From: an uncultured SAR324 cluster bacterium
GTDB taxonomy: Bacteria; SAR324; NAC60-12
Assembly: GCA_905182865.1 (NCBI GenBank)
Contig: CAJJCY010000001.1
Coordinates: forward strand, 186,001-250,000
Reading direction: 5' to 3'
DNA length: 64,000 nt
The first letter of the stretch is position 1. Every line of letters begins with the position of its first letter. The translations under genes and the position numbers were made by a program. Under the pieces are notes generated by a model. The model saw only the letters and a program-made list of their open reading frames with translations, searched no databases and was not told the origin of the DNA. Positions 1 through 64,000 of this stretch are shown here, piece by piece.

Positions 1-1225
1 AGTGGTTTGCGCTTGCAAGAATTGAATTTAGCAAAACATCTGCTCCTGCAGCTACTTGTTCAGGCGTGGTGTTTTCGGCTTCATCGTGGCTGAGTCCTCC
101 TTCGCATGGAATAAATATCATCCCTGTAGGGGCAATGTGGCTCATCTGACAGGCATCGTGACCTGCTCCGGAAACGATATCGCAATGACTGTATCCAAGA
201 GATTCTGCAGCATTCCTGACTTTTGTAACACACTCTTCATGAAAATTGATGGTTGGGGCTTCCCAGATAATTGAGAACTCATTCTCAAGTCCTTCTTCTG
301 AGCAAATAGAGTTGACTAAATTTTTCAGATCCAGATTTATGTTTGCGAGGATTTCTTCGTTAGGATGCCTGGTATCAACTGTGAAAAAGACCTGTCCGGG
401 AATAGAGTTGATCGATGCAGGTTTAGTCTCCAATCGTCCGACTGTACCTACTGCTCCTGGCTGCTTCAGCACAATTTCACGTAGTCCCGTTATGATTCGG
501 GAAGCGCCCATGATGGGATCTTTGCGCAAATGCATCGGCGTGGTCCCAGCGTGGGAACCTTGTCCATGCAGAGTAATGTGTGTCCAGTAAGTCCCCTGAC
601 CGCCAGTGACCACACCAATTTTTGTGTTCTCTGCCTCCAGTATTGGCCCCTGCTCGATATGCAGTTCATAATAAGCCCGGATCGGAAAACTCTTACAGGG
701 TGTATCACCCAACTGTTTTGTTCGTCGTAACTCCTCCTCAACTGTAAAGCCGTCAGGATCCAGATGAGTGTAGATTTCGGACTGATCAAAAATTCCTGAA
801 AAAACACCTGAGCCCATCATTGCCGGATAGAAACGCGCTCCCTCTTCGTTGGTCCAGACTACGATTTCGACTGAAGATTCAGTTTCAATTCGATGATCGT
901 TCAGGGAGCGGACAACTTCAAGTCCACCTAAAACTCCAAGAATTCCGTCAAATCTTCCTCCGGATGGCTGAGTGTCAAGATGACTTCCGGCCAATACCGG
1001 GGGAGCTTCCGGATTTTTACCATTCCTGCGGGCGAATAGATTTCCCATTGTGTCCAGGCGAAAAGTACAGCCTGCCTCATCTGCCCACTTCCGGAAGAGG
1101 TTACGTCCCTCGATGTCAGCGTCTGTTAGTGCAAGTCGGCGGCTCCCACCACGTTCTCCGGGGCCGATTGTTGCCATTTCCATCAGCGAGTCCCATAGGC
1201 GCTCTCCGTTTGTTTTTAAAATCAT
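1..1225 (-). CDS. Zn-dependent hydantoinase/carbamoylase-family amidase (M20 peptidase family), C-terminus cut by window edge
   Basis: The frame is open from an ATG at 1225 down to the window edge (about 408 residues visible; family members are about 410-420, so only a few residues are missing). The family hydrolyses N-carbamoyl amino acids, ureidoglycolate or allantoate with two metal ions. Visible motifs in order are GSHLDTQPSGGRFDG (metal ligands His and Asp), WTNEEGARF (catalytic Glu-Glu pair), HIEQGP, the dimerisation-domain motif GQGSHAGTTPM, and SGAGHDA near the C-terminus. Substrate cannot be told from sequence: N-carbamoyl-L-amino acid hydrolase, allantoate amidohydrolase and beta-ureidopropionase share these motifs. 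No operon partner is visible. Confidence 0.9.
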   Translation of the reverse strand, partial: MILKTNGERLWDSLMEMATIGPGERGGSRRLALTDADIEGRNLFRKWADEAGCTFRLDTMGNLFARRNGKNPEAPPVLAGSHLDTQPSGGRFDGILGVLGGLEVVRSLNDHRIETESSVEIVVWTNEEGARFYPAMMGSGVFSGIFDQSEIYTHLDPDGFTVEEELRRTKQLGDTPCKSFPIRAYYELHIEQGPILEAENTKIGVVTGGQGTYWTHITLHGQGSHAGTTPMHLRKDPIMGASRIITGLREIVLKQPGAVGTVGRLETKPASINSIPGQVFFTVDTRHPNEEILANINLDLKNLVNSICSEEGLENEFSIIWEAPTINFHEECVTKVRNAAESLGYSHCDIVSGAGHDACQMSHIAPTGMIFIPCEGGLSHDEAENTTPEQVAAGADVLLNSILASANH

Positions 1226-1445
1226 TGCTTCCCGAAAAAAAGATTAACTATTCAGACCAGCTATCTGACTGTGAAGAACTTAATGGCTCGACCTGAGTGC
1301 AACAATAAGGTGTCCATATAGGGGTCTATAAGCCCTAACACTAGATATTAATCTACATTACTCAATGCTATTATAATAGCATTGATAATACTATAGATAA
1401 TACTAATTGAAAGTAATAAATAGTAGTCTATAATAATCTTGACTA
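1226..1445. other. AT-rich intergenic stretch without a gene
   Basis: This is low-complexity, very AT-rich DNA with many TA-rich words between the amidase start and the tRNA fragment. I see no convincing ORF on either strand. The base composition changes sharply at about 1500, where the G+C-rich dehydrogenase begins. Confidence 0.5.
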
Positions 1446-1492
1446 TCTGACTTCTAATCAGTAAGTTACAGGTTCAAGTCCTGTCTGGTACG
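1446..1492 (+). pseudogene. 3' half of a tRNA-Arg (anticodon TCT), 5' half absent
   Basis: The segment contains an anticodon arm with loop CTTCTAA (anticodon TCT at 1453-1455), a variable loop, a perfect T arm (ACAGG, loop TTCAAGT, CCTGT) and a 3' acceptor strand CTGGTAC followed by G. The matching 5' acceptor strand (GTACCAG) and D arm are not present upstream or anywhere I could see in the window, and no CCA follows. A 3' tRNA half is the classic scar left at one end of an element integrated by a tyrosine recombinase. It sits immediately before a G+C-rich gene, consistent with an island boundary. Confidence 0.6.
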
Positions 1493-1546
1493 AGACAAAA
1501 TCAGTTACTTACTAAGAACAACCTGTACACCTGGCTTATCTCATTC

Positions 1547-4450
1547 ATGATCACCACTTCCACTCAAGACTCCTCACTGGCCAAACGCCTGCAGCGGGAA
1601 ACTACCGCTGAAGTGCTGTTTGACGAGTTTTCGCGGGGGCTTTACAGCACCGATGCTTCAATCTATCAAATCAAACCGCTGGGCGTGGTGGTGCCAAAAA
1701 CCGAGGAGGACGTACTGGCGACCATCAGCATCGCTAACGACACAGGCGTTTCGGTGACGATGCGGGGCGGCGGCACCTCGCAATGTGGGCAAACGGTTGG
1801 GGACGGAATCATCATCGATGTCAGCAAACACCTCAACCGCCTCATTTCGGTGGATCCGGAAAAACGGGTGGTGGTGGTGCAGCCCGGAATTGTCCTCGAC
1901 CAACTCAATGCTCTGCTCAAGCCGCACAGCTTGTTCTTTCCCGTTGATGTCTCAACAAGCAGCCGGGCGACAATTGGCGGCATGACGGCTAACAACAGTT
2001 GCGGCGCTCGATCCATCCGTTACGGTAAGATGGTGGACAATGTCCGGGCGGTGGACGCGGTTCTGGCGGATGGGAATCACATGCACTTTGGTGAGTGGGG
2101 GAAAGGAACGTCCTTCGTTGCTCCGGAATGGCAGCAACAACTCGTGAGTAAGCTCCTGGACTTGGGTACTCGTGAAACTGACGAAGTGGCCCGGCGCTTT
2201 CCAAAAGTACAGCGCCGAGTTGGTGGTTATAACCTGGACGTGCTGACCTCAGAGGCAAGGTCTTCGCTCAACTTGGCCCATCTGCTGGTCGGCTCGGAAG
2301 GCACACTTGCGGTTTCCAATGAAATACACCTTGATCTCCAGCCGATCCCGGAACACAAGGTGCTGGGCGTGTGTCACTTTCCAACCTTCTATGACGCAAT
2401 GGCGGCCACCCAACACCTCGTCGAATTGGGACCGGATGCCGTGGAGTTAGTGGACCAGACCATGCTCGAACTCGCGTCGGAGATTCCGCAATTTCAGGTA
2501 AAATTGAAACGCTTTGTGAATGGTAAGCCAGGATCGTTACTGCTGGTCGAGTTCGCAGGAGAGGAACTTGATTCTCTCAAACACAAGCTGCACGATTTGG
2601 AGGAATTGATGGCATCACACGGTTTCCCAGATGCTGTCGTGGAAGCAATCGATCCTGAATTACAGAAGGAAGTCTGGGAGGTGCGCAAATCAGGGCTCAA
2701 CATCATGATGTCCATGAAGGGCGACGGCAAACCGGTCTCATGCATAGAGGATTGCGCGGTGGAATTGACGGACCTTGCAGAATACACCAGCCGCCTCAAC
2801 GAGCTTTTCGCTAAGTACGGCACCACGGGAACTTGGTACGCGCACGCCTCGGTGGGCTGCCTGCACGTCCGCCCAGTGCTGAACCTCAAGCAGGAAATGG
2901 ATGCGAAGAAACTGAGGGCGATCACGGAAGAAACCTTTGCGATTGTGCGGGAGTACAAGGGCTCGCATTCTGGAGAACATGGGGACGGTCTGGTGCGCTC
3001 GGAGTTTCACGAGGTCATGTACGGCAAGCGGCTCGTGAAGGCATTCGAGGAAATAAAGCACATCTTCGACCCCCGTGATTTATTGAATCCGGGCAAGATC
3101 GTGCAGCCCTCCAGAATGGACGACCGCCGTCTCTTTCGTTACGGCCCGGACTACCGGCAGTCGAGCCTGCCAACCGGTCTGGACTGGTCGGAGTGGGGGG
3201 GCTTTGACCGGGCGGTAGAAATGTGCAACAACAATGGTGCATGTCGCAAGTTCAACACTGAGGTGATGTGCCCTTCCTACCGAGTCACACGTGACGAACG
3301 CCATCTCACCAGGGGACGCGCAAATGCACTGCGACTCGCGCTTTCCGGACAGTTGGGGCCAGAGGCGCTTGCCTCCCAGGACATGTATGAAACCATGCGG
3401 CTCTGCGTAGGTTGCAAGGCGTGTCGACGGGAATGCCCCACTGGAGTGGATATGAACCGCATGAAGACCGAGTTCCTATACCATTATAACCAGAAAAACG
3501 GTCTTTCGATGCGGGAACGACTTTTCGCCTACATGCCACGCTACGCTCCCTTGGTCGCAAAATTCGGAGGACTGGCGAATCTGCGTGACGTGATTCCCGG
3601 ACTCTCCCAGCTTTCTGAAAAACTTCTCGGCCTCACAAGCAAACGCGAACTGCCGCAGTGGGATTCGCAACCGTTCCGTCCTGAGGAAACCTCGCAAAAA
3701 ACCACAGGCTCGGAAGTGGTTCTGTTCGCAGACAGCTTCAACACTTACTTTGAGCCGCAAGTCCTGCGGGATGGACTGGCCGTGCTGGAAGCGGCGGGTC
3801 GGCAGGTTATTGTGCCACGGGCGAAAGATACCCGCCGGAATCTCTGCTGTGGGCGAACCTTCCTGTCCTCAGGATTGATTGACGAAGCAAAATTGGAAGC
3901 AGGTAGATTGCTGGAAAATTTGTTGCCCTACGCCGAGCGCGGAGTGCCCATCGTCGGGCTTGAGCCATCATGTGTGTTCACGATCAAGGACGAACTCACT
4001 TCCCTGCTTCCGGGACCACAAGCCCAAAAACTTGCCGATCATGTTCAATTGCTGGAAGAATACCTGATAACGGAAAATGACGCGGGGCGGCTGAGCCTTA
4101 AATTCCGTACGTCTGAACCCGAAAAAGTACTGCTGCATGGGCACTGCCACCAAAAGGCATTTGACGCGTTGGACTGCACCAACAAGCTGCTGGAGAGCGT
4201 TCCAGGAATTGAGGTCGAAACGATTCAGTCAGGCTGCTGCGGAATGGCAGGATCGTTCGGTTATCAGGCCGAACACTACGAGGTTTCTATGGAAATGGCA
4301 GAACTTTCGCTGTTGCCCCGTATCCGACAGGCTACTTCCAACGAAAGCATAGCCGCCTGTGGTACGAGTTGTCGCCACCAGATAGAGCACGGCTCCGGAC
4401 GCTCCGTGCGACATCCGATCAGTGTGCTGCGACACCGGTGCTTGACGTGA
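1547..4450 (+). CDS. FAD-binding and 4Fe-4S (GlcD-GlcF fusion, YdiJ/D-2-hydroxyacid dehydrogenase type) oxidoreductase
   Basis: This 967-residue protein fuses a GlcD-like flavoprotein to a GlcF-like iron-sulfur half. The N-terminal third has the PCMH FAD-binding fold (TMRGGGTSQCGQT, ASIGGMTANNSCGARSI-like stretch), followed by the FAD oxidase C-terminal domain with HSGEHGDG. The C-terminal part has a ferredoxin motif CVGCKACRRECPTG and two CCG-type cysteine motifs (CCGRTFLSSG, CCGMAGSFG). It probably oxidises a D-2-hydroxyacid (lactate, 2-hydroxyglutarate or glycolate) and feeds electrons to the quinone pool. G+C is clearly higher than in the genes from 6 kb on. The last residues end abruptly inside a remnant of another gene (see 4435), so the native C-terminus may be altered. 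Start ATG has only a weak Shine-Dalgarno. Confidence 0.88.
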   Translation: MITTSTQDSSLAKRLQRETTAEVLFDEFSRGLYSTDASIYQIKPLGVVVPKTEEDVLATISIANDTGVSVTMRGGGTSQCGQTVGDGIIIDVSKHLNRLISVDPEKRVVVVQPGIVLDQLNALLKPHSLFFPVDVSTSSRATIGGMTANNSCGARSIRYGKMVDNVRAVDAVLADGNHMHFGEWGKGTSFVAPEWQQQLVSKLLDLGTRETDEVARRFPKVQRRVGGYNLDVLTSEARSSLNLAHLLVGSEGTLAVSNEIHLDLQPIPEHKVLGVCHFPTFYDAMAATQHLVELGPDAVELVDQTMLELASEIPQFQVKLKRFVNGKPGSLLLVEFAGEELDSLKHKLHDLEELMASHGFPDAVVEAIDPELQKEVWEVRKSGLNIMMSMKGDGKPVSCIEDCAVELTDLAEYTSRLNELFAKYGTTGTWYAHASVGCLHVRPVLNLKQEMDAKKLRAITEETFAIVREYKGSHSGEHGDGLVRSEFHEVMYGKRLVKAFEEIKHIFDPRDLLNPGKIVQPSRMDDRRLFRYGPDYRQSSLPTGLDWSEWGGFDRAVEMCNNNGACRKFNTEVMCPSYRVTRDERHLTRGRANALRLALSGQLGPEALASQDMYETMRLCVGCKACRRECPTGVDMNRMKTEFLYHYNQKNGLSMRERLFAYMPRYAPLVAKFGGLANLRDVIPGLSQLSEKLLGLTSKRELPQWDSQPFRPEETSQKTTGSEVVLFADSFNTYFEPQVLRDGLAVLEAAGRQVIVPRAKDTRRNLCCGRTFLSSGLIDEAKLEAGRLLENLLPYAERGVPIVGLEPSCVFTIKDELTSLLPGPQAQKLADHVQLLEEYLITENDAGRLSLKFRTSEPEKVLLHGHCHQKAFDALDCTNKLLESVPGIEVETIQSGCCGMAGSFGYQAEHYEVSMEMAELSLLPRIRQATSNESIAACGTSCRHQIEHGSGRSVRHPISVLRHRCLT

Positions 4451-4578
4451 TGATCGACCTCGCGGTGAGCGATATGATGATGAACTGCGTCACCCACGGA
4501 ATGAGGTTTGCCCGTACTGTGGCACACCGGTTGGTGTTCATGGACGATAAGATTATTTTCGAATCAGATCCGCCGTAA
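4435..4578 (+). pseudogene. C-terminal remnant of a polar amino-acid ABC transporter ATPase (GlnQ/HisP family)
   Basis: In a frame different from the upstream dehydrogenase, the translation reads VLDVMIDLAV, then CVTHGMRFARTVAHRLVFMDD and a terminal IIFESDPP. This matches the switch-loop (VTHEM.FA..VADR) and following strand of GlnQ/HisP/ArtP ATPases. No Walker A, signature or Walker B region precedes it; instead it is joined to the tail of the 2-hydroxyacid dehydrogenase. VTHGM replaces the usual VTHEM, consistent with relaxed selection. It marks a recombination junction near 4435. Confidence 0.65.
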
Positions 4579-4667
4579 AAGTTCGATTCCAAACCTGAAA
4601 GCGAAACTACCAAATTGTTTTTCAACCAGATTATTCCCACTGGCCACTGTCTAGAATAGGGTAGTAT

Positions 4668-5846
4668 TCAGCGGTTGTTTTCGATGAGGTTGCTCATCGC
4701 TGCTCTAACACCCTCAGGACGATGCGGGATTTCAGCGAGCTCCAGCCCCATTTCGATTGCCCCCAAGGTGCCAAGGAGCATGGGTTCGTTTAAATCACCC
4801 AGATGTCCGATGCGAAAGACCTTGCCGTTTAGGCGACCAAGCCCGTTGCCCAGAGAAACGTTGAAACACTCCAGCACCTCCTTGCGGAAAGCATCCGCAT
4901 CATGTCCTTGAGGCAGCACGACCGCGGTGAGGGAGTTGCTGTATTCACTTTTGTTGAGCGCATTGAGTTCCAGTCCCCAAGCCTGAACAGCGGCGCGTGT
5001 TGCTTCGGCTAGTCGACTATGTCTGGAAAACACCTGATCTAGTCCTTCCTCCAACAGCATCAGGATGGATTCCTGCAGACCATAGAGCAGGTTGGTTGCC
5101 GGAGTAAAAGGAAAGACTCCCTGCTTGTTGGCATTGAGCATGTCCTCCCAATCCCAGTAAGAACGTGGCAACTTCGCTTCTCCGGAAGCGACAAGCGCCT
5201 TTTTGCTGATAGCATTGAAGCTCAAGCCCGGTGGCATCATCAACCCCTTCTGTGATCCGCCCACCGTCACATCCACACCCCACTCGTCATGGCGATAGTC
5301 GATGGAACCCAGCGAGGATATCGTGTCCACGAAGAAGAGGGCGGTGTGTCCTGCGCGATCGATTGCTTTGCGAATTGCGGGGATGTCGGAGGTGATGCCG
5401 GTGGCGGTATCGTTGTGGACCACACACACAGACTTGATGGTATGGTCCTTGTCTTCCACCAACGCCTGCTCGATTTCCTCTGGCTTAGCACCCTCCCTCC
5501 AGCTTCCATGGAGTAGTTGGGCATCAAGGCTGAGTTTCCCTGCCAGCTTGTGCCATGTGCTGGCGAAGTGCCCTGTATCGTACATCAGCACCCTATCTCC
5601 GGGCGAGAGCGTGTTGACAAGTGCGGCTTCCCACGCTCCGGTTCCGGAAGAAGGGTATATGATCACCGGTTGTTTCGTCTGGAAAATTTCTTTGATACCT
5701 TCCAGTACCTCAAGACCCAGCCCCTTGAACTCCGGACCCCTGTGGTCGATTGTCGGACGTTCGATGGCGCGTAGAATTCGGTCAGGCACATTGGTTGGTC
5801 CGGGAATCTGTAAAAAATGACGGCCACTCTGGAGTCGTTGCATCAC
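4668..5846 (-). CDS. Class V aminotransferase, serine--glyoxylate transaminase type
   Basis: The 392-residue protein begins with the FLQIPGPTNVPDRILRAI signature typical of serine-glyoxylate and related glyoxylate aminotransferases. It shows SSGTGAWEAALVNTL (PLP phosphate pocket), VVHNDTATG, the FFVDTISSLGS Asp that contacts the PLP ring nitrogen, and the Schiff-base lysine near residue 200 in GGSQKGLMMPPG. It likely converts glyoxylate to glycine with serine (or aspartate, as in BhcA) as amino donor. It is convergent with the upstream dehydrogenase and shares its relatively high G+C. The 261-bp upstream region to the next gene is AT-rich and holds no ORF. Confidence 0.9.
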   Translation of the reverse strand: MMQRLQSGRHFLQIPGPTNVPDRILRAIERPTIDHRGPEFKGLGLEVLEGIKEIFQTKQPVIIYPSSGTGAWEAALVNTLSPGDRVLMYDTGHFASTWHKLAGKLSLDAQLLHGSWREGAKPEEIEQALVEDKDHTIKSVCVVHNDTATGITSDIPAIRKAIDRAGHTALFFVDTISSLGSIDYRHDEWGVDVTVGGSQKGLMMPPGLSFNAISKKALVASGEAKLPRSYWDWEDMLNANKQGVFPFTPATNLLYGLQESILMLLEEGLDQVFSRHSRLAEATRAAVQAWGLELNALNKSEYSNSLTAVVLPQGHDADAFRKEVLECFNVSLGNGLGRLNGKVFRIGHLGDLNEPMLLGTLGAIEMGLELAEIPHRPEGVRAAMSNLIENNR

Positions 5847-6107
5847 GTTTTATTGGATGATATTTTTGGCAGGGAAAATTTTATTGGATTTTTTTTGGAT
5901 ATTACCAATTATCGTTAGGTCAAGTCAAGCCTCACAAGTATATTTTTTGTAATTTTCCAAACCCATCTCGTTCAACATTCTCAATGGTGGCACGAAATTT
6001 TGCACCCTCACCGTGGAGTTTGGCAAGTGAGTGGATCATTTTAAAAACAGTTTCGGATTTTTTTCAGCGCCTGCCGAATTACTATCTTATCTTGAACGTC
6101 ATTATTC

Positions 6108-7142
6108 TCAACCATTTTCAAAACCGCCCAAAAAACTATTAAGGTTGTCACCAAGTGCATCTGAAAGATAACCGCCTTCCTGAACTAACACGGTAGGTAA
6201 ATTTAATTTTGCAATCTCCGAAGCAATTTTCTCAAAACCTCCGGTGCTGATACCAAGTCCCTTGTAAGGGTCACCTTCGTAAGCATCGAGTCCCAAAGCG
6301 ATGACCATTGCTTGTGGCGAAAATTGGGCTATGTGGTCCAGTGCTGCCTTTAAAGTTTGTAGGTATTCTTCATCTTTAGTTCCATGAACCAAGGGATAAT
6401 TAACATTATAACCAGAGCCTTTCTCTGATCCAATTTCGTGTGAATATCCCCAAAAAAATGGATAGAAGCTTGCAGGATCTGCGTGCAGCGAAACTGTCAG
6501 GACATCATCACGTTGATAAAAAATACTTTGGGTACCATTACCGTGGTGCACATCAACATCAATAATTGCAACTTTCTGAAAGTTCAATCTTAAATGTTGT
6601 GCGGTAATGGCTGAGTTGTTTAAAAAACAAAATCCTCCAGCCAAATCTGCAAAAGCATGATGACCTGGCGGACGGCATAGCGCATATGCTGAGTTATGTC
6701 CGTCCAACACAGCTTGTGCGGCTCCAACAGCCGTGTTAGCACTTGCCAATGCAGAATTCCATGTTTCATTGCTAATAGGACAAGCAGTATCTGCCATGTA
6801 CCATCCTGCTTGTCCAACAGCGGATTCTGGAATTCCGCAAGGCTCGCTTCCGGCAGTACGGTTAGGATGAATATTTGGAATCACTTCTGCGGAAGCCCCT
6901 GGGATTTCCTGCCAGCGCCGATAGATGTTTTTGAGGAAATGGAGATAATCCTGATGATGTACAGCTTCAACAGGAATTATACCGTGTGGTTTTGGGATTT
7001 TAAGTTCATGCCCATGTTGCAGTAGGGCATCCCGCAAAACCTTCGCCCTTTCCGCTACTTCGGAATTAGGTTTGGGAACTCCGCTGAAAAGGGAAAATTT
7101 GGGTTCATGTTTGAATTGCTCCGGGTCAAAAAATGCGAGCAT
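6108..7142 (-). CDS. Histone deacetylase-family protein, acetylpolyamine amidohydrolase type
   Basis: The 344-residue length and motifs match the arginase-fold deacetylases of the AphA/HDAC group: RPPGHHAF (tandem His charge relay), GGFCFLNN, DVDVHHGNGTQ (zinc ligands Asp and His), LGLDAYEGDP (third zinc Asp region) and a C-terminal QEGGYL. It removes acetyl groups from polyamines or similar small amides in the cytoplasm. The gene stands alone between the aminotransferase and the secretion ATPase, all on the minus strand, with 33 bp separating it from the ATPase stop, so co-transcription is possible but not functionally obvious. Confidence 0.88.
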   Translation of the reverse strand: MLAFFDPEQFKHEPKFSLFSGVPKPNSEVAERAKVLRDALLQHGHELKIPKPHGIIPVEAVHHQDYLHFLKNIYRRWQEIPGASAEVIPNIHPNRTAGSEPCGIPESAVGQAGWYMADTACPISNETWNSALASANTAVGAAQAVLDGHNSAYALCRPPGHHAFADLAGGFCFLNNSAITAQHLRLNFQKVAIIDVDVHHGNGTQSIFYQRDDVLTVSLHADPASFYPFFWGYSHEIGSEKGSGYNVNYPLVHGTKDEEYLQTLKAALDHIAQFSPQAMVIALGLDAYEGDPYKGLGISTGGFEKIASEIAKLNLPTVLVQEGGYLSDALGDNLNSFLGGFENG

Positions 7143-7175
7143 GATTTTACAGAACTAATTATTTTAGATATAAAT

Positions 7176-8877
7176 TTACTCTGAAGTTATCGACAAAATT
7201 TCTTCGGCAGTTGTTAAACCGTACAAAATTTTGTTTACTCCATCACGCCGTAAGGTAATCATTTTTTCTTTCAAGCCTTGTTTTTTTATGGTGTCAGAGT
7301 CGCTGCTTTCAAGGATAGTATTTTTTACACCTTCGCTCATTACCAGCAATTCATGAATTCCAATCCGTCCACGGTAGCCGGTTTGTCGGCAATTATCGCA
7401 GCCGTCACCTCTGTAAAATCGTCGGTCCAGTTTTCGGAAGCTGACTTCTTTAATGCCTAATTCACGGAGTTGTTCCGGATGCGGCTGGTAGCTTTTGCGG
7501 CAGTCCGGACAAATACGCCGTACCAGCCGTTGTGCAAGTACGCCGATGATTGATGATGAAACGAGGAATGGCTCGATACCCATATCGATCAGGCGGGTGA
7601 TTGTAGCGGGAGCGCTGTTGGTGTGTACCGTGCTGAAAACTAGATGTCCGGTCAATGCGGATTGAATGGCAATTTGTGCGGTTTCTGTGTCACGTATTTC
7701 TCCTACCATAATAACATCTGGATCCTGCCGCAGAATCGCTTTCAAGCCACGAGCAAACGTCATTCCAGATAAACTCATCTTTTTTATCTTTGTGAATAAA
7801 TTCCACAGGATCTTCAATGGTGATTATATTACGGGCCTCATTATCTATTTCAGCAAGAGAAGCATAAAGGGTAGTGGTTTTTCCACTCCCGGTAGGTCCG
7901 GTAACAAGGATGATGCCGCCACTGCTGTTTACCATATTTAGATATGGTTGGAGTATATATTTTGCCAAACCAAGTTGAGGTAGTTGCATCAATTTTTCTT
8001 CTTGAAACAATAGGCGCATGACAATTTTCTCTCCATGTACAGTTGGTACAGTCGAAACACGTATGTCAATTTTTCTTCCCGCAATCAGTACCATTGAACG
8101 ACCGTCCTGCGGCAGGCCTTTTTGGGCAATATCAAGGCGAGACATGACTTTAATCCGGTTAACCACAGTTACATGTACCTGACGTGGAAAAACTGTTACT
8201 TGCTGTAGTACCCCGTCAATTCGGTAACGAACGGAGGTTTCACGGGGTGTTGGATCAATATGAACATCACTAGCTTCATCTTTTGCCGCCTGCCAAAGGA
8301 GGCTGTTCACTAAACGTTTGATGGGTTCTTCATCAGTTGCATCCAACAAATCTTCCGGTTCTTCAACAGCAAGAATGTTTTCATAGGTTTCTTCTGAATC
8401 GAGCAGATCAACTGCGTCTTCGGTTGAAGCAGAAGATTCATCATAAGCACGATTGATCAAATCGAGCACTGCCTGTTTGTGTGAAATGACCGACTGAATA
8501 TGGCACTTGAAATGTCGGGCCAGATCATCCAAAGGCTGCGAGAGTTCCGGATTTGTTATGGCTACTTCCAGTGTATTTTTAGTTTTTTTCAGTGGAAAGA
8601 ATATATTTTTTTTAGCATAGCGTATCGGTATGAATTCCGTAAATTCACGTACAACTGGAACATCATTAAAATTATCTCTATATTCCAATTCATAATATAC
8701 AGCCAATGCCTGCTGAAACTCTGATTCACCGGTTATTTTGTGTTTAAGCATTGCTTCTTTCAAGCCCTCCGTATTTTCACGGTAGGCCAGCAACTGTTCG
8801 TGCAGTGGTTCCAGTGACTGCGGAGTTGTTCCGAAGCTCTTCACCAAAATTTCAACAACCGGATGGTATGTATACAT
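7176..8877 (-). CDS. GspE/PilB-family secretion or pilus assembly ATPase, frameshifted
   Basis: Two overlapping minus-strand frames (7690-8877 and 7176-7817) together encode one complete GspE/PilB ATPase. The first carries the N-terminal GspE domain, Walker [10 protein letters not shown] and the Asp box ITIEDPVE. The second carries [14 protein letters not shown] (Walker B), the His box ([14 protein letters not shown]), [13 protein letters not shown] and a second CxxC forming the tetracysteine zinc motif. The frames switch by one base at a run of six T on the plus strand (7780-7785); removing one base restores a continuous protein. This may be a sequencing error rather than a true lesion. Downstream of PilO/PilP-like genes, it would power assembly of a pilus or pseudopilus. 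Confidence 0.85.
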
Positions 8878-9105
8878 ATCGTATTATTTATTAAACCTGT
8901 GAAAGTGTTCTTGAGTCATGAATTATCAAAAAATACTGATATTATTAACTGTGATATGTCATCTCGAAAGAAGGGAGAGATATGATAAAGTGCTGATACC
9001 TTATAAAATTCCTTACATACTTTCGGATTGATACAATAAACCTCGTTACTTTCGAGTAATTGAGTTCAACAAAAACCAACTCAATTCGGATTCAACACAA
9101 AATAA
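8878..9105. other. 228-bp spacer with a dispersed repeat copy
   Basis: No ORF is supported here. The segment around 8956-9010 carries a TGTCATCTCGAAAGAAGGGA word that resembles, in inverted orientation, the repeats near 39600 and 43650. The upstream region of the ATPase gene lies here, but I cannot define a promoter. Confidence 0.4.
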
Positions 9106-9612
9106 TTATGGTTTCAGTTCCAGAATAATGATTGTTTCTCCGTCAATTTCCTTTAGTTCAACTTGATTTTTGTCTATATGCTTGACAAAAACCTCACCTA
9201 GCCACTCTCCCTGCTGCACGAAATACGTGACTTTATTTTCGTCAATTAAAGCATAACGACCCTCTGATGTTTCAAGAATATCCTTCAGTTTGAGGTTCAG
9301 GAATAATTCTTTTACTCTCAAAGAAAAATCTTCTTTTTGTATAAGCGGTTTTTCTGGTACCCCGGCAATCACATTCTGTTTCAAGACTTTCTTCTTCTTT
9401 TGGGAAGAATTTTTCTTACTGGACGTACCAGGTTTTGAAGGTGACTTAGTGAGTAACGTTAAGTCTTTATTTCCCAGCAGCAAACTACGAAAAGGATTTT
9501 TGGCTGTAACTGCAGGCGGTTTCTCCGACTGGTTGATTTTTGCAGCACGCACTACGGATACTGTAGACTGAAAAAGCAAGAATAATGTCAAAAACCACGT
9601 TAGGTACTTCAT
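9106..9612 (-). CDS. PilP-like periplasmic protein of a type IV pilus/type II secretion alignment complex
   Basis: The 168-residue protein has an N-terminal signal sequence (residues 1-23, ending VRA), a low-complexity Ser/Lys linker, an NPFRSLL motif like the D/NPF motif of PilP, and a C-terminal beta-rich domain in which the pattern GRYALIDENKVTYFVQQGEWLG resembles the PilP/GspC homology domain. No lipobox cysteine is seen, unlike classical PilP. It lies 23 bp downstream of a PilO-like gene and upstream of the secretion ATPase, which supports the role. The assignment rests on context and fold pattern rather than strong identity. Confidence 0.6.
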   Translation of the reverse strand: MKYLTWFLTLFLLFQSTVSVVRAAKINQSEKPPAVTAKNPFRSLLLGNKDLTLLTKSPSKPGTSSKKNSSQKKKKVLKQNVIAGVPEKPLIQKEDFSLRVKELFLNLKLKDILETSEGRYALIDENKVTYFVQQGEWLGEVFVKHIDKNQVELKEIDGETIIILELKP

Positions 9613-9635
9613 GGACTATTTAGTGTTACAGAGAT

Positions 9636-10211
9636 TTACAGTCTTCTGTGGGCTGATAAAATCATTTCAATACTCAGTTTTGGTTGCAGCAGGGCAGGTG
9701 TAGTATTTCCAAGCTGAAGTTTTTCCAGCACCAATAATCTCGGTCCGTTTTTTAGTTGGTTAAGAAATTGTAGGAATTGCTCGAATTCTCCCTTCAGTTT
9801 CAATCGAATTTTCAAAACCTGATTCAAAGATAAGGGTGTTTTTTCTTCCAAAGTAATTACTTCAAAAATCAATCCATTTTTCTGAATTGAGTCATTGAGC
9901 CAGCGTAACAGTTCGGCACGCTTCCACTGCGGTGGAAGAAGCTTATCCAAAGCAGTTTCTCTTTTCTCCAGAGACTGAACAAGATTAGGCTTTTTAGAAT
10001 TATTGTTGGCAGCATTTACTTGAATCAGACTATTTTCTATCTGCAGAATTTGAGATTTCAATTGCTTTATACTTTTTAACTCCGGAGCCAATATAAAATT
10101 GTGAAACAACAACAATGTCAGTAACACAATCAACCCCGCCAATAAAACTTGACGACTCCGGTTATTATTTACAATTGTACTGAAAATATCTGTAACTGAA
10201 GCTGAATTCAT
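9636..10211 (-). CDS. PilO-like inner-membrane protein
   Basis: The 191-residue protein has a short cytoplasmic N-terminus, one transmembrane helix (about residues 22-44), a coiled coil with KQLKSQILQIENSL, and a C-terminal ferredoxin-like domain containing KLKGEFEQFLQFLNQL, the hallmark region of PilO (compare GxY..l..Fl..L). PilO pairs with PilN and PilP to link the inner-membrane platform to the secretin. PilM, PilN and PilQ are not found nearby, so this is a partial or rearranged set. It is 8 bp downstream of the 10220-11314 gene, so probably one operon. Confidence 0.65.
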   Translation of the reverse strand: MNSASVTDIFSTIVNNNRSRQVLLAGLIVLLTLLLFHNFILAPELKSIKQLKSQILQIENSLIQVNAANNNSKKPNLVQSLEKRETALDKLLPPQWKRAELLRWLNDSIQKNGLIFEVITLEEKTPLSLNQVLKIRLKLKGEFEQFLQFLNQLKNGPRLLVLEKLQLGNTTPALLQPKLSIEMILSAHRRL

Positions 10212-10219
10212 GTTTATTG

Positions 10220-11314
10220 TCAGGAAGTGGATTTCTCAGGACGTTTTTTGTAGTTTAACCGGAATTGAAAAAACAAGGCTACTGTTGTAAATAATAAAAG
10301 TAGTACTACTCCTGAAACTATGGAATACTGCAGCGAAGTTACAGGAACATTGCTGATTGTAAATGTCAACAGATTTGAGTCTGAGACCTTGGTTTTCCAT
10401 GTGAGATAAGTTATATCATTAAAACTTTGTTTATCGGAAAAAGTGAGTTGTTCCGACTTAATCTGTAAGTATCCTTCAGGTGTCAAAACGTCAACTTTAT
10501 CCAGGGAGAGGTTAAATTCCCTGTTCATTTCCAAACTGCCAAACCAGCCAGGTAGGAGATATTGATAAATAATTTGTGAATTTCCTGTTGGAAAAACATG
10601 TTCAATTATTAAAACATTATCTTCCAGATAATGTTTAATCACAGCTCCGGAGTTGGTCTCCATCATCCTGAAATTTTCTATTCCTTCGGGTAGTTTCTGT
10701 TTCAAAGGCTGGTTTTTTGTATCAATTCTGTCTGCAGAGGAATTTGATAGTGCGAGAACTTCGGTTACAGTAACGGTTCCCAGTCCTGATTCAATTACAA
10801 TTGAAGCTCTATATGTTTCCAGTTTACCGACAGCAGTAGAAATCCCTGGAATGATAATGTTTTTTTGAATTAATGTTTCTCCGGCTTTTATAAAAAATAC
10901 TTTTGAACTGTATAATTTACCTTCTACCCGAGTCCCAATTTGATAGCCTGCGCGTAAATCAGGGATAATATTGAGAAACTCAAAGTTGCCTTCAGCATCA
11001 GTTTTTAACCGTGCCTGTGGGCCTATTGGAGTTACCTGTCCTTCCGTATTTAGGACAAATTTCAATAATACCACATCAAGTTTTACTTCGGGCATTACCA
11101 CATTGGATGGAAGTTGTACCTGGCCCTTCAGACGGATTTTGCCTTGCACGGACATGTTTTGTGAAAACGCGATTAAGGGCATTCCTCCTGTAAGTAAAGT
11201 CACCAGACAAATTGCCAAAAGAAGTTGCATGTATTTATTCCGTTTGTGTTTTACAATCTCGTAAAAAACACCAGAACTGTATACAGCCCATTTATTATTA
11301 TCGTACATTTTCAA
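10220..11314 (-). CDS. Exported protein with carboxypeptidase-regulatory-like domain and C-terminal membrane anchor
   Basis: The reading frame is 364 residues. The hydrophobic signal sequence begins only at Met29 (MQLLLAICLVTLLTGG), so the true start may be internal. After it comes a beta-rich region reading LKTDAEGNFEFLNIIPDLRAGYQ, typical of carboxypeptidase-regulatory-like/transthyretin-type domains, then further beta structure, one C-terminal transmembrane helix (about residues 330-350) and a short basic tail. The topology is periplasmic with a C-terminal anchor. It overlaps the upstream TPR gene by 4 bp (translational coupling). The function is unknown; context suggests an envelope-spanning machine. 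Confidence 0.6.
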   Translation of the reverse strand: MKMYDNNKWAVYSSGVFYEIVKHKRNKYMQLLLAICLVTLLTGGMPLIAFSQNMSVQGKIRLKGQVQLPSNVVMPEVKLDVVLLKFVLNTEGQVTPIGPQARLKTDAEGNFEFLNIIPDLRAGYQIGTRVEGKLYSSKVFFIKAGETLIQKNIIIPGISTAVGKLETYRASIVIESGLGTVTVTEVLALSNSSADRIDTKNQPLKQKLPEGIENFRMMETNSGAVIKHYLEDNVLIIEHVFPTGNSQIIYQYLLPGWFGSLEMNREFNLSLDKVDVLTPEGYLQIKSEQLTFSDKQSFNDITYLTWKTKVSDSNLLTFTISNVPVTSLQYSIVSGVVLLLLFTTVALFFQFRLNYKKRPEKSTS

Positions 11315-13032
11315 CCTTCAGAAGAATTAAGAGATTTTAAATAGTTGCTTATTTCCTTTGCCTTTTCCTTGGCAGTATTTTGATACTGTTTTAATTTTGC
11401 TGGTGCACGTGCTTTGGCTACAAGTCGATAGTGCAGTAAAGCGGATTTCCACTTTTCTTTTAAATGATACAATGTTCCAAGTTCAAAGTGAATCTGAACA
11501 TAAAGTGAGGAGTTTTTTGAAACTTCACGACCAGCCAGTTCTTTGAGTCTTTTGATAGCCATTCCCGGTTTGTTTGCGTCACGATCAAGCTTTGCTACCC
11601 AGAATGCAGCATCCAATTCCTGGGGCGTGGAGCCACCTCCATCAGAACGCATCAGCCAAATACGGGCTTTGTCGTTTTGTTTAAGATAGAATGACTGATG
11701 GTAGCCGATGAGGTAGGCGTATGTTCGGGAGTCATTTTTGGGCCGCGAACTTTTCTTGAGAACACTATATGCCCGCTTGTAAATCACTACCAAAGACGCA
11801 TAATCCTTGGATCGTTCATAAAGCCGTTTAAGTTCTCCTACCAGTTGCAGTACCAGATCAACATCTTTGTCAGGAGTCTTTTTGAGAGCTCTTCTATAGT
11901 ATCCTTTTGCACGTTTATATCCTCCTAATTTTGCTGCGGCATATCCTTGGTCAATTTGAGCTTTTACAGTAAGTGTCTTTTTTTTGTCATAAGTTGCCAG
12001 CAACACATAAGCATCCAGGATTCCATTATATTTTTTGTTTCCGGACTTTTGGTTTTCTGCATAAAGCAGAAGGTCAAAATTGGTATCATTCAAAACTCTC
12101 TTGTTTTCAGTAACCTCCTTGCGTATTGTTTTGCTGATTTTAGTCCACTCTCCCTGTTCAATCCATTTTTGGAAAGAACTTTGTGCCAGAAACGTTTTTA
12201 TTTCTGACTGCCGCTTTTTATCTTCTTGATTGAGAGGTTTTACTTTTAAAGCCTGGAGGTAATATTTCAGTGAGAGGTCTTTTTTCCCAAGTTTATCTGC
12301 AGCTTTTGCCTGGTTAATAAGTGCATCCAGTGTTTTAGCACGTTTTTGGTCATGCTTTCGTAAAAGGGCATAAGCACCCAGTACGCCGGACCAATTTTCC
12401 AGTTTATTTTCTGCAAAGAGCAGTTGCGAAAAATATTGTTCATCAAGCGAAACGGAACCGGACTGAACCTCTTTTTTAATATATGCAGAAACTTCCTTCC
12501 AGTTTCCTTGTGAAGTAAGTTCCTGTAGACGAAATCCAGAAATGTATTTATTGAGCTGTTCTAAATTTTGTGAATCTTCTGGAAATGCTTTTTTCCAGCG
12601 TTCGTAAATTATTTTTATTCGTTCAAGACGTTGAAAGTCTTTTCTCTGTTTGGCAGCGAAAACCCAAAGTTGAAAATCTGCTATTGTCAAAATAGGATTT
12701 TTTTTGTCATAAACCTCTTGATATTCCCAGGTCAACCTCTTCCAGTCCTCTAACTGTTTGTGTGTCACAATCAACATCTGGATTGAATGTTCACGATATT
12801 TTTTAGTATTACGGATTTGTCGTAAATCTAGGCGGGCTTCGTTCCACCTTTTTGTTTCAATCAGACAACTGCCCCTCATGTAAAGTAAATGCTCCCACTC
12901 TTTTGTATTTGATTTTTTTATACTCTGCATGTAGTTCTGATTTAATTCCTGTAGAATTCTTTCTTTGTTTTGTTCAAAGTATTCTAAATTAAGAAAGAAT
13001 TCATACAACCTCTGTATCTCATTGCTGGTCAT
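11311..13032 (-). CDS. TPR-repeat protein (573 aa), probably cytoplasmic or membrane-associated
   Basis: The protein is built of degenerate tetratricopeptide helices throughout, for example QGYAAAKLGGYKRAKGYYRRALKKTP and ELGTLYHLKEKWKSALLHYRLVAKA. There is no signal peptide or transmembrane helix; it is Lys-rich. The start overlaps the end of the preceding 804-residue TPR gene by 14 bp and its stop overlaps the next start by 4 bp, so the genes are translationally coupled. It presumably scaffolds the same envelope complex. No specific family is recognised. Confidence 0.7.
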   Translation of the reverse strand: MTSNEIQRLYEFFLNLEYFEQNKERILQELNQNYMQSIKKSNTKEWEHLLYMRGSCLIETKRWNEARLDLRQIRNTKKYREHSIQMLIVTHKQLEDWKRLTWEYQEVYDKKNPILTIADFQLWVFAAKQRKDFQRLERIKIIYERWKKAFPEDSQNLEQLNKYISGFRLQELTSQGNWKEVSAYIKKEVQSGSVSLDEQYFSQLLFAENKLENWSGVLGAYALLRKHDQKRAKTLDALINQAKAADKLGKKDLSLKYYLQALKVKPLNQEDKKRQSEIKTFLAQSSFQKWIEQGEWTKISKTIRKEVTENKRVLNDTNFDLLLYAENQKSGNKKYNGILDAYVLLATYDKKKTLTVKAQIDQGYAAAKLGGYKRAKGYYRRALKKTPDKDVDLVLQLVGELKRLYERSKDYASLVVIYKRAYSVLKKSSRPKNDSRTYAYLIGYHQSFYLKQNDKARIWLMRSDGGGSTPQELDAAFWVAKLDRDANKPGMAIKRLKELAGREVSKNSSLYVQIHFELGTLYHLKEKWKSALLHYRLVAKARAPAKLKQYQNTAKEKAKEISNYLKSLNSSEG

Positions 13033-15433
13033 TCTTCTTCACAAGAAAGCCCTGCAATTTCATCGGGAGATAGAGGACTAATAAATTTTGCAAGAGATCA
13101 TTATTTTTCTGGTAATCAGGATGCAGGAGGACTTGTTCCAACACAGCAATTGCCAGAAAGGGTTTTTTGTTTTCCACATAGAGGTAACCCAAGCTTAGCT
13201 GTGTTTCAGTAATGTTTCCAACAGCACCGCTGGCGAGATATTTTTCAAAGATCTTAATGGCCTTTTTTTGCTGTTTGTTTTCTGTGTAGAGGTAACCTAA
13301 TCTAAGTTGTATCTCTTCACGATGTTCTTCATTATCCCCAGCGAGATATTTTTCAAAGATCTTAATGGCCTTTTTTTGCTGTTTCCTTTCTGTGAACAAA
13401 AAACCTAGTTGGTATTGAACTTCACCGACATGTGTTTTGTCCTTTAAACTTAGGTATTTCTTGAAACTGTCAACAGCATTTTCAGCTTGTTTTGTTTCAA
13501 GATAAAGGTAGCCCAATCGAAAAAGCACTTCTCCCATATAAGTTTTGTCTTTAGTACTGAGATACTTTTCAAATATCTCGACAGCCTTTTCCTGTTGTTT
13601 GACTCTAATATAGAGAAACCCTAACTGGTAAAGCACTTCTCCCATATAAGTTTTGTCTTTAGTACTGAGATACTTTTCAAAGATCTGAATAGCCTTTTTT
13701 TGTTGCTTTGCTTCAATGTAGAGAAATCCCAGTTGGTAAAGGACTTCGTTGGTATAAGTTTTGTCTTTGGTACTGAGATACTTTTCAAAGATCTGAATAG
13801 CCTTTTTTTGTTGCTTTGCTTCAATGTAGAGAAATCCCAGTTGGTAAAGGACTTCGTTGGTATAAGTTTTGTCTTTGGTACTGAGATACTTTTCAAAGAT
13901 CTGAACAGCCTTTTTTTGTTGCTTTGCTTCAATGTAGAGAAATCCCAGTTGGTAAAGGACTTCGTTGGTATAAGTTTTGTCTTTGGTACTGAGATATTTT
14001 TCAAAAATCTGAACAGCTTTTTTTTGTTGCTTTGCTTCAATGTAGAGGAACCCTAACTGGTAATGTACTTCTCCCACATAAGTTTTGTCTCTAGTGCTGA
14101 GATACTTTTCAAAGATCTGGACAGCCTTTTCTGGACGTTTTGCTTCAATGTAGAGAAATCCCAGTTGGTAAAGGACTTCGTTGGTATAAGTTTTATCTTT
14201 GGTACGGAGATACTTTTCGAAGATCTGAATAGCCTTTTGCGGCTGTTTTGTGTTAAAAAACAAATAACCTAAGCGATAATGAACTTCAGCTGCATAATTT
14301 TTGTCTTTTGTGCTTAAATATTTTTGAAAAGCATGAATGGCTTCATTTGGTTTGTGTGGTTGCTGCAACACACCAATTCTGTAATAGGCAAGTGCCTGAT
14401 ACTTATTATCATTCTTATTTAAATATAGTTTGTAGTGCTTAATCAGTATACTTACTGCCTTTGAGTCCAATGATTCAGTATTTGTTTCTTGTACTGAAAC
14501 TGCATATGCCATTTCTGCTCGTAAAAAAGCAGACACAACAGCCAGTTTTGAGTCTGGATGCATTGTTAAAATACGCGCAAACCAACTTTCAGCTTTTTTG
14601 TAGTTTTTCTCTTGCTGAAAGCCTGTGGCTAACTGGTATTTTAGATTCAAAGCCTGTTCAGGTTTGATTGACTTTGAGTTTTTCAAGTATTGGCTCCATG
14701 CTTCTTCTGCTTTAGTAAAGTCCTTCAGGAACCACCATGACCGTCCCATTAAATGCAACCGTTCCTGCTGATGCTTCAGATTTAATAGTTCAGGTTCTAC
14801 TTTAACGAAATGAAGTGTTGACTCCTGATATAAAAGCAGAGCATCTTTGTTGTTTATTTTTCGTAGAGACTCTGCCTGGAAAGAAGATGCATAACCCAGC
14901 CAAAAAAGTGCTTCATCTCTGTATTTTGTAGTGGGAAAATCAAGCAGCAGCAATTTTAAGGTTCTGATAGAAGCAGTATACTTTCTAGTGAGGGCCAGTG
15001 AAATTCCTTTATGTAGCATTGAATTGTCTAAATAGGTTTTACTGCTGGGAAAGTTTTTTTTCAGTTCATCATAAGCTTTGATTGCCGCCTTAAGATCGCC
15101 TCCCTTTCTTAAGGCTTCTGCCCTAAGGAAAAAAATCTCCTCACGTGCATCACTATCCTTAAATTCTTCAAGAAAACACTTTGAGGACTCACTTGATACG
15201 GAAAACAGTTCATCTTCAAATAATCCTTTTGTCATAGCCAACTGCTCATCTTCAGTCAGACCACTGGTTAAGCACTGTGCTGAAGCAGTACCGGTTACTA
15301 AATAAAAAAAGATGCTTGTCAGTAAAGAAAATATGCTCCAGAATCGTAATTTTGGAGAAACTTTTGGGCAGGTTATTTTCACGAATCTAAACTGACAAAT
15401 AGTTGTTATTTGTGTTTTCAGGTAGTGGATCAT
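13019..15433 (-). CDS. Large TPR protein with near-identical tandem 36-residue repeats
   Basis: The 804-residue protein has an N-terminal hydrophobic segment (about residues 32-52, ending in TGTASAQC) that could be a signal peptide or lipoprotein signal. It then contains degenerate TPRs, followed by about a dozen regular 36-residue units of the type IFEKYLSTKDKTY...VLYQLGFLYIEAKQQ. The central units are almost identical even at DNA level (108-bp period), showing recent duplication or homogenisation. YbgF/BamD/PilF-like TPR proteins are exported partners of envelope machines. It is the first gene of the operon running to 9106. Repeat number could be collapsed or expanded in an assembly. Confidence 0.75.
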   Translation of the reverse strand: MIHYLKTQITTICQFRFVKITCPKVSPKLRFWSIFSLLTSIFFYLVTGTASAQCLTSGLTEDEQLAMTKGLFEDELFSVSSESSKCFLEEFKDSDAREEIFFLRAEALRKGGDLKAAIKAYDELKKNFPSSKTYLDNSMLHKGISLALTRKYTASIRTLKLLLLDFPTTKYRDEALFWLGYASSFQAESLRKINNKDALLLYQESTLHFVKVEPELLNLKHQQERLHLMGRSWWFLKDFTKAEEAWSQYLKNSKSIKPEQALNLKYQLATGFQQEKNYKKAESWFARILTMHPDSKLAVVSAFLRAEMAYAVSVQETNTESLDSKAVSILIKHYKLYLNKNDNKYQALAYYRIGVLQQPHKPNEAIHAFQKYLSTKDKNYAAEVHYRLGYLFFNTKQPQKAIQIFEKYLRTKDKTYTNEVLYQLGFLYIEAKRPEKAVQIFEKYLSTRDKTYVGEVHYQLGFLYIEAKQQKKAVQIFEKYLSTKDKTYTNEVLYQLGFLYIEAKQQKKAVQIFEKYLSTKDKTYTNEVLYQLGFLYIEAKQQKKAIQIFEKYLSTKDKTYTNEVLYQLGFLYIEAKQQKKAIQIFEKYLSTKDKTYMGEVLYQLGFLYIRVKQQEKAVEIFEKYLSTKDKTYMGEVLFRLGYLYLETKQAENAVDSFKKYLSLKDKTHVGEVQYQLGFLFTERKQQKKAIKIFEKYLAGDNEEHREEIQLRLGYLYTENKQQKKAIKIFEKYLASGAVGNITETQLSLGYLYVENKKPFLAIAVLEQVLLHPDYQKNNDLLQNLLVLYLPMKLQGFLVKKNDQQ
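13530..14240. repeat. Tandem 108-bp coding repeats inside the TPR gene
   Basis: Six to seven consecutive 108-bp units lie here. The phrase TATAAGTTTTGTCTTTGGTA recurs at 13753, 13861 and 13969, exactly 108 bp apart, with only scattered substitutions between the central units. The period equals 36 codons and keeps frame. Shadow frames on both strands therefore also repeat and should not be taken as genes. Confidence 0.9.
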
Positions 15434-15463
15434 TAGCTTTATAAGTTCTACAATGCAGACAAT

Positions 15464-15772
15464 CTAATTATCCACGCCTTCTAAAATTTTTTTCCAGGAC
15501 TTCGGATCAGATTTAAGGATTTCCACAGTTTTGAAACGACTGGTTTGACCTTGAACCACTTTCACATTTGTTTTTGCAGTTTTTAATGATTTTGAAATAA
15601 ATTTCACACATTCCCGATTGGCCTGATTATCTACGGGTGCTGCAGTAACACGAAGACGTATCCGTCCGTTGTGTTGGCCTGCCCACTCATTTTGTGAAGC
15701 ACGTGGTTGAAGGAAGATGTGCAGTACCAAAGTCTCACCATTCCAGAAATATGCAGAACTATGAACAGACAT
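15464..15772 (-). CDS. yggU: DUF167/YggU-family protein
   Basis: The 102-residue length and the motifs LHIFLQPRASQNEW, GRIRLRVTAAPVDNQANRECVKFISK and VVQGQTSRFKTVEI match the YggU/DUF167 family (usual core PGA..n..l...la..l...k..v.i..G..sr.K.v.i). The family is widespread and of unknown function, commonly located near yggT. It sits 30 bp upstream of the TPR operon on the same strand and diverges from trpF with about 100 bp between them. Confidence 0.85.
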   Translation of the reverse strand: MSVHSSAYFWNGETLVLHIFLQPRASQNEWAGQHNGRIRLRVTAAPVDNQANRECVKFISKSLKTAKTNVKVVQGQTSRFKTVEILKSDPKSWKKILEGVDN

Positions 15773-15875
15773 CTAGTTTTCCGTAATATTTCCATTGCTA
15801 ATTTTGTAAGAATTCGTATCTTAGAATAACAATATATTATAACGTTATAGTTAAAAAAAACCAATCCAGAAGCCA

Positions 15876-16508
15876 ATGAGAACGAATCACACCACTGTTT
15901 ATCCAAAAGTTAAAATTTGCGGGATAACCAGTCCTGAACAGGCTTTGTCCTGTGCAGAATTAGGTGCAGACTGGATTGGACTAAACTGCTGGCCTGGTTC
16001 TTCCCGTTACATTTCTCCGGAAGAAGTCCGCAAAATTGTAAGTGTGCTTCCGGAATCGGTGACAACTGTTGGTATTTTTGTCAATGAATCACTGGAATCG
16101 CTGGAAAAAATAATGATTGAAACACACCTGAACTTGGCACAATTGCATGGCGATGAGTCTGTTGAATTAACTGCTAAATTAGGAGTGCCATTTTATAAAG
16201 CATTTCGTGTGTCTGCTGAATTTAAGCTGGAACAAATACAAGAGTTTGGGAGAGAATACTTTTTACTGGATGCCTTCAGCAAAAATCATTACGGAGGTTC
16301 CGGACAAAAAATTGACTGGGACCGGGCAAGTACTGCTTCAGGTTTGGGAAAGCTGATTCTGGCAGGAGGGTTGACTCCGGAAAATGTTGCAGAGGCAGTA
16401 AAGATTGTACAACCGTGGGGAGTGGATGTTTGTAGCGGTGTAGAAAGCGAACCTGGGATTAAAGATTTGTGGCGAGTTGAAAAATTTATTCGAAACCTTA
16501 GAAATTGA
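15876..16508 (+). CDS. trpF: Phosphoribosylanthranilate isomerase
   Basis: The 210-residue protein has the diagnostic motifs VKICGIT (catalytic Cys), VGIFVNES, LAQLHGDES, LLDAFSKNHYGGSGQKIDW (catalytic Asp and phosphate loop), LAGGLTPENV and GVDVCSGVESEPGIKD. It catalyses the Amadori rearrangement of N-(5-phosphoribosyl)anthranilate in tryptophan synthesis. The first of three co-oriented genes (trpF, trpEG, PLP dehydratase), which suggests a biosynthetic operon. The intergenic distance to trpEG is 32 bp. Confidence 0.95.
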   Translation: MRTNHTTVYPKVKICGITSPEQALSCAELGADWIGLNCWPGSSRYISPEEVRKIVSVLPESVTTVGIFVNESLESLEKIMIETHLNLAQLHGDESVELTAKLGVPFYKAFRVSAEFKLEQIQEFGREYFLLDAFSKNHYGGSGQKIDWDRASTASGLGKLILAGGLTPENVAEAVKIVQPWGVDVCSGVESEPGIKDLWRVEKFIRNLRN

Positions 16509-16540
16509 TTTCTTTAAACACTTAAAATTTACTTGAAGCT

Positions 16541-18718
16541 ATGAATAATTCAACTTTTACAACACTGGGCGGTATAAAAATAGAAAAGTCGATTACACCC
16601 CTGGATGCGGAACATGCACTTGATAAAATATATCAATATATTGACACTAAAAAAGGAGCACTTTTTGTTAGTAATTACGAAGTACCGGACCGTTATTCCC
16701 GCTGGGATTTAGGTTTTGTGCATCCTGCATTGGAACTGATTGCCAGGAAAAGACAGTTTGAAATCAACGCGCTGAATCCGAATGGAACACGACTGCTGAA
16801 ATTGATAGCTCCTGCTTTACAAAATCATCCCCATCTTGAATCACTGGTTTTTGGTACTGATCCGAATCTTACTGCAGAAAAGATTTCCGGTACTGTGAAA
16901 CCAAGGCCAGATTTCTTTGCTGAAGAAGAACGGAGTCGTCAGCCAAGCGTGTTTTCTGTTATTCGCAAAATATTTGAACTATTCCAAAGTGTTGATCCTT
17001 ATCTTGGATTGTATGGAGCATTTGGTTACGATTTGGTTTATCAATTTGAAAATATTGAAGCAAGACATAAACGGGATCCGGAACAAACTGACTGCCATTT
17101 GTTTTTGCCTGTCGAACTGGTGATTGTTGACCGGCAAAAAGAGGAAGCTTCCAAAATTGAATATCACATTGAAACTCCGGACGGTATGACTGAAAGCTGG
17201 TGGAATACTGGCGATGAATTCCAGGTTGCCGTGGGAAAGGCTGATGGTAAAATAAACTGTGATCATGAAGCAGGTGAGTTTGAACAGAAAGTGGCTAAAA
17301 TTCAAGAAGGCTGCCGGCGTGGAGATTTTTTTGAAGTCGTACTATCTCAATCTTTTTCTACTGGTTTTGCAGAAAAGCCTTCAACTTTGTTCAAAAGAAT
17401 TTGTGAACAAAATCCCAGCCCTTACAGTTTTTTGATCAACATGGGTAAGGAGCAACTGGTTGGTGCATCTCCTGAAATGTATGTACGTGTCAAGGAAGAA
17501 CGTTTTGAAACCAGTCCCATTTCAGGAACAGTACCAGTCGGAGGTGATCCGATGGAAACAGCTGAACGTATAAAAGCACTCATATCTTCGGAAAAAGAAG
17601 AATCAGAACTAACTATGTGTACGGATGTGGATCGTAACGATATGGCCAGAATTTGTGAACCCGGTAGTGTTCATTTAATTGGACGGCGCCTGCTGGAACG
17701 TTATTCACGCCTGATTCATACAGTTGATCATTTGGAAGGTGTTTTAAATAAAGACAGAGATGCAGTTGATGCTATTTTGACACACATGTGGGCCTGTACT
17801 GTGACAGGTTCACCAAAACCTGTTGCCATGCAGACAATTGAAAATATGGAAAATTCACCTCGCGGCTGGTACAGTGGCTGTATTGGTTTTTTGTGGTTTA
17901 ACGGTTTTGTCAGCACCGGAATGACATTGCGTACGGTTCATCTTAAAAACGGCCGAGCTTCTGTACGTGCCGGTGCAACACTGCTCTATGACTCAGATCC
18001 GGCTACAGAAGAACGAGAGACACACATCAAGGCTTCAGCCTTTTTAGGTGCGACTTTGGGCAATAAACCGGCTGCTGCTGAAGACATTGATTTGCCGCAA
18101 ACGGGTGGGGGAAAAACGGTTTTATTTGTCGATAATCAAGACAGTTTTGTACACACATTAGCAAGTTATGTCAGGCAAACCGGAGCAAAAGTAATCACCC
18201 TCCGTTCAGGATTTCCGTATCAGATGCTGGACGAAATTTCTCCGGATTTACTTTTTATTTCACCAGGTCCGGGATTCCCAAGTGAACAAAAAGTTCCGGA
18301 ATTAGTCGGTGAAGCACTCAATAGGGATATTCCAGTTTTTGGCGTCTGTCTCGGACATCAGGGTATTGCGGAACATTTTGGTGGGAAACTGCTGACTCTT
18401 GAACATCCTGTTCACGGTAAGTCCGCTGAGATTATACACAGCGGAGATTCATTTTATGCAGGGTTGCCGAACCCATTCAGCGCAGGACGTTATCATAGTC
18501 TTTACGTGGATTCAACTTCACTTCCAGAATGTCTGGAAGTCACCGCGAAAACTGATTCCGGTCTGATAATGGGGCTTCGGCACAAAAAACTGCCCGTGGC
18601 TTCAGTGCAATTTCATCCGGAATCCATTCTGACACTCAAAGACCAATCCGGATTACGGATGATCAACAAGATGATGGCAGAACTTACTTCAGGGACAAAT
18701 AACAAAGAAGGCTCATAA
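16541..18718 (+). CDS. trpE(G): Fused anthranilate synthase, TrpE-TrpG
   Basis: This 725-residue protein joins a chorismate-binding TrpE half to a glutamine amidotransferase TrpG half. The TrpE half (residues about 1-510) shows ETSPISGTVPVGGD, TMCTDVDRNDMARICEPGSV, TGSPKP, and the RAGATLLYDSDP..E region. The TrpG half (from about 525) shows VLFVDNQDSFVHTL, ISPGPG, the nucleophile Cys in VFGVCLGHQGIAEHFGG and the catalytic His/Glu in SVQFHPES. Such one-chain enzymes are typical of Rhizobiales and a scattered set of other bacteria. Together with TrpF it makes and isomerises anthranilate-derived intermediates. Confidence 0.95.
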   Translation: MNNSTFTTLGGIKIEKSITPLDAEHALDKIYQYIDTKKGALFVSNYEVPDRYSRWDLGFVHPALELIARKRQFEINALNPNGTRLLKLIAPALQNHPHLESLVFGTDPNLTAEKISGTVKPRPDFFAEEERSRQPSVFSVIRKIFELFQSVDPYLGLYGAFGYDLVYQFENIEARHKRDPEQTDCHLFLPVELVIVDRQKEEASKIEYHIETPDGMTESWWNTGDEFQVAVGKADGKINCDHEAGEFEQKVAKIQEGCRRGDFFEVVLSQSFSTGFAEKPSTLFKRICEQNPSPYSFLINMGKEQLVGASPEMYVRVKEERFETSPISGTVPVGGDPMETAERIKALISSEKEESELTMCTDVDRNDMARICEPGSVHLIGRRLLERYSRLIHTVDHLEGVLNKDRDAVDAILTHMWACTVTGSPKPVAMQTIENMENSPRGWYSGCIGFLWFNGFVSTGMTLRTVHLKNGRASVRAGATLLYDSDPATEERETHIKASAFLGATLGNKPAAAEDIDLPQTGGGKTVLFVDNQDSFVHTLASYVRQTGAKVITLRSGFPYQMLDEISPDLLFISPGPGFPSEQKVPELVGEALNRDIPVFGVCLGHQGIAEHFGGKLLTLEHPVHGKSAEIIHSGDSFYAGLPNPFSAGRYHSLYVDSTSLPECLEVTAKTDSGLIMGLRHKKLPVASVQFHPESILTLKDQSGLRMINKMMAELTSGTNNKEGS

Positions 18719-18720
18719 AT

Positions 18721-19695
18721 ATGCAGCAAATTACACTTGATGAAATAGAAGCAGCAGCAAGTATAGTTTATGCTGAAATGCAGGCGACTCCTCAATATTG
18801 CTGGCCGCTTCTTTGTGAACGTTTAGGCACAGAAGTCTGGGTAAAGCATGAAAATCACACGCCAATTGGTTCTTTCAAGATACGTGGTGGATTAGTTTAT
18901 TTCGCCAATCTCGTGAAATCCTCAGAAATGCCAAAGGGAATTGTCAGTGCAACCCGCGGAAATCATGGGCAGTCTGTTGGTTTTGCTGCTCGGCGCTACG
19001 GAATTCCGGCTACAATCTTAGTGCCACATGGAAACAGCGTGGAGAAAAATGCTGCAATGCGTGCTTTTGGTGTGCATTTGATAGAGCATGGTGAAGATTT
19101 TCAGGCAGCCCGAGAATATGCGAAAGATCTGGCACATGAAAAATCACTGAAAATGATATCTTCGTTTGATCCACTATTAGTTACAGGTGTCGCCACTTAT
19201 AGTTTGGAATTGCTGAGAGCGGTCAAGGATCTTGATGTTGTTTACGTTCCCATTGGATTGGGATCTGGAATTTGTGGAATGCTTGCAGTACGTGATGCAT
19301 TAGAATTGAATACAGAGATCGTCGGAGTTGTATCAGCACATGCCAATACCTATGCGAAGTCATTCGTTAGCAGAAGTCCCGTTGAATCAACGGTGAGTAC
19401 CAAAATTGCTGATGGAATTGACTGCCGAGTTCCGGAACAGTCTGCGTTGGATTTGATTTGGAAAGGTGTTGAGAGGATTGTGCAGGTTAGTGATACTGAA
19501 ATTGCGGAGTCGATGCGGATTATGTATGAATGCACACATAATGTCTGCGAAGGCGCGGGTGCTGCAGCAATTGCGGCAGCACTACAGGAGTCATCAAAAA
19601 ATAAAGGACTAAAAGTGGCGGTTATCGCGTCCGGAGGTAATGTGGACCGTGATGTTTTTGCGAAAATACTGAATGGAGAAAATTTTGTAGACTGA
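18721..19695 (+). CDS. PLP-dependent threonine dehydratase-type (fold II) lyase
   Basis: The 324-residue protein has the PLP lysine near residue 53 in NHTPIGSFKIRGG, the ATRGNHGQSVGFAA Asn loop, the glycine-rich phosphate loop GLGSGICGM and a C-terminal ASGGNVDRDVF. It lacks the C-terminal ACT regulatory domain of biosynthetic IlvA, so it resembles catabolic threonine dehydratase, serine racemase or hydroxyaspartate dehydratase. It follows trpEG by only 2 bp, so it is co-translated with it. The link to tryptophan synthesis is unusual; supply or removal of serine is a possible, unproven reason. Confidence 0.85.
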   Translation: MQQITLDEIEAAASIVYAEMQATPQYCWPLLCERLGTEVWVKHENHTPIGSFKIRGGLVYFANLVKSSEMPKGIVSATRGNHGQSVGFAARRYGIPATILVPHGNSVEKNAAMRAFGVHLIEHGEDFQAAREYAKDLAHEKSLKMISSFDPLLVTGVATYSLELLRAVKDLDVVYVPIGLGSGICGMLAVRDALELNTEIVGVVSAHANTYAKSFVSRSPVESTVSTKIADGIDCRVPEQSALDLIWKGVERIVQVSDTEIAESMRIMYECTHNVCEGAGAAAIAAALQESSKNKGLKVAVIASGGNVDRDVFAKILNGENFVD

Positions 19696-19719
19696 AAAAA
19701 GAAAATCAATCAGTAAATT

Positions 19720-20064
19720 TTAAAGTATACAGCGGTATTTTCCTGGAGCGAGAGTGATTTCTGAAGTACGGGGTAGCACAAAGGTGAGGTCATTCTTAAA
19801 ATAAACTATGATTTTTGTTTCGTTAATGAAAATCCACGAGGGAGTTGACTTGCTCCACGCTTGATGTGGCGCTTTTGCATCCAGATATGGTAAGCGGCAG
19901 AGGTAGCGTACCTCCATTGCTTTCTCAGAAGGATATATAAAACTGGAAGGGGCTGAAGATTCACAGCCGGGCAAAAATGTTAGAGTAAGAACTAGCAGTA
20001 TTAAATATTTTTTAATGATTGTATTTTGTTGAAGCAGAGATTGATCAACACCTAATACCATCAT
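19720..20064 (-). CDS. Small putative lipoprotein of unknown function
   Basis: A hydrophobic stretch LILLVLTLTFLPGC gives a lipobox (LPGC) at about residue 34 of the 114-residue frame. The true start is therefore probably an internal codon nearer to IIKKYLILL. The mature part of about 80 residues contains two more Cys and no domain I recognise. It faces the end of the PLP dehydratase gene and lies just downstream of the zinc-ribbon gene on the same strand. Confidence 0.5.
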   Translation of the reverse strand: MMVLGVDQSLLQQNTIIKKYLILLVLTLTFLPGCESSAPSSFIYPSEKAMEVRYLCRLPYLDAKAPHQAWSKSTPSWIFINETKIIVYFKNDLTFVLPRTSEITLAPGKYRCIL

Positions 20065-20079
20065 GCATGATAAGAAATA

Positions 20080-20838
20080 TCAGGCCGCGGAATCTTCTTC
20101 TTCCTCAACTTCAGGAAAGTACAAAATGCGCGAACAATTAGGGCAATTTTTATGGGAATCTGTGTTTGTCATCAGTTCGTTAACAAGCTGGGGCAATAAA
20201 ACCATGTTACAGCCGCTGCAGCTTTTATCCTCAATGGCACAGATTGGGGTTGAAATTCCACTTTCCTGGCAGCGCTCAAAAAAACGTTTGATTTTTTGAG
20301 GAACTTTTTTCAGTAAACGTTTGCGTCTAGGCTCAAGAGTTCCAATCTTTTTTTCTGCTTTTGCCTGTTTTTTCAGCAGACCGGATGTTTCCTGCTCAAA
20401 TTCTGTATTTGATTCACTGAGCTGGTTGTTAATGGTTCCAATTTCTTTTTCAAGATCTTCTTTTTTCAGATCCAAATCGAGCATATTGTCTTCCAGCAGA
20501 CCTAGAATTTTTCGTGCTTCCTCCAGTTGGTTTTTACTGGTTGCAAATTCTTTTTCGTTGCGTATCTTAGGAACTTGACTGTCCAGGCGGGAAATCAATT
20601 CTTCCTGAATTTGAAGATTGTTTTTTACATTCTTGCATTCAGCAATCAATAGTTCAAATTCGTCTTTTTTTTGTTGGATTGTTTTTTGATGTTGGTCAAC
20701 AACTGAACGTGCTTTATCAATCTGTCTTTCCAAATGAGATTTTGCGAAAACAAATTTCTGTAAATCTCGGTCAGTTTCCGCAAGTTTAATCAATGGTTCT
20801 ATAGTTTGTGGCATGGATGTTCTGAATGATAAAGTCAC
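20080..20838 (-). CDS. Coiled-coil protein with C4 zinc ribbon (CT398/DUF164 family)
   Basis: The 252-residue frame begins with GTG; an ATG at 20814 (MPQTIEPLIKLAETD) fits the family start better. Residues about 10-180 form a long antiparallel coiled coil with the conserved RNEKEFATSKNQLEEARK region. The C-terminus has a zinc ribbon with CSGCNMVLLPQLVNEL and CPNCSRILYF, typical of this family, which resembles the Chlamydia protein CT398. It is thought to act as an adaptor near sigma-54 or secretion components; I cannot specify a role here. Confidence 0.8.
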   Translation of the reverse strand: MTLSFRTSMPQTIEPLIKLAETDRDLQKFVFAKSHLERQIDKARSVVDQHQKTIQQKKDEFELLIAECKNVKNNLQIQEELISRLDSQVPKIRNEKEFATSKNQLEEARKILGLLEDNMLDLDLKKEDLEKEIGTINNQLSESNTEFEQETSGLLKKQAKAEKKIGTLEPRRKRLLKKVPQKIKRFFERCQESGISTPICAIEDKSCSGCNMVLLPQLVNELMTNTDSHKNCPNCSRILYFPEVEEEEDSAA

Positions 20839-21069
20839 TTTTGAAAAGTTAATCCTGTAATTATCTCAGTAAATTATTGACTTTACAAGTGTAATATGAT
20901 TTTATTTTTTACGGAATCCATATTGATCTGTGATCCTGCAAGGAACATCTGTTAGCTGTCGTTTCCCATTTAAATCAGTTAAGCATACCTTCATCAAATT
21001 ATTGTACAATTCATTGTGTTTTGCCGCCCTAAACAGCTTTAGAGTATCATCATTTTAACATAACATGAA
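20839..21069. other. 231-bp intergenic region, no gene seen
   Basis: AT-rich spacer between the zinc-ribbon gene and the end of the TPR gene. It contains stop codons in all frames and no clear hairpin followed by a T-run. Confidence 0.3.
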
Positions 21070-22182
21070 TCATGTTAACGCAGGTGGGCTGGAGTCCTGT
21101 TCTCCTTTGCGGAAACGCAGCAATTGTTTTCGTAGGTATGAATGACGGTTTGGCGGATAATCAACTTCCCGAGCAGCTTTATGGATAGTTTCAAGGGCTT
21201 TAATTCTGTCTCCAGACTGAAAGTAGGCCTCTGCTAATGTGTCTAAACTGTCAATTGTAGGATTAAGTTCAACTGATTTCAAGGCTAATTCCATACCTTT
21301 CTCAAGATTACGTACCTGCCTGTCTTGAGCAGTTAAATAAAGCCAGGCAAGGTTGTTCAGCACCAAGTCATGTTCCGGACGGTGAGTTGCTATTAATTCG
21401 TAAAGCTCAATGGTTTTGGCTTCGTTGCCTGTCAATGTATAGACGTTTGCCAGCCGGAAACTGACATCAAATGCTTGCGGATGTTTCTGTAAAAAAAGGC
21501 TGTAATGCTGCTTGCTTTTTTCCAGATTATCCATTCTTTCGTAGACCCAGCCCAAGCGTGCGTGTATCCAGGCATTGTCCGGAAGTGCTTCTAAAACGGC
21601 CTCAAAATGACGTGCAGCAAGCTCTCTGTTTCCCAGCATTTCGTGGAAATACCCCCATTGCTCATTTATCCAGGGGGAGAGTTGTTTTGAGGTCATATCC
21701 TGCGGGTCCATTTTAATTTCTTGTGGAGCTTCTTCGAGTAAATAGTGCATATTTTTCAGTACTTGCCGTGTAAAAGGATCTGTGCGAACAGAAGTAATTT
21801 CCTGCCAGATTTCTTCTGTCCTTTTGCTGGCTAATGCACCCAGGACTGGCAGAAGCATCTTGAAGTCATCTCCGATCCAGCGACGCTGCTGTGCTTCTGG
21901 CAGCAAAAGCAAATAAAGATTCCAGGCCCAGAGATTCCCTGGATTTTCATACAAAGCATGAGTAATGTTTTGACGGGCTTCTTCTGTTTTCTTTAGTTTC
22001 CATTGCGTAAAACCCAAATGTGTCAGCAGCAAAGAGTTGTTTGGGCGGATTGTTAATAGTTTTTTGAAAATATTTTCTGCCTCTTTCCAGCGTTTCTGCA
22101 ATTCATACAGCCGCCCCTGAGTTTGAAGTATTCCCGCTGAATCCTGGTACTCTGCAAGATTTTTTTCCAGATATTTTTGGTG
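21070..22182 (-). CDS. C-terminal TPR segment downstream of an in-frame TGA
   Basis: The segment encodes about 370 residues of TPR helices (for example HFEAVLEALPDNAWIHARLGWVYERM). It is in exactly the same frame as the TPR gene ending at 22183, separated from it by a single TGA codon. Between the stop and the first candidate start (TTG at 22101) lie 27 further coding-like codons (HQKYLEKNLAEYQDSAG...), which are TPR-like. This suggests one original gene of about 890 codons. Independent re-initiation at the TTG is the alternative. Confidence 0.65.
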   Translation of the reverse strand, partial: HQKYLEKNLAEYQDSAGILQTQGRLYELQKRWKEAENIFKKLLTIRPNNSLLLTHLGFTQWKLKKTEEARQNITHALYENPGNLWAWNLYLLLLPEAQQRRWIGDDFKMLLPVLGALASKRTEEIWQEITSVRTDPFTRQVLKNMHYLLEEAPQEIKMDPQDMTSKQLSPWINEQWGYFHEMLGNRELAARHFEAVLEALPDNAWIHARLGWVYERMDNLEKSKQHYSLFLQKHPQAFDVSFRLANVYTLTGNEAKTIELYELIATHRPEHDLVLNNLAWLYLTAQDRQVRNLEKGMELALKSVELNPTIDSLDTLAEAYFQSGDRIKALETIHKAAREVDYPPNRHSYLRKQLLRFRKGEQDSSPPALT

Positions 22183-23748
22183 TCAGAAAATGATCTTCTT
22201 CAACTTCAACTGAGATAGTTCTAGCAGAGCCCATTCTGAATTCGGCTTAAGTTTGAGAAAATCATTTAGCGCATTTTCTGCTTCATCTTCGCGTTCTGTG
22301 TTTAATAAAATTCCAATTTGCTGGACGTGTGCCCATTCAAAATCCGGAGAACTTGAGAGTGCTTTTTTAAACCAGTACAAAGCCTTTTCCGGATGTTTCA
22401 AGTTTTTTTCATAAAACCCAAGCTTTGCAAGTGCAGCACTGTTGTCTGGTTTTGCCTCGATAAAACCCAAAATAATTTTTGCTGCCTTTTCAAAAAGTCT
22501 ATGAGATTCATAATAAGCAAGTAGTTTTTCAATTAGCTCTGTTTCTGCAGGGAATTTTTCCAGTCCACGCAAAAGAACCTCTTCACCTTTTTCAAACAAA
22601 AATTCGTTCCAATACAATTGATTCAGACGATTAACTACAACCAGGTTGTCCGGACCTTTTTCCATCAGCCTTTCGTAACGGGTAATTGCTTCCTCATTTT
22701 TTCCCAGCATTTCCAGGGCATGTCCTGTCTGCAGAATGGCCCAGTCGTTTTTAGGATCGGATTTTAGACCCTCCTCAAAAGCCTGAAGTGCAGATTCCCA
22801 TTTTTTTTGAGAGAGATAAACCATACCCAATCGGAAATTAGCCCAGGGATATGGAGATTTTGATTCAAGTGCACGTAGTAAATGTGTCTCCGCCAGCACA
22901 AACTTTTCCTGTGTCCAGGCCAGGTTTCCCATATGTGCGTGTACCCAAATGTCATTCGGAAACAATTTGAGCATGTGTTGAAGAGTCTGGTGCAGGGATT
23001 CCGAGATTTCATCAGAGTATTTCTGACTGGTTAGGTCCAGCTCTTTTTCCTGCAAATCCGCATAACGGCGAAGGTAAAGTTTTGATTCCGGAGAAAGCTC
23101 AACTGCCCGGAACATTGCCAGTCTTGCCTGATGAGTTTCACCACGCCTTTCCCATAATGTTGAAATTCTCAGCCAGAGATCAGGATTCCGTCCATTTATT
23201 TCGCTGGCGGCAATTAAAGCATTAAGTGCCTGCTCTGACTGATCCGGTACATTTGAGGCAGTCCTCCGGTCTAAAATCACACCAATCAGATAAAGAGCTT
23301 CAAACAAATCAGGTTTCAAAGAAAGTGCTTTGCGTGCGTCATTCAAAGCAAGCTGCTGTTTTTCCAGACGCAAGTACAGTTGCGCTCTATCCAGAAAAAG
23401 GAGCGGTTCATCCGGATGTTTAGTGATTTGTTCTGTGTAATATTCTTGTGATTCTCTGTAATAACCCAACCCCTGAAACAGACCTCCCTCCATTCGAATG
23501 AGCGCAATCGAATCAGGAATATGCTGCTGTCCGGTACGGAGTACTGAAAATGTTTTAGTGTATCGTCCCTGAGTTTTCAGATATTGAGCCAGCCGGACGT
23601 AGCCGAGTTCGTGAACAGGATGAATCCGGATAGCATTGCGAAATCGAATTTCCTGTTCATCTGGAGCAGGATTGAAAATTCCCTGACAGCCGGTGACAAA
23701 CCACAAGATCCCAAAAACAATTATTCTCATTAAGAAAAGTTTTTTCAT
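22183..23748 (-). CDS. TPR-repeat lipoprotein-like protein of an ExbB/ExbD-type operon
   Basis: The 521-residue protein starts with a signal sequence MKKLFLMRIIVFGILWFVTGCQG whose TGC fits a lipoprotein cleavage site (VTGC). It then contains many TPRs such as DLFEALYLIGVILDR and PWANFRLGMVYLSQKKWESALQAFEEGL. It ends at TGA 22183-22185, after which the same frame continues as TPR sequence. It lies 11 bp downstream of the ExbD-like gene, forming a three-gene unit. It is probably an outer-membrane or periplasm-facing partner of the energised channel. There is no assigned function. Confidence 0.75.
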   Translation of the reverse strand: MKKLFLMRIIVFGILWFVTGCQGIFNPAPDEQEIRFRNAIRIHPVHELGYVRLAQYLKTQGRYTKTFSVLRTGQQHIPDSIALIRMEGGLFQGLGYYRESQEYYTEQITKHPDEPLLFLDRAQLYLRLEKQQLALNDARKALSLKPDLFEALYLIGVILDRRTASNVPDQSEQALNALIAASEINGRNPDLWLRISTLWERRGETHQARLAMFRAVELSPESKLYLRRYADLQEKELDLTSQKYSDEISESLHQTLQHMLKLFPNDIWVHAHMGNLAWTQEKFVLAETHLLRALESKSPYPWANFRLGMVYLSQKKWESALQAFEEGLKSDPKNDWAILQTGHALEMLGKNEEAITRYERLMEKGPDNLVVVNRLNQLYWNEFLFEKGEEVLLRGLEKFPAETELIEKLLAYYESHRLFEKAAKIILGFIEAKPDNSAALAKLGFYEKNLKHPEKALYWFKKALSSSPDFEWAHVQQIGILLNTEREDEAENALNDFLKLKPNSEWALLELSQLKLKKIIF

Positions 23749-23759
23749 AACATCAAATA

Positions 23760-24284
23760 TCAGCCTTCAGAATTAAGTCCCTGATATGGTATTTCCCATT
23801 TCGGTAGCATTGGTTCCAGTCCAAAATTTAATCCTCCAATTTTTTCAATTGCAACCATCAATAATTCTGAAGTTAACACTCCGTCAGGATAAACCAGTAA
23901 AAGAGGGTAATATTCTGTTTTACCAAACTTTTTTTTAATATCAGTATTTAGCTGAAATAGCTGAACCAGGTATGACAATAGTTCCGGATTTTCACCTTGA
24001 AGCTGGTTCAGCAATTCATCAAGAGAGAGGCTGTATTCCCGGTTCTCAAACAAATTGTAATATTCTATACGATCCGCATAACAGCGGATAAAAATGGGTT
24101 TGACATATCCGGGTGCACCGACCCATTCAAATTGCACACGTTTGGACTCCTTGCGAGAATCTGCACTCTCAGGAACAACAAGTAAAAAGCTAATTGAAAG
24201 GAATGCTAAAATTCCCATTGTACTGAGTAGGACACTCAGAAATGGGAAAAGTGTTATTTTAGGAGAATTAGAAGCATACCTCAT
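23760..24284 (-). CDS. ExbD/TolR-like protein lacking the usual transmembrane aspartate
   Basis: The 174-residue protein has the ExbD layout: a short N-terminus (NSPKITLFPFLSVLL), one transmembrane helix (about residues 14-36) and a periplasmic domain with the TSELLMVAIEKIG stretch that resembles the ExbD C-terminus. Where ExbD/TolR/MotB carry a proton-accepting Asp just inside the helix, this protein has FPFLSVLLSTMG with Ser/Leu. The start overlaps the end of the ExbB-like gene by 4 bp, so the pair is translationally coupled. Either the proton path uses other residues or the complex is not proton-driven. Confidence 0.65.
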   Translation of the reverse strand: MRYASNSPKITLFPFLSVLLSTMGILAFLSISFLLVVPESADSRKESKRVQFEWVGAPGYVKPIFIRCYADRIEYYNLFENREYSLSLDELLNQLQGENPELLSYLVQLFQLNTDIKKKFGKTEYYPLLLVYPDGVLTSELLMVAIEKIGGLNFGLEPMLPKWEIPYQGLNSEG

Positions 24285-25462
24285 TGTTTTAAAGGTTGGG
24301 CGTTTTCGGTTGGCGGTTCATTGTCTTTTTTGTCTTTTTTCTTTAAATTTTCAGTGTTTTCAAGGACATTTACCACTTGATCGGTGTCACTCATTTTGTC
24401 TTTTGCTTCAAATAAGGATTCACTGAATTTTTGAATCAAGGGCTGTAATCCATCAACTTGCGCTGCAAATCCTTTTGAATAACGTTCCACGGATTCAAGA
24501 ACGGGTGAAACCTGTTTGCGCCAATTCTCAGAAAACTCTGCCATCTGTTCCAAATGTTCACTAACTGTATCATCCAGCATCTCATCTCCAGGACGTACAT
24601 GTAAATTCGGCAGTAAATCTTCCAGACAGTAATCTTCAACACTGAGAAGCAAATCTTCTTCTCGTTTTCGCAAAGATGAAGCAAGCATCATGATCGGAAC
24701 TACTCCAACCAATGCAATAAATGTAGTGCTGAATGCAACTGATAATCCACTGGTAACTCCTCCCAAAGCCGAGCGCATTTGCGTGTTCAAATCAGTGCCG
24801 CCGGTGTTACGGATAAAATCTGAAAATTCGCCGACTGACTGTCCGATTCCAAAAACGGTACCGATAAACCCAAGAATGGGAATTGCCCAGATAAAAACGT
24901 TTAAAAGAGCATATCCGCTTTGCATTCTGTTGTGATCAATGTCTGCCTGATAATTGAGAATTGAAGTTATTTCTTCTTTTTTAGGAATGGCTTTGAGGTG
25001 TCTTAATGTGCGGCGTACTCTCCGGAAAATGACGCTGTCCTGAAATTTTTTTACTTTTTGCTCCTGCATAAACTGACTGATTTCCAAAATCCTTTCGTCC
25101 ACATCCCTGACATAAATGCCTTTTGATAAAGAGTCGTGCATGATCTGATTTCTGAAGGCCTCATATGCCAGGAGTTGTTGTCGAAACTGTCGCCACTTGA
25201 AAAAAATCAAAAACAGAGACCAAAGCACAAGGGCAACAATAGTTTCTGAGATATGACCTGAAAATAATTGCAGCCAGTATTCACTCCGTATGACAGGAAT
25301 CGGGAAAACGAGATAGAAAATTCCTGTGAAAAAGAGACTTAAAATAAGTGCTTTAAATGCATCTATTGATTCCATGCCTGGTTGTTCTGACAGGTATGCA
25401 TGGCATTTTTGACAGTAGGCAGCAGTGTCAGAATTGGACCATCCGCATTTTAAACATTTCAT
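24281..25462 (-). CDS. MotA/TolQ/ExbB-family channel protein with N-terminal zinc ribbon
   Basis: The 393-residue protein opens with a rubredoxin-like zinc ribbon (CLKCGWSN...AYCQKC, residues 3-19). Two membrane segments follow (about 36-58 and 68-88), a cytoplasmic helical region, then the MotA/TolQ/ExbB signature: IPILGFIGTVFGIGQSVGEF, AFSTTFIALVGVVPIMML. The C-terminus is a Lys/Glu-rich tail. The first gene of a unit with an ExbD-like and a TPR lipoprotein gene. The family forms pentameric motor stators; the zinc ribbon is an unusual addition. Confidence 0.85.
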   Translation of the reverse strand: MKCLKCGWSNSDTAAYCQKCHAYLSEQPGMESIDAFKALILSLFFTGIFYLVFPIPVIRSEYWLQLFSGHISETIVALVLWSLFLIFFKWRQFRQQLLAYEAFRNQIMHDSLSKGIYVRDVDERILEISQFMQEQKVKKFQDSVIFRRVRRTLRHLKAIPKKEEITSILNYQADIDHNRMQSGYALLNVFIWAIPILGFIGTVFGIGQSVGEFSDFIRNTGGTDLNTQMRSALGGVTSGLSVAFSTTFIALVGVVPIMMLASSLRKREEDLLLSVEDYCLEDLLPNLHVRPGDEMLDDTVSEHLEQMAEFSENWRKQVSPVLESVERYSKGFAAQVDGLQPLIQKFSESLFEAKDKMSDTDQVVNVLENTENLKKKDKKDNEPPTENAQPLKQ

Positions 25463-25586
25463 CAGTTAACCAATATTTTGTATGAGCATTTTTTAAATTT
25501 AAGCAGCTTCTGATTGACCACTCGGGTACATTTACTTACCATGAAGAATAACATATTCATAAAATAGTTACATTTCCAAATTTAAA

Positions 25587-26639
25587 ATGTCAAAACTGCA
25601 CAATATAAAAAACTGGACGCGCCAAAAATTACGTGAGTGGATGGCTGAAAAATCCACAACAAACTTCAAGGTAAAGGAATTCAGGGCAGATCAAGTATTT
25701 TATTGGCTCTATACGCAACAGGTGGGAAGCTTTTCCGAAATGAATAATATTGGCAGGGAAACCCGAAAAATTTTGGAAGAGAATTTCTGGATCAGTTCAC
25801 TCGAAAAGGCTGAAAAACAACAATCTCAGGATGGTTCAATTAAATATCGTTTGTTACTGGATGACGGACTCAGCATAGAATCCGTGTTCATGCCGCATAC
25901 CAGTCATAATACAGTTTGTGTTTCATCTCAGGTAGGATGCGGAATGGGCTGTGATTTTTGCATGACTGGAACAATGGGTTTGGTGAGAAATCTAAATACT
26001 GCAGAAATTATCGACCAAGTATTGACAGTCTTGAAAGATCAGCCTGAGGGAGAGAAGATTCGGAATATTGTTTTTATGGGAATGGGTGAGCCCTTTCATA
26101 ATTATCAAAATCTCATGCAAGCTCTGGAAATTCTTACGGATGAGCATGGTTTTAATTTTTCACAGCGCCGTATCACGGTTTCCACTTCGGGGTTACTGCC
26201 AAAAATCCGGCGTTTTGGGGAAGAAAAAATCAAGGCCAATCTGGCAATTTCCTTGAATGGTGTAACTGATAATGTTCGTTCAAAACTTATGCCTGTTAAC
26301 ATTCCATACAATCTGGAAAAGCTCATTAAAGTTTGTCGAGAGTTTCCTTTGGAATCACGGAGACGTATTACATTTGAGTACATCCTGATTCGTGATTTGA
26401 CAGATTCAATAAAAGATGCAAAGGGATTGATTAGTTTGCTGCACGGTATGAAATTCAAGATCAATTTGATTCCCTTCAACTCAGTTCCAGGCAGCAAATA
26501 TTTGTCACCTTCTCAGGGACAGTCACGCAAATTTCAAAAGTACCTTCTAGATCATGGTGTTGTTGCCCCAATAAGAATTTCCAAAGGACAGGATATTCAG
26601 GGTGCATGTGGTCAATTAGTTATTGGAGCAAAGGCGTGA
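25587..26639 (+). CDS. rlmN: Dual-specificity 23S rRNA/tRNA adenine-C2 methyltransferase
   Basis: The 350-residue radical SAM enzyme shows CGMGCDFCMTG (iron-sulfur cysteines at about 118, 122 and 125), FMGMGEPFHNY, STSGLLPKI, LAISLNG, PVN, and a C-terminal GACGQL containing the Cys that forms the methyl-transfer intermediate. RlmN methylates C2 of A2503 in 23S rRNA and A37 of certain tRNAs. It is divergent from the ExbB unit, with about 124 bp between them holding the promoters of both. Confidence 0.95.
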   Translation: MSKLHNIKNWTRQKLREWMAEKSTTNFKVKEFRADQVFYWLYTQQVGSFSEMNNIGRETRKILEENFWISSLEKAEKQQSQDGSIKYRLLLDDGLSIESVFMPHTSHNTVCVSSQVGCGMGCDFCMTGTMGLVRNLNTAEIIDQVLTVLKDQPEGEKIRNIVFMGMGEPFHNYQNLMQALEILTDEHGFNFSQRRITVSTSGLLPKIRRFGEEKIKANLAISLNGVTDNVRSKLMPVNIPYNLEKLIKVCREFPLESRRRITFEYILIRDLTDSIKDAKGLISLLHGMKFKINLIPFNSVPGSKYLSPSQGQSRKFQKYLLDHGVVAPIRISKGQDIQGACGQLVIGAKA

Positions 26640-26947
26640 CTTCAGAACCTCTAAGCTCTGTAATTATTTAGAAAAACTTATTCGAAAGTTCTTTTAATTA
26701 AATCATATAAACCAGCTTGAGCAGATTTTGTTAAATAGTTCTTGCCTTCAAAAACTTTACTATTTAGTTCCCATTGCTTAGAATAAGCTCAGGACTTATT
26801 TATAGGAAGCGAGAAAATTTTTATAAACTTATGCTAATATCATAAAGGTTTTACTTAATGTTTTAACCACAAATTGTGGATTGCATACTTATTGTGAGAC
26901 TGTCACCTATGACATTCTATCTCATATAATCTTAGAAATAAAAAATT
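26640..26947. other. 308-bp AT-rich spacer
   Basis: No ORF with support is seen. A short stretch (about 26895-26935) with GAGACTGTCACCTATGACATTC resembles a degenerate copy of the dispersed repeat seen near 39545. Confidence 0.35.
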
Positions 26948-27182
26948 ATGAATCAAACTGCAACCCCAGACTTTTTTCGAATTAGCTTTTAGTGACGGGA
27001 CTCCCCAAAAAGCTGTTATGACCGCATTAGTAGTGGGGACTATCCTGGCCATCATCAATCATGGTGATTCCATTCTTAAAGGTGAATCTATTAATTATTT
27101 TAAAATTTTGCTTACATATTGTGTCCCTTACTGTGTAACCACATGGGGTGCAATTCATGGTAAGCGTGTAAGATTATCATAG
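26948..27182 (+). CDS. nrtS: NrtS-like nitrate/nitrite transporter domain protein, frameshifted
   Basis: Starting at ATG 26948, the first frame reads MNQTATPDFF and then stops; skipping one T of the T6 run at 26972-26977 gives a continuous protein of about 77 residues (FELAFSDGTPQKAVMTALVV, TILAIINHGDSIL, ILLTYCVPYCVTTWGA). The INHGD and LTY.VPY motifs with two membrane helices match the small NrtS family linked to nitrate/nitrite transport. The homopolymer location makes a sequencing error likely. The NrtS name rests on memory of the motif. Confidence 0.6.
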
Positions 27183-27251
27183 ATCATCCTTTAAACTGAA
27201 ATGTAATCAATGTAAATACTGAATTACATAAAATAGACAAGATTCATTTCT

Positions 27252-27960
27252 ATGCCTGAGAAGAATAAGCAAGTCAAAATTATGTTGCTTATAGCCTTCT
27301 TCACCATTGTTGTTGCTTTGTTTTTCGTCTTCGATTTACAAAAGTATCTGACTCTCGAATATCTAAAATCCTCCAAAGCATTTTTCATTTCATCCTACGA
27401 GAACAATCCCATTTTGGTGTTGGGCAGTTATTTTCTATTTTACATAGTCATTACTGCATTTTCACTTCCAGGTGCAGTCTGGATGACTTTGGGAGGTGGG
27501 GCTTTTTTCGGATTATTTGCAGGAACAGTGATCGTTTCTTTCGCCAGTTCCATTGGTGCGACTTTAGCCATGTTAATTTCCCGTTTTTTGCTTCGGGACT
27601 GGGTGCAAAGCCGTTTTGAGAAACAGATGCAAATTATTAATGCAGGCATAAACAAAGACGGTGGTTTTTATTTATTCACTTTGAGGCTTGGTGCCGGCGG
27701 TTCCATTTTTTGTAATAAATTTGGGAATAGGCTTGACTCCATTACGTGCAGGCACTTTTTACTGGGTCAGTCAACTTGGAATGCTTCCGGGAACACTAGT
27801 TTATATAAATGCAGGTTCGGAACTTGGAAAAATACATTCCTTGGGTGAGATCCTTTCACCGACCCTGATTGCTTCGTTTGTACTGCTCGGAATATTTCCG
27901 CTGTTGGTAAAAAAAATGTTGGCTTTCATTGAAAAAAGGAGAAACAAAGAAAATGTATAA
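27252..27960 (+). CDS. TVP38/TMEM64 (VTT-domain) membrane protein, frameshifted
   Basis: Frames 27252-27848 and 27688-27960 join into one protein of about 235 residues. The first gives an N-terminal helix, GAVWMTLGGGAFFG and GATLAMLISRFLLRD; the second gives LVPAVPFFVINLGIGLT, GMLPGTLVYINAGSEL and a final helix. This is the conserved VTT order (F..R..P..P......G). The shift occurs at GG 27690-27691, where one extra base is enough to explain it. It is followed by a flavin disulfide-reductase remnant and DUF547, a gene order commonly seen with this family. Confidence 0.75.
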
Positions 27961-28498
27961 ATTTGATTACAACCTTATTGTCATCGGTGTCGGGTCAGGA
28001 GGACTTGTCAGTACGTTTATTGCGTCTGCAGTCAAAGCAAAAATTGCTTTGATTGAAAACCATAAAATGGGCGGTGACTGCCTCAATACCGGCTGCGTTC
28101 CCTGGTAACTACACAGATCCTGAACTAGCACTGGTCGGACTGAGTGAAGATGAAGCAAAGGCCCGGAATATTCCGCACGAAGTCACAACTTACGGCCTCG
28201 AGGATTTAGACCGGGCGATTACGGACCGTACTGATTACGGTAAAGTAAAAGTCATTACTCCACCGGAAAAGACAAAATATTAGGCGTGGCAATTTGCGGA
28301 GTCCATGCTGGAGATTTGCTGGCAGAATTCACTCTGGCCATGAAACACGGAATTGGGCTTAACAAAATATTAGGTGCAATTCATCCCTACCCTACCTTGT
28401 CTGAAGCCAGCAAAATGCTGGCTGGAGTCTGGCGAAAAAATCACGCGCCGGCCATAGTTTTACACTTTCTGGAAAGATTTCATTCCTGGCGCCGGTAG
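27953..28498 (+). pseudogene. Pyridine nucleotide-disulfide oxidoreductase (mercuric reductase/Lpd-like) with a large central deletion
   Basis: The N-terminus is intact: MYKFDYNLIVIGVGSGGLVS (FAD Rossmann loop) to GGDCLNTGCVP (redox-active disulfide), then a stop. Immediately afterwards another frame starts at YTDPELALVGLSEDEAKAR, the dimerisation domain, and after one more frameshift near 28277 it ends with AGDLLAEFTLAMKHGIG, IHPYPTLSEA and HSWRR. The central FAD/NAD-binding 250 or so residues are gone. Active-site Cys pair and the C-terminal HPYPT are present but cannot form an enzyme. It overlaps the end of the TVP38 gene. Confidence 0.85.
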
Positions 28499-28549
28499 AC
28501 TTAGGACCTGACAGGATTTGAGTTACTTTGAATCTGAAAATGGATCAGC

Positions 28550-29392
28550 ATGAAACGTTTAATTATTCTCTCTCTAGTTGCATTTGTTCTTTACAAAACT
28601 TCCGGAATTGCCGCGCCCAAATCCGAGTTGTGGCCGCGTTGGCAAACACACAATGCAGAAAACCGCGAAGTTATTGACCACTCTGCCTGGGGAATAATTC
28701 TGAAAAAATATTTAGTTACCAGTCAACTTCCAACGGAAAGCTCTGCGCCTGTCGGAATTAATCTGCTGCAATATGGAGGTGTTTCAAAAATAGACTACGG
28801 CCTGTTGAAAAATTATTTAACAACCTTGGAAGGCATTTCCATTTCCAGCTTTTCTCGTCCAGAACAAAGAGCCTTTTGGATTAACCTTTACAATGCTGCA
28901 ACCGTTAATTTGATTTTGGAGCATTATCCTGTTGAATCTATTACAAATATTTCCTTCAGTTTTTTTAGTTTTGGTCCCTGGGATGAAGAGTTGCTCACGA
29001 TCGAGGGTGAAGAACTTTCACTGAATGACATTGAACACCGCATCCTGCGACCAATATGGCAAGATCCCAGAATTCACTATGCCCTGAATTGCGCCAGCAT
29101 GGGCTGTCCAAATCTGCAACCGCTTGCCTTCACGGCTAAAAACACTGATTCACTTTTAGAGACAGGCGCAAGCGAATACATTAATCATCCACGTGGTGCA
29201 AAAACAGAAGACAAAAAACTTTGGCTTTCTAAAATTTTTGAATGGTATCAGGATGATTATGGCGGCAATGAAGCAGGAGTTTTAATTCATATACAGAAAT
29301 ATGCAAAAGAGAATTTGGCTAATTCTTTGTATGAAGATGAACTGGAAATCGAATATCACTACGATTGGAGACTGAATGAATCAGGACCCTGA
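28550..29392 (+). CDS. DUF547-domain exported protein
   Basis: The 280-residue protein has a signal peptide (residues 1-21, ending GIAA). It then shows DUF547 motifs: RAFWINLYNAATVNLIL, DIEHRILRP, IHYALNCASMGCPNL (conserved Cys pair) and LWLSKIFEWYQDDYG. DUF547 is papain-like by fold comparisons but its activity is uncertain. It is the third gene of the TVP38-oxidoreductase-DUF547 set and appears intact although its neighbours are damaged. Confidence 0.85.
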   Translation: MKRLIILSLVAFVLYKTSGIAAPKSELWPRWQTHNAENREVIDHSAWGIILKKYLVTSQLPTESSAPVGINLLQYGGVSKIDYGLLKNYLTTLEGISISSFSRPEQRAFWINLYNAATVNLILEHYPVESITNISFSFFSFGPWDEELLTIEGEELSLNDIEHRILRPIWQDPRIHYALNCASMGCPNLQPLAFTAKNTDSLLETGASEYINHPRGAKTEDKKLWLSKIFEWYQDDYGGNEAGVLIHIQKYAKENLANSLYEDELEIEYHYDWRLNESGP

Positions 29393-29424
29393 AATTACTG
29401 AGCAGAGAAATTGTCTTCTGTGTC

Positions 29425-30291
29425 TTAATTAAGCTCCGGGACAAAACAGACTTTCCCCTCAAACGATTCTCCTGGAAGCAAGGTCTTTGCCCCATGTCCG
29501 AACTCTCCACGGGCTAGCATGTTGAAGGCATCTGTCACATTACTGACCGGTTCTACACAAAAAAAATCTGCATCAGTAGGAGTGTAAATCACCATAAAAT
29601 CCAAGGGTGCATCTGCAATAATTCTTAAGTTTGCATTCCATTCCGGCCATGAAATCAGGACTTCACGGTTCCAGCCGGTGAAAAGATTATCCAGTGTATT
29701 CTGAGTGACACTCAAGCCCTGATTCAGCAGTTTGGTTTCTGGAACCGACTCCAGACGCAGAGGCATAGTTTCAGCATCATTGATCCACATTTTTTCTGTT
29801 TTTGCAGTTATCGAAGCCTGAGGAGTCCGGACAAAATATGGATGCAGCCCCATTCCGGCAGGCATAGCTGATTTTCCGTTGTTGGTGATTTGCAAAGTCA
29901 CCGTCAGTGAGGGACCATTCAGTTCTAAAACCTGGCGTGCCAAATATGGAAACGGCCATTCATCAGGAAAATGCTGGTATGCTAACACGGCTCTATTTTC
30001 CTTAACTTCGCTTACAGTCCAGGGGGCTTTCCACCCGTGACCATGAATTGTGTGCACTTCCGGTGGAAAATTAGTGAGCATTTTAATCTGCTTTCCCTGG
30101 AACGAAAATCGTCCGTTGCGTATACGATTTGAAAAAGGAATCAACGGAAAGCAGCTCATTTCTGTCGGATCCTCCGCGGCAAGTCCCACTTGAGTTGAAG
30201 GACGCATGAGTTCTAAAACCTGTTCTTCAGTTTTTAAACAATAACGTGTGATGCAACCTCCGACTTCTGGTATGATTGCTAACAAGTGCAT
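29425..30291 (-). CDS. Aldose 1-epimerase (mutarotase) family protein
   Basis: The 288-residue protein has the galactose mutarotase fold motifs: PLIPFSNRIRNGRF, HTIHGHGWKAPW (catalytic His), GLHPYFV (second His), and a C-terminal FFCVEPVSNVTDAF (catalytic Glu). The family interconverts sugar anomers in the cytoplasm; YihR/GalM-like relatives cannot be separated here. It is convergent with the DUF547 gene (33 bp) and stands alone. Confidence 0.88.
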   Translation of the reverse strand: MHLLAIIPEVGGCITRYCLKTEEQVLELMRPSTQVGLAAEDPTEMSCFPLIPFSNRIRNGRFSFQGKQIKMLTNFPPEVHTIHGHGWKAPWTVSEVKENRAVLAYQHFPDEWPFPYLARQVLELNGPSLTVTLQITNNGKSAMPAGMGLHPYFVRTPQASITAKTEKMWINDAETMPLRLESVPETKLLNQGLSVTQNTLDNLFTGWNREVLISWPEWNANLRIIADAPLDFMVIYTPTDADFFCVEPVSNVTDAFNMLARGEFGHGAKTLLPGESFEGKVCFVPELN

Positions 30292-30475
30292 TTCCTGAAC
30301 GCAGAGTTAAAATCTTTTCTTTTACTTCATTTTCATTCAGCATACTTGCCATTCATTGTTGTAAGAATTTGCTAAAGTGTTCGACTACAAAATCAGTGGG
30401 ATCACAATTTTCATTCTGCTAATCTGCTGAATATTTTTCCAGTAATGCAGGGAGACAATTTTTTGAAAGAATATC

Positions 30476-30640
30476 ATGCATGGACTGCTTAAAGCAATTA
30501 TTTGGGTTTTAATAATTTTTAGCGTGGTTACATTGCCGGCATTTATCTGGAGAAGTCTGGACAGGGATTCATATGAAATTTTTTTACTTCATAGCGTTTC
30601 CCCTTTTTCTCAAAAGAGCCGAAATACGCTCATGCAATAG
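30476..30640 (+). CDS. Possible 54-residue small membrane protein
   Basis: ATG 30476 is preceded by GAAAGA at a fair spacing. The frame encodes MHGLLKAIIWVLIIFSVVTLPAFIW, one hydrophobic helix, then a polar tail to TAG at 30638. No homolog is recognised; it may be chance in AT-rich DNA. The rest of 30292-30760 shows no gene. Confidence 0.3.
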   Translation: MHGLLKAIIWVLIIFSVVTLPAFIWRSLDRDSYEIFLLHSVSPFSQKSRNTLMQ

Positions 30641-30805
30641 TGTTAGCGGTTCATTTAAAACGCAGGTAAAAATCTTAATTATATCTGTACGATAACATAA
30701 AGAGATTTCTCGCTTTGCTGGAGATGTCACGTTTTGAGACTTTTTACAGGTCTACCATAAATGAATAATATTTTAAATATTAACTCTGCAACCGAATCAG
30801 GAACT

Positions 30806-32011
30806 ATGTCAAAAATACTTAATATTTTTATTTTTACAACTTTTTATTTGCTGCTCGGCAGTTTTTCAGTCTATGGGAATTCGTGGGAGGACATCATCCA
30901 AAAAGCCAAAGGTCAAACCATTTACTGGAATGCCTGGGGCGGTTCAGAAGAAATTAATGCCTACATCAGTTGGGTGGGTAGCAGAGTAAAAGAAGATCAC
31001 GGGGTGACACTCAAACATGTCAAACTTGCCAGCACAGCCGATGCGGTTTCACGTGTACTCGCTGAAAAAGCAGCGGGACGCAGCAGTAACGGATCGGTTG
31101 ATTTGATCTGGATCAACGGCGAGAATTTCGCCAAAATGAAGGAAAATGGATTACTTTTTGGACCATTTACGGAAAATCTGCCAAATTTTGAACTCGTAGA
31201 TTTTAGCGGAAAACCAACGACGCTGATTGATTTTCACCTGCCGGTTGAAGGTTATGAAGCACCATGGGGGATGGCTAAATTCAACTTTGTTTTTGACTCC
31301 GCACGCGTTTCAGAAACTCCAAAAAGCATTCCGGAACTGCTGCAATGGTCCAAAAGTCATCCCGGTCGTTTCACCTATCCGCACGTGACTGATTTTCTCG
31401 GTTCTACTTTTCTTATGCAGGCATTGATAGAGCTGACTGAAAATCCGAAAGTATTGAATAGTTCTGTAAAAAGCAAGGCGGAGTTTTCTAAAGTCACAGC
31501 TCCGCTTTGGAATTATCTTAACCAGTTGCATCCGCTCCTATGGCGTTCCGGAAAAAGTTTTCCGGCCAGCAGTTCCGTTCAGAAGCAAATGCTCAACGAC
31601 AGTGAACTGGACATTGCGTTGTCGTTCAATCCCTCCGATACTTCCGCGGCTATTGCCAACGGATCTCTTCCGGAAAGTGCCAGGACTTTTGTGCTGAAAA
31701 AAGGTACGATCGGTAACACGCACTTTGTGGCAATTCCGTTTAATTCCGGATCAAGTGAAGGCGCGATGATTGTGGTAAATTTCCTGATGAGTCCAGAAGC
31801 ACAAATGCAAAAGCAAAATCCAGATATCTGGGGCGACAGTACAGTTCTGTCAATTGCAAAACTTTCAGCGCAGGATCAGCAAAAATTCAAAGCCCTGCCA
31901 CTTGGAGTCGCTACACTGCCTCCGGAAAAACTCGGACCTACCCAGCCAAATCCGCATCCGGATTGGAAAACCCAACTTGACGCGAAATGGCAACGACGAT
32001 ACGGACAGTGA
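30806..32011 (+). CDS. ynjB: ABC transporter substrate-binding protein, YnjB type
   Basis: The chosen start is ATG 30806 because it opens a normal signal peptide (MSKILNIFIFTTFYLLLGSFSVYG) and has AGGAA just upstream; an earlier in-frame ATG lies at 30761. The mature protein matches YnjB: IYWNAWGGSEEINAYI, DLIWINGENFAKMKENGLLFGPF, EAPWGMAKFNFVFD, RFTYPHVTDFLGS. It would bind the solute (thiamine-like or other, not settled) in the periplasm for the YnjC/YnjD transporter. The end overlaps the permease start by 25 bp. Confidence 0.88.
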   Translation: MSKILNIFIFTTFYLLLGSFSVYGNSWEDIIQKAKGQTIYWNAWGGSEEINAYISWVGSRVKEDHGVTLKHVKLASTADAVSRVLAEKAAGRSSNGSVDLIWINGENFAKMKENGLLFGPFTENLPNFELVDFSGKPTTLIDFHLPVEGYEAPWGMAKFNFVFDSARVSETPKSIPELLQWSKSHPGRFTYPHVTDFLGSTFLMQALIELTENPKVLNSSVKSKAEFSKVTAPLWNYLNQLHPLLWRSGKSFPASSSVQKQMLNDSELDIALSFNPSDTSAAIANGSLPESARTFVLKKGTIGNTHFVAIPFNSGSSEGAMIVVNFLMSPEAQMQKQNPDIWGDSTVLSIAKLSAQDQQKFKALPLGVATLPPEKLGPTQPNPHPDWKTQLDAKWQRRYGQ

Positions 32012-33717
32012 GTCTACTCCCTGCTTTTCCTATTCTCACCCAACTCCTGTTACTGCTTCCCATTGCTGCAGGACTTTTAGGAGTCCTGCTTCCGTCTCTG
32101 GGATACTTACCTGACCTAGGCGGAAATCAATTTCACTTTGAAATTTTCAACCAATTACTTGAGCATCCAGCACTTCCGCATGCGGTTTGGCTGACTCTTT
32201 TTTCTGGAATTATTGCGACTGTTCTTTCTTTATCTTTTGCAATTCTCCTGGCCGCAATGCTTTCTCGGGAAAGTCTTACTGGAAATAATAAAAACAAAAT
32301 GGCCAGTTTGTTTACAATTATAAGACGGGGTTTGATTCCATTGATTGCTGTACCTCATGCGGCAATGGCTTTAGGGTTGGCGTTTTTGGTAGCACCAAGC
32401 GGTTGGATCGTTCGCTGGCTTTCTTACCTGTTTATGGGATGGGAAACACCACCGGAATGGGTAACAGTACAGGATCCTTTTGGTCTAAGTTTGATTTTAG
32501 GTTTAGTTTTGAAAGAAACTCCATATTTGCTCTTAATGATTCTTGCCGCCTTGCCGCAAATTCGCGCGCATGAATATATTCGTATTGGGCAATCTCTGGG
32601 TTATGGATATTTCCTCAGTTGGCTGAAATTGGTGTTACCGCAGGTTTATCCTTTGATTCGTCTACCTGTTTTTGCGGTACTGGCATTTTCTCTGTCAGTA
32701 GTTGATGTAGCATTGATTCTTGGCCCCACCACACCGCCAACACTTTCGGTGTTGATTTTACGCTGGATAGACGATCCCGATTTGTTATTTCGGTTTTTGG
32801 CTTCAGCTGGAGCAGTATTGCTGTTGCTACTCACACTTGGATCATTGATTTTCTGGCGTTTTTCAGAGTGGCTGATTTTTCAAAAATTTAGGAATTGGCT
32901 TTCAAACGGCAAACGTGGGAACGTAAATGGAGTTCACAACATTGCAGCATTGAGCGGTTCACTATTACTCGGAACGGCCTTTTTGAGTTTGCTTAGTTTA
33001 GCTTTTTGGTCTTTGTCATTACGCTGGCCGTATCCCCTTGTTTTGCCCCAGCGCTGGTCGTCGCGAAATTGGGAGCGTCACTGGAGCAGTCTGCAGGAAA
33101 CCGCGTTCACGACTCTGGAAGTAGGAGTGATTACCGGAATAATCGCGCTGTTTTTAGTGGTGGGTTGTTTAGAAAATGAACAGTGGCGGAGTGTCAGATT
33201 TTCATTACGTTCTCAGTGGATGCTTTATCTGCCTTTGTTAATTCCGCAGGCGACTTTTCTGCTTGGCATCCAAATTTTAGCGGTACGTATGGAAATGGAC
33301 GGCACATTTCTGTTGCTGGTGTGGAGTCATTTACTTTTTGTTTTACCGTATATTTTTCTTACACTGGCTGATCCATGGCGTAATTTGGATACACGTTTTC
33401 CGAAGATTGGACAATGTTTGGGTGCTTCTCCACTGAGGATTTTGTTCCGTATCAAACTGCCTTTGCTTTTGAAACCCCTGCTCGTCGCTGCGGCTATCGG
33501 ATTTGCTGTCAGCGTAGCCCAATATCTGCCAACCCTGTTCGCGGGAGGAGGACGTTTTGCCACACTCACCACTGAAGCCGTAAGTTACGCTACAGGCGCT
33601 GATCGGCGGGTCATCGGCGTTTATGGTTTTTTGCAGGCTATGTTTCCGTGGATTGCTCTTTTGCTGGCGTTGGCCATTCCACGCTGGCGTTTCCGGAACC
33701 GCGCCGCTTTACTTTAA
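31987..33717 (+). CDS. ynjC: ABC transporter permease with duplicated domain, YnjC type
   Basis: The 576-residue protein holds two binding-protein-dependent permease domains with about 12 hydrophobic helices. The EAA-like loops are visible at IRAHEYIRIGQSLGYGYFLSWLKLVLPQ and TRFPKIGQCLGASPLRILFRIKLPL. It starts 25 bp inside the end of ynjB, so translation is coupled. It forms the membrane channel of the YnjBCD system. Confidence 0.9.
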   Translation: MATTIRTVSLLPAFPILTQLLLLLPIAAGLLGVLLPSLGYLPDLGGNQFHFEIFNQLLEHPALPHAVWLTLFSGIIATVLSLSFAILLAAMLSRESLTGNNKNKMASLFTIIRRGLIPLIAVPHAAMALGLAFLVAPSGWIVRWLSYLFMGWETPPEWVTVQDPFGLSLILGLVLKETPYLLLMILAALPQIRAHEYIRIGQSLGYGYFLSWLKLVLPQVYPLIRLPVFAVLAFSLSVVDVALILGPTTPPTLSVLILRWIDDPDLLFRFLASAGAVLLLLLTLGSLIFWRFSEWLIFQKFRNWLSNGKRGNVNGVHNIAALSGSLLLGTAFLSLLSLAFWSLSLRWPYPLVLPQRWSSRNWERHWSSLQETAFTTLEVGVITGIIALFLVVGCLENEQWRSVRFSLRSQWMLYLPLLIPQATFLLGIQILAVRMEMDGTFLLLVWSHLLFVLPYIFLTLADPWRNLDTRFPKIGQCLGASPLRILFRIKLPLLLKPLLVAAAIGFAVSVAQYLPTLFAGGGRFATLTTEAVSYATGADRRVIGVYGFLQAMFPWIALLLALAIPRWRFRNRAALL

Positions 33718-33933
33718 AATAATGATCATGAAGTCGTGAATATAAGAAAACTTAATAAATACCAGAGTGCCACAGAGTACACAGAGAAAAATAATTATAA
33801 ATACAGTCCTCTGTGTTCTATGTAATAAAAAAAGTTCGAGGATGTTTTCTTGTGTTTTTGCGAAATCGAGATGTAAATATATTATAATTTTCTTATTTTT
33901 CATGAACCAAACGGAATTTCTTTAAATTAATAA

Positions 33934-34548
33934 ATGTTAAAACTCGAAAACATTTCCCTGAAAATAGACGGCAATTCGCTGTTCAGTAAGCTCAACCTTG
34001 AAGTGAAAGCAGGACAGGTCACGACTGTGATGGGGCCAAGTGGATGTGGAAAATCGACTCTTTTACGTATGATTGCAGGGTTAGAATCAGTTGATACGGG
34101 GACAATAGAATTTGCAGATAGAACTTTAGATAATCTACCTTCCCATGAACGAAAACTAGGGATTTTATTTCAGGATGATCTGCTGTTTCCGCATTTGTCT
34201 GTAGGAGAAAATCTTGCTTTTGCCCTGCCCGCGAAAATCAAGCATCAGGAACGCCGCGATCAAATTGAACAGGCACTGGAGGAAATTGAACTGTCCGGAA
34301 TGTACGAACGGGATCCAGCAAGTTTGTCTGGCGGACAAAGGGCAAGAGTTGCTTTGATGCGCACTTTGCTCGCCCAACCGGAAGCCTTGCTGCTTGATGA
34401 ACCGTTTTCCAAACTTGATCAGGAACTGCGTGGAAGGTTCCGGAAGCAGGTTTTTGCTTATGCAGTAAAAAATCAACTTCCCACACTTCTTGTCACTCAT
34501 GACCCAGCTGATGCAAAGGCCGCTGGAGGAGATATTCTTTCCCTTTGA
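33934..34548 (+). CDS. ynjD: ABC transporter ATP-binding protein, YnjD type
   Basis: The 204-residue ATPase has Walker A GPSGCGKST (residues 34-42), the Q-loop GILFQDDLLFPHL, the signature LSGGQRARVALMRTLL, Walker B ALLLDEPFSKLD and the switch His in LVTHDPADA. It is short, as is usual for YnjD. It follows ynjC after 216 bp, a region containing an imperfect inverted repeat (CACAGAGTACACAGAG against CTCTGTGTTCTATGT, 33771-33822), so transcription may be partly separated. Confidence 0.92.
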   Translation: MLKLENISLKIDGNSLFSKLNLEVKAGQVTTVMGPSGCGKSTLLRMIAGLESVDTGTIEFADRTLDNLPSHERKLGILFQDDLLFPHLSVGENLAFALPAKIKHQERRDQIEQALEEIELSGMYERDPASLSGGQRARVALMRTLLAQPEALLLDEPFSKLDQELRGRFRKQVFAYAVKNQLPTLLVTHDPADAKAAGGDILSL

Positions 34549-34799
34549 TGTCTCAAACTAATTAGGATTTACTGAATTATTTTTTTGTCATCCCTGACTT
34601 GATTCGGGATCCAAATTTCAAATCAAGTTGAATAAAAAAACTGTTAAGTCCCCCTGTATTCTCGGGCTACGCTGTGTTTCTCCCGGAATGACTAGGTTTT
34701 TTTATTCTAACAACCATATTTCTCATGATGTAACTATCATTGCAGAAAAACATGACTCATGATTTATTTCTTTACTTGAACTAATTTTCCCGCAACTTC
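34549..34799. repeat. Intergenic copies of a GTCATCCCTGACTTGATTCGGGATCC-type dispersed repeat
   Basis: The segment 34586-34625 reads TTTGTCATCCCTGACTTGAT followed by TCGGGATCC, and 34660-34695 contains TCTCGGGCTACGCTGTG and TCCCGGAATGAC in roughly inverted orientation. Similar words occur at 38426-38462 and 42050-42080. Such repeats are common bacterial interspersed elements. No gene is seen. Confidence 0.5.
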
Positions 34800-35837
34800 T
34801 TGCGAAAAGTCTCATACAGTTGTATAACAAAAGTTCGTCTGGTTGATTACTTTTCTCAAAAATTTGGCTTTTCTGTGTTCATTTCAAATTTCCCCAATCG
34901 TTCTTTTCAGCTCTCAATTTTTTCTGCACTGATTGTGCTGTTTTTCTTTTCACTCCCTTCCCGGGTTTTGTCACAGGAATACAAACCGCGTGCGGTGGTT
35001 ATGGGATTAAATATGAGCCCCACACCAGAATTTTCGGAACAAATCTTGCTTCATAATTTACGGAAAGAATTAGCCCGGACTTATGATTTCAGTGACCAGT
35101 CTTCCTTTGAACAAGCCCTTCAAAAACTGAGACAGTCAACCAATAAACAATCTTGTCTGCAACTAAAATGCATCTTGAAGATCCTGAAAATTTTTCCGCA
35201 GACAAGCTTGTTTTTGTTGAAAAGTATACCAAGGAAACTCGGTCTTACTCTGGTTCTGATTGGAGAAAACCGGAAGTGGCGTGTAAAGCATGAAGCCTGT
35301 TTAGAGTGCAGATTGACTCAGCAAGATATGTTAAAAAGCATCGTGCTTCGGATGGAGAGTTATCCGTACATCCAACTGCTATGCTGGATTTAAAACCAGA
35401 GCAACCGTCTAAATCATCTTCTCCGGAATATTCATTAAAGAAAGAAGAGTCTGATCAAAAAATTAAAACTGAAGTTACAAATTTAGCTCCTGAACCGAAA
35501 ATTAGCGAAAGTAAAATAGTTCCTGCCGAAAGGCAATGTTGCCGCTCGAATTGCTAAAATTTAAAATTGCGCAGCGGCGTTACAATCAGTTGATCTGGAA
35601 AAATATTAAAAAAGATTTAATGTTCTTTCGACAAAAACACCGTAATCGGTCCAGCAGGAACTTAAAAACACGACTTCGTCTGTAAATCAAAAAAAGGTAT
35701 ATTCTGAAGTATTAAAAAATTATAAAAAGTTTGATAAAATTATAATGGATTCTGTAGATCAGCTGAAACTGCCTCCGCCAATGGAGCTTTTAATTCGCCA
35801 TCCACCGTATGTAGTAACAATTCTGATTCAGCCTTGA
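34800..35837 (+). pseudogene. Broken exported protein, possibly TonB-like energy transducer
   Basis: Frame 34800-35393 begins with a membrane-spanning signal region (FSALIVLFFFSLPSRVLSQ) and a mature part with LVLIGENRKWRVKHEACLECRLTQQDML. A second frame (35306-35557) is Pro/Lys/Glu-rich, like a TonB linker. A third region reads IAQRRYNQLIWKNIKKDL and finally KFDKIIMDSVDQLKLPPPMELL before TAA near 35837, resembling the end of TonB C-terminal domains. At least three frameshifts separate the pieces. The TonB assignment is tentative; the decay is clear. Confidence 0.45.
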
Positions 35838-35849
35838 AATTTATTTTAA

Positions 35850-36840
35850 ATGGAAGTTATTTTAACCAATGATCAAAATTCTGAATTGAAAACTCAGGAA
35901 AATAGAACACTGGAAGTTAAGCAGCCCGTTCTTGAACCGGGAGAGGCTTTGAATCTGGTTTTTGGTGAATATGCAGCCAACACGCAGCGTGCTTATGCAC
36001 GGGCCTTCCGGGATTTACAGCAATGGGCAAATATCAGGGAGTTGCAGGAACTGGAGAAACTTTGATCCACTGCGGATGCTGGAATACAAGAATCAGTTGA
36101 AAGCCTCTGGTAAAAAGCCATCCACAATTAACCAAACCATGAGTGCCCTGCGCAAAGTCTGCAAGGTGCTGACAGAGTTTGGCTATCTAAAACAAAATCC
36201 TTTCAAAGCCTCTGTCATTCGGGCAGAAAAAGTTGACTCTGGGGCCAGTAAAGGTGCACTCCAGGTTTCGCAGTTAAATGCTATGATGGAGGCAAATAAA
36301 GTTATTCATTATGATGGACGAATCGCGTCGTTGTTAAGATTTCGCAATGCTCTTGTGTTGAAATTTCTGTATCTTACCGCGGCAAGACGTGGCGAAGCAG
36401 CAGATTTGCTTTGGGATGATATTGTACAGGATGGTTCCTTTCACGTTGCAGTACTGCGGCATACAAAAAGTGGAAAGGAGCAGCGTATCAAATTGAGAAA
36501 CGAACTGCATGCAGAATTTGAAGAGTGGCACAAAATTCTTCAGGCTAACAAGATTGCAGCACCAAATGTTTTTCCTTCTCTTGGTTTCCGTACACTTGGT
36601 CACAAAATGTCAGGAAAAGGTATCAATGACATCGTCGCCAGACTCGGAAAAGCCGTAGGTTTAACTATATCTGCCCACTATCTTCGGCATACCGCAATCA
36701 CACTTGCACTTGAGTTGGGTGAACCTCTTCAGAAAGTCCAGTCCTATGCACGCCATGCCTCCGCGAACACTACAATCCGCTACTTTCACGATCGGCAGCT
36801 ACTGGAAAAAAATCCAACTGACAGCCTTCCGATGATATAA
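35850..36840 (+). CDS. Tyrosine recombinase (phage integrase family), frameshifted
   Basis: The N-terminal SAM-like core-binding domain is in frame 35850-36065 (EYAANTQRAYARAFRDLQQW). The rest is in a second frame to 36840, with the switch at TTT 36061-36063, where removing one T gives a continuous protein of about 330 residues. The catalytic set is complete: Arg in TAARRGEAADL, Lys in HTKSGKEQRI, HYLRHT (His, Arg), His in YARHASANTT and the nucleophile Tyr in IRYFHDR. It could be a mobile-element integrase; no attachment site or element structure is seen next to it. Confidence 0.82.
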
Positions 36841-36904
36841 AAAGACGCTCTCTTCCAGATCATTTTCCTTCTGGCCAATCGGAAAAATTGATGGAAGGCG
36901 ATTT

Positions 36905-38299
36905 TTATTTCACAAACCCGCCTTTGGTCATTTTTGTCGGATCAAGCGCTTTATCCAATTCTTCTTCTGAAAGATCACACATTTCCAGGGCAACTTCTTT
37001 GAGAGCACGATTTTCCGCAAAAGCTTTTTTAGCAATTTTTGCTGCCAGGTCATAACCGATCAGGGGGTTGAGAGTTGTTACCAGAATTGGGTTTTTTCCG
37101 ACAAGCGCCTTGATGTGATCTTCACGCACAACCAGCCTTGAAACGGAACGGGTAGCAAGATTCCTGGACGCGTTCGACAGCAGTCGGATTGATTCGAGCA
37201 GACTGTGCGCCACCATCGGCAACATCACATTCAACTCAAAATTTCCGGACAAACCGCCGATACTGATCGCTGCATCGTAACCAATAACCTGCGCGCAGAC
37301 CATTGCCATTGATTCTTCAATCACCGGATTTACCTTTCCGGGCATGATCGAAGATCCCGGTTGAAGTGCTGCCAGCTGAATTTCTCCGAGCCCTCCGTTT
37401 GGTCCGGAATTCATCCAGCGCAAATCGTTGACAATTTTCAAGAGACTGACTGCCAGAGTTTTTAATTGGGCTCCCATGGCAACCGGTGCGTCCACTGTTG
37501 ATTGTGCTTCAAAATGATTTTCTGCTTCCCGAAATGACTCACCGGTAAGTTTTGAAATTTCTGCCGCGAATTTGGGAGGAAATTCCGGATCTGTATTAAT
37601 TCCTGTTCCAACAGCAGTCCCGCCCATCGGCAGTTCCTCCATCTGCAGCAATGATGATTCTATGCGCTGAATACCGATTTCAATTTGCCGTGCATAACCG
37701 CTGAATTCCTGTTCAAATGTCACCGGCATTGCGTCCATGAGGTGTGTTCTGCCAGTTTTGACCACATGGGAATATTCAGCACCTTTTTTCAAAAATGTTT
37801 CACGCAAAAATATAAGTGTCGGAATCAAAGTATTTTTGGCCTCAAGAAATCCTGCTATCCTGATGGCGGTCGGAAAAGTGTCATTAGAACTTTGACCAAA
37901 ATTTATGTGATCATTCGGGTGAACCTTGACCTTCAGTTCCGGAACCAGTTCCATAGCGCGGTGTGCAATTACCTCGTTGGCATTCATATTACTGGACGTT
38001 CCGGATCCCGTTTGATAAATGTCGATCGGAAAATGCTCGTCCAGCTTGCCGTCAATCACTTCCTGCGCCGCAAGCTGGATCGCGTGTGCTACATCTTTTG
38101 GAATGTTCTCCATTTCAGCATTTACTTTTGCTGCACCCTGTTTTATTACACCCATTGCATGAATCAGCGGACGGCTGATGCAGATTCCGCTGACCGGAAA
38201 ATTTTCAACCGCACGTTGGGTTTGCGCTCCATAAAGTGCCTCCTGTGGAACCTTGACTTCTCCCATTGAATCTTTTTCTATTCTCATATTCTTTTCCAT
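36905..38299 (-). CDS. fumC: Fumarate hydratase class II
   Basis: The 464-residue protein has the fumarase C signature GSSIMPGKVNPV (catalytic Ser loop), TGSGTSSNMNANEV, GRTHLMDAMPVTF and SSNDTFPTA. An AGAAAGGAAC Shine-Dalgarno sits before ATG 38299. It converts fumarate to malate in the TCA cycle with no iron-sulfur cluster. It is convergent with the recombinase gene; an imperfect hairpin near 36846-36900 followed by T-rich DNA may serve as a terminator. Confidence 0.95.
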   Translation of the reverse strand: MEKNMRIEKDSMGEVKVPQEALYGAQTQRAVENFPVSGICISRPLIHAMGVIKQGAAKVNAEMENIPKDVAHAIQLAAQEVIDGKLDEHFPIDIYQTGSGTSSNMNANEVIAHRAMELVPELKVKVHPNDHINFGQSSNDTFPTAIRIAGFLEAKNTLIPTLIFLRETFLKKGAEYSHVVKTGRTHLMDAMPVTFEQEFSGYARQIEIGIQRIESSLLQMEELPMGGTAVGTGINTDPEFPPKFAAEISKLTGESFREAENHFEAQSTVDAPVAMGAQLKTLAVSLLKIVNDLRWMNSGPNGGLGEIQLAALQPGSSIMPGKVNPVIEESMAMVCAQVIGYDAAISIGGLSGNFELNVMLPMVAHSLLESIRLLSNASRNLATRSVSRLVVREDHIKALVGKNPILVTTLNPLIGYDLAAKIAKKAFAENRALKEVALEMCDLSEEELDKALDPTKMTKGGFVK

Positions 38300-38660
38300 T
38301 TTGTTCCTTTCTTTTAGTTGTTTTTTAGTTCTTGTTTATTAAATTACTTTGCTTTGGTAAAAATATTTTTGAATTAAATATACTATTTATTTTTGTCAGG
38401 ATAAAAACGGAATATCCTCTCATTGAAAGCACACCCCTGGATTTACGCTTGCGTGGGAATGACAACTCCCTAACAAGACAGTAGACTATGTATTTCTGAA
38501 TTACAGATTTCCCGCAAAGCTCATCTTTGAAACTACAAGAAAACTGAAATCACGAAACAAGAACCCAGTTCGAGAAAACCACAAAACTGCCATCCAGCTG
38601 GAACAAAAAACTGTCATTCGAGCGAAGCTTTTCCTGTCCCTGAAAGTACAGCACTATTGT
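38300..38660. other. 361-bp intergenic region with repeat-like sequence
   Basis: No gene is supported. The stretch 38426-38462 (CCCCTGGATTTACGCTTGCG, then GGGAATGACA) resembles a common palindromic intergenic repeat. The fumC promoter presumably lies at 38305-38400. Confidence 0.4.
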
Positions 38661-39416
38661 CTAAGCCAATACACCACCGTCCACTGTGAATGTGCTGCCT
38701 GTAACGTATGAAGCTGCGTCAGAAACCAGAAAAAGCACCATTCCAGACATCTCACTCGGCTGGGCAATTCTGCCCAGTGGAATTTGCGGTAAAACAGTTT
38801 TCATCAGCTCTTCATTTTGTGTGACTGCAGAGGCAAATTTTGTGTCAGTGAGACCGGGAAGTAACGCATTCACACGAATATTGTCACCCCCAAGTTCTTT
38901 GGCAAAGGCTTGTGTCATTGAAATTAGGCCTGCTTTTGTAATTGAATAAATGCTTTGCTGATGCATCGGAATACGACCGTTTATCGAAGAAACATTTACG
39001 ATTGATCCACCTCCGTTTTTCTGCATTAGTTTTGCCGCATGCTGGGACATGAAATATGGTCCCTTCAAGTTCACATCCAGAGTTTTATCCCATGCCGCTT
39101 CATCTGCATCCAGGACCGAACCGTAGAAAGGATTGGTTGCCGCATTGTTGATCAAAATGTCGATCTGACCGAAGGCGTCTATGGTCGATTTCACCATTGC
39201 AGGATCACCATTGTGGCAAACCATGCTGGAAGCATGATTGCCAGACTTTAGAATTGATGTTTCAACTTCTTTTAAATTTTCTGCCCTGCGGCTGGTCAGA
39301 ATGACATTGGCCCCAAACTCAGCTAGAATTTGTGCTATGGCTGCCCCAATTCCCCGGCTTGCACCTGAAACTAAGGCAACTTTTTCAGTCAAGTTAAATA
39401 ATGGTGGAATTTCCAT
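38661..39416 (-). CDS. Short-chain dehydrogenase/reductase (SDR) family oxidoreductase
   Basis: The 251-residue protein is a classical SDR: VSGASRGIGAAIA (cofactor loop), a NNAAT motif, catalytic Ser in NVSSINGR, YSITKAG (catalytic Tyr and Lys), LPGLTDT and a C-terminal SYVTGSTFTVDGG. After the first strand the sequence ILTSRR suggests NADP(H). Likely substrates are sugars, acyl or keto compounds, not determinable here. An AAGGAG-like sequence (rc of GCTCCTTT) sits upstream of ATG 39416. Confidence 0.88.
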   Translation of the reverse strand: MEIPPLFNLTEKVALVSGASRGIGAAIAQILAEFGANVILTSRRAENLKEVETSILKSGNHASSMVCHNGDPAMVKSTIDAFGQIDILINNAATNPFYGSVLDADEAAWDKTLDVNLKGPYFMSQHAAKLMQKNGGGSIVNVSSINGRIPMHQQSIYSITKAGLISMTQAFAKELGGDNIRVNALLPGLTDTKFASAVTQNEELMKTVLPQIPLGRIAQPSEMSGMVLFLVSDAASYVTGSTFTVDGGVLA

Positions 39417-39837
39417 ACATGCTCCTTTATTTATGTGAATTTCATACTATCGTTTGTCAACTGAAGACGCAATGCGGTTTTGAAAGAGACAGTAGTCCTC
39501 GAAAGCAAGAGATTTAAGTATTATTACTAGAAAGTTATTTTTGACAGTCTCAAAAAAAGTCTGGAATCTAATCTGTCATTTTGACCTTAGGGAGGAATCT
39601 TAATGATATTAGTGCGGGTTTCTTATACAAGATTTTTCGTATCGATCGAAATGACACAGTTACAGGACTTTTTACTACGGCATCATTCATATAAAGACAG
39701 TTATGAAAAGCATTAGTTTTTGATTATGATTGCATAGATTTTGCGTTGTCACATTGGCTCATCTCGTATAAGCTATAGAAGGAAAGTTTTGACTGATATG
39801 ATCAAAATTACATAATTCTTCTTCAGAATTAAATAAA
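39417..39837. repeat. 421-bp intergenic region with an inverted repeat element
   Basis: Left arm at about 39573-39601 (TGTCATTTTGACCTTAGGG) and right arm at about 39615-39660 (TCGTATCGATCGAAATGACA) are related in inverted orientation, forming a potential hairpin element. The right half closely resembles 43634-43706, including ATGATATTAGT...ATGACACAGTT.AGGACTTTTT. I see no gene here. Confidence 0.55.
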
Positions 39838-40062
39838 ATGGGAAACTGGATCGCTTTAACTATTCTATCGCTCGTGGCAATGATTGTCTTTCGAAGGAAG
39901 AGACCTTTGGAGGAGAAACTAGAACCTCCGTCAAATTTTACAATGTTTTTTCATCCCATACAGGGAGAGGGTGATTTGTTTATAGGTGGTATTCTTGTAA
40001 TATATTTTTCTTCAAGAATGTTCCTGGCACTATCTCAAACCATAAGGTCTTTAGTTTTTTAG
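39838..40062 (+). CDS. Small hypothetical membrane protein (74 aa)
   Basis: The protein has an N-terminal helix (MGNWIALTILSLVAMIVF), a basic stretch RRKRP and a second hydrophobic segment (GGILVIYFSSRMFLALS). No family is recognised. It precedes another small membrane protein on the same strand. Confidence 0.4.
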   Translation: MGNWIALTILSLVAMIVFRRKRPLEEKLEPPSNFTMFFHPIQGEGDLFIGGILVIYFSSRMFLALSQTIRSLVF

Positions 40063-40131
40063 CTTAGACAACCGACGAAAATAACGATCTGCAATTACTG
40101 TCAGTTGTGCTGATAATTCTATTTTAACAAA

Positions 40132-40377
40132 ATGATGCGACATTTGCTGGTTTTTGTGTTGACTATTTTTCAGGATAAATATGTCAGAACAGGCGCTTTT
40201 TTGGGCCTGCTGGCAGGATTTTGGAGCACAGAAATTATAGGTGGGGAGCAGACTACAAATGCTCTAATATACGGTTTCATCGGCTGGGGCATTGGAGTTT
40301 ATCTGGGCCATAATCGTTCCGAAAATTCGCATTTTTCAAAAAAAAAGAAATTCAAAGTCTTTCAGGGTGGACGTTAG
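40132..40377 (+). CDS. Small hypothetical membrane protein (81 aa)
   Basis: There are two hydrophobic segments (residues about 4-14 and 20-58, with GLLAGFWSTE and ALIYGFIGWGIGVYLG) and a Lys-rich tail. It starts 69 bp after the preceding small gene. No function is recognised; it could form a two-gene membrane unit with 39838-40062. Confidence 0.45.
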   Translation: MMRHLLVFVLTIFQDKYVRTGAFLGLLAGFWSTEIIGGEQTTNALIYGFIGWGIGVYLGHNRSENSHFSKKKKFKVFQGGR

Positions 40378-40482
40378 TTTTTGTGGTTTGCAAGAACTCA
40401 CTATTAAGAGCGGTTTCTCTTTAATTTTTCGGTTCGCACAGACTGCGATGCTTTCTCTCTTTGTTTGTTTAAATTTTTTGTC

Positions 40483-40933
40483 ATGGTCAAAACCAAGTTC
40501 AACAAAACTTTTTTCGGTACAGAACTTCCCATAATTCAGGCTCTAATGGCCGGAGTACAAGAAAGCACTTTCACTTGGTGCCTCTGCAGTCCAGATCGGC
40601 ACAGCATATCTGCTCTGTACTGAAACAAAAACCAGTCAAATTTAACGGGCATCTATAAAAAGTAAAAAAACCAGCAAGACTGTCATCACAAATTATTTTT
40701 AGTGCCGGACCCCGGACCGTGGAATTGAAAACAGAAGCATCTTATAAATTGGTCCAATCAATGCCGATACACCCGAATTTCCGCTTGCTGCAGCCGTAAT
40801 TTATGTTTTACGTACAAAAGCTGAAGCAGTTAGAATTGACGATTTTACACCACTTTGGTGTGGGGAAAATATCAGCGACTACAGTGAAATTCCTTCTGCA
40901 GAATTAACACGGTTGCTGCTAACTGAACTTTAA
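40483..40933 (+). pseudogene. Nitronate monooxygenase remnant with internal deletion and three in-frame stops
   Basis: The N-terminus from ATG 40483 reads VKTKFNKTFFGTELPIIQA, a nitronate monooxygenase start (PIIQAPMAG). At about 40561 it jumps to the C-terminal part: KKALSLGASAVQIGTAYLLC, later TPDRGIENRS, FPLAAAVIYVLRTKAEA, FTPLWCGEN and AELTRLLLTEL. That part contains TAA, TAG and TAA stops in frame. Most of the FMN barrel is missing, so this is a true pseudogene. Its stop lies 18 bp before msrAB. Confidence 0.8.
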
Positions 40934-40951
40934 AGTATTTATAGGAACAGT

Positions 40952-42008
40952 ATGAGTAAATTATTTATTATTATCTTATTTATTATTTACCAACAGTATT
41001 CAGTATTCTGCAGGAAAACATCTTGAAAAAGCCATCTTTGCAGGAGGTTGTTTCTGGTGTATGGAAGAAGAAATTGAAAAAATTTCAGGAATAAAAGATG
41101 TTATTTCAGGTTATATCGGTGGAACCACTAAAAATCCAAGCTATCAAAATTATGGAAGAGCTGGTCATATTGAAGCAGTGTTGATCCCTTTTGACCCGTC
41201 TGTTATTTCTTATGCAGAACTGCTGGAAATATTTTGGATCAATATTGATCCAACTGATGAAAATGGACAATTTTGTGACAGAGGCCATGAGTATTCAACG
41301 GCAGTTTTTTATCTTTCTACAGAACAAGAACGATTGGCGGAAGAATCAAAATCTTTGCTTGAAAAATCCGGTATTTTGAAAGAGTCCGTTAAAACGCCGA
41401 TTATTATGGCCGGTGAATTTTATCATGCAGAGGATTACCATCAGAATTACTACATAAAGAGTAAACTAAAATATTTTTATTACCGTTTCAGATGTGGACG
41501 AGATCAACGGCTTAAAGAATTATGGGGAGAAAAAATAAACGAGGTTAAAGTATTCAATAAAACATCCAATTTTCAAAAACCGGATTTGGAAGAACTAAAA
41601 GAAATACTGACTCCTTTACAGTTTGAAGTTACGCAAAACGATTCGACAGAACCGCCTTTCAGAAATATATACTGGAATAACAAGAGAGAAGGTATTTATG
41701 TTGATGTAGTTTCAGGCGAACCTCTGTTCAGTTCAATAGATAAATACAAATCTGGCACCGGCTGGCCCAGTTTTACAAGACCTATTGAAGGAGCAAGTTT
41801 AATCCAAAAAGAAGATAATAGCTGGTTCTCTGTAAGGACTGAACTCAGAAGCAAGAAAGCAGATTCTCATCTGGGACACTTGTTTAATGACGGCCCAAAA
41901 CCTGACGGATTACGTTATTGCATCAACTCTGCGGCACTTCGCTTTGTTGCAAAAAATGACCTGGAAAAAGAGGGCTATCATACTTATTTGAACTTATTTC
42001 AAAATTAA
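40952..42008 (+). CDS. msrAB: Fused peptide methionine sulfoxide reductase MsrA-MsrB, exported, frameshift in signal peptide
   Basis: ATG 40952 opens a signal-like [12 protein letters not shown], but the mature protein runs in another frame ([20 protein letters not shown]) with no start codon until Met in GCFWCME, after the catalytic Cys. A one-base shift near 40980 therefore seems to split the signal peptide. MsrA motifs are GCFWC, GYIGGTT, YHQNYY; MsrB motifs are [26 protein letters not shown] and the C-terminal [12 protein letters not shown] with its catalytic Cys. The enzyme would repair oxidised methionine in envelope proteins. The shift may be a sequencing error. Confidence 0.85.
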
Positions 42009-42163
42009 CGATCAGGTCAAAAACAATCTATGTACTATCATTCCTGGATTCCCGAGAAATCGGAAATCCAGAGAAATAACCTTACACATGAAAATTTCCA
42101 AACTTTCACAAAATCTTTCTCTGGAAAACAAATCTTTCCTTTTTAGTCTTCATTTTTTTAATT

Positions 42164-43555
42164 TTATTGTCTAATTTCTTGAATAACAGAGCGGTATTTT
42201 AGTTCAATTTCTTCGTGCCGAATGTGTTGTCCATCCGCAACCATTTGCCTTCCTGCGGACCAGACTTCACGTACAAGAGAATCGTCTCCGGAAAAAATCC
42301 AGCGATCCAAAATTTCATCCTCCGTACAGCCGTTCAATGTCAAGGCTTCGGCATCAAGCGTCAGCAAATCAGCCCAGTTTCCGGGAACAATACTTCCGGA
42401 TTTACGGGCCAGAGCTTGAGCGCCTCCGGTCAGAGAATCATCGTAAAGTGCCCTGCCGACAGATCCGATTTTGCTTGTCATCACGTTACGCTCTTTGCGG
42501 ACGAGACGCTGACTGTATTCCAGCAACCGTAATTCTTCAGTCAAGGAAATTCGCACATTCGAATCGGAGCCGATGCCGTATTTCCCTCCGGACAAAAGCA
42601 ATTCGGTTCCATCGAAAACACCGTCACCGAGATTTGCTTCTGTGATTGGACAAAGTCCAACAACCGCTCCGGATTTTGCAAGATTTTGTGTTTCCTCCTG
42701 GGTCATGTGTGTTGCATGAATCAAACACCAGCGTGAATCAACCGCAATATTGTTGAGTAACCATTCCACCGGACGTGCGTCGAAATGTGTTTGAATTTCC
42801 TCAACTTCTTTAAGCTGTTCTGCAATGTGAATATGAACCGTGTCGGATGATCTTGCCTCAACAATTTCCTTCAAGAATTCTGGAGACACCGCCCTTAACG
42901 AATGCGGCGCCATGCCGAGAAAGTAATCTTTCGGAGCATTCCGGAGCGAGTCTTGAGTCTGATCCAGAATCCGTAAATATTGTTCCAACTCGTTGCCAAA
43001 ACGAAGCTGCCCTTCAGCAAGTTTTTTACCGTTTAAACCACCCTGCATGTAAAAAACCGGCAAATGCGTTAATCCGATTCCCGTTTTCTGTGCGGCGTTG
43101 ATAATACGACACGAAGTTTCCGCAATGTTTTCGTAATGCTGTCCGCCGCTCTGATGGTGGACATAATGGAATTCACCGACTGAGGCATAACCGCACTCCA
43201 GCATTTCCATAAAAACAAGAGCCGAAATCGCCTCCATTCGTTCCGGAGTCAGGCGTTCCAGAAAACTGTACATCAACTCACGCCAACTCCAAAAGCTGTC
43301 CCGCTTTTCCAAACGTTTTTCTGTTAGTCCGGACATTGCCCGTTGGAACGAGTGGCTGTGCAGATTGGACATAGCCGGAAGAAGAATTCGTTTACGTAAA
43401 TTTTGATCGTCAGGATTAGGTTCAACTCCGGATTCTACATTCCCAATACGTCCAGTTTGATCCAATGTCACCCGCACATTTTTAGCCCAACCTTCCGGAA
43501 TGAGGGCAAGTTCCGCAAAAAATTTCATCCGCTTTCCATTATTTTGTATTGACAT
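42164..43555 (-). CDS. hutF: Formimidoylglutamate deiminase
   Basis: This 463-residue amidohydrolase-superfamily protein matches HutF: NLHSHSFQRAMSGLTE (metal His), VGEFHYVHH, GMAPHSLRAVS, HIHIAEQ, LIHATHMT and GSDSNVRISLTEELRLLEYSQRL. HutF turns N-formimino-L-glutamate into N-formyl-L-glutamate in the HutF-HutG branch of histidine degradation. No other intact hut gene is in the window, but a urocanase remnant lies at 45766-45870 on the opposite strand. Confidence 0.92.
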   Translation of the reverse strand: MSIQNNGKRMKFFAELALIPEGWAKNVRVTLDQTGRIGNVESGVEPNPDDQNLRKRILLPAMSNLHSHSFQRAMSGLTEKRLEKRDSFWSWRELMYSFLERLTPERMEAISALVFMEMLECGYASVGEFHYVHHQSGGQHYENIAETSCRIINAAQKTGIGLTHLPVFYMQGGLNGKKLAEGQLRFGNELEQYLRILDQTQDSLRNAPKDYFLGMAPHSLRAVSPEFLKEIVEARSSDTVHIHIAEQLKEVEEIQTHFDARPVEWLLNNIAVDSRWCLIHATHMTQEETQNLAKSGAVVGLCPITEANLGDGVFDGTELLLSGGKYGIGSDSNVRISLTEELRLLEYSQRLVRKERNVMTSKIGSVGRALYDDSLTGGAQALARKSGSIVPGNWADLLTLDAEALTLNGCTEDEILDRWIFSGDDSLVREVWSAGRQMVADGQHIRHEEIELKYRSVIQEIRQ

Positions 43556-43756
43556 ATTAACTGTATGAGCATAATTAAAAGTAGGAAAAAATTAAACCCA
43601 TAAAAAATGGTTTCGAAAAAAGACTGAAATATTTATGATATTAGTCTGCTAGTTTATACTAAATTTCTCATTTCGTTCGAAAATGACACAGTTTTAGGAC
43701 TTTTTCCGTGCCATTTACCTTTATTTTAATTTTAGCATCTTAGCCTCATTTACCCC
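43556..43756. repeat. Dispersed repeat copy upstream of hutF and the antiporter gene
   Basis: The segment 43634-43706 (ATGATATTAGTCTGCTAG, then TTTCGTTCGAAAATGACACAGTTTTAGGACTTTTT) closely matches 39602-39675. It lies in the divergent promoter region of hutF and the Kef-type gene. Confidence 0.55.
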
Positions 43757-45733
43757 ATGGGTATTGCCACAGATCTCATTCTGCTTGTTGTTACAGCGTT
43801 TTTCAGCGGACTCCTTATGCAGAGACTGGGACAGCCGTTGATTTTGGGATACATTCTAACCGGCATTGCGTTTGGTCCATACACCGGCGGATTCGCGCTG
43901 ACCAGCGTACACGAAATTGAACTACTTGCGGAAATCGGAGTTGCACTTTTGCTGTTCGCACTTGGTTTGGAGTTTTCTCTCAAAGACCTCAAACCTGTTA
44001 AAAAGATCGCGCTGATCGGAACGCCGATTCAAATTATACTGACTATTGGAATGGGTTACGGCATTGGGCAGTTGATGGGTTGGGATGCTAAGTCCTCCCT
44101 TTGGCTCGGCGCGCTGGTTTCTCTGTCAAGCACAATGGTCCTGCTAAAAACTTTGATGAATCAAGGCTGGCTGGGAACGCTTTCCAGCAAGGTCATGGTG
44201 GGAATGTTGATCGTACAGGATTTAGCGGTTGTTCCCCTTATCGTGTTGCTCCCGATGTTGAACGATCCCTCACTGGGTTGGATTTCATTGGAAATCGCAA
44301 TTCTGAAAACAGTTGTTTTTTTGGCGGGAATGATTTTGTTCGGGACACGTTTGCTGCCCTTTATCATGCGCTACATCGCCCATTTAGGGTCACGCGAATT
44401 ATTTTTGCTCGCTATCACCGCGATTGGTTTGGGCGTGGGATATTTGACGTATCTGGTGGGACTTTCCTTTGCTTTTGGAGCATTTGTCGCCGGAATGGTT
44501 TTGAGCGAATCCGATTATGGACATCAGGCATTGAGTGACATTATTCCGGTTCGGGATCTTTTTGGTTTATTATTTTTCGCATCAGTAGGGATGCTTCTCA
44601 ATCCAGAATTTTTGCTGGATCACTGGAAACAGGTTCTCATGCTTGTTTTGATAGTCAGTCTTGGTAAAGGCATTATTTTCGCGTTGCTGGCCCGGATTTT
44701 CAAATACGGGAATGTGGTGCCCTTAGCTGTTGGTTTGGGGCTCTTTCAGGTGGGAGAGTTTTCGTTTGTGCTGGCACAGGTTGGGGTCTCCACAAACTCA
44801 ATCAGCCATGAAGTCTATTCACTGGTTTTGACCACAGCGATAATAACGATGTTTCTAACACCAATTATTTCCGGGCAAACCGCGAAGCTGTATGCGCTCA
44901 GTAAACGCTGGTTCCAGCATGAGCCGTTAGACACCATCAATTATCCTAAATCCGGATTACGAAATCATGTGATCATAGTGGGAGGCGGTCGAGTTGGTTT
45001 TCGGATTGCCCAGGTTCTGAAACGCCTCAGCGTTCCCATGTTAATTATTGAATTGGATCAACTTCGGGTTGAAAGGGCAAAACATGCTGATATTCCAGTT
45101 ATTTATGGGGATGCTAGTCACGAAGTGGTTTTAGAGGCGGCAGAGACTCCTTCGGCGCGGCTGTTAATCATTACTTCTCCGGAAGTCGTGATTGCGCAGG
45201 CAATAGTCGAAAATGCGCGAAAAGTGAATTCTGAAATTAAGGTGGTGGCTCGTGCACCGGGCGTTGAGTTTTTGGAAGAATTCAAAAAGCTCAATATTTC
45301 TGAGGTTGTGATTCCAGAATTTGAGGCTGGACTTGAAATGGCACGCAAGGCCCTGGTGCATTTACATATTCCTGCCGCCAAAATCCAGCATTACACTGAA
45401 TCCTTGCGGCAGGATTTGTTTGCCTCTTTTTTCAGTGAAAATGAAGAGGATGAAATCCTGGAACAGCTCCAGTGGGCAGAAAACCAGTTTGACATGCAGT
45501 GGATGTTGATTAAACCAGGAAGCGTACTGGTTGGTAAAACGATTGGAGAGTCTGAAATTAGGACAATAACAGCTTCCTCAGTCGTTGGTGTCATTCGGGA
45601 TGATGTCTTGGAACCAAACCCGGATGCAAATTTTCGCTTTCAGGCTAATGACCGCGCCGCAATCATTGGAACAGACAGTTCACGTGAAACTTTTTTCCAG
45701 CTGACTCGACCAATTTCAACAAATGAACATTGA
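43757..45733 (+). CDS. Kef-type (CPA2) monovalent cation:proton antiporter with TrkA domains
   Basis: The 658-residue protein has about 12 membrane helices with the CPA2 hallmarks [46 protein letters not shown] and [15 protein letters not shown] TrkA-N Rossmann domain follows ([27 protein letters not shown]), then a linker helix and a TrkA-C domain near the end. The overall layout is nearest YbaL/KefB. It would exchange K+ or Na+ for H+ across the inner membrane under nucleotide control. Confidence 0.92.
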
Positions 45734-45765
45734 ACTTCGAATCAGTAGTTTATAGTTTAAAGTAT

Positions 45766-45870
45766 AATCCCGCAACCAGTGTGATGCGTCACGCTGACGC
45801 CGGATACGTGATTGCTAGTAAATTCGCACTGGAAAAAGGCTTGAATCTTCCTGGAATATTGGCAAAATAA
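45766..45870 (+). pseudogene. hutU: 3'-terminal remnant of urocanate hydratase
   Basis: Just after the antiporter stop, the frame reads [20 protein letters not shown] and ends [12 protein letters not shown] before TAA 45868. The [17 protein letters not shown]...LP block is the well-conserved C-terminal end of urocanase in memory. No upstream urocanase sequence is present. The remnant may be a relic of a former hut locus, consistent with the nearby hutF. Confidence 0.55.
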
Positions 45871-45872
45871 AT

Positions 45873-45900
45873 CAAAAAAAAGCGGATTTCCCAGACCGCT
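45873..45900 (-). terminator. Rho-independent terminator for the recB-like gene
   Basis: On the minus strand AGCGG and CCGCT form a five-base stem around a ten-base loop, directly followed by a run of eight T. It lies about 43 bp beyond the stop of the 45943-50001 gene. Confidence 0.65.
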
Positions 45901-45942
45901 CATATGTGGTAAAACATGTCAATAATACGTTTTGTCTCTGGA

Positions 45943-48900
45943 TTAATAATTTTCCAAACGCAGCCTGTTTTCGTATTCATTCAAATTCTGCCAGCTTGGA
46001 CGCTTGAAGTAAACACCCTTGTGCTGGGGCATTCCTCGTAAAAAGATGTAGAGTACGCCGCCAAATTTTTCGTTATATTTTTCTTCACTATCGAGTTTGA
46101 ACCAGTAGGACGTTGCAAGAGTGTAAATCTGCAGTTGCAGTTCATAGTGCTGCTTGACCTCTTGTTCCAATGTTTCCACATGGTAATCTGATAGCAGATT
46201 ACTTTTCCAGTCCAGCAAATAAATCAGTCCTTTGTGTTCAAATAAAAAGTCGATTGAACCTCGCAAAAATCCTTTTTCAACTTTCCAGCCGTCTACTTTT
46301 GGATCGATTCCCCAGTTGTAGTTTTGTGCCTCCCGGACCTTGTCCATTTTACCTTTTACCTTGAAAGGAATTGGAAAATAAAAGTCAGTTTCTCTTATAA
46401 AACGTTCACTGTCAGCCAATTCCAAAGAATCATTTGATTCTCCCAATTTCACCGGCACTCTCAAAGTATTCCAGATTATTTCTGCAACTCGAGGCAATGT
46501 TTCAACAAAATATCCATAACGCTCCCTAAACGAATCAAGCAGACGATATACGCTAGGATGAGCAAGCCATTCCTGGTGAGAATTACTTATTTGAATTGTG
46601 TTAAAATCCACAAGTTCCAGTAATTCATGCAACATATTTCCTGTTTGAATTCCCCCCGGAAGCGGATCTTTATTAGTTTCTGATTGGAACGCATCTACTC
46701 TTTCTGTGGTAACCTGGTGCAGTTCTGCAGTCGAAGACAATCCAATTTCGTTGGTTTCATCATTTTCCCGGCGAATTCCCAAATCACTTTCTGTACGTAT
46801 TTCTACAGGCGTAGCATCTACCAAAGCAGACTCCATTTCCATGTCCTGCAGTGCTTCCTTTTTTCTATTCATCCTGCTGAAGGAACTTAAAACAAAGCCC
46901 CTTTTTTTATAGCGTAGTTGATTGAATAATTTACTTGGTTCAATTGAATCATCCAAAATAATTGGGTTCACAGGAAGATGAGTCGGTTTCCACTTACGCA
47001 ACATTTCCTGTTCAATTTTATTTACGGTTTCTTGTTTGTACAAAGCAGAGGTACCGACAATACTGCTGCTGAAAGTAGAATTGTCAACAGCAGCAGATAA
47101 TTGTTCTTTAATGGTTGATAATTGATCGTTAATGAATGAATAACTGTCACTGACTTTGCATACAAGATTTCCTGAATTTCCCGTTAAATATCCTGCAAAT
47201 GGCAAATAGAGACGTCCGCAGGCACGAGTCATAGCAACATAAAGCAGACGTTGCTGTTCTGCTTCCGCCTGCCACTGATGTTCAGCTGGAACATTTGAAC
47301 TGAGCAAATCTATGACAGGTTCTTCAGTTGAATCATGATAAAAATTCATCGTGTCTTTTTTGTTTCCGGTCAGTCCTCCAAATAAAAATACGACTGGAAA
47401 TTCAAGGCCTTTTGCGGCATGCATTGTCATTAGCTGAACTGCATTTCGTTCACTTTCAAGTCGCAGCAAATTTTCATTTTCACCCGGATCTTCTTTTCCT
47501 TCAATAAAACGCCGCAGCAACTGAATCAATTCAAACAAATCAAGGTGCCGCTCCAGGACCTGCTTGTTCAGTACCTCAAACAAATGCACGTAATTCGTTA
47601 CACTTCTCTCATCTCCACTCAGTAGCAATTCACGCTCGATCAATTTTGTCTGCAGCAGAACATCGTCAAAAAGCCTTCTAAACTTCCGGGCCTCTGCTAA
47701 CGACTTCCATTCCTGAAGCTGATGTAAAAATTCTGAATCCCATGTAGGTGCTTGTCCAAGATCCTGAATTTTTGCTCCAAAAAAGCGAGTCAGCCAAACT
47801 TTAGCTGTACGTGAATGATCTGCAGGATGGGCAACTGCTTCCAGCAAATCAAGGATTTCCTGAGCTTCACGTCCAGCAAATAAACCTTTTTGTTTGTAAA
47901 ACGCAAAGTCAATTCCGTTTTTGCGTAGAGCTTTTCCCAGTATTTCACCTTCCTTACTTTTGCGGAAAAGGACACAAATATCCTGCTCACGTAAAGATCG
48001 TTCTGCTTCTTCATTCTTCCAGACCGGTCGGTCAGTTTTGGTAAATCCGATTCGTAAAAGACATTTAATTTCAAGCGCAATTGCTTCTGCAAATCGACGA
48101 GTAGCATTTTCTGCCTGATCGTCCAGAAATAAACTCAAGATCACACTTTGATCAGATTCACTCAAATTGAAATCCAGCACAGGTTTAACTGCTTTCAAAA
48201 AAGCTTCTTTGCCAAAAAACTTTTTACCGCTCAAAGAATCGAATGCAGCCAATATTTTCAAAGAAACTTTAGGATTTACTGCCTTTCTCTGGTCAGCTAT
48301 TTTTTTTCCAGAAACTGTAAATTGAGGTAACAGTTCCAGCAAATGAATGGCGTTGCGATCAGGTGTTAGATCTTTCAGTTCAAGTTCCGGTTTACCGCAA
48401 CCGACCTGCTGGAAAAATATTCCGCGCTCTTCAGGGAACCATCGTTCTTCGCTGAAAATCTGATTCAAACCGCAGAGTAGTCTTTCTGAAGAGCGGTAAT
48501 TTTTTTTAAGTGTAAACGGTGGGCGTCCTGTTTTTCCCTCAATCGTTTTTCGTGCCTGCAGATATGTGAAAATATCTGCACCACGGAATGAGTAAATAGC
48601 CTGTTTTGGATCACCAATTACGATTAATCGATGTTCTGTACTTTCAAGGAATAAATGCCGGAATATTGACCATTGCCGACGATCGGTGTCCTGAAATTCA
48701 TCAACAACTGCACAGGCATATTTTTTTCGAACTGCCCGGGTGAGTGGTGTTGCAGCGGAGCTTTTGATGTCCGGAGGAACAACCTGGTCTTCAACCAAAC
48801 GGAGCAGGTCGTCAAAATCAAATTTTCCCTGCTCCAGTTTGTTTTGTTCAAGTTCACGGCACACATCCTCAAGAACCTGCTGTGTCAACCAAGCTTTTAA

Positions 48901-50001
48901 TATTTTGTTTGTACTTCCTGAAAAACTGTAACTCTGCAGTAAGTTTTCACAATCCTCAACTGCAGTAATCCACTTTCGTTCCTGTTCCGGAAACTCTTCG
49001 GTGCTAAGCCACTGTTCTCCGGATGTTAAAGTTTTTCTGCATTTTGGTTTCGCAACTGTTTTGAGTTCGATTTGAAAAATGCCTAGCAGAATTTCAAGGA
49101 TTGTAGCACCAGAATGATTTTCTCCCAAGATGCCCAAAAGCAGTTCAAGATTCCTGAGAGTTTTATTCTTGGAACCCCCGCTTAGTGCTGTTGACTCGAA
49201 AGCAGTACGGATAGGATGTTGTCCAGCATTTTGCTTCCGTAAACTCAGGTCGTGGGAAGTTAAAGCGCTCCAGGTCTTTTTGAATTCTTTAAGAAATACA
49301 TCAAATTGAGGCAACAGTGGAATGAATTTACCATCCTTCGAAAGCAGAACATTAATGTCACTTTCCAGCGTGTCAAGATTCCCTTCTGCGAGTTTTACAT
49401 AAAGTGCAAAAAGTTGAGAAACCGGAGTATTCCGTGAAAGCAGTTCTCTTCGCATATAACGCCTAAACACCTCTGGAAAAAGCAGATTTGTGTCGCACAG
49501 TTGCTGCTCAAAGAGTTGTCTGTTTTCAAAAGCAAATTCCCGTAAAATTCGTTTGCAGAATCCGTGAATTGTGTAAACAGGAACTGAGTCAAAATCCAGC
49601 AATGCAGCTTTTAATTGCTTTTTCCGGACCGAATTAATTTCCCAAAATGGACCCTTCGGAATTGTTTGGAAAGAGGCACTGTTTTTTTCGCAAGCCTCCA
49701 ATAATTCCCATAATTTTGTACGCAAACGCAAACGCAGTTCGGCCGTTGCTTTTTCAGTAAAAGTGACCAGCAAAATACTTTTGAGTGGTATTTCCTGCTC
49801 CAGCACTAATTCCAAAACCAATTCCACGAGTGCAAACGTTTTGCCGGTACCAGCTGAGGCTTCAATCACTGCATACCTGTCAAGTTTCCCGTTAAAAACA
49901 TTAACTTGCTTGTCCTTTCCTGCAGAGTTTTGTGGCTCATTCTCGAACAATTCTGACTGTTTTGGGATGTAAACGGAGAGGAAATTATTTTTTTGAATCA
50001 T
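45943..50001 (-). CDS. recB: RecB-type UvrD-family helicase-nuclease
   Basis: The 1352-residue protein has Walker A EASAGTGKTFALVELV (about residue 48), motif Ia LLVTFTEKATAELR, YTIHGFCKRILREFAFE, VVDEFQDTD (about 434), QAIYSFRGAD and the C-terminal helicase motifs MTMHAAKGLEFPVVFL and YVAMTRA. The last 120 residues hold a PD-(D/E)XK nuclease motif GSIDFLFEHKGLIYLLDWKSN, closer to RecB than to AddA. It would act in double-strand-break repair with RecC and RecD, which are not in the window. An AddA-type reading is the alternative. Confidence 0.85.
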   Translation of the reverse strand: MIQKNNFLSVYIPKQSELFENEPQNSAGKDKQVNVFNGKLDRYAVIEASAGTGKTFALVELVLELVLEQEIPLKSILLVTFTEKATAELRLRLRTKLWELLEACEKNSASFQTIPKGPFWEINSVRKKQLKAALLDFDSVPVYTIHGFCKRILREFAFENRQLFEQQLCDTNLLFPEVFRRYMRRELLSRNTPVSQLFALYVKLAEGNLDTLESDINVLLSKDGKFIPLLPQFDVFLKEFKKTWSALTSHDLSLRKQNAGQHPIRTAFESTALSGGSKNKTLRNLELLLGILGENHSGATILEILLGIFQIELKTVAKPKCRKTLTSGEQWLSTEEFPEQERKWITAVEDCENLLQSYSFSGSTNKILKAWLTQQVLEDVCRELEQNKLEQGKFDFDDLLRLVEDQVVPPDIKSSAATPLTRAVRKKYACAVVDEFQDTDRRQWSIFRHLFLESTEHRLIVIGDPKQAIYSFRGADIFTYLQARKTIEGKTGRPPFTLKKNYRSSERLLCGLNQIFSEERWFPEERGIFFQQVGCGKPELELKDLTPDRNAIHLLELLPQFTVSGKKIADQRKAVNPKVSLKILAAFDSLSGKKFFGKEAFLKAVKPVLDFNLSESDQSVILSLFLDDQAENATRRFAEAIALEIKCLLRIGFTKTDRPVWKNEEAERSLREQDICVLFRKSKEGEILGKALRKNGIDFAFYKQKGLFAGREAQEILDLLEAVAHPADHSRTAKVWLTRFFGAKIQDLGQAPTWDSEFLHQLQEWKSLAEARKFRRLFDDVLLQTKLIERELLLSGDERSVTNYVHLFEVLNKQVLERHLDLFELIQLLRRFIEGKEDPGENENLLRLESERNAVQLMTMHAAKGLEFPVVFLFGGLTGNKKDTMNFYHDSTEEPVIDLLSSNVPAEHQWQAEAEQQRLLYVAMTRACGRLYLPFAGYLTGNSGNLVCKVSDSYSFINDQLSTIKEQLSAAVDNSTFSSSIVGTSALYKQETVNKIEQEMLRKWKPTHLPVNPIILDDSIEPSKLFNQLRYKKRGFVLSSFSRMNRKKEALQDMEMESALVDATPVEIRTESDLGIRRENDETNEIGLSSTAELHQVTTERVDAFQSETNKDPLPGGIQTGNMLHELLELVDFNTIQISNSHQEWLAHPSVYRLLDSFRERYGYFVETLPRVAEIIWNTLRVPVKLGESNDSLELADSERFIRETDFYFPIPFKVKGKMDKVREAQNYNWGIDPKVDGWKVEKGFLRGSIDFLFEHKGLIYLLDWKSNLLSDYHVETLEQEVKQHYELQLQIYTLATSYWFKLDSEEKYNEKFGGVLYIFLRGMPQHKGVYFKRPSWQNLNEYENRLRLENY

Positions 50002-50167
50002 TATATTTTTCAGGTTGAGTAACGTACCTGTATTTTAATATACCCAGCTACACATTTCAACTGCTCCATTTTTAGGTGCACGTTAATAACTTGTTCATCC
50101 TCATATTTAACCTTAAGCTGAGCGCTTAAATTTTTTGAATATTTCGACTATTGAAAACCAGCCTTTC

Positions 50168-51259
50168 ATGATTTCTAAGTTACTCATTTCCGCTCTGACA
50201 GAACATTTGCCACAGGCAGTAATTGTAATTGACCAAAAGGAAGAGGTAGTTTATTGTAACGATTCAGCTGCCCAATTTTGGCAAAAGGACTCACAGCGCC
50301 TGCTCGGAAAACAAACTAGAGAGTTGTTTCATGCAGATGTCATGATTCAGGAAAAAATAAGAGGTGTCCTCAACTCCGGAAATGTTTTTCGGATGGGAGG
50401 ATATGTGTTGAAAACACCTCCGTTGCAGGAACGGGGTGCAGAAATTGTGATTGCTCCTGTTAGAAACAAAACCGGTAAGGTAAAACAGGCAGTAATAACA
50501 CTGCTGGAAAGCACCACTCTTCAAGAGACTCAAGCCAGAGAGCAGGAAGAACAGTTGTCACGTGCGCTGGGGACATTGGCCGCTTCCTTGGCGCATGAAA
50601 TACAAAATCCGCTAAGTGGAATAAGAGGTATGCTCCAGTTACTGGAACGTGATCTGCAGAAGTCAAAAATCAGTAACTCCTCCACCGGTATGATGCTGGC
50701 TGAACTGGATCGAGTTGAACGTTTGCTGAAACAACTGCTGCTTCATTCTCATCCGCTGCCTTTGGTTCTGAAATCATTTGACGTGCATGAATTGCTGAAT
50801 GTGGTAATCAGGTTTGAGCAAAATTCTGCAACTCAAATTCGGTTTATCTGCAGTTTCGATACGTCTCTTCCAGACATACAGGCTGACCGGGACAAAATGC
50901 ACCAGGTGTTTTTGAATCTGATCCGAAATGCAGTAGAAGCTTCAAAGGCTGATGCTTCTGTTACTGTCCATACTCGTTATTGCGGTAAGTGGGAACTTGC
51001 AGGAACTAACCTGGATCCTGAACGAAGTTATACTCTAATTGCCGTAGAAGACGAAGGCTCAGGTGTTTCTAATGAACAGCGGAAACAATTATTTAAACCT
51101 TTATTCAGCACTAAAAAAGAAGGACATGGTCTGGGCTTATCAATTTCACACCGGCTTATTCAGGCTCATGGAGGCTTATTGCGCTATGTCCAAAGCAACT
51201 CAGGGGGTTCAATTTTTCAAGTTTTTTTACCACATCACACGTTGGACCTTCCGGTTTAA
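50168..51259 (+). CDS. PAS-domain sensor histidine kinase, NtrB-like
   Basis: The chosen start is ATG 50168; an upstream TTG at 50135 in frame is possible. A PAS domain (LPQAVIVIDQKEEVVYCNDSAAQFW) is followed by a dimerisation H-box SLAHEIQNPLSGIRGMLQLL and an HATPase domain (NLIRNAVEAS N-box, DEGSGVSNEQR, FKPLFSTKKEGHGLGLSIS). No membrane helix is seen, so the kinase is cytosolic as for NtrB. No response regulator follows in the window. Confidence 0.88.
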   Translation: MISKLLISALTEHLPQAVIVIDQKEEVVYCNDSAAQFWQKDSQRLLGKQTRELFHADVMIQEKIRGVLNSGNVFRMGGYVLKTPPLQERGAEIVIAPVRNKTGKVKQAVITLLESTTLQETQAREQEEQLSRALGTLAASLAHEIQNPLSGIRGMLQLLERDLQKSKISNSSTGMMLAELDRVERLLKQLLLHSHPLPLVLKSFDVHELLNVVIRFEQNSATQIRFICSFDTSLPDIQADRDKMHQVFLNLIRNAVEASKADASVTVHTRYCGKWELAGTNLDPERSYTLIAVEDEGSGVSNEQRKQLFKPLFSTKKEGHGLGLSISHRLIQAHGGLLRYVQSNSGGSIFQVFLPHHTLDLPV

Positions 51260-51425
51260 AATTTGTTTATATACTGCTATAATCTTGACAAACAAAAAGT
51301 GCTCTAAAGTATCACAAACCTTATTTTCATAATGAAATTACTTTGAAAATGAAACAAAAACAATTGAATGATATCGTTTTTTTGCAAGTAAAAAGTAAAC
51401 ATAAAATTATATAGAAAGGTATGAA

Positions 51426-52616
51426 ATGAACAACAAAGATTCAATTGTTATTGTGGGCATGGCCCGGACTCCAATGGGTGGATTTCAGGGAGTTCTAAAA
51501 GATGTTACTGCTCCGGTACTGGGAAGTTTCGCCATTCGTGCCGCACTGGAACGCAGCGGTGTTAAAGCCGAAGATATTGACGAAGTACTTATGGGCTGCG
51601 TACTGACTGCAGGAATGGGACAGGCCCCGGCGCGTCAAGCCTCTATCGGGGCAGGAATTCCGGATGCAGCCGGTTGCACCACTGTGAACAAGATGTGTGG
51701 TTCAGGAATGAAAACTACAATGCTGGCACATGATTCGTTACTTGCCGGAACCAATGAAGTAATGGTTGCCGGAGGTCTGGAAAGTATGTCAAATGCTCCT
51801 TATATTTTGCAGAAAGCCCGTTCTGGACAAAGACTTGGACACGGTCAAATGATTGACCATATGTTTCTGGACGGACTTGAAGATGCATTTGACAAGGGTA
51901 CACTTATGGGGGTGTTTGCAGAAAGAACTGCACAAAAGTACGGGTTTTCCCGTGAAGCTCAGGATGAGTTTGCCATCCGTTCTTTAACACGTGCCAAAAA
52001 AGCAATTGAGGACGGAAGTTTTAAGAGTGAGGTTACTCCGGTCACATTCAAAAACCGCAAGGGAGAAACGGTGGTTGAGCAGGATGAACAGCCGTTAACC
52101 GCTGACTTAGATAAAATTCCCAAATTGCGGCCAGCTTTTGAAAAAGATGGTACAGTCACGGCAGCAAATTCTTCATCCATTTCTGACGGCGCTGCGGCCC
52201 TGATCTTGATGCGTGAATCAACTGCTGAAAAACGCAGATTGAAACCACTTGCGCGGTTTCTTGGTCACAGCAGTTTTGCTCAGGCTCCGGAATGGTTTAC
52301 CACTGCACCGGTCGGTGCAATCAAAAATGTTCTTAAAACAGTTGGCTGGAAGGCAAATGATGTAGATCTTTTTGAAATAAACGAGGCATTTGCAGTAGTC
52401 ACAATGGCAGCCATGAAAGACCTCGATTTACCCGTTGAAAAAGTAAATATACATGGTGGAGCATGTGCTCTCGGTCATCCGGTAGGTGCTTCAGGAACTA
52501 GAATCCTGGTGACGCTGATTTCGGCTTTGAAAAAATATGGAAAAACCCGTGGAGTTGCCGGTCTCTGCATCGGCGGCGGTGAAGCAACTGCGATGGCAGT
52601 GGAAGTAATGTCATGA
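51426..52616 (+). CDS. Acetyl-CoA C-acetyltransferase (thiolase)
   Basis: The 396-residue thiolase shows the nucleophile Cys near residue 91 in NKMCGSGMK, NEAFAVV, the catalytic His in GGACALGHPVGASG and the second Cys in GLCIGGGEATAMA. It is preceded by an AGAAAGG Shine-Dalgarno. It condenses two acetyl-CoA or cleaves acetoacetyl-CoA. A stand-alone gene upstream of the tRNA pair. Confidence 0.93.
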   Translation: MNNKDSIVIVGMARTPMGGFQGVLKDVTAPVLGSFAIRAALERSGVKAEDIDEVLMGCVLTAGMGQAPARQASIGAGIPDAAGCTTVNKMCGSGMKTTMLAHDSLLAGTNEVMVAGGLESMSNAPYILQKARSGQRLGHGQMIDHMFLDGLEDAFDKGTLMGVFAERTAQKYGFSREAQDEFAIRSLTRAKKAIEDGSFKSEVTPVTFKNRKGETVVEQDEQPLTADLDKIPKLRPAFEKDGTVTAANSSSISDGAAALILMRESTAEKRRLKPLARFLGHSSFAQAPEWFTTAPVGAIKNVLKTVGWKANDVDLFEINEAFAVVTMAAMKDLDLPVEKVNIHGGACALGHPVGASGTRILVTLISALKKYGKTRGVAGLCIGGGEATAMAVEVMS

Positions 52617-52819
52617 GAAATTATTTTGTTGCAATTTTACAGTTTCAAGGCTACTATCAAAAGATGAAAATAATAACAAAAGGACTTGCAAATAGCTGAA
52701 CAAACTTGGGATATTGCAACTATGCACATCAGTTTGGCTGCTTCTGATATTTATTGGATGATAACTGAGACTTTTTAACGATGCATAAATCCCATTGGAA
52801 TAATTGCTAAAAACTTAAT

Positions 52820-52896
52820 GGCGGGCGTAGCTCAGCTGGTAGAGCACTGGATTGTGATTCCAGTGGTCGAGGGTTCAAGCCCCTTCGCTCGCCCCA
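52820..52896 (+). tRNA. tRNA-His (anticodon GTG)
   Basis: The 77-nt cloverleaf has the extra 5' G(-1), acceptor GCGGGCG paired with CGCTCGC, D arm, anticodon stem CTGGA/TCCAG with loop TTGTGAT and T arm GAGGG/CCCCTTC-type pairing, and encoded CCA. The extra G paired to C73 is specific to tRNA-His. Confidence 0.95.
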
Positions 52897-52952
52897 GTTT
52901 CTTCTTCTACCGACAAAATATCCAATAAAATCCTACCTTCTTTTTTCTGTCT

Positions 52953-53026
52953 GCGGGCGTAGTTCAACTGGATAGAGCGTCAGACTTCGAATCTGAATGT
53001 TGGGAGTTCGAGTCTCTCCGCCCGCA
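52953..53026 (+). tRNA. tRNA-Arg (anticodon TCG)
   Basis: The 74-nt cloverleaf has acceptor GCGGGCG paired with CGCCCGC, anticodon loop CTTCGAA (TCG) and discriminator A. No CCA is encoded, unlike the neighbouring tRNA-His. The composition and gene content change immediately downstream, so this tRNA is a candidate island insertion point. Confidence 0.93.
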
Positions 53027-53111
53027 CAAAAAACAAGGCTTGACGACGATTTGCCATTTTAAAAATTATTAAATTGCGCCACTCATGTGCCATTGAATTT
53101 AAAATTAGGCA

Positions 53112-53201
53112 CTAATTCTGATTAAGCTCCCTAATTTCAATTTTTGCATCCAATTCTTCATTGGTAATTGCTTTACTTCTAAATTCTTTTCTTTTTGTCA
53201 T
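53112..53201 (-). CDS. Possible 29-residue ORF downstream of denD
   Basis: ATG 53201 is preceded by GAAAGAGACAAGT, which could act as a Shine-Dalgarno. The product MTKRKEFRSKAITNEELDAK is highly charged and unrecognised. It may be a remnant of a larger gene or chance. Confidence 0.2.
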   Translation of the reverse strand: MTKRKEFRSKAITNEELDAKIEIRELNQN

Positions 53202-53229
53202 ACTTGTCTCTTTCAGAATTACGTTCACT

Positions 53230-54229
53230 TTAAGACGATACAATTGATCCATCGAGTTCGTCCTCGATAAAAGCATTGATAACCTCTTCCATAGAAACAT
53301 CGCAGACAAATCCTAATTCTAAAGCTTTCTCAGTTCTGAACTCTGGTGGCCAACCATCTAAAATTTTTTGAATGAAGGAATCTGGCTTCCAATCAATCCT
53401 ATCCGCAACAATATCACCAGCTACTGCCCGCAATGCGTCCACCATACCTTTTATGCTCATACTGAAACCAGGCAACGTTACTTCACGAGACTGGCCCCAA
53501 TCATCCTCCATTAAATTATGAGCCCTGACTACATTCTCAATTATTGAACGAGGAGAAGCTAAAAACATTTTTGATTCTGGACTGACTGGACAGATCGCGG
53601 TCTGACCTTGTAAAGGCTCTCTTATTATAGAGCTAGCAAAGGTGGATGCAGCCTTATTTGGTTTGCCGGGGCGCACCACTACTGGTTGGAAAACGGAGTG
53701 CCCTGCCATCTACAAAACCCTTTCGACTATAATCGTTGACTAGCAATTCTCCAATAACTTTCTGAGTTCCATAAGATGTTTGAGGTGTCCGGGCCGTCAT
53801 GTCGGCAATAATGCTGGGCATGTCTCCACCAAAAGCAGCACAGGAACTAGCAAAAATTAATTTTGGTTTTGTTTCATGTCCTCTACAGATATCAAGGATT
53901 GCTCTAGTAGCATCTAGATTTACTGACATACCTAAATCAAAATCCTTCTCCGCACCTGCACTTACGATGGCTGCAAAATGGAAAATACTATCCGTTGAAA
54001 CAGAAATAGCCTTCTCCAAAAGAGAATGGTCTGTAATATCTCCCGTCAGAATGGTTACGCGAGGATCGTTGGATATCTCTTTTGAAGGATTTACAACATC
54101 CAGTAATGTTAAGTGCTCAACTCTGGAAGGACTTCCAGACTTATCTGTAAGCTCATTCGTGCTAAGTAATGCATGCGCAAGTTTTTGACCCAGAAAGCCA
54201 GAAGCGCCAGTAATCGTAATATTCATCAT
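53230..54229 (-). CDS. denD: NAD-dependent epimerase/dehydratase, D-erythronate dehydrogenase (DenD)-like, frameshifted
   Basis: Frame 53654-54229 has the Rossmann start ITGASGFLGQKLAHALL, LLDVVNPS, GDITDHSLLEKA, FHFAAIVS, FASSCAAFGG, and YGTQKVIGELLVNDYSRKGFVDGRALRFPT (catalytic YxxxK). Frame 53230-53709 continues with VVVRPGKPNKAASTFASSIIREPL, which is highly characteristic of the DenD group. One extra base near 53683 separates the frames. The group oxidises C2 of D-erythronate or similar aldonates. A partial copy of an intergenic repeat lies upstream (54254-54300). Confidence 0.8.
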
Positions 54230-54307
54230 TTAAGTGTTTATTGTCTGAAAGTTAAGAATTCGTGGGGTTTACTTATAAGAGATGATGGGGTTGGATTTAG
54301 TGGGTGA

Positions 54308-55423
54308 TTACCGTCGAACTCCTTTCACATACTTCCATTTGTAGTTTCCATCTTTGTCGTATGTTGTGATGTTCCAAGGTTTATTATCCCTGAATTCACC
54401 TACCCCTTTATTCCCGTCAGAAAAGGTGAATGTTCCCTGACCATTAAATTTACCATCCTTCCATTTCCCTTCATATTTTCCTTCGTCAGACCAAGTGAAT
54501 GTTCCTTTACCATGTTTTTTGTCATCCTTGTATTCACCTACAAATTTTCTTCCATCAGGCGAAGTGAATTTTCCTTTACCATGTTTTTTACCACTCTTAA
54601 ATGCTCCTATATACATACTTCCATCAGGTGAGGTGAGTGTTCCTTTACCATGTTTTTTACCACTCTTGAATGCCCCTACATACTTGTCTCTATCAGGTGA
54701 AGTGAGTGTTCCTTTACCATGTTTTTTACCATTCTTAAATTCCCCAACATACTTGTCTCCATCATTTGAAGTGAATGTTCCTTGACCGTGTTTTTTACCA
54801 CTATTGAATTCCCCAACATACTTGTCTCGATTAGAAAAAGTTTCTGTTCCTAGACCATTAGGATTCCCTTCATTCCATCTCCCTGTATAGGAATAACCAT
54901 CAGGTGAGGTGAGTGTTCCTTTACCATGTTTTTTACCATTCTTGAATTCTCCTTCATACTTGTCTCCATCAGGTGAAGTTATTGTTCCTTGACCTTTTGG
55001 TTTCATATTTTCAATATCTCCCACATATTTTACAAGATAATCCTCATTACCATTCTCAGACCAAACCAATATCCCATTTCCCATACGTTCAAACAAAACA
55101 CCCCACTTTAGTATCCATTTCCCATTCTCCCATATACCAAGGACTATCCCCTCTTTGCTGAAATGTTCGGTGTTCCACTCTTTACCATCTTTCCATTCCC
55201 CCACCACACTTTTACCATCGGTAAATGGATAAGATAAAATACCAAATCCCTCAGGGATTCCAGCCGAGACCTCACCTTCATATTTTGGTTGAACTTTACC
55301 TTTTCCAAAAGTTTTCCAAACAAAACCAGAAGAAATTTTATATTGAAATAAGACACCCGTTTCCTGACAAAACAGAGGTGACGTAAAAAGAAAGATGGAG
55401 AGTATTAAAAGGAGGTGTTTCAT
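54308..55423 (-). CDS. Exported MORN-repeat protein
   Basis: The 371-residue protein has a signal peptide (MKHLLLILSIFLFTSPLFCQ). Nine or ten 23-residue MORN repeats follow of the pattern YVGEFKNGKKHGKGTLTSPDG. MORN repeats form extended beta sheets that may bind membranes or proteins. Several repeat units are almost identical in DNA. It is preceded by a well-formed sigma-70-like promoter at 55458-55486 that is duplicated upstream of the 56945-57268 gene. Confidence 0.85.
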   Translation of the reverse strand: MKHLLLILSIFLFTSPLFCQETGVLFQYKISSGFVWKTFGKGKVQPKYEGEVSAGIPEGFGILSYPFTDGKSVVGEWKDGKEWNTEHFSKEGIVLGIWENGKWILKWGVLFERMGNGILVWSENGNEDYLVKYVGDIENMKPKGQGTITSPDGDKYEGEFKNGKKHGKGTLTSPDGYSYTGRWNEGNPNGLGTETFSNRDKYVGEFNSGKKHGQGTFTSNDGDKYVGEFKNGKKHGKGTLTSPDRDKYVGAFKSGKKHGKGTLTSPDGSMYIGAFKSGKKHGKGKFTSPDGRKFVGEYKDDKKHGKGTFTWSDEGKYEGKWKDGKFNGQGTFTFSDGNKGVGEFRDNKPWNITTYDKDGNYKWKYVKGVRR

Positions 55424-55457
55424 TTGGATTCCAAAAACGTAATCAAAGTTTGATCAA

Positions 55458-55486
55458 AATATAACATAAATTGGTTTGTTTTACAA
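55458..55486 (-). promoter_or_regulatory. Sigma-70-like promoter of the MORN gene
   Basis: On the minus strand TTGTAA (55486-55481), a 17-base spacer and TATATT (55463-55458) form a good -35/-10 pair about 35 bp before ATG 55423. The same TTGTAA-N17-TATATT with similar flanks occurs at 57327-57355. Confidence 0.6.
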
Positions 55487-55672
55487 GAATGGCGGATTTT
55501 ACTTGAAGGGTTGTTGCGTGACTGTGAAGAATTAGTGGAGTTAAATCACAAGAGGTCGTGTAGCTGACTTTACGATAGGTATTAGTTCTTGAAGTGGTTA
55601 TTGTTTGACACTGTCCGAGATGTACCTGAACCAGGAAAATATATGAAACAGTTTCAAAATATAACTAAGAAG

Positions 55673-56920
55673 TTATTGACCAAAAGTCCCCCATGGATAA
55701 TCGAAAATAACAATCGTTGAACCGCCCTCTGTTCCAGTTGCATAATCTAGTCGATACACAAAACCCGAACCAGTCACAAGTCTTGTACCTATACCAGCAG
55801 AAGCCCTTTTTTCATTCCATAGATCACTTGCTTTGTCTGCTACAGTTCCCTCTTCATAGAAAAATGCCACTTGGAAGCCTGTTCTAACATCCCTGATGAA
55901 ATACCAGTCGAAAGCTGTTTTTTCATCAGAGAGATTCCATCTTAATTCTGCACCTCTAGACTCCACCTGAGCCCCGCTAAACCGTCCCCCGACATAAGAT
56001 CTCAATCTCTCTGTTCCGCCTAAACTGCCTGCAGAACCATACTGATTAGTTGCCTGTCGATTTTTTGCAAGTATGGCTATAGTTCCGTCATCACAGTTTC
56101 GTAAGCAGGATAACTTTTCGCTGACAATCAGATCATCCAAATCAGTATTTCCCTGTTCACGTACAGTTGCCCCAGATCGATACCAATTAAGTGCAAAAGT
56201 ACTGTAACTTAAAACTGGTAAGTAGGCTGTAATATTATAGTTCTCAACAAAATAATCTGGAGAATCCACTGTAGTTGGTGCCGAATCAGAAGTTGTGTAG
56301 ACAAATTTCAAACCTTTTCGTGGATCCGTGCGGTCATCTGTCCAATCAATCTGAAAGCCATTACTCCTAGATTCTCCTTCAAAACTTCGATTAGCTTCAT
56401 AGATAAGTTCTCCGTCTTTATCTCGTATTGCTGAAAGAGTGGATTTGTTGCTCGTTCCAAATGTGAAAACATCTAACATACGATCAAAAAAAGTGAACGT
56501 TAAGCGAGTAAATCTAAAGCGAGTATCTGAAAGTTCACTAATGACATAATCATCAGGATCAGAGTTCATTCTCCTATCACTGTAAGATCTAAATGACCCT
56601 TTATCAAAGTTTCCTTGACCAATATCAAGAAGAAGCATTTTAGGAATTATAGGCACATCTGTAGCTAAAACTATTCCACCACCAATATCACCAGTAATTA
56701 GAATCCCAAAAATATCAAGGGTTGTTTTTGTACTTCCAAATGGAACATTGTTAAAGCCGCCAAGAAAACCAAGTCCCATTCCTGCGCCAGGTATTACATA
56801 GGGTAATGGTAAAGTTAGATAGCCAAATTCTGTTGAGAATTGTTCTGTTCGTCTGTCAATCGCAGAAACACTGGAATGGATTAAGATAAAAATGATAAAA
56901 AGAAAAGATAGTTTTTTCAT
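55673..56920 (-). CDS. Outer-membrane beta-barrel protein, D15/BamA-like without POTRA domains
   Basis: The 415-residue protein has a signal peptide (residues 1-20, ending SVSA). Alternating beta strands follow, with SNGFQIDWTDDRTDPRKGLKFVY (the DxRxxxxxPxxG-like motif of BamA/TamA barrels), GGTERLRSYVGGRFSG (RG-loop/VRGF-like region) and a C-terminal FDYPWGTFGQ. No POTRA repeats are present. Such barrels occur as autonomous outer-membrane proteins of unknown role. It is 24 bp downstream of the lipoprotein-like ORF and probably co-transcribed with it. Confidence 0.7.
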   Translation of the reverse strand: MKKLSFLFIIFILIHSSVSAIDRRTEQFSTEFGYLTLPLPYVIPGAGMGLGFLGGFNNVPFGSTKTTLDIFGILITGDIGGGIVLATDVPIIPKMLLLDIGQGNFDKGSFRSYSDRRMNSDPDDYVISELSDTRFRFTRLTFTFFDRMLDVFTFGTSNKSTLSAIRDKDGELIYEANRSFEGESRSNGFQIDWTDDRTDPRKGLKFVYTTSDSAPTTVDSPDYFVENYNITAYLPVLSYSTFALNWYRSGATVREQGNTDLDDLIVSEKLSCLRNCDDGTIAILAKNRQATNQYGSAGSLGGTERLRSYVGGRFSGAQVESRGAELRWNLSDEKTAFDWYFIRDVRTGFQVAFFYEEGTVADKASDLWNEKRASAGIGTRLVTGSGFVYRLDYATGTEGGSTIVIFDYPWGTFGQ

Positions 56921-56944
56921 ATACGAATCATCTATGTGGTTCCT

Positions 56945-57268
56945 TTAATAAGTTTGATCAACAACTGTTGGGATAACTTTAGAATTGTATGGTTTCACAG
57001 AAATTACATTTTTAATTTTGTTGTAGAAACTATTTTCTGTATTGAAGTAAGACGTGTTCGGTATACAGGTTGAGCCAACCAGTGATATGGAGTCATTACC
57101 AGATTGATTATAATAAAAGTATTTTTTCAGTGAGTCATGTGTATTTTGTAGTATCTTTTTCCTGATGTAAGTGGTTGTTGTATTTGTTCCAGATGATGAA
57201 CAACTAGACGAATTATCATTTTTGGAACAGGAAATGATGGTGGTTGCAGAAAAACATAAAATCAGCAA
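56945..57268 (-). CDS. Small putative lipoprotein upstream of the outer-membrane barrel gene
   Basis: The frame starts at TTG 57268 and reads LILCFSATTIISCSKND, where IISC fits a lipobox. The usual basic N-terminus is absent; in the adjacent frame upstream lies RKIFYK, so a small indel near 57275 may have split the start. The mature 90 residues contain Ser/Thr-rich sequence and three more Cys; no domain is recognised. Confidence 0.45.
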   Translation of the reverse strand: MLILCFSATTIISCSKNDNSSSCSSSGTNTTTTYIRKKILQNTHDSLKKYFYYNQSGNDSISLVGSTCIPNTSYFNTENSFYNKIKNVISVKPYNSKVIPTVVDQTY

Positions 57269-57326
57269 ATTTTATAAAATATTTTTCTCAATACAAAATT
57301 TAAATATTAAGTTTATTTTACTTAAA

Positions 57327-57355
57327 AATATAACATTAATTGGTGAATTTTACAA
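57327..57355 (-). promoter_or_regulatory. Duplicated sigma-70-like promoter
   Basis: On the minus strand TTGTAA (57355-57350), a 17-base spacer and TATATT (57332-57327) match exactly the elements at 55458-55486, and the flanks (ACCAATTAATGT before the -10; GTGAAGAATTA further upstream) are also similar. Confidence 0.55.
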
Positions 57356-58204
57356 GAAGAATTGTAGGTTGTGGAGGTTGTTTGAATGTGAAGAATTACT
57401 GGGGGTTACTCACATGAGATGATGGGGTTGGTTTAGGAGAACGCAAAATATATCATCAATTGGCGGATTTTTCAATAATGGAGGAATTGAATCGAAAAGT
57501 AGTAATTAAATATATTTTCACTCCAGACTTTTTAAGTAAGATTGACCGAAAGGACGGTTTAGGTTGTCTTTATACTCTTGTCAACTGCAAACTTTAGTGC
57601 CGTCGTCCGCTAAGCGAGAAGCAAAGGTAGATTTCTTTCAATTTATGTTTGACATGTTGATTATCCTGTGGTATACTTCGGACATCATCCCTGTGATTCC
57701 TGTGATAGTGACCAAGCCAAGACCTCTCTAATGGAGGCACAACTTTTTGTGGGCTAGGCGGGTCCCCCTATCTGAGAATTATACAATTCACGTAGTCCCG
57801 ATTCCTCTCTGTTTCCCAATATACGTGAAGTTCCTTCAATACATCGAGTTTACCTCCCGAGTGCTTGTGCAGCCTATCGGAGCCAGCAATTTACAATTAT
57901 TCGATTTATTTAAGTAACATACAGGTTTTACACCATAAAAGCCACCGGAACAGCCAGAACCTTATTGTGCCGGTGCATTCAGTTGCATATTGTTTCTCGA
58001 AACTACTCCAGGGAACCATTGGTAAGCTGGGCCCAGTAGTTCTTTGCTTCAAGTTTGCCTTTAAAGGGTAAAAAAAACTATGAGAAACTAAATTGACGGT
58101 AATCTTGTGAATACATAGGGATCAATTGCTAGGTTTTTAAAATAAAATAGCACTTTTGTGTGCCGATATATTAATCAAAATTAACTATATAATACATTGA
58201 TAAG
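57356..58204. other. 849-bp stretch with repeat and no recognisable gene
   Basis: The part 57356-57480 contains further copies of the local repeat (GTGAAGAATTACTGGGGG, GAGATGATGGGGTTGG). From 57540 to 58080 base composition is more balanced, but all frames are broken by stops and I recognise no family, RNA or transposon end. It may be a decayed mobile element or gene. Confidence 0.4.
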
Positions 58205-59395
58205 TTGAAACTATCTTCAAGAAAACATAAATATTTACTTTTTACGCCTGGCCCTGTGAATGTCACGGAAAACGTACGATCAGCAATTGGAAAAGAAGTA
58301 ATTTGTCACAGGGAATCTGATTTTGATGATTTACTGTTGAGTGTCGAAAATAAAGTGCTGAAGTTGTTCGAAATCAAGAATGTTAACAATTACCGTGCAG
58401 TTTTTATTACCGGATCAGGCACCGCTGCGAATGAAGCTGTTCTCTCTTCCGTGGTTGGCAATAAAAATATACTTGTTCTATCTAATGGTGAATTCGGTGA
58501 ACGTCTTCACGCCATCTCCCAAATTCACAACGCTAACACATATCTCCTGGAGTTTCCTTGGGGAAAGAGCTTGAATTTAGAAGTAATTGATGCCTTCGTT
58601 AAGAGGAATCAAATTGACGTCATAGCCATGGTTCACCATGAAACAAGCTCGGGTATGTTAAACCCCTTGGGTGGCATTGGAGCATTATCAAAGGCCAACG
58701 GTTCGGTTTTGTTTGTAGATTGTGTCAGCAGTGCCGGCGCTGAGACTATCGATATGGAGAAAGACAACATTGCATTTTGTTCGAGTTCAAGCTCCAAAGC
58801 CATCGGTTCATACGCAGGACTATCATTCGTTATTGGTGAAACTGTAGAATTTGAAAAGCTTAAGAATTTACCCGTTAAAACATCTTATCTAAATTTATAC
58901 AAATTTTACCAATTTTCTAAAAATAAATTGCAAACACCAAATACACCAGCGATTCCTTTGTTTTTTGCTTTAGAGCAGGCATTGGCAAATATCTTACTAG
59001 AGGGTGTGGCCAACCGCCACGCCAAGATAAGGCGTAAAGCAAAATTACTTAGGCAGGGTATGTTGAAACTAGGTCTCAATTTTCTACTAGACCAAAAAGA
59101 AATGTCATCGGTGTTAACAAACGTTTTTATCCCAATCAACATTAATTTCAAAAATTTTCGCCAAAAATTACGAGAGGAAATGATCATTATTTACGACGGT
59201 AAAGGATGTTTCAAAGGCAGATTTTTTCAAGTTGGAAATATTGGTGAATTGTCCAACGCAGACATACGATTTTTCCTATCTGTACAGAAAGAGGCCTTAT
59301 TGAACTATGAGCGTCACCAACCCGTGCAGGCAATTTCTATTATTGATCAAATCCCACTTCTACCATTGTACAAAAATGACGTGGCTTTTGTATAA
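58205..59395 (+). CDS. phnW: 2-aminoethylphosphonate aminotransferase-like class V transaminase
   Basis: The 396-residue protein starts at TTG (no ATG in frame). PhnW-type motifs are LLFTPGPVNVTENVRSAI, CHRESDFDDLL, FITGSGTAANEAVLSSV, VHHETSSGMLNP, LFVDCVSSAGAE and the PLP Lys in SSSSSKAIGSYAG. PhnW interconverts phosphonoacetaldehyde and 2-aminoethylphosphonate. Next to a CDP-alcohol phosphatidyltransferase and a nucleotidyltransferase remnant, it more likely works in the biosynthetic direction, making the 2-AEP head group of a phosphonolipid. PepM and phosphonopyruvate decarboxylase are not in the window. Confidence 0.8.
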   Translation: MKLSSRKHKYLLFTPGPVNVTENVRSAIGKEVICHRESDFDDLLLSVENKVLKLFEIKNVNNYRAVFITGSGTAANEAVLSSVVGNKNILVLSNGEFGERLHAISQIHNANTYLLEFPWGKSLNLEVIDAFVKRNQIDVIAMVHHETSSGMLNPLGGIGALSKANGSVLFVDCVSSAGAETIDMEKDNIAFCSSSSSKAIGSYAGLSFVIGETVEFEKLKNLPVKTSYLNLYKFYQFSKNKLQTPNTPAIPLFFALEQALANILLEGVANRHAKIRRKAKLLRQGMLKLGLNFLLDQKEMSSVLTNVFIPININFKNFRQKLREEMIIIYDGKGCFKGRFFQVGNIGELSNADIRFFLSVQKEALLNYERHQPVQAISIIDQIPLLPLYKNDVAFV

Positions 59396-59406
59396 GAAAA
59401 CATTCT

Positions 59407-60184
59407 ATGAGCGGAAATTTTTTACGGTTGTGGGAAACGAAAAATAAAGATGACGAATGGTGGTCTTCGTTTGTGACGGCACCACTGGGTTTATTGATCA
59501 ATTACGTAATCATAGATATCAAATGGATAACTCCTAATATAATAACAGCGGTTTCATTTGTAACGGCGCTGTTATCTGCATTGTTTGTTATCGAAGGCGG
59601 TAGCTTTAATTTTTTTATTGCGGCTATTTTGATTCAGTTAAGTCATGTGTTTGACTGTATGGACGGGCAAATGGCCCGATACAGGAAAACGACAACTGCA
59701 TCCGGCAGTTATTTTGATCGAGTATCAGATCAACTGCAGGTCACAATCTGGTTTGCTTCTGTCGCTTACGCAGATTTTTTACAATCAGGCAACATCTTGC
59801 CGATAATTCTCGCTTTCATCGGTGTCGCTTTATACTCCTTGCGCGGATATGTGAAATACGTCGCGATCCATGTCAAGATGACTCAAAATTCGCAGTACCT
59901 TCAAGATATGGAACATCTTGTTCAGACCAATAAAAAGCCGATTAGTGGCAGGTTTTGGCTTTGGGTTCCTAGCAAATCTCAAATGGTTTATAGTCGAGCA
60001 ACGCAAGATACTACTATTCAATGAAGGTGTTTTAATTTTCATGTTGTCGCTATCGCTAGTACTTAACGAATTAACTCTGATGCTCTGGGTGTTCTTTGTC
60101 AGTCAATTATTCTGGGGATTATATCGGAGCTGGGAACAAGGACGGAAAATTGATCTTAACCACCACTCAACAATCGAGAAGTGA
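59407..60184 (+). CDS. CDP-alcohol phosphatidyltransferase, frameshifted
   Basis: The first frame contains the complete signature FDCMDGQMARYRKTTTASGSYFDRVSD (D..DG..AR........G...D...D), the metal and CDP-alcohol site, with several membrane helices. At the T4 run 59953-59956 the sequence changes frame; removing one T gives SGRFGFGFLANLKWFIVEQR and a continuous protein of about 258 residues ending at 60184. It follows the PhnW-like gene by 11 bp. The family transfers an alcohol-phosphate (or phosphonate) head group from a CDP-activated donor to a lipid. Confidence 0.82.
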
Positions 60185-60322
60185 TCAAAAATACTAAAAC
60201 AAACACCTAATATCAAAGCAATAATTTTAGCTGCTGGTGTGTGTTCCAGAATAAAACCCAAGACCGATAACTGCCCTAAAAGCCTGTTTAAAATTAATGG
60301 CGTGCCTATTCTTGCAGTGTAA
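60185..60322 (+). pseudogene. N-terminal remnant of a sugar-phosphate/CTP:AEP-type nucleotidyltransferase
   Basis: Directly after the phosphatidyltransferase stop, the frame reads TPNIKAIILAAGVCSRIKPK and then CPKSLFKINGVPILAV before TAA 60320. This is the nucleotide-binding start of NTP_transferase enzymes (AAG.GSRL.P.T...PK.LL...G.P). There is no start codon in frame and the rest of the gene is missing. In phosphonolipid loci such an enzyme (PntC-like) activates 2-AEP as CDP-AEP. Confidence 0.65.
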
Positions 60323-60439
60323 AGCTATGTATTTGTTATTTATAATTATTCACAGCTAGTAGCATGTTGCTCTTTGCTCTCCTTTTACACTTAACAATGA
60401 TTGGTATAAGTCTCTTAGGTTTTTAATTGGTTGGTTTAG

Positions 60440-60553
60440 GTGAAACCAATATATAACATCAATGAAGAGATTGCCCGTTATGGGCCATTTGTCATGATCA
60501 CGCGTGAAGAGAGTTTCGAGGCTTTTCAGGATTATTAGCAAGGCAAAATGTGA
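60440..60553 (+). pseudogene. Pirin-family C-terminal remnant with in-frame TAG
   Basis: The frame reads VKPIYNINEEIARYGPFVMI, then TREESFEAFQDY, TAG, and QGKM before TGA. The block EPIARYGPFVMNT.EEI..A..DYQ.G is the hallmark end of pirin proteins. No pirin core precedes it. Confidence 0.65.
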
Positions 60554-60720
60554 TTGATAAGCTGATTTAAATTGGAAATGATCTAGAAGGCTTATAATAT
60601 CTGGAGATTTTGTACTTTATTATTATGGTAATGTCCAAATTATAAATCTTATTAACGTTAGTCAGAAGCTTAAGTTAAAGCTTTGACAAAATTCTGAATT
60701 TGGCTAACTGCAAGAAGAAA

Positions 60721-61262
60721 ATGTTGGAAAAAGAAGTTATTTTAAATTTCTGGTTTACGGAGTGTACACCGGAACAATGGTTTAAAAAAGATTCTGAGTT
60801 CGATAAGATGCTGGAAGCACGTTTGCCGGCACTGTAGAACGAGCTCTTGCTGGAAAACTTGACAGCTGGGCTGATTCAGATTCAGGCTGTCTTGCACTGA
60901 TTCTGTTGCTTGACCAGTTTACCCGTAACATTTTTCGAGCCACTCCACGCGCTTTCTCAGGAGATGAGAAGTCTTTGGAGCTAAGCTTTTTATGTGAAGA
61001 AAATGGTTACCTTGCTAATGCAGATATCCACTGGTGCCATTTCATGCTGATGCCGAGGATGCATAGCGAAGATATTGCTGTTCAGGATGTCTCTTTGCCG
61101 CTATTCAAGAAACTTAATGTACAGAATGTATATGATTATGCAGTAAGACATCGAGATACGGTGGCACGGTTTGGGCGCTTTCCGCACCGAAATTCAATTC
61201 TTGGACGTTCGTCAACAAATGAGGAATTAGAGTTTCTGACGCAAGCAGATTCCTCATTCTAA
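60721..61262 (+). CDS. DUF924-family protein, frameshifted
   Basis: Frame 1 from ATG 60721 gives LNFWFTECTPEQWFKKDSEFD. After the T3 run at 60822-60824 the frame changes (adding one T restores it) to FAGTVERALAGKLDSWADSD, LALILLLDQFTRNIFRATPRAF and finally RFGRFPHRNSILGRSSTNEELEFL. These are the DUF924 core motifs. The joined product of about 181 residues is of normal family length. Function unknown. Confidence 0.82.
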
Positions 61263-61441
61263 GCGATACAATAAAATGGATTATGGAATAATGTGGAACA
61301 GAATGGAAGAACAGTATGGCAGAAGGTGAATCATTCTACAGCACTAGTATTTGCAATCCTTTGTGTGTGTTTGCGCACTAGGTGTGCGAAGCGAAAAATG
61401 TATCAATCTTGTACGAATAGCTTACAAAATCAGGCCTACAT

Positions 61442-62002
61442 CTAGTGAACAGGCTTTTTCCCATCCCCGATGGATTCTAACTCTACTCCCAATCCATCAG
61501 CAAGACGGTTGACGTAGGCATAATAACCTGCAACCTGGACAATGTCGAGGATGCCTACATCACTGAACCCTGCATCCCTCAGTGTTTGTACGTCAGCCTC
61601 AACCATGCTACTCGGTTCTTTTGTGAGTTTTACAACATAGTCCAGCATCGTACTGTCCTGTTTGGGTATGTCTGCTTTTTTGTAATCCTTGATGATTTGC
61701 TCAACGAGATCACTATCCCGTGTGATTTTGCGAAGTCCCGCTCCGTGATGAACAATTCAGTAATGGCACTGGTTTACGGTGGAGACTACAACGGCTATCA
61801 TTTCACGCTGTTTACCAGTTAAATCCCTGGTGCCCTTCATCGCTGAACGGTACAGCTCATAATGCCCCTTGAGTGTGGGTAAGTCTATACTGTGGATACG
61901 CAATATATTATCCACTCCTCCCCATGGTTCACGCAATTTGTCGTACCAATCTTTGAGTTCTCTTTCAGCTTTGTCTTCTGGAATCATTGGAATCCATGCC
62001 AT
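61442..62002 (-). CDS. AhpD-like (carboxymuconolactone decarboxylase-fold) protein with in-frame TGA at the CxxC motif: candidate selenoprotein
   Basis: From ATG 62002 the frame reads MAWIPMIPEDKAERELKDWY and GKQREMIAVVVSTVNQCHY, then TGA (61759-61757), then IVHHGAGLRKITRD to the normal C-terminal MLDYVVKLTKEP...GFSDVGILDIVQVAGYY. Homologs have C-x-x-C-x-x-H-H here, so TGA replaces exactly the second Cys, the peroxidatic one in AhpD. The frame is intact on both sides for 186 codons. Recoding as selenocysteine is the simplest reading; a Cys-to-stop mutation is the alternative. The family includes peroxidase-related disulfide reductants. Confidence 0.8.
61730..61741 (-). promoter_or_regulatory. 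Possible bacterial SECIS hairpin after the TGA
   Basis: Starting 15 nt after the TGA, the minus strand reads GCGGGACTTCGC, which can form a 4-bp stem (GCGG/TCGC, one G-T pair) with loop GACT beginning with G. The loop begins about 20 nt after the TGA, within the range known for bacterial SECIS elements. The stem is short, so support is moderate. Confidence 0.35.
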
Positions 62003-62263
62003 TTTTTCACCTTCAATAGAAAGAAAGCCATTATGCATCCAGAAATTTGCAAGCGGGAGCCCGAGGAGAGAGGCGTCAAGGAAAATGAAACAATAACCAA
62101 AAACATGGTACATAAGGATACGGATACTCTTTTTTAGTCCATAAGTATTTTCCTATCCATCTTCCAGAATGTCTGATTAAAGGAAGTAAATATTTATAAC
62201 TCTGAACAGCACCAGTGATTTCCTTTTACTGATTCTTCAAATAAGTCAACACTAAGGTCATAA

Positions 62264-64000
62264 TCAGAAAAGCCCGGACAAACTATTCAGGTACTCTGGA
62301 TAATCTGCATCGAAGCAGAAGTGCATAGTCTGGAAACCTTCACGAAAGCGGGCAACTTCGTCCCCGACATTCCTTCCATGGACTGCCTCGTTGAAAATCG
62401 CAGCGAACTCCACGAAATCATCCTCCTTCATTCCGAAACGTGTCATTTCTGCGACACCCATGCGCAGCCCCGAACTGGATGTGAAGCTCTCATCTGATGG
62501 AATAGCCTGAAAATTAACGATAATGTTGCTCTCCTCCAATTCCTGGGCCACCGCACAGCCTTGTGCATACCCTACAACCACCACGACCTGATGGGTTTCG
62601 GTGTAACCAACTTCCGGATCGCCCTGTACCTCAAGACCTTCATCCGCCAAAGCTTTAGCAAAGGCCTTGGCATTAGCAACAACCTGTGGTTGGTAGGTAT
62701 CCTTGAAGGCATTCATTTCAAGTGTAGCCATCAGCAGTCCCAGAAGGGTTCCCAGGTGATGGTTACTGACTGCTCCAGGAAACGCACGCCGCTCTATCGC
62801 TTTCCACAACTCAAACTCCGGTGCACCCTCTTCATAGGCAGCCCCAATTACACCTCGCTGCGAACCGTAAAAAGTCTTGTGCGTGGAACCCGTGATGATG
62901 TCCGCACCTTCTGCAAATGGATTTTGGAAATGCGGTCCGATCAAGCCCAGCACATGTGCCATGTCGTACATGATAACCGGCCTGGTAGACTTTGTGTCCA
63001 GCATTTTACGAATGGCCGCAACCGGTTCCGGATGCAGAATCATGCTCTTGCCGAGTATGATCAGTCCAGGATCAAAGCGGTCCAGCAGGTTCGCGGTTTC
63101 TTTCAGGTCGATACGGTACGGATTGTCCTCCAATACCGGGAAATTTAGTATGGAGTATTTTTCTGTGACTGGATCCTTTGCAACATAATCCCGTAGTGCC
63201 CCCATCGGCTGTGAACTGAGGTGACCTCCCTTACCGATGTGGTTGTTCATCACCAGAGGAATGCGGCGAGGTTCTCTTCGGCGGTCCGTGCGGTTAAGAA
63301 AATCAACGAGTGCACTGAAAACAGTCATGTTTGCCATCTGTCCGCTGATGAGCCTCGTCTCCACTAGAGGGAAGCCCAGAAAGCTCTGCATTTCTTCAAC
63401 CAGCCGATCTTCTGCCCAGGCGATGAACTCCGTTCCCTGATAGTAAAAGACTTCCTGTTCAAAGGCCGCAAGCAGTTCCTTGTGTTCAGCATAACGTCCA
63501 CAGGGATCGGTGATCTGTAGCAGTCTAACCAGCGAAGACTGTGTCATCTCAGACGGAATCAGGTTGACGCAACGGCGCTGACGCCACTCATGATTGTCTA
63601 AACTTTTTTTCAGCAGCAGTACCGTTTTCTCTCTGATAGCGGCCGAAGTAGTTACTGCTGAATCCGTTTTTCGGTCTATTGGAATTGCTCGAAAATACGG
63701 AGGAGCCTCGGAGCGTCCGTGCCATGGGACCAGTTGTGCACTCAGCCTTCGTCCGCGGACCTCAACCTCCAGTTCCTGTTCCACAGGCACAGTGGCATCG
63801 ACGTATACCAAAGCGAGTGCCCTCCGTTCCTGTTCATCTGTAATTTGCATTGTTGCACTCTCGCCCTCAAACTTCCAGTAAGGTACCATGGTTCCGCTGG
63901 AAATCACTCCAACTTTTTGATCATCCAGGAATACTGAATCACCACCACGCGTAATTCCCTTATCACTCAGGGCAAGCGGCAGAAAGCGGCGCTGAAGTAC
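62264..64000 (-). CDS. Aminomethyltransferase C-terminal domain fused to divergent serine hydroxymethyltransferase; N-terminus beyond window
   Basis: The frame is open to the window edge (about 578 residues visible). The first 110 residues are a GcvT C-terminal barrel (LSDKGITRGG, FLDDQKVGVISSGT, ALALVYVDAT, GRRLSAQLVP). The rest, about 450 residues, is SHMT-like: NLIPSEMTQSSLVRLL, RLISGQMANMTVFSAL, DMAHVLGLIG and the PLP-lysine motif GSTHKTFYGSQRG. SHMT and T-protein share 5,10-methylene-tetrahydrofolate, so fusion could channel it during glycine or methylated-glycine breakdown. SHMT motifs differ from canonical GlyA, so substrate is open. G+C is higher than in the preceding 9 kb. Confidence 0.85.
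   Translation of the reverse strand, partial: VLQRRFLPLALSDKGITRGGDSVFLDDQKVGVISSGTMVPYWKFEGESATMQITDEQERRALALVYVDATVPVEQELEVEVRGRRLSAQLVPWHGRSEAPPYFRAIPIDRKTDSAVTTSAAIREKTVLLLKKSLDNHEWRQRRCVNLIPSEMTQSSLVRLLQITDPCGRYAEHKELLAAFEQEVFYYQGTEFIAWAEDRLVEEMQSFLGFPLVETRLISGQMANMTVFSALVDFLNRTDRRREPRRIPLVMNNHIGKGGHLSSQPMGALRDYVAKDPVTEKYSILNFPVLEDNPYRIDLKETANLLDRFDPGLIILGKSMILHPEPVAAIRKMLDTKSTRPVIMYDMAHVLGLIGPHFQNPFAEGADIITGSTHKTFYGSQRGVIGAAYEEGAPEFELWKAIERRAFPGAVSNHHLGTLLGLLMATLEMNAFKDTYQPQVVANAKAFAKALADEGLEVQGDPEVGYTETHQVVVVVGYAQGCAVAQELEESNIIVNFQAIPSDESFTSSSGLRMGVAEMTRFGMKEDDFVEFAAIFNEAVHGRNVGDEVARFREGFQTMHFCFDADYPEYLNSLSGLF

Follow-up and report, generated by a model that had tools for sequence, protein, structure and literature searches.

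An ExbB/MotA-type channel gene of SAR324 bacteria with two unlike, probable ExbD-like partners, of which one has serine at the aspartate position

How would an ExbB/MotA-type channel be energized if the ExbD-like protein encoded beside it has serine where the ion-carrying aspartate is expected? MotAB, ExbBD, and TolQR motors are currently pictured with two aspartates on a symmetric dimer. The question is raised by a gene cluster in a 64,000-nucleotide stretch of DNA from an uncultured SAR324 bacterium (GenBank assembly GCA_905182865.1, contig CAJJCY010000001.1, positions 186,001 to 250,000), referred to here as the window. As an earlier note made from the sequence alone had reported, the three genes overlap or nearly overlap: those for ExbB and the ExbD-like protein, here called D1, share 4 bp, and the TPR gene starts at position 23748, 11 bp past D1.

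Results

Gene content of the module. The features, all on the reverse strand, were as follows.

24281..25462, reverse strand: ExbB/MotA-type subunit, 393 aa, with an N-terminal zinc ribbon and a C-terminal tail (Pfam MotA_ExbB)
25403..25456, reverse strand: zinc ribbon of ExbB, C3/C6 and C17/C20 (Zn_Ribbon_1)
23760..24284, reverse strand: D1, ExbD-like, Asp-less, 174 aa
24177..24248, reverse strand: transmembrane helix of D1, residues 13-36, with the FPFLSVLLSTMG motif (AF2 helix H13-36)
24234-24236, reverse strand: Ser17 of D1, replacing Asp (alignment)
21070..23748, reverse strand: TPR-repeat lipoprotein, broken by an in-frame TGA (TPR_14, E 1.5e-28)
22183..22185, reverse strand: in-frame stop TGA splitting the TPR lipoprotein gene in this assembly (521 aa and 370 codons)

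The MotA_ExbB domain of ExbB scored 48 bits against a Pfam cut-off of 22.9, and the protein has four hydrophobic segments (residues 40-58, 70-88, 186-204, and 242-260). Its residues P195/T202 and T247/P256 have the spacings of Pro141/Thr148 and Thr181/Pro190 in Escherichia coli ExbB, the reference kink prolines (141 and 190) and pore threonines (148 and 181) according to PMC12215075. The Pro-Thr pair of the first pore helix was kept in all 36 sequences compared, and the second kink proline was missing from 6 of the 36, every one of them non-SAR324. Among PDB sequences, ExbB retrieved nothing relevant past MotA at E 0.65. The N-terminal zinc ribbon claimed in the earlier note was seen as a CxxC...CxxC pattern scoring slightly below the Pfam cut-off (23.1 bits; cut-off 25). 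It occurred in 19 of 20 ExbB sequences of the window's own family, the single exception (L156) being cut by a contig end, and in 0 of 9 of the sister family; it is a lineage-specific trait. With one more N-terminal helix ahead of the three helices usual for ExbB, the ribbon is predicted to be cytosolic. Values of dN/dS against the nearest relative were 0.12 for ExbB and 0.25 for D1, and those against two further relatives were 0.06 to 0.11; both genes are, judged by these ratios, under purifying selection.

The long TPR lipoprotein stood up as to its signal peptide and lipobox (VTGC), the Cys behind the signal peptide being present in 17 of 17 relatives, but not as a single open reading frame, since the TGA splits the gene. 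In relatives, the protein is encoded by one uninterrupted frame of ~890 aa. Relative to a 97 to 98% identical sequence, the TGA site is a scrambled stretch of ~30 nt with two small gaps, and dN/dS for the two gene halves was 0.105 and 0.141. Because of the scrambled stretch and the low dN/dS of both halves, the break is best read either as an error in the sequence or as a lesion of recent date, and not as old decay.

D1 has an invariant serine at the aspartate position. The D1 helix reads FPFLSVL where ExbD has TPxxDVx, so that Ser17 takes the position of the Asp. The stator-like pair with a truly Asp-less ExbD-like protein, as described earlier, was borne out: Ser17 was invariant in 19 of 19 SAR324 rows (collected by similarity) and in 29 of 29 rows of a second set. 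The earlier note had allowed for an acidic residue elsewhere in the helix; across 35 loci, no alternative conserved acid was found in the 24 residues, a single Asp at the far end being confined to 2 planctomycete loci.

D1 had no match to PF02472 at E values up to 1, was absent among the ExbD matches of its own genome, and had no ExbD match in Pfam or NCBIfam; a profile of SAR324 classical ExbD proteins compared with the D1 profile was not significant (E 0.53). The D1 periplasmic model (pLDDT 73) had TolR (5by4) as its best VIA match, with Z 6.8, rmsd 4.3, and 89 residues aligned, where unrelated rows reached Z 5.5; ExbD (8p9r) gave Z 5.1. With Foldseek alone, TolR ranked 45th (E 0.064). The D1 and D2 profiles (D2 being the second partner described below) retrieved nothing relevant among PDB sequences.

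A second probable partner, D2, carries the aspartate. The idea that the module is altogether without Asp was not supported: a second small ExbD-like protein, D2, carries one. In other genera its gene is a neighbor of D1. The window's own genus shows no such linkage to ExbB-D1, and in the window's genome D2 is on another contig (G000:C2:693470-694090), next to the gene for a soluble TPR protein. The helix Asp was kept in all 13 D2 rows, including 5 collected by profile instead of by motif. When profiles of the two helices were compared, the D1 Ser aligned with the D2 Asp (probability 94.5%, E 8e-8). The D2 Asp in turn aligned with that of SAR324 classical ExbD in a profile match that was not significant (E 0.073); in E. 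coli ExbD, the essential residue is Asp23 (PMC12215075). D2 had no match to PF02472, and its periplasmic domain had no clear match in the PDB. The Ser/Asp complementarity within SAR324 suggests that the axle of the motor combines two different subunits.

The window's genome has seven MotA_ExbB matches, and the six others each adjoin their own ExbD (three) or MotB (three); therefore, the window's ExbB is the only free partner for D2 in a genome that is 86% complete and from which a further unpaired ExbB may be missing.

Distribution and gene order. Across the phylum, D1 was present in 36 of 52 genomes. Among 41 genomes of the order, 34 had both D1 and D2, 5 had D2 alone (completeness, 51 to 89%), 2 had D1 alone, and 0 had neither; beyond the order, neither was found (10 genomes for D2, 11 for D1). 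The gene following D1 at 35 SAR324 loci was the TPR lipoprotein gene in 17, D2 in 13, and neither in 4, with one contig too short, so the trio proposed as a conserved unit is only a local arrangement. In sister lineages, D1 is usually followed by D2, and the D1-D2 tandem also occurred in planctomycetes, WOR-3, and others (every one of the 7 further genomes in which D1 matched strongly). At 4 of 11 non-SAR324 loci, no ExbB lay beside D1-D2; at L195, with a planctomycete-type D1, ExbB adjoins and D2 does not.

Two weak D1 matches (G053 and G181; E 2e-4 and 9e-4) had no ExbB or D2 nearby and were dropped as chance. L178, labelled Actinomycetota, was rejected as a distant carrier; its D1 is no more than a fragment at the end of a contig, beside unrelated genes. 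A single four-gene system with a common TPR protein was likewise dropped, the own-family and sister-family TPR proteins not being demonstrably related: the soluble TPR protein of the window's genome matched the sister-family one at best with E ~0.05, another own-family member did so with E 1.6e-4 across 104 aa of TPR, the sister-family protein has a membrane helix, and at L194 the protein after D2 had no Pfam TPR match.

Discussion

The observed gene set, its conservation, the Ser/Asp complementarity, the co-occurrence of D1 and D2, and their operon contexts point to what is rather likely an ion-driven motor with an ExbB channel, an axle of unlike D1 and D2 subunits with one Asp, and a periplasmic site of action. 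The window would then encode part of a conserved inner-membrane motor of the ExbB/MotA kind and the 5:2 type. ExbB would form the channel, probably as a pentamer, and the axle would most likely consist of two unlike paralogues, D1 (Ser, no Asp) and D2 (Asp). Ions flowing by way of one Asp, that of D2, would drive ExbB relative to this axle, and the D1 and D2 periplasmic domains would act on a target in the cell envelope. For the window's own genus, the candidate receiver is the TPR lipoprotein encoded behind D1; other lineages have different partners.

A shared ExbB serving two complexes, a D1 homodimer with a resting, structural, or regulatory role and no ion flow and a D2 homodimer acting as the motor, is unlikely. 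Such an arrangement would fit the separate encoding of D1 and D2 in the own genus, the five genomes with D2 but no detected D1, and the statement in PMC9389320 that Myxococcus AglQ and AglS could in theory form separate channels with AglR; however, the tandem is common elsewhere (the 13 SAR324 loci and 7 other genomes above), and those five genomes are the incomplete ones already noted. It is also fairly unlikely, if less so, that the module is an accessory energizer dedicated to the flagellum, acting on the base of the flagellum or on its route across the envelope. In the sister family, fliL-fliN-fliO-fliP lie directly upstream of ExbB-D1 at 9 of 10 loci (at the remaining one, the contig begins within ExbB), and at L063 FliL, FliN, FliO, FliP, and FliQ scored above the Pfam cut-offs; in the own family, the genes for the soluble TPR protein and D2 run divergently from a FliN/FliM-like pair at 8 of 13 informative loci. 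The earlier statement that no TonB, Tol, or flagellar partner is adjacent is thus correct for the window and does not extend to the sister-family operon. Any flagellar link would nevertheless have to accommodate FliM in 51 of 51 genomes, ten of them outside the order and without D2, from which it follows that flagella do not need the module, as well as own-genus ExbB-D1 genes not close to flagellar genes and planctomycete and WOR-3 D1-D2 genes beside genes not recognizably flagellar.

The structural ranking of TolR above ExbD for D1 could be taken to indicate a divergent Tol-Pal or Ton energizer, which is very unlikely given that three pairs of the classical ExbB-ExbD type, with neighbors of their own, are already present in the genome, that D1 has no Asp, and that no TonB, TolA, Pal, or receptor gene was found beside ExbB-D1 within the window, where the nearest neighbors encode RlmN and a C4 zinc-ribbon protein. 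A decaying, non-functional remnant, as the in-frame stop and the Asp-less D1 might imply, is scarcely credible; it is contradicted by low dN/dS in all parts, conservation in two families, the invariant Ser, and the uninterrupted TPR frame of relatives. A Zorya-like defense system was also considered and rejected: the match to ZorA2 was weak, 24.9 bits covering the common channel part and the tail, and D1 and D2 had no Zorya match.

The proposed motor with a D1/D2 axle shares with the 5:2 motors ExbB-ExbD, TolQ-TolR, and MotA-MotB the pore Thr and Pro of the channel subunit and a single-helix partner with an N-terminal helix and a periplasmic domain, but in those motors the essential Asp is on both copies of one partner, whereas here there are two partner genes, one of them Asp-bearing. 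Unlike the flagellar stator MotAB, neither D1 nor D2 matched the MotB plug or the OmpA domain, which the genome's true MotBs do match. The TolQ-vWA pairs described in PMC12204202 also combine a TolQ-like motor with partner proteins that are mostly heterologous pairs; they differ in having vWA domains, with an Asp reported in every vWA monomer, whereas D1 and D2 had no vWA match and D1 has no Asp. The AglR-AglQ-AglS gliding motor of Myxococcus xanthus likewise has one ExbB/TolQ-type and two ExbD/TolR-type subunits, with TPR proteins among its partners (PMC3169522). AglQ and AglS, however, both match PF02472, as neither D1 nor D2 does, and the conserved Asp is said to be in both (PMC9389320), whereas here it is in D2 only; whether AglQ and AglS form hetero- or homodimers is stated as not known in that paper. 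A search of titles and abstracts, with most subscription journals outside its reach, found no Asp-less or heterodimeric ExbD.

It is possible, and is proposed only tentatively, that these genes represent 5:2 rotary motors of a widespread class whose axle is an obligate heterodimer; one of its subunits would be permanently Asp-less and a single residue would carry the ions, making the motor asymmetric by design. If motors with one Asp and an invariant Ser occur in nature, the need for both aspartates could be tested directly, as could a difference in stepping and a role of the bare helix in direction or regulation. With Pfam and NCBIfam detecting neither subunit, the D1/D2 pair offers a sequence handle on unnamed motors of SAR324, planctomycetes, and other lineages.

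ExbB and its Asp-less partner

The earlier note had placed a MotA/ExbB-type channel gene (ExbB), an ExbD-like gene without the helix Asp (D1), and a TPR lipoprotein gene together; their location was borne out, and all three lie on the minus strand.

24281-25462, minus strand: ExbB, with a MotA_ExbB domain at 48 bits (cut-off, 22.9)
23760-24284, minus strand: D1, overlapping ExbB by 4 bp
21070-23748, minus strand: TPR lipoprotein, starting 11 bp past D1

The ExbB product has four predicted hydrophobic segments, that is, an extra helix ahead of the usual three, and an N-terminal CxxC...CxxC zinc ribbon (23.1 bits against a cut-off of 25), which the extra helix would place in the cytosol. The ribbon was found in 19 of 20 sequences from the window's own family (the one miss is a contig-end cut) and in 0 of 9 from the sister family of the same order, so the system can do without it. 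All 36 sequences keep the Pro-Thr spacing in the first pore helix and the Thr of the last helix, whose Pro was kept in 30/36; no ExbB was recovered for 4 of 35 D1 loci (L161, L171, L172, and L178).

The long TPR lipoprotein gene of the earlier note was in place, but its frame is broken by a single TGA at 22183-22185. Relatives have one open reading frame (ORF) of ~890 aa. Compared with a relative otherwise 97-98% identical, the TGA site lies in a ~30-nt scrambled stretch with two small gaps, and dN/dS of the two gene halves is low (0.105 and 0.141); the break is read as a recent lesion or sequence error. A VTT-domain membrane protein gene at 27252-27960 (plus strand), split across two overlapping frames, again points to small indels in the assembly, whether errors or lesions.

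In the D1 helix, FPFLSVLLxxMGxL, the ExbD Asp position is occupied by Ser in 19/19 SAR324 rows found by similarity. Ser also occupied this position in 35/35 loci of a second set, a count that is partly circular because the selecting motif permitted only S, T, or A there; a wider set outside SAR324, chosen by the same motif (14 rows), had 11 Ser, 2 Ala (L193 and L197), and 1 Thr (L192). The alignment check for another acidic residue found no conserved replacement in the 24-residue helix across 35 loci, and one Asp at the far helix end occurred in 2 of the 35, both planctomycete.

An Asp-bearing subunit encoded elsewhere

In other genera, the gene directly after D1 encodes a second small ExbD-like protein, D2, with the helix motif LDSLVDIVSNNVGI. 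Profile search located it in the window's own genome on another contig.

G000:C2:693470-694090, minus strand: D2, Asp intact

The D2 Asp was invariant in 13/13 rows, 8 found via an Asp-containing motif and 5 via the profile alone; further counts of 16/16 and 15/15 depend mostly on motif selection. Profile comparison of the two helices related D1 to D2 (probability, 94.5%; E, 8e-8), the D1 Ser falling on the D2 Asp, and the full-length comparison gave a probability of 62% (E, 7e-5). Classical SAR324 ExbD profiles had no significant match to D1 or D2; in the nonsignificant matches, the Asp column fell close to the D1 Ser and on the D2 Asp.

The window's genome has seven MotA_ExbB matches, of which three adjoin Pfam ExbD, another three adjoin MotB with MotB_plug, and the window ExbB is the only one with an Asp-less partner; of the Asp-bearing partners found, D2 alone has no ExbB next to it. 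A fourth ExbD match was weak and below the cut-off (21.1 bits; 23 residues at G000:C3:781950-782018, plus strand, in an ORF of 149 codons). Because the genome is 86% complete, this elimination argument for pairing D2 with the window ExbB is strong, not final. A third MotA-like ORF of this genome (L078, 4798-5650, minus strand, G000:C4) is short (151 aa) and adjoins a short MotB-like ORF, possibly broken.

The D1 model (pLDDT, 73) combines a helix with an alpha/beta domain in the periplasm. Its best second-look match was Escherichia coli TolR (5by4; Z, 6.8; rmsd, 4.3; 89 aligned), which Foldseek alone placed 45th, and ExbD scored 5.1 (8p9r) and 4.8 (8pek), with unrelated kinases reaching 5.5; the modeling supports, and does not prove, a TolR/ExbD fold. 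No clear structural match was found for the D2 model (pLDDT, 78).

Distribution of D1 and D2

Of 52 genomes of the phylum, 36 gave a D1 in profile search; these all belong to one order of two families, and none of the 11 genomes outside it has D1. D2 was recovered in 39 of 51, including the window's genome. Among the 41 genomes of the order, 34 had both, 5 had D2 alone, and 2 had D1 alone. Named relatives bore SAR324 or older SAR324 names (37 loci; L178, L189, L190, and L191 were named otherwise). L178 (1-260) is an Actinomycetota-labelled contig ending in a SAR324-like D1 fragment and is probably chimeric or contaminated.

Across 383 genomes, the D1 helix profile matched 45: 36 of SAR324, 7 others at E < 1e-15, whose recovery is not independent because the profile was partly built from the same loci, and 2 weak ones, which were dropped. 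A D2-type helix adjoined at least one D1 in 7/7 of the strong non-SAR324 genomes. An ExbB-like gene adjoined in 7 of 11 non-SAR324 loci examined (L189, L190, L191, L193, L194, L195, and L196) and was not seen beside D1/D2 in L192, L197, L198, and L258. L195 (4961-7385) has an ExbB with a zinc-ribbon-like N terminus and an Asp-less D1, with D2 missing from the locus; its genome, G323, also has a complete ExbB-D1-D2 set elsewhere (L196).

Gene context and a putative motor

At 35 SAR324 loci (L042-L076), D1 was followed by the TPR lipoprotein gene in 17 (the window's own genus and one other), by D2 in 13, by neither in 4, and by a contig end in 1. In the sister family, fliL-fliN-fliO-fliP immediately preceded ExbB at 9 of 10 loci (the contig of the remaining locus begins inside ExbB); FliQ was confirmed by Pfam in L063, the one locus checked for it. 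In the own family, a soluble TPR-D2 pair was divergent from a FliN/FliM-like pair at 8 of 13 informative loci (by Pfam for L140). FliM was found in 51/51 genomes, including those without D1/D2, and PMC9031357 reports flagellar genes for all SAR324 genomes studied; the flagellar link is thus genetic, not obligatory. In the window's genome, which has three FliM-family matches, the divergent pair beside D2 lies at L140 10609-12617 (plus strand, G000:C2). The soluble TPR protein (594 aa; L140 8124-9908, minus strand, G000:C2) overlaps D2 by 4 bp there and is found with D2 in most of the own-family genera examined.

Among described systems, PMC9389320 has both AglQ and AglS carrying Asp, hetero- or homodimerization not being known there, and PMC3169522 includes an AglRQS gene table. 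Three further papers describe heterologous TolQ-vWA pairs with Asp (PMC12204202), two essential Asp23 residues (PMC12215075), and generic ion transporters, part of them with function not known (PMC12505986).

The gene set, its conservation, the Ser/Asp complementarity, and the co-occurrence are established; ExbB, D1, and D2 are taken as one putative ion-driven motor. D1 and D2 would form a heterodimer with an ion path through a single Asp, and the motor would exert force on the envelope, with the TPR lipoprotein as receiver.

Follow-up and report, generated by a model that had tools for sequence, protein, structure and literature searches.

The window, i.e., the whole 64,000-nucleotide stretch of DNA analysed here, belongs to a genome of 3.2 Mb (5 contigs), whose nearest named relatives are SAR324 MAGs. 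The locus comprises a predicted selenoprotein gene, its in-frame TGA, a hairpin behind that codon and an upstream neighbour:

61442..62002, minus strand: AhpD-like (TIGR01926, peroxidase-related) predicted selenoprotein gene of 186 codons and a stop codon, codon 82 being that of selenocysteine (Sec)
61757..61759, minus strand: TGA in frame, read as Sec within the motif C-x-x-U-x-x-H-H, conserved in all seven SAR324 orthologues found
61730..61746, minus strand: SECIS-like hairpin, nt 14–30 counted from the U of the UGA, with the stem (A)CGGAG / CUUCG(C), the loop CGGGA and an invariant G
62264..63907, minus strand: upstream neighbour ORF, which reads as serine hydroxymethyltransferase by reading of the sequence alone

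The gene starts with the ATG at 62002 and ends with the stop codon at 61444–61442. When TGA was translated as U, the only internal stop was the TGA at 61759–61757, and the product of 62002–61442 was MAWIPMIPEDKAERELKDWYDKLREPWGGVDNILRIHSIDLPTLKGHYELYRSAMKGTRDLTGKQREMIAVVVSTVNQCHY-U-IVHHGAGLRKITRD... The residue encoded by this TGA is Sec82 of the real protein (MAWIPM...) and corresponds to U119 in a longer in-frame reading that starts at 62113. It occupies the second Cys position of the CxxC motif, in the context C-H-Y-U-I-V-H-H. The 104 codons 3' of the TGA are open, while base shuffles of this stretch stayed open in 0.14% of trials. The first-pass annotation had given the same coordinates without a strand, and had described a frame open on both sides of one TGA at the second Cys of a C-x-x-C-x-x-H-H motif; the frame is indeed of family length with no other stop. 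In a profile search, homology ran unbroken across the TGA, with the protein matching positions 1–173 of the 178 of TIGR01926 (E = 1.7e-42; 145.2 bits against a cut-off of 81.8), and Pfam CMD also matched. The model for AhpD sensu stricto (TIGR00777) gave only 19 of the 192 bits required. For NF041238 (AhpD_rel_CFYUT), the score of 56.6 bits was far below the required 175 and, therefore, the protein is not a member of that family. An annotation made with the standard code would wrongly stop this gene at its TGA.

The surroundings of the gene are less regular. As the first-pass annotation had cautioned, the neighbouring pirin and DUF924 genes are both broken: DUF924 has lost one base at 60821 when compared with the intact sister copy (L049), and of pirin, intact in the same sister sequence, only a C-terminal remnant is left at about 60440–60580. 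In several relatives, the AhpD-like gene adjoins DNA matching the serine hydroxymethyltransferase-like region. Immediately upstream of the start codon, about 50–52 bases (window 62001–62055, minus strand) were found to be 92% identical to a Pelagibacteraceae (SAR11) gene (L064), which we take to be cysS from the conserved KMSKS context. Residues 18–39 of the longer reading, which gave strong short matches, were accordingly rejected as part of the AhpD-like protein, since they are cysS and lie upstream of the real start. The cysS-like stretch is absent from the sister SAR324 genome. It stops at the start codon of the AhpD-like gene, a place at which the natural sequence of the sister is similar (SIEGEKM). 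A second copy of 61990–62200 was not found in the window's own genome. A chimeric join at the shared word is the simplest reading of this scrap, which is probably an assembly patch and possibly a real capture. Together with a scrambled stretch in selD described below, the assembly thus seems to carry chimeric patches. The AhpD-like gene itself is confirmed by sequences from independent relatives, and the decay of its neighbours leaves it untouched, as judged from 95–96% protein identity to the sister copy and a dN/dS of about 0.2.

The column of the TGA was compared among relatives and homologues. TGA was present at this codon in all seven SAR324 orthologues (G001, G012, G013, G014, G016, G019 and G025; 65–93% identity to the longer reading), i.e., in 8/8 counting the window gene, and the orthologues keeping it reached down to 65–68% protein identity. 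In a tblastn alignment, 22 more distant homologues had TGA in the same column, while the remaining ones had TGC/TGT (Cys) or Ser codons. Elsewhere, two adjacent AhpD-like genes (L029 and L033) both have TGA at the motif. Relative to the sister G001, dN/dS was 0.016/0.085 for the part preceding the TGA and 0.015/0.071 for the part following it. For the more distant orthologues, dN was likewise much lower than dS in both parts, dS being near saturation. Low dN relative to dS on both sides of the TGA indicates that translation past the UGA is under selection. In addition, the codons for HHGA (+3 to +6 after the UGA) showed zero synonymous change in 8 orthologues, as compared to 9 of 79 other amino-acid-invariant codons without such change (Fisher p = 0.0004 for the excess, with the position having been picked in knowledge of the hairpin location).

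A small hairpin with a G in its loop at a plausible distance from the TGA had been noted before. In the window copy, single-sequence folding gave −3.8 kcal/mol for the hairpin alone, which was not above shuffled sequences, and neither the gathering score nor a relaxed E-value brought up a SECIS family of Rfam close to the gene. Since single-sequence folding gave no signal, the hairpin was assessed by comparison of homologues. A stem of 5–6 bp, 11–27 nt after the UGA, was present in 15/15 aligned Sec copies, a set confined to those with HHG after the motif, and G21 of the loop was invariant. On average, 5.7 of 6 pairs were formed in the 15 Sec copies, 1.8 in 11 Cys/Ser homologues and 2.2 in shuffles; thus, the hairpin is missing in the Cys/Ser homologues compared. 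In register, 95.6% of cells were paired, and 39–47% once the 3' arm was slid. Pair 17–27 occurs as G-C, G-U and A-U and is the sole pair with two-sided change; covariation was not significant because the other stem pairs hardly vary. Position and loop G agree with the bacterial SECIS as described previously (PMC1088965). The hairpin, with its conserved loop G, lies at a fitting distance from the UGA and is weak in this copy; the support for it comes from conservation.

The genome was also searched for the selenocysteine machinery, and selA, selB, selC and selD were all found. A tRNA-Sec scored over the Rfam cut-off, with the anticodon UCA according to ARAGORN, and SelB (350.7 bits), SelA (512.7 bits) and SelD (265 bits) were each over their cut-offs. 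In this assembly, selD is interrupted by internal stops. In 25 of 30 other genomes sampled, the gene is full-length and over the cut-off, with one TGA of its own, and the start region of SelD in the window genome also holds a TGA (KTCGUASK). A strongly diverged, frame-breaking stretch of roughly 280 bases was observed in selD (L018, about 1500–1780, on contig C1 of the window genome, G000), with about 30–75% identity to G001 in 50-base steps and flanks that are nearly identical to G001. A short replaced stretch was also seen in the adjoining fusA-like gene. Both the relatives and the alignment suggest that this part of selD is a foreign patch introduced by the assembly.

Three readings of the TGA other than Sec were considered. 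A nonsense mutation acquired during decay of the gene would fit the broken DUF924 and pirin genes nearby and the selD stops in this assembly. It is contradicted by the same TGA in 7/7 orthologues, by low dN/dS after the TGA and by the homologues aligned by tblastn, among which neither TAA nor TAG occurred at the column; this reading was rejected, as a conserved TGA under purifying selection leaves it hardly any probability. The first-pass annotation had named TGC/TGT at this codon as a finding that would speak against Sec, and a sequencing or assembly error of that kind could be imagined in an assembly with local errors and apparent mosaic patches. It is countered by the independent MAGs SAR324-CTD7B, NORP237, ANT-97, lautmerah10 and CPC53, all of which carry the TGA, some of them probably being the same genomes as the G-numbered ones. 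Since the TGA is found in independent genomes, it is neither a read error, which was rejected as extremely improbable, nor a private nonsense mutation. Finally, recoding of UGA as Trp in the style of code 4, or readthrough by another tRNA, would also leave the frame open after the TGA. Homologues without TGA had Cys or Ser at this column and never Trp, the genome encodes a dedicated tRNA-Sec(UCA) with SelA and SelB, and the hairpin is found in the TGA-bearing copies, so that recoding or readthrough is scarcely credible.

The selenoprotein reading, put forward as a candidate by the first-pass annotation and favoured by each of the checks suggested there, is thus well supported by the conserved TGA, the low dN/dS, the conserved hairpin and the full machinery. 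The internal TGA almost certainly encodes Sec, its insertion being predicted from these sequence features. We are highly confident that the gene encodes a small AhpD-like protein of the CMD fold (TIGR01926), a putative thiol peroxidase or disulfide oxidoreductase, with UGA at codon 82 decoded as Sec. SelB with Sec-tRNA(UCA) would bind the mRNA hairpin just 3' of the UGA, and Sec would be inserted in place of the second Cys of CxxC. There, it may act as the nucleophile attacking a hydroperoxide, and the resulting selenenic acid may be resolved to a selenenylsulfide by the neighbouring Cys of CHYU. Peroxidase activity, substrate and reductant are predictions, and both a peroxidatic role of the Sec position and a peroxidase function of the family would follow by analogy with AhpD. 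A selenoprotein that is not a peroxidase in the cell, having a disulfide oxidoreductase or other redox role instead, is possible, if rather unlikely: the name of TIGR01926 goes no further than 'peroxidase-related', and the labels of several solved relatives read 'uncharacterized' or 'putative'. Against this, C-x-x-U-x-x-H-H presumably sits where AhpD enzymes have their active site.

That AhpD-like selenoproteins occur in marine bacteria was already known, as the first-pass annotation had stated. The Sargasso Sea study of 2005 described 27 sequences of AhpD-like CxxU selenoproteins (COG2128; PMC1088965), AhpD-like 1 was the fourth most numerous selenoprotein family in the GOS data of 2008, with 299 sequences (PMC2398784), and a CxxU selenoprotein of TIGR01926 was tabulated in a 2026 review (PMC13188914). 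The window gene shares with them TIGR01926, CxxU with Sec in second position, the marine origin and a SECIS-like stem-loop 3' of the UGA that has a G in its loop. Nothing of substance differs; here, the gene is set in a SAR324 genome with Sec machinery and orthologues. By sequence, the solved structures 3c1l, 2pfx and 6k40 belong to the same family (E of 1e-33 to 1e-26) and are presumably of the Cys type at the Sec column, whereas the window gene has UGA. NF041238, an AhpD_rel_CFYUT (seleno)protein, represents a related domain that also contains Sec (PMC13188914). In the text accessible to us, the literature on SAR324 together with selenoproteins or selenocysteine comprised only two SAR324 cells in the table of one paper. 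Judged from its sequence, the gene agrees in every respect with the CxxU TIGR01926/COG2128 family. The family is not new, and the window gene is a sound but ordinary addition to it, an example rather than a principle.

The residue at the Sec column varies within SAR324. After masking of the Sec column, the best tree required a minimum of 5 changes of label among Sec, Cys and Ser copies, with deep branches being weak and several being long. Ser at this column was seen in one SAR324 AhpD-like group (L035–L038, L040 and L164–L167), and the Ser copies (CxxS) formed a single supported group (99/96). The window genome also contains a Cys-type AhpD-like paralogue (CIYC; G000:C3:96372-96848, L168) with 33% identity. 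We give even chances to the reading that, within SAR324, several distinct Sec lineages of the AhpD-like superfamily exist alongside Cys lineages and a CxxS lineage, so that the catalytic residue would have been exchanged repeatedly. The locus connects a selenoprotein family that is common in the sea with SAR324 genomes having a full selenocysteine pathway and, if the repeated exchange is true, SAR324 would be a useful place for studying exchange among Sec, Cys and Ser.
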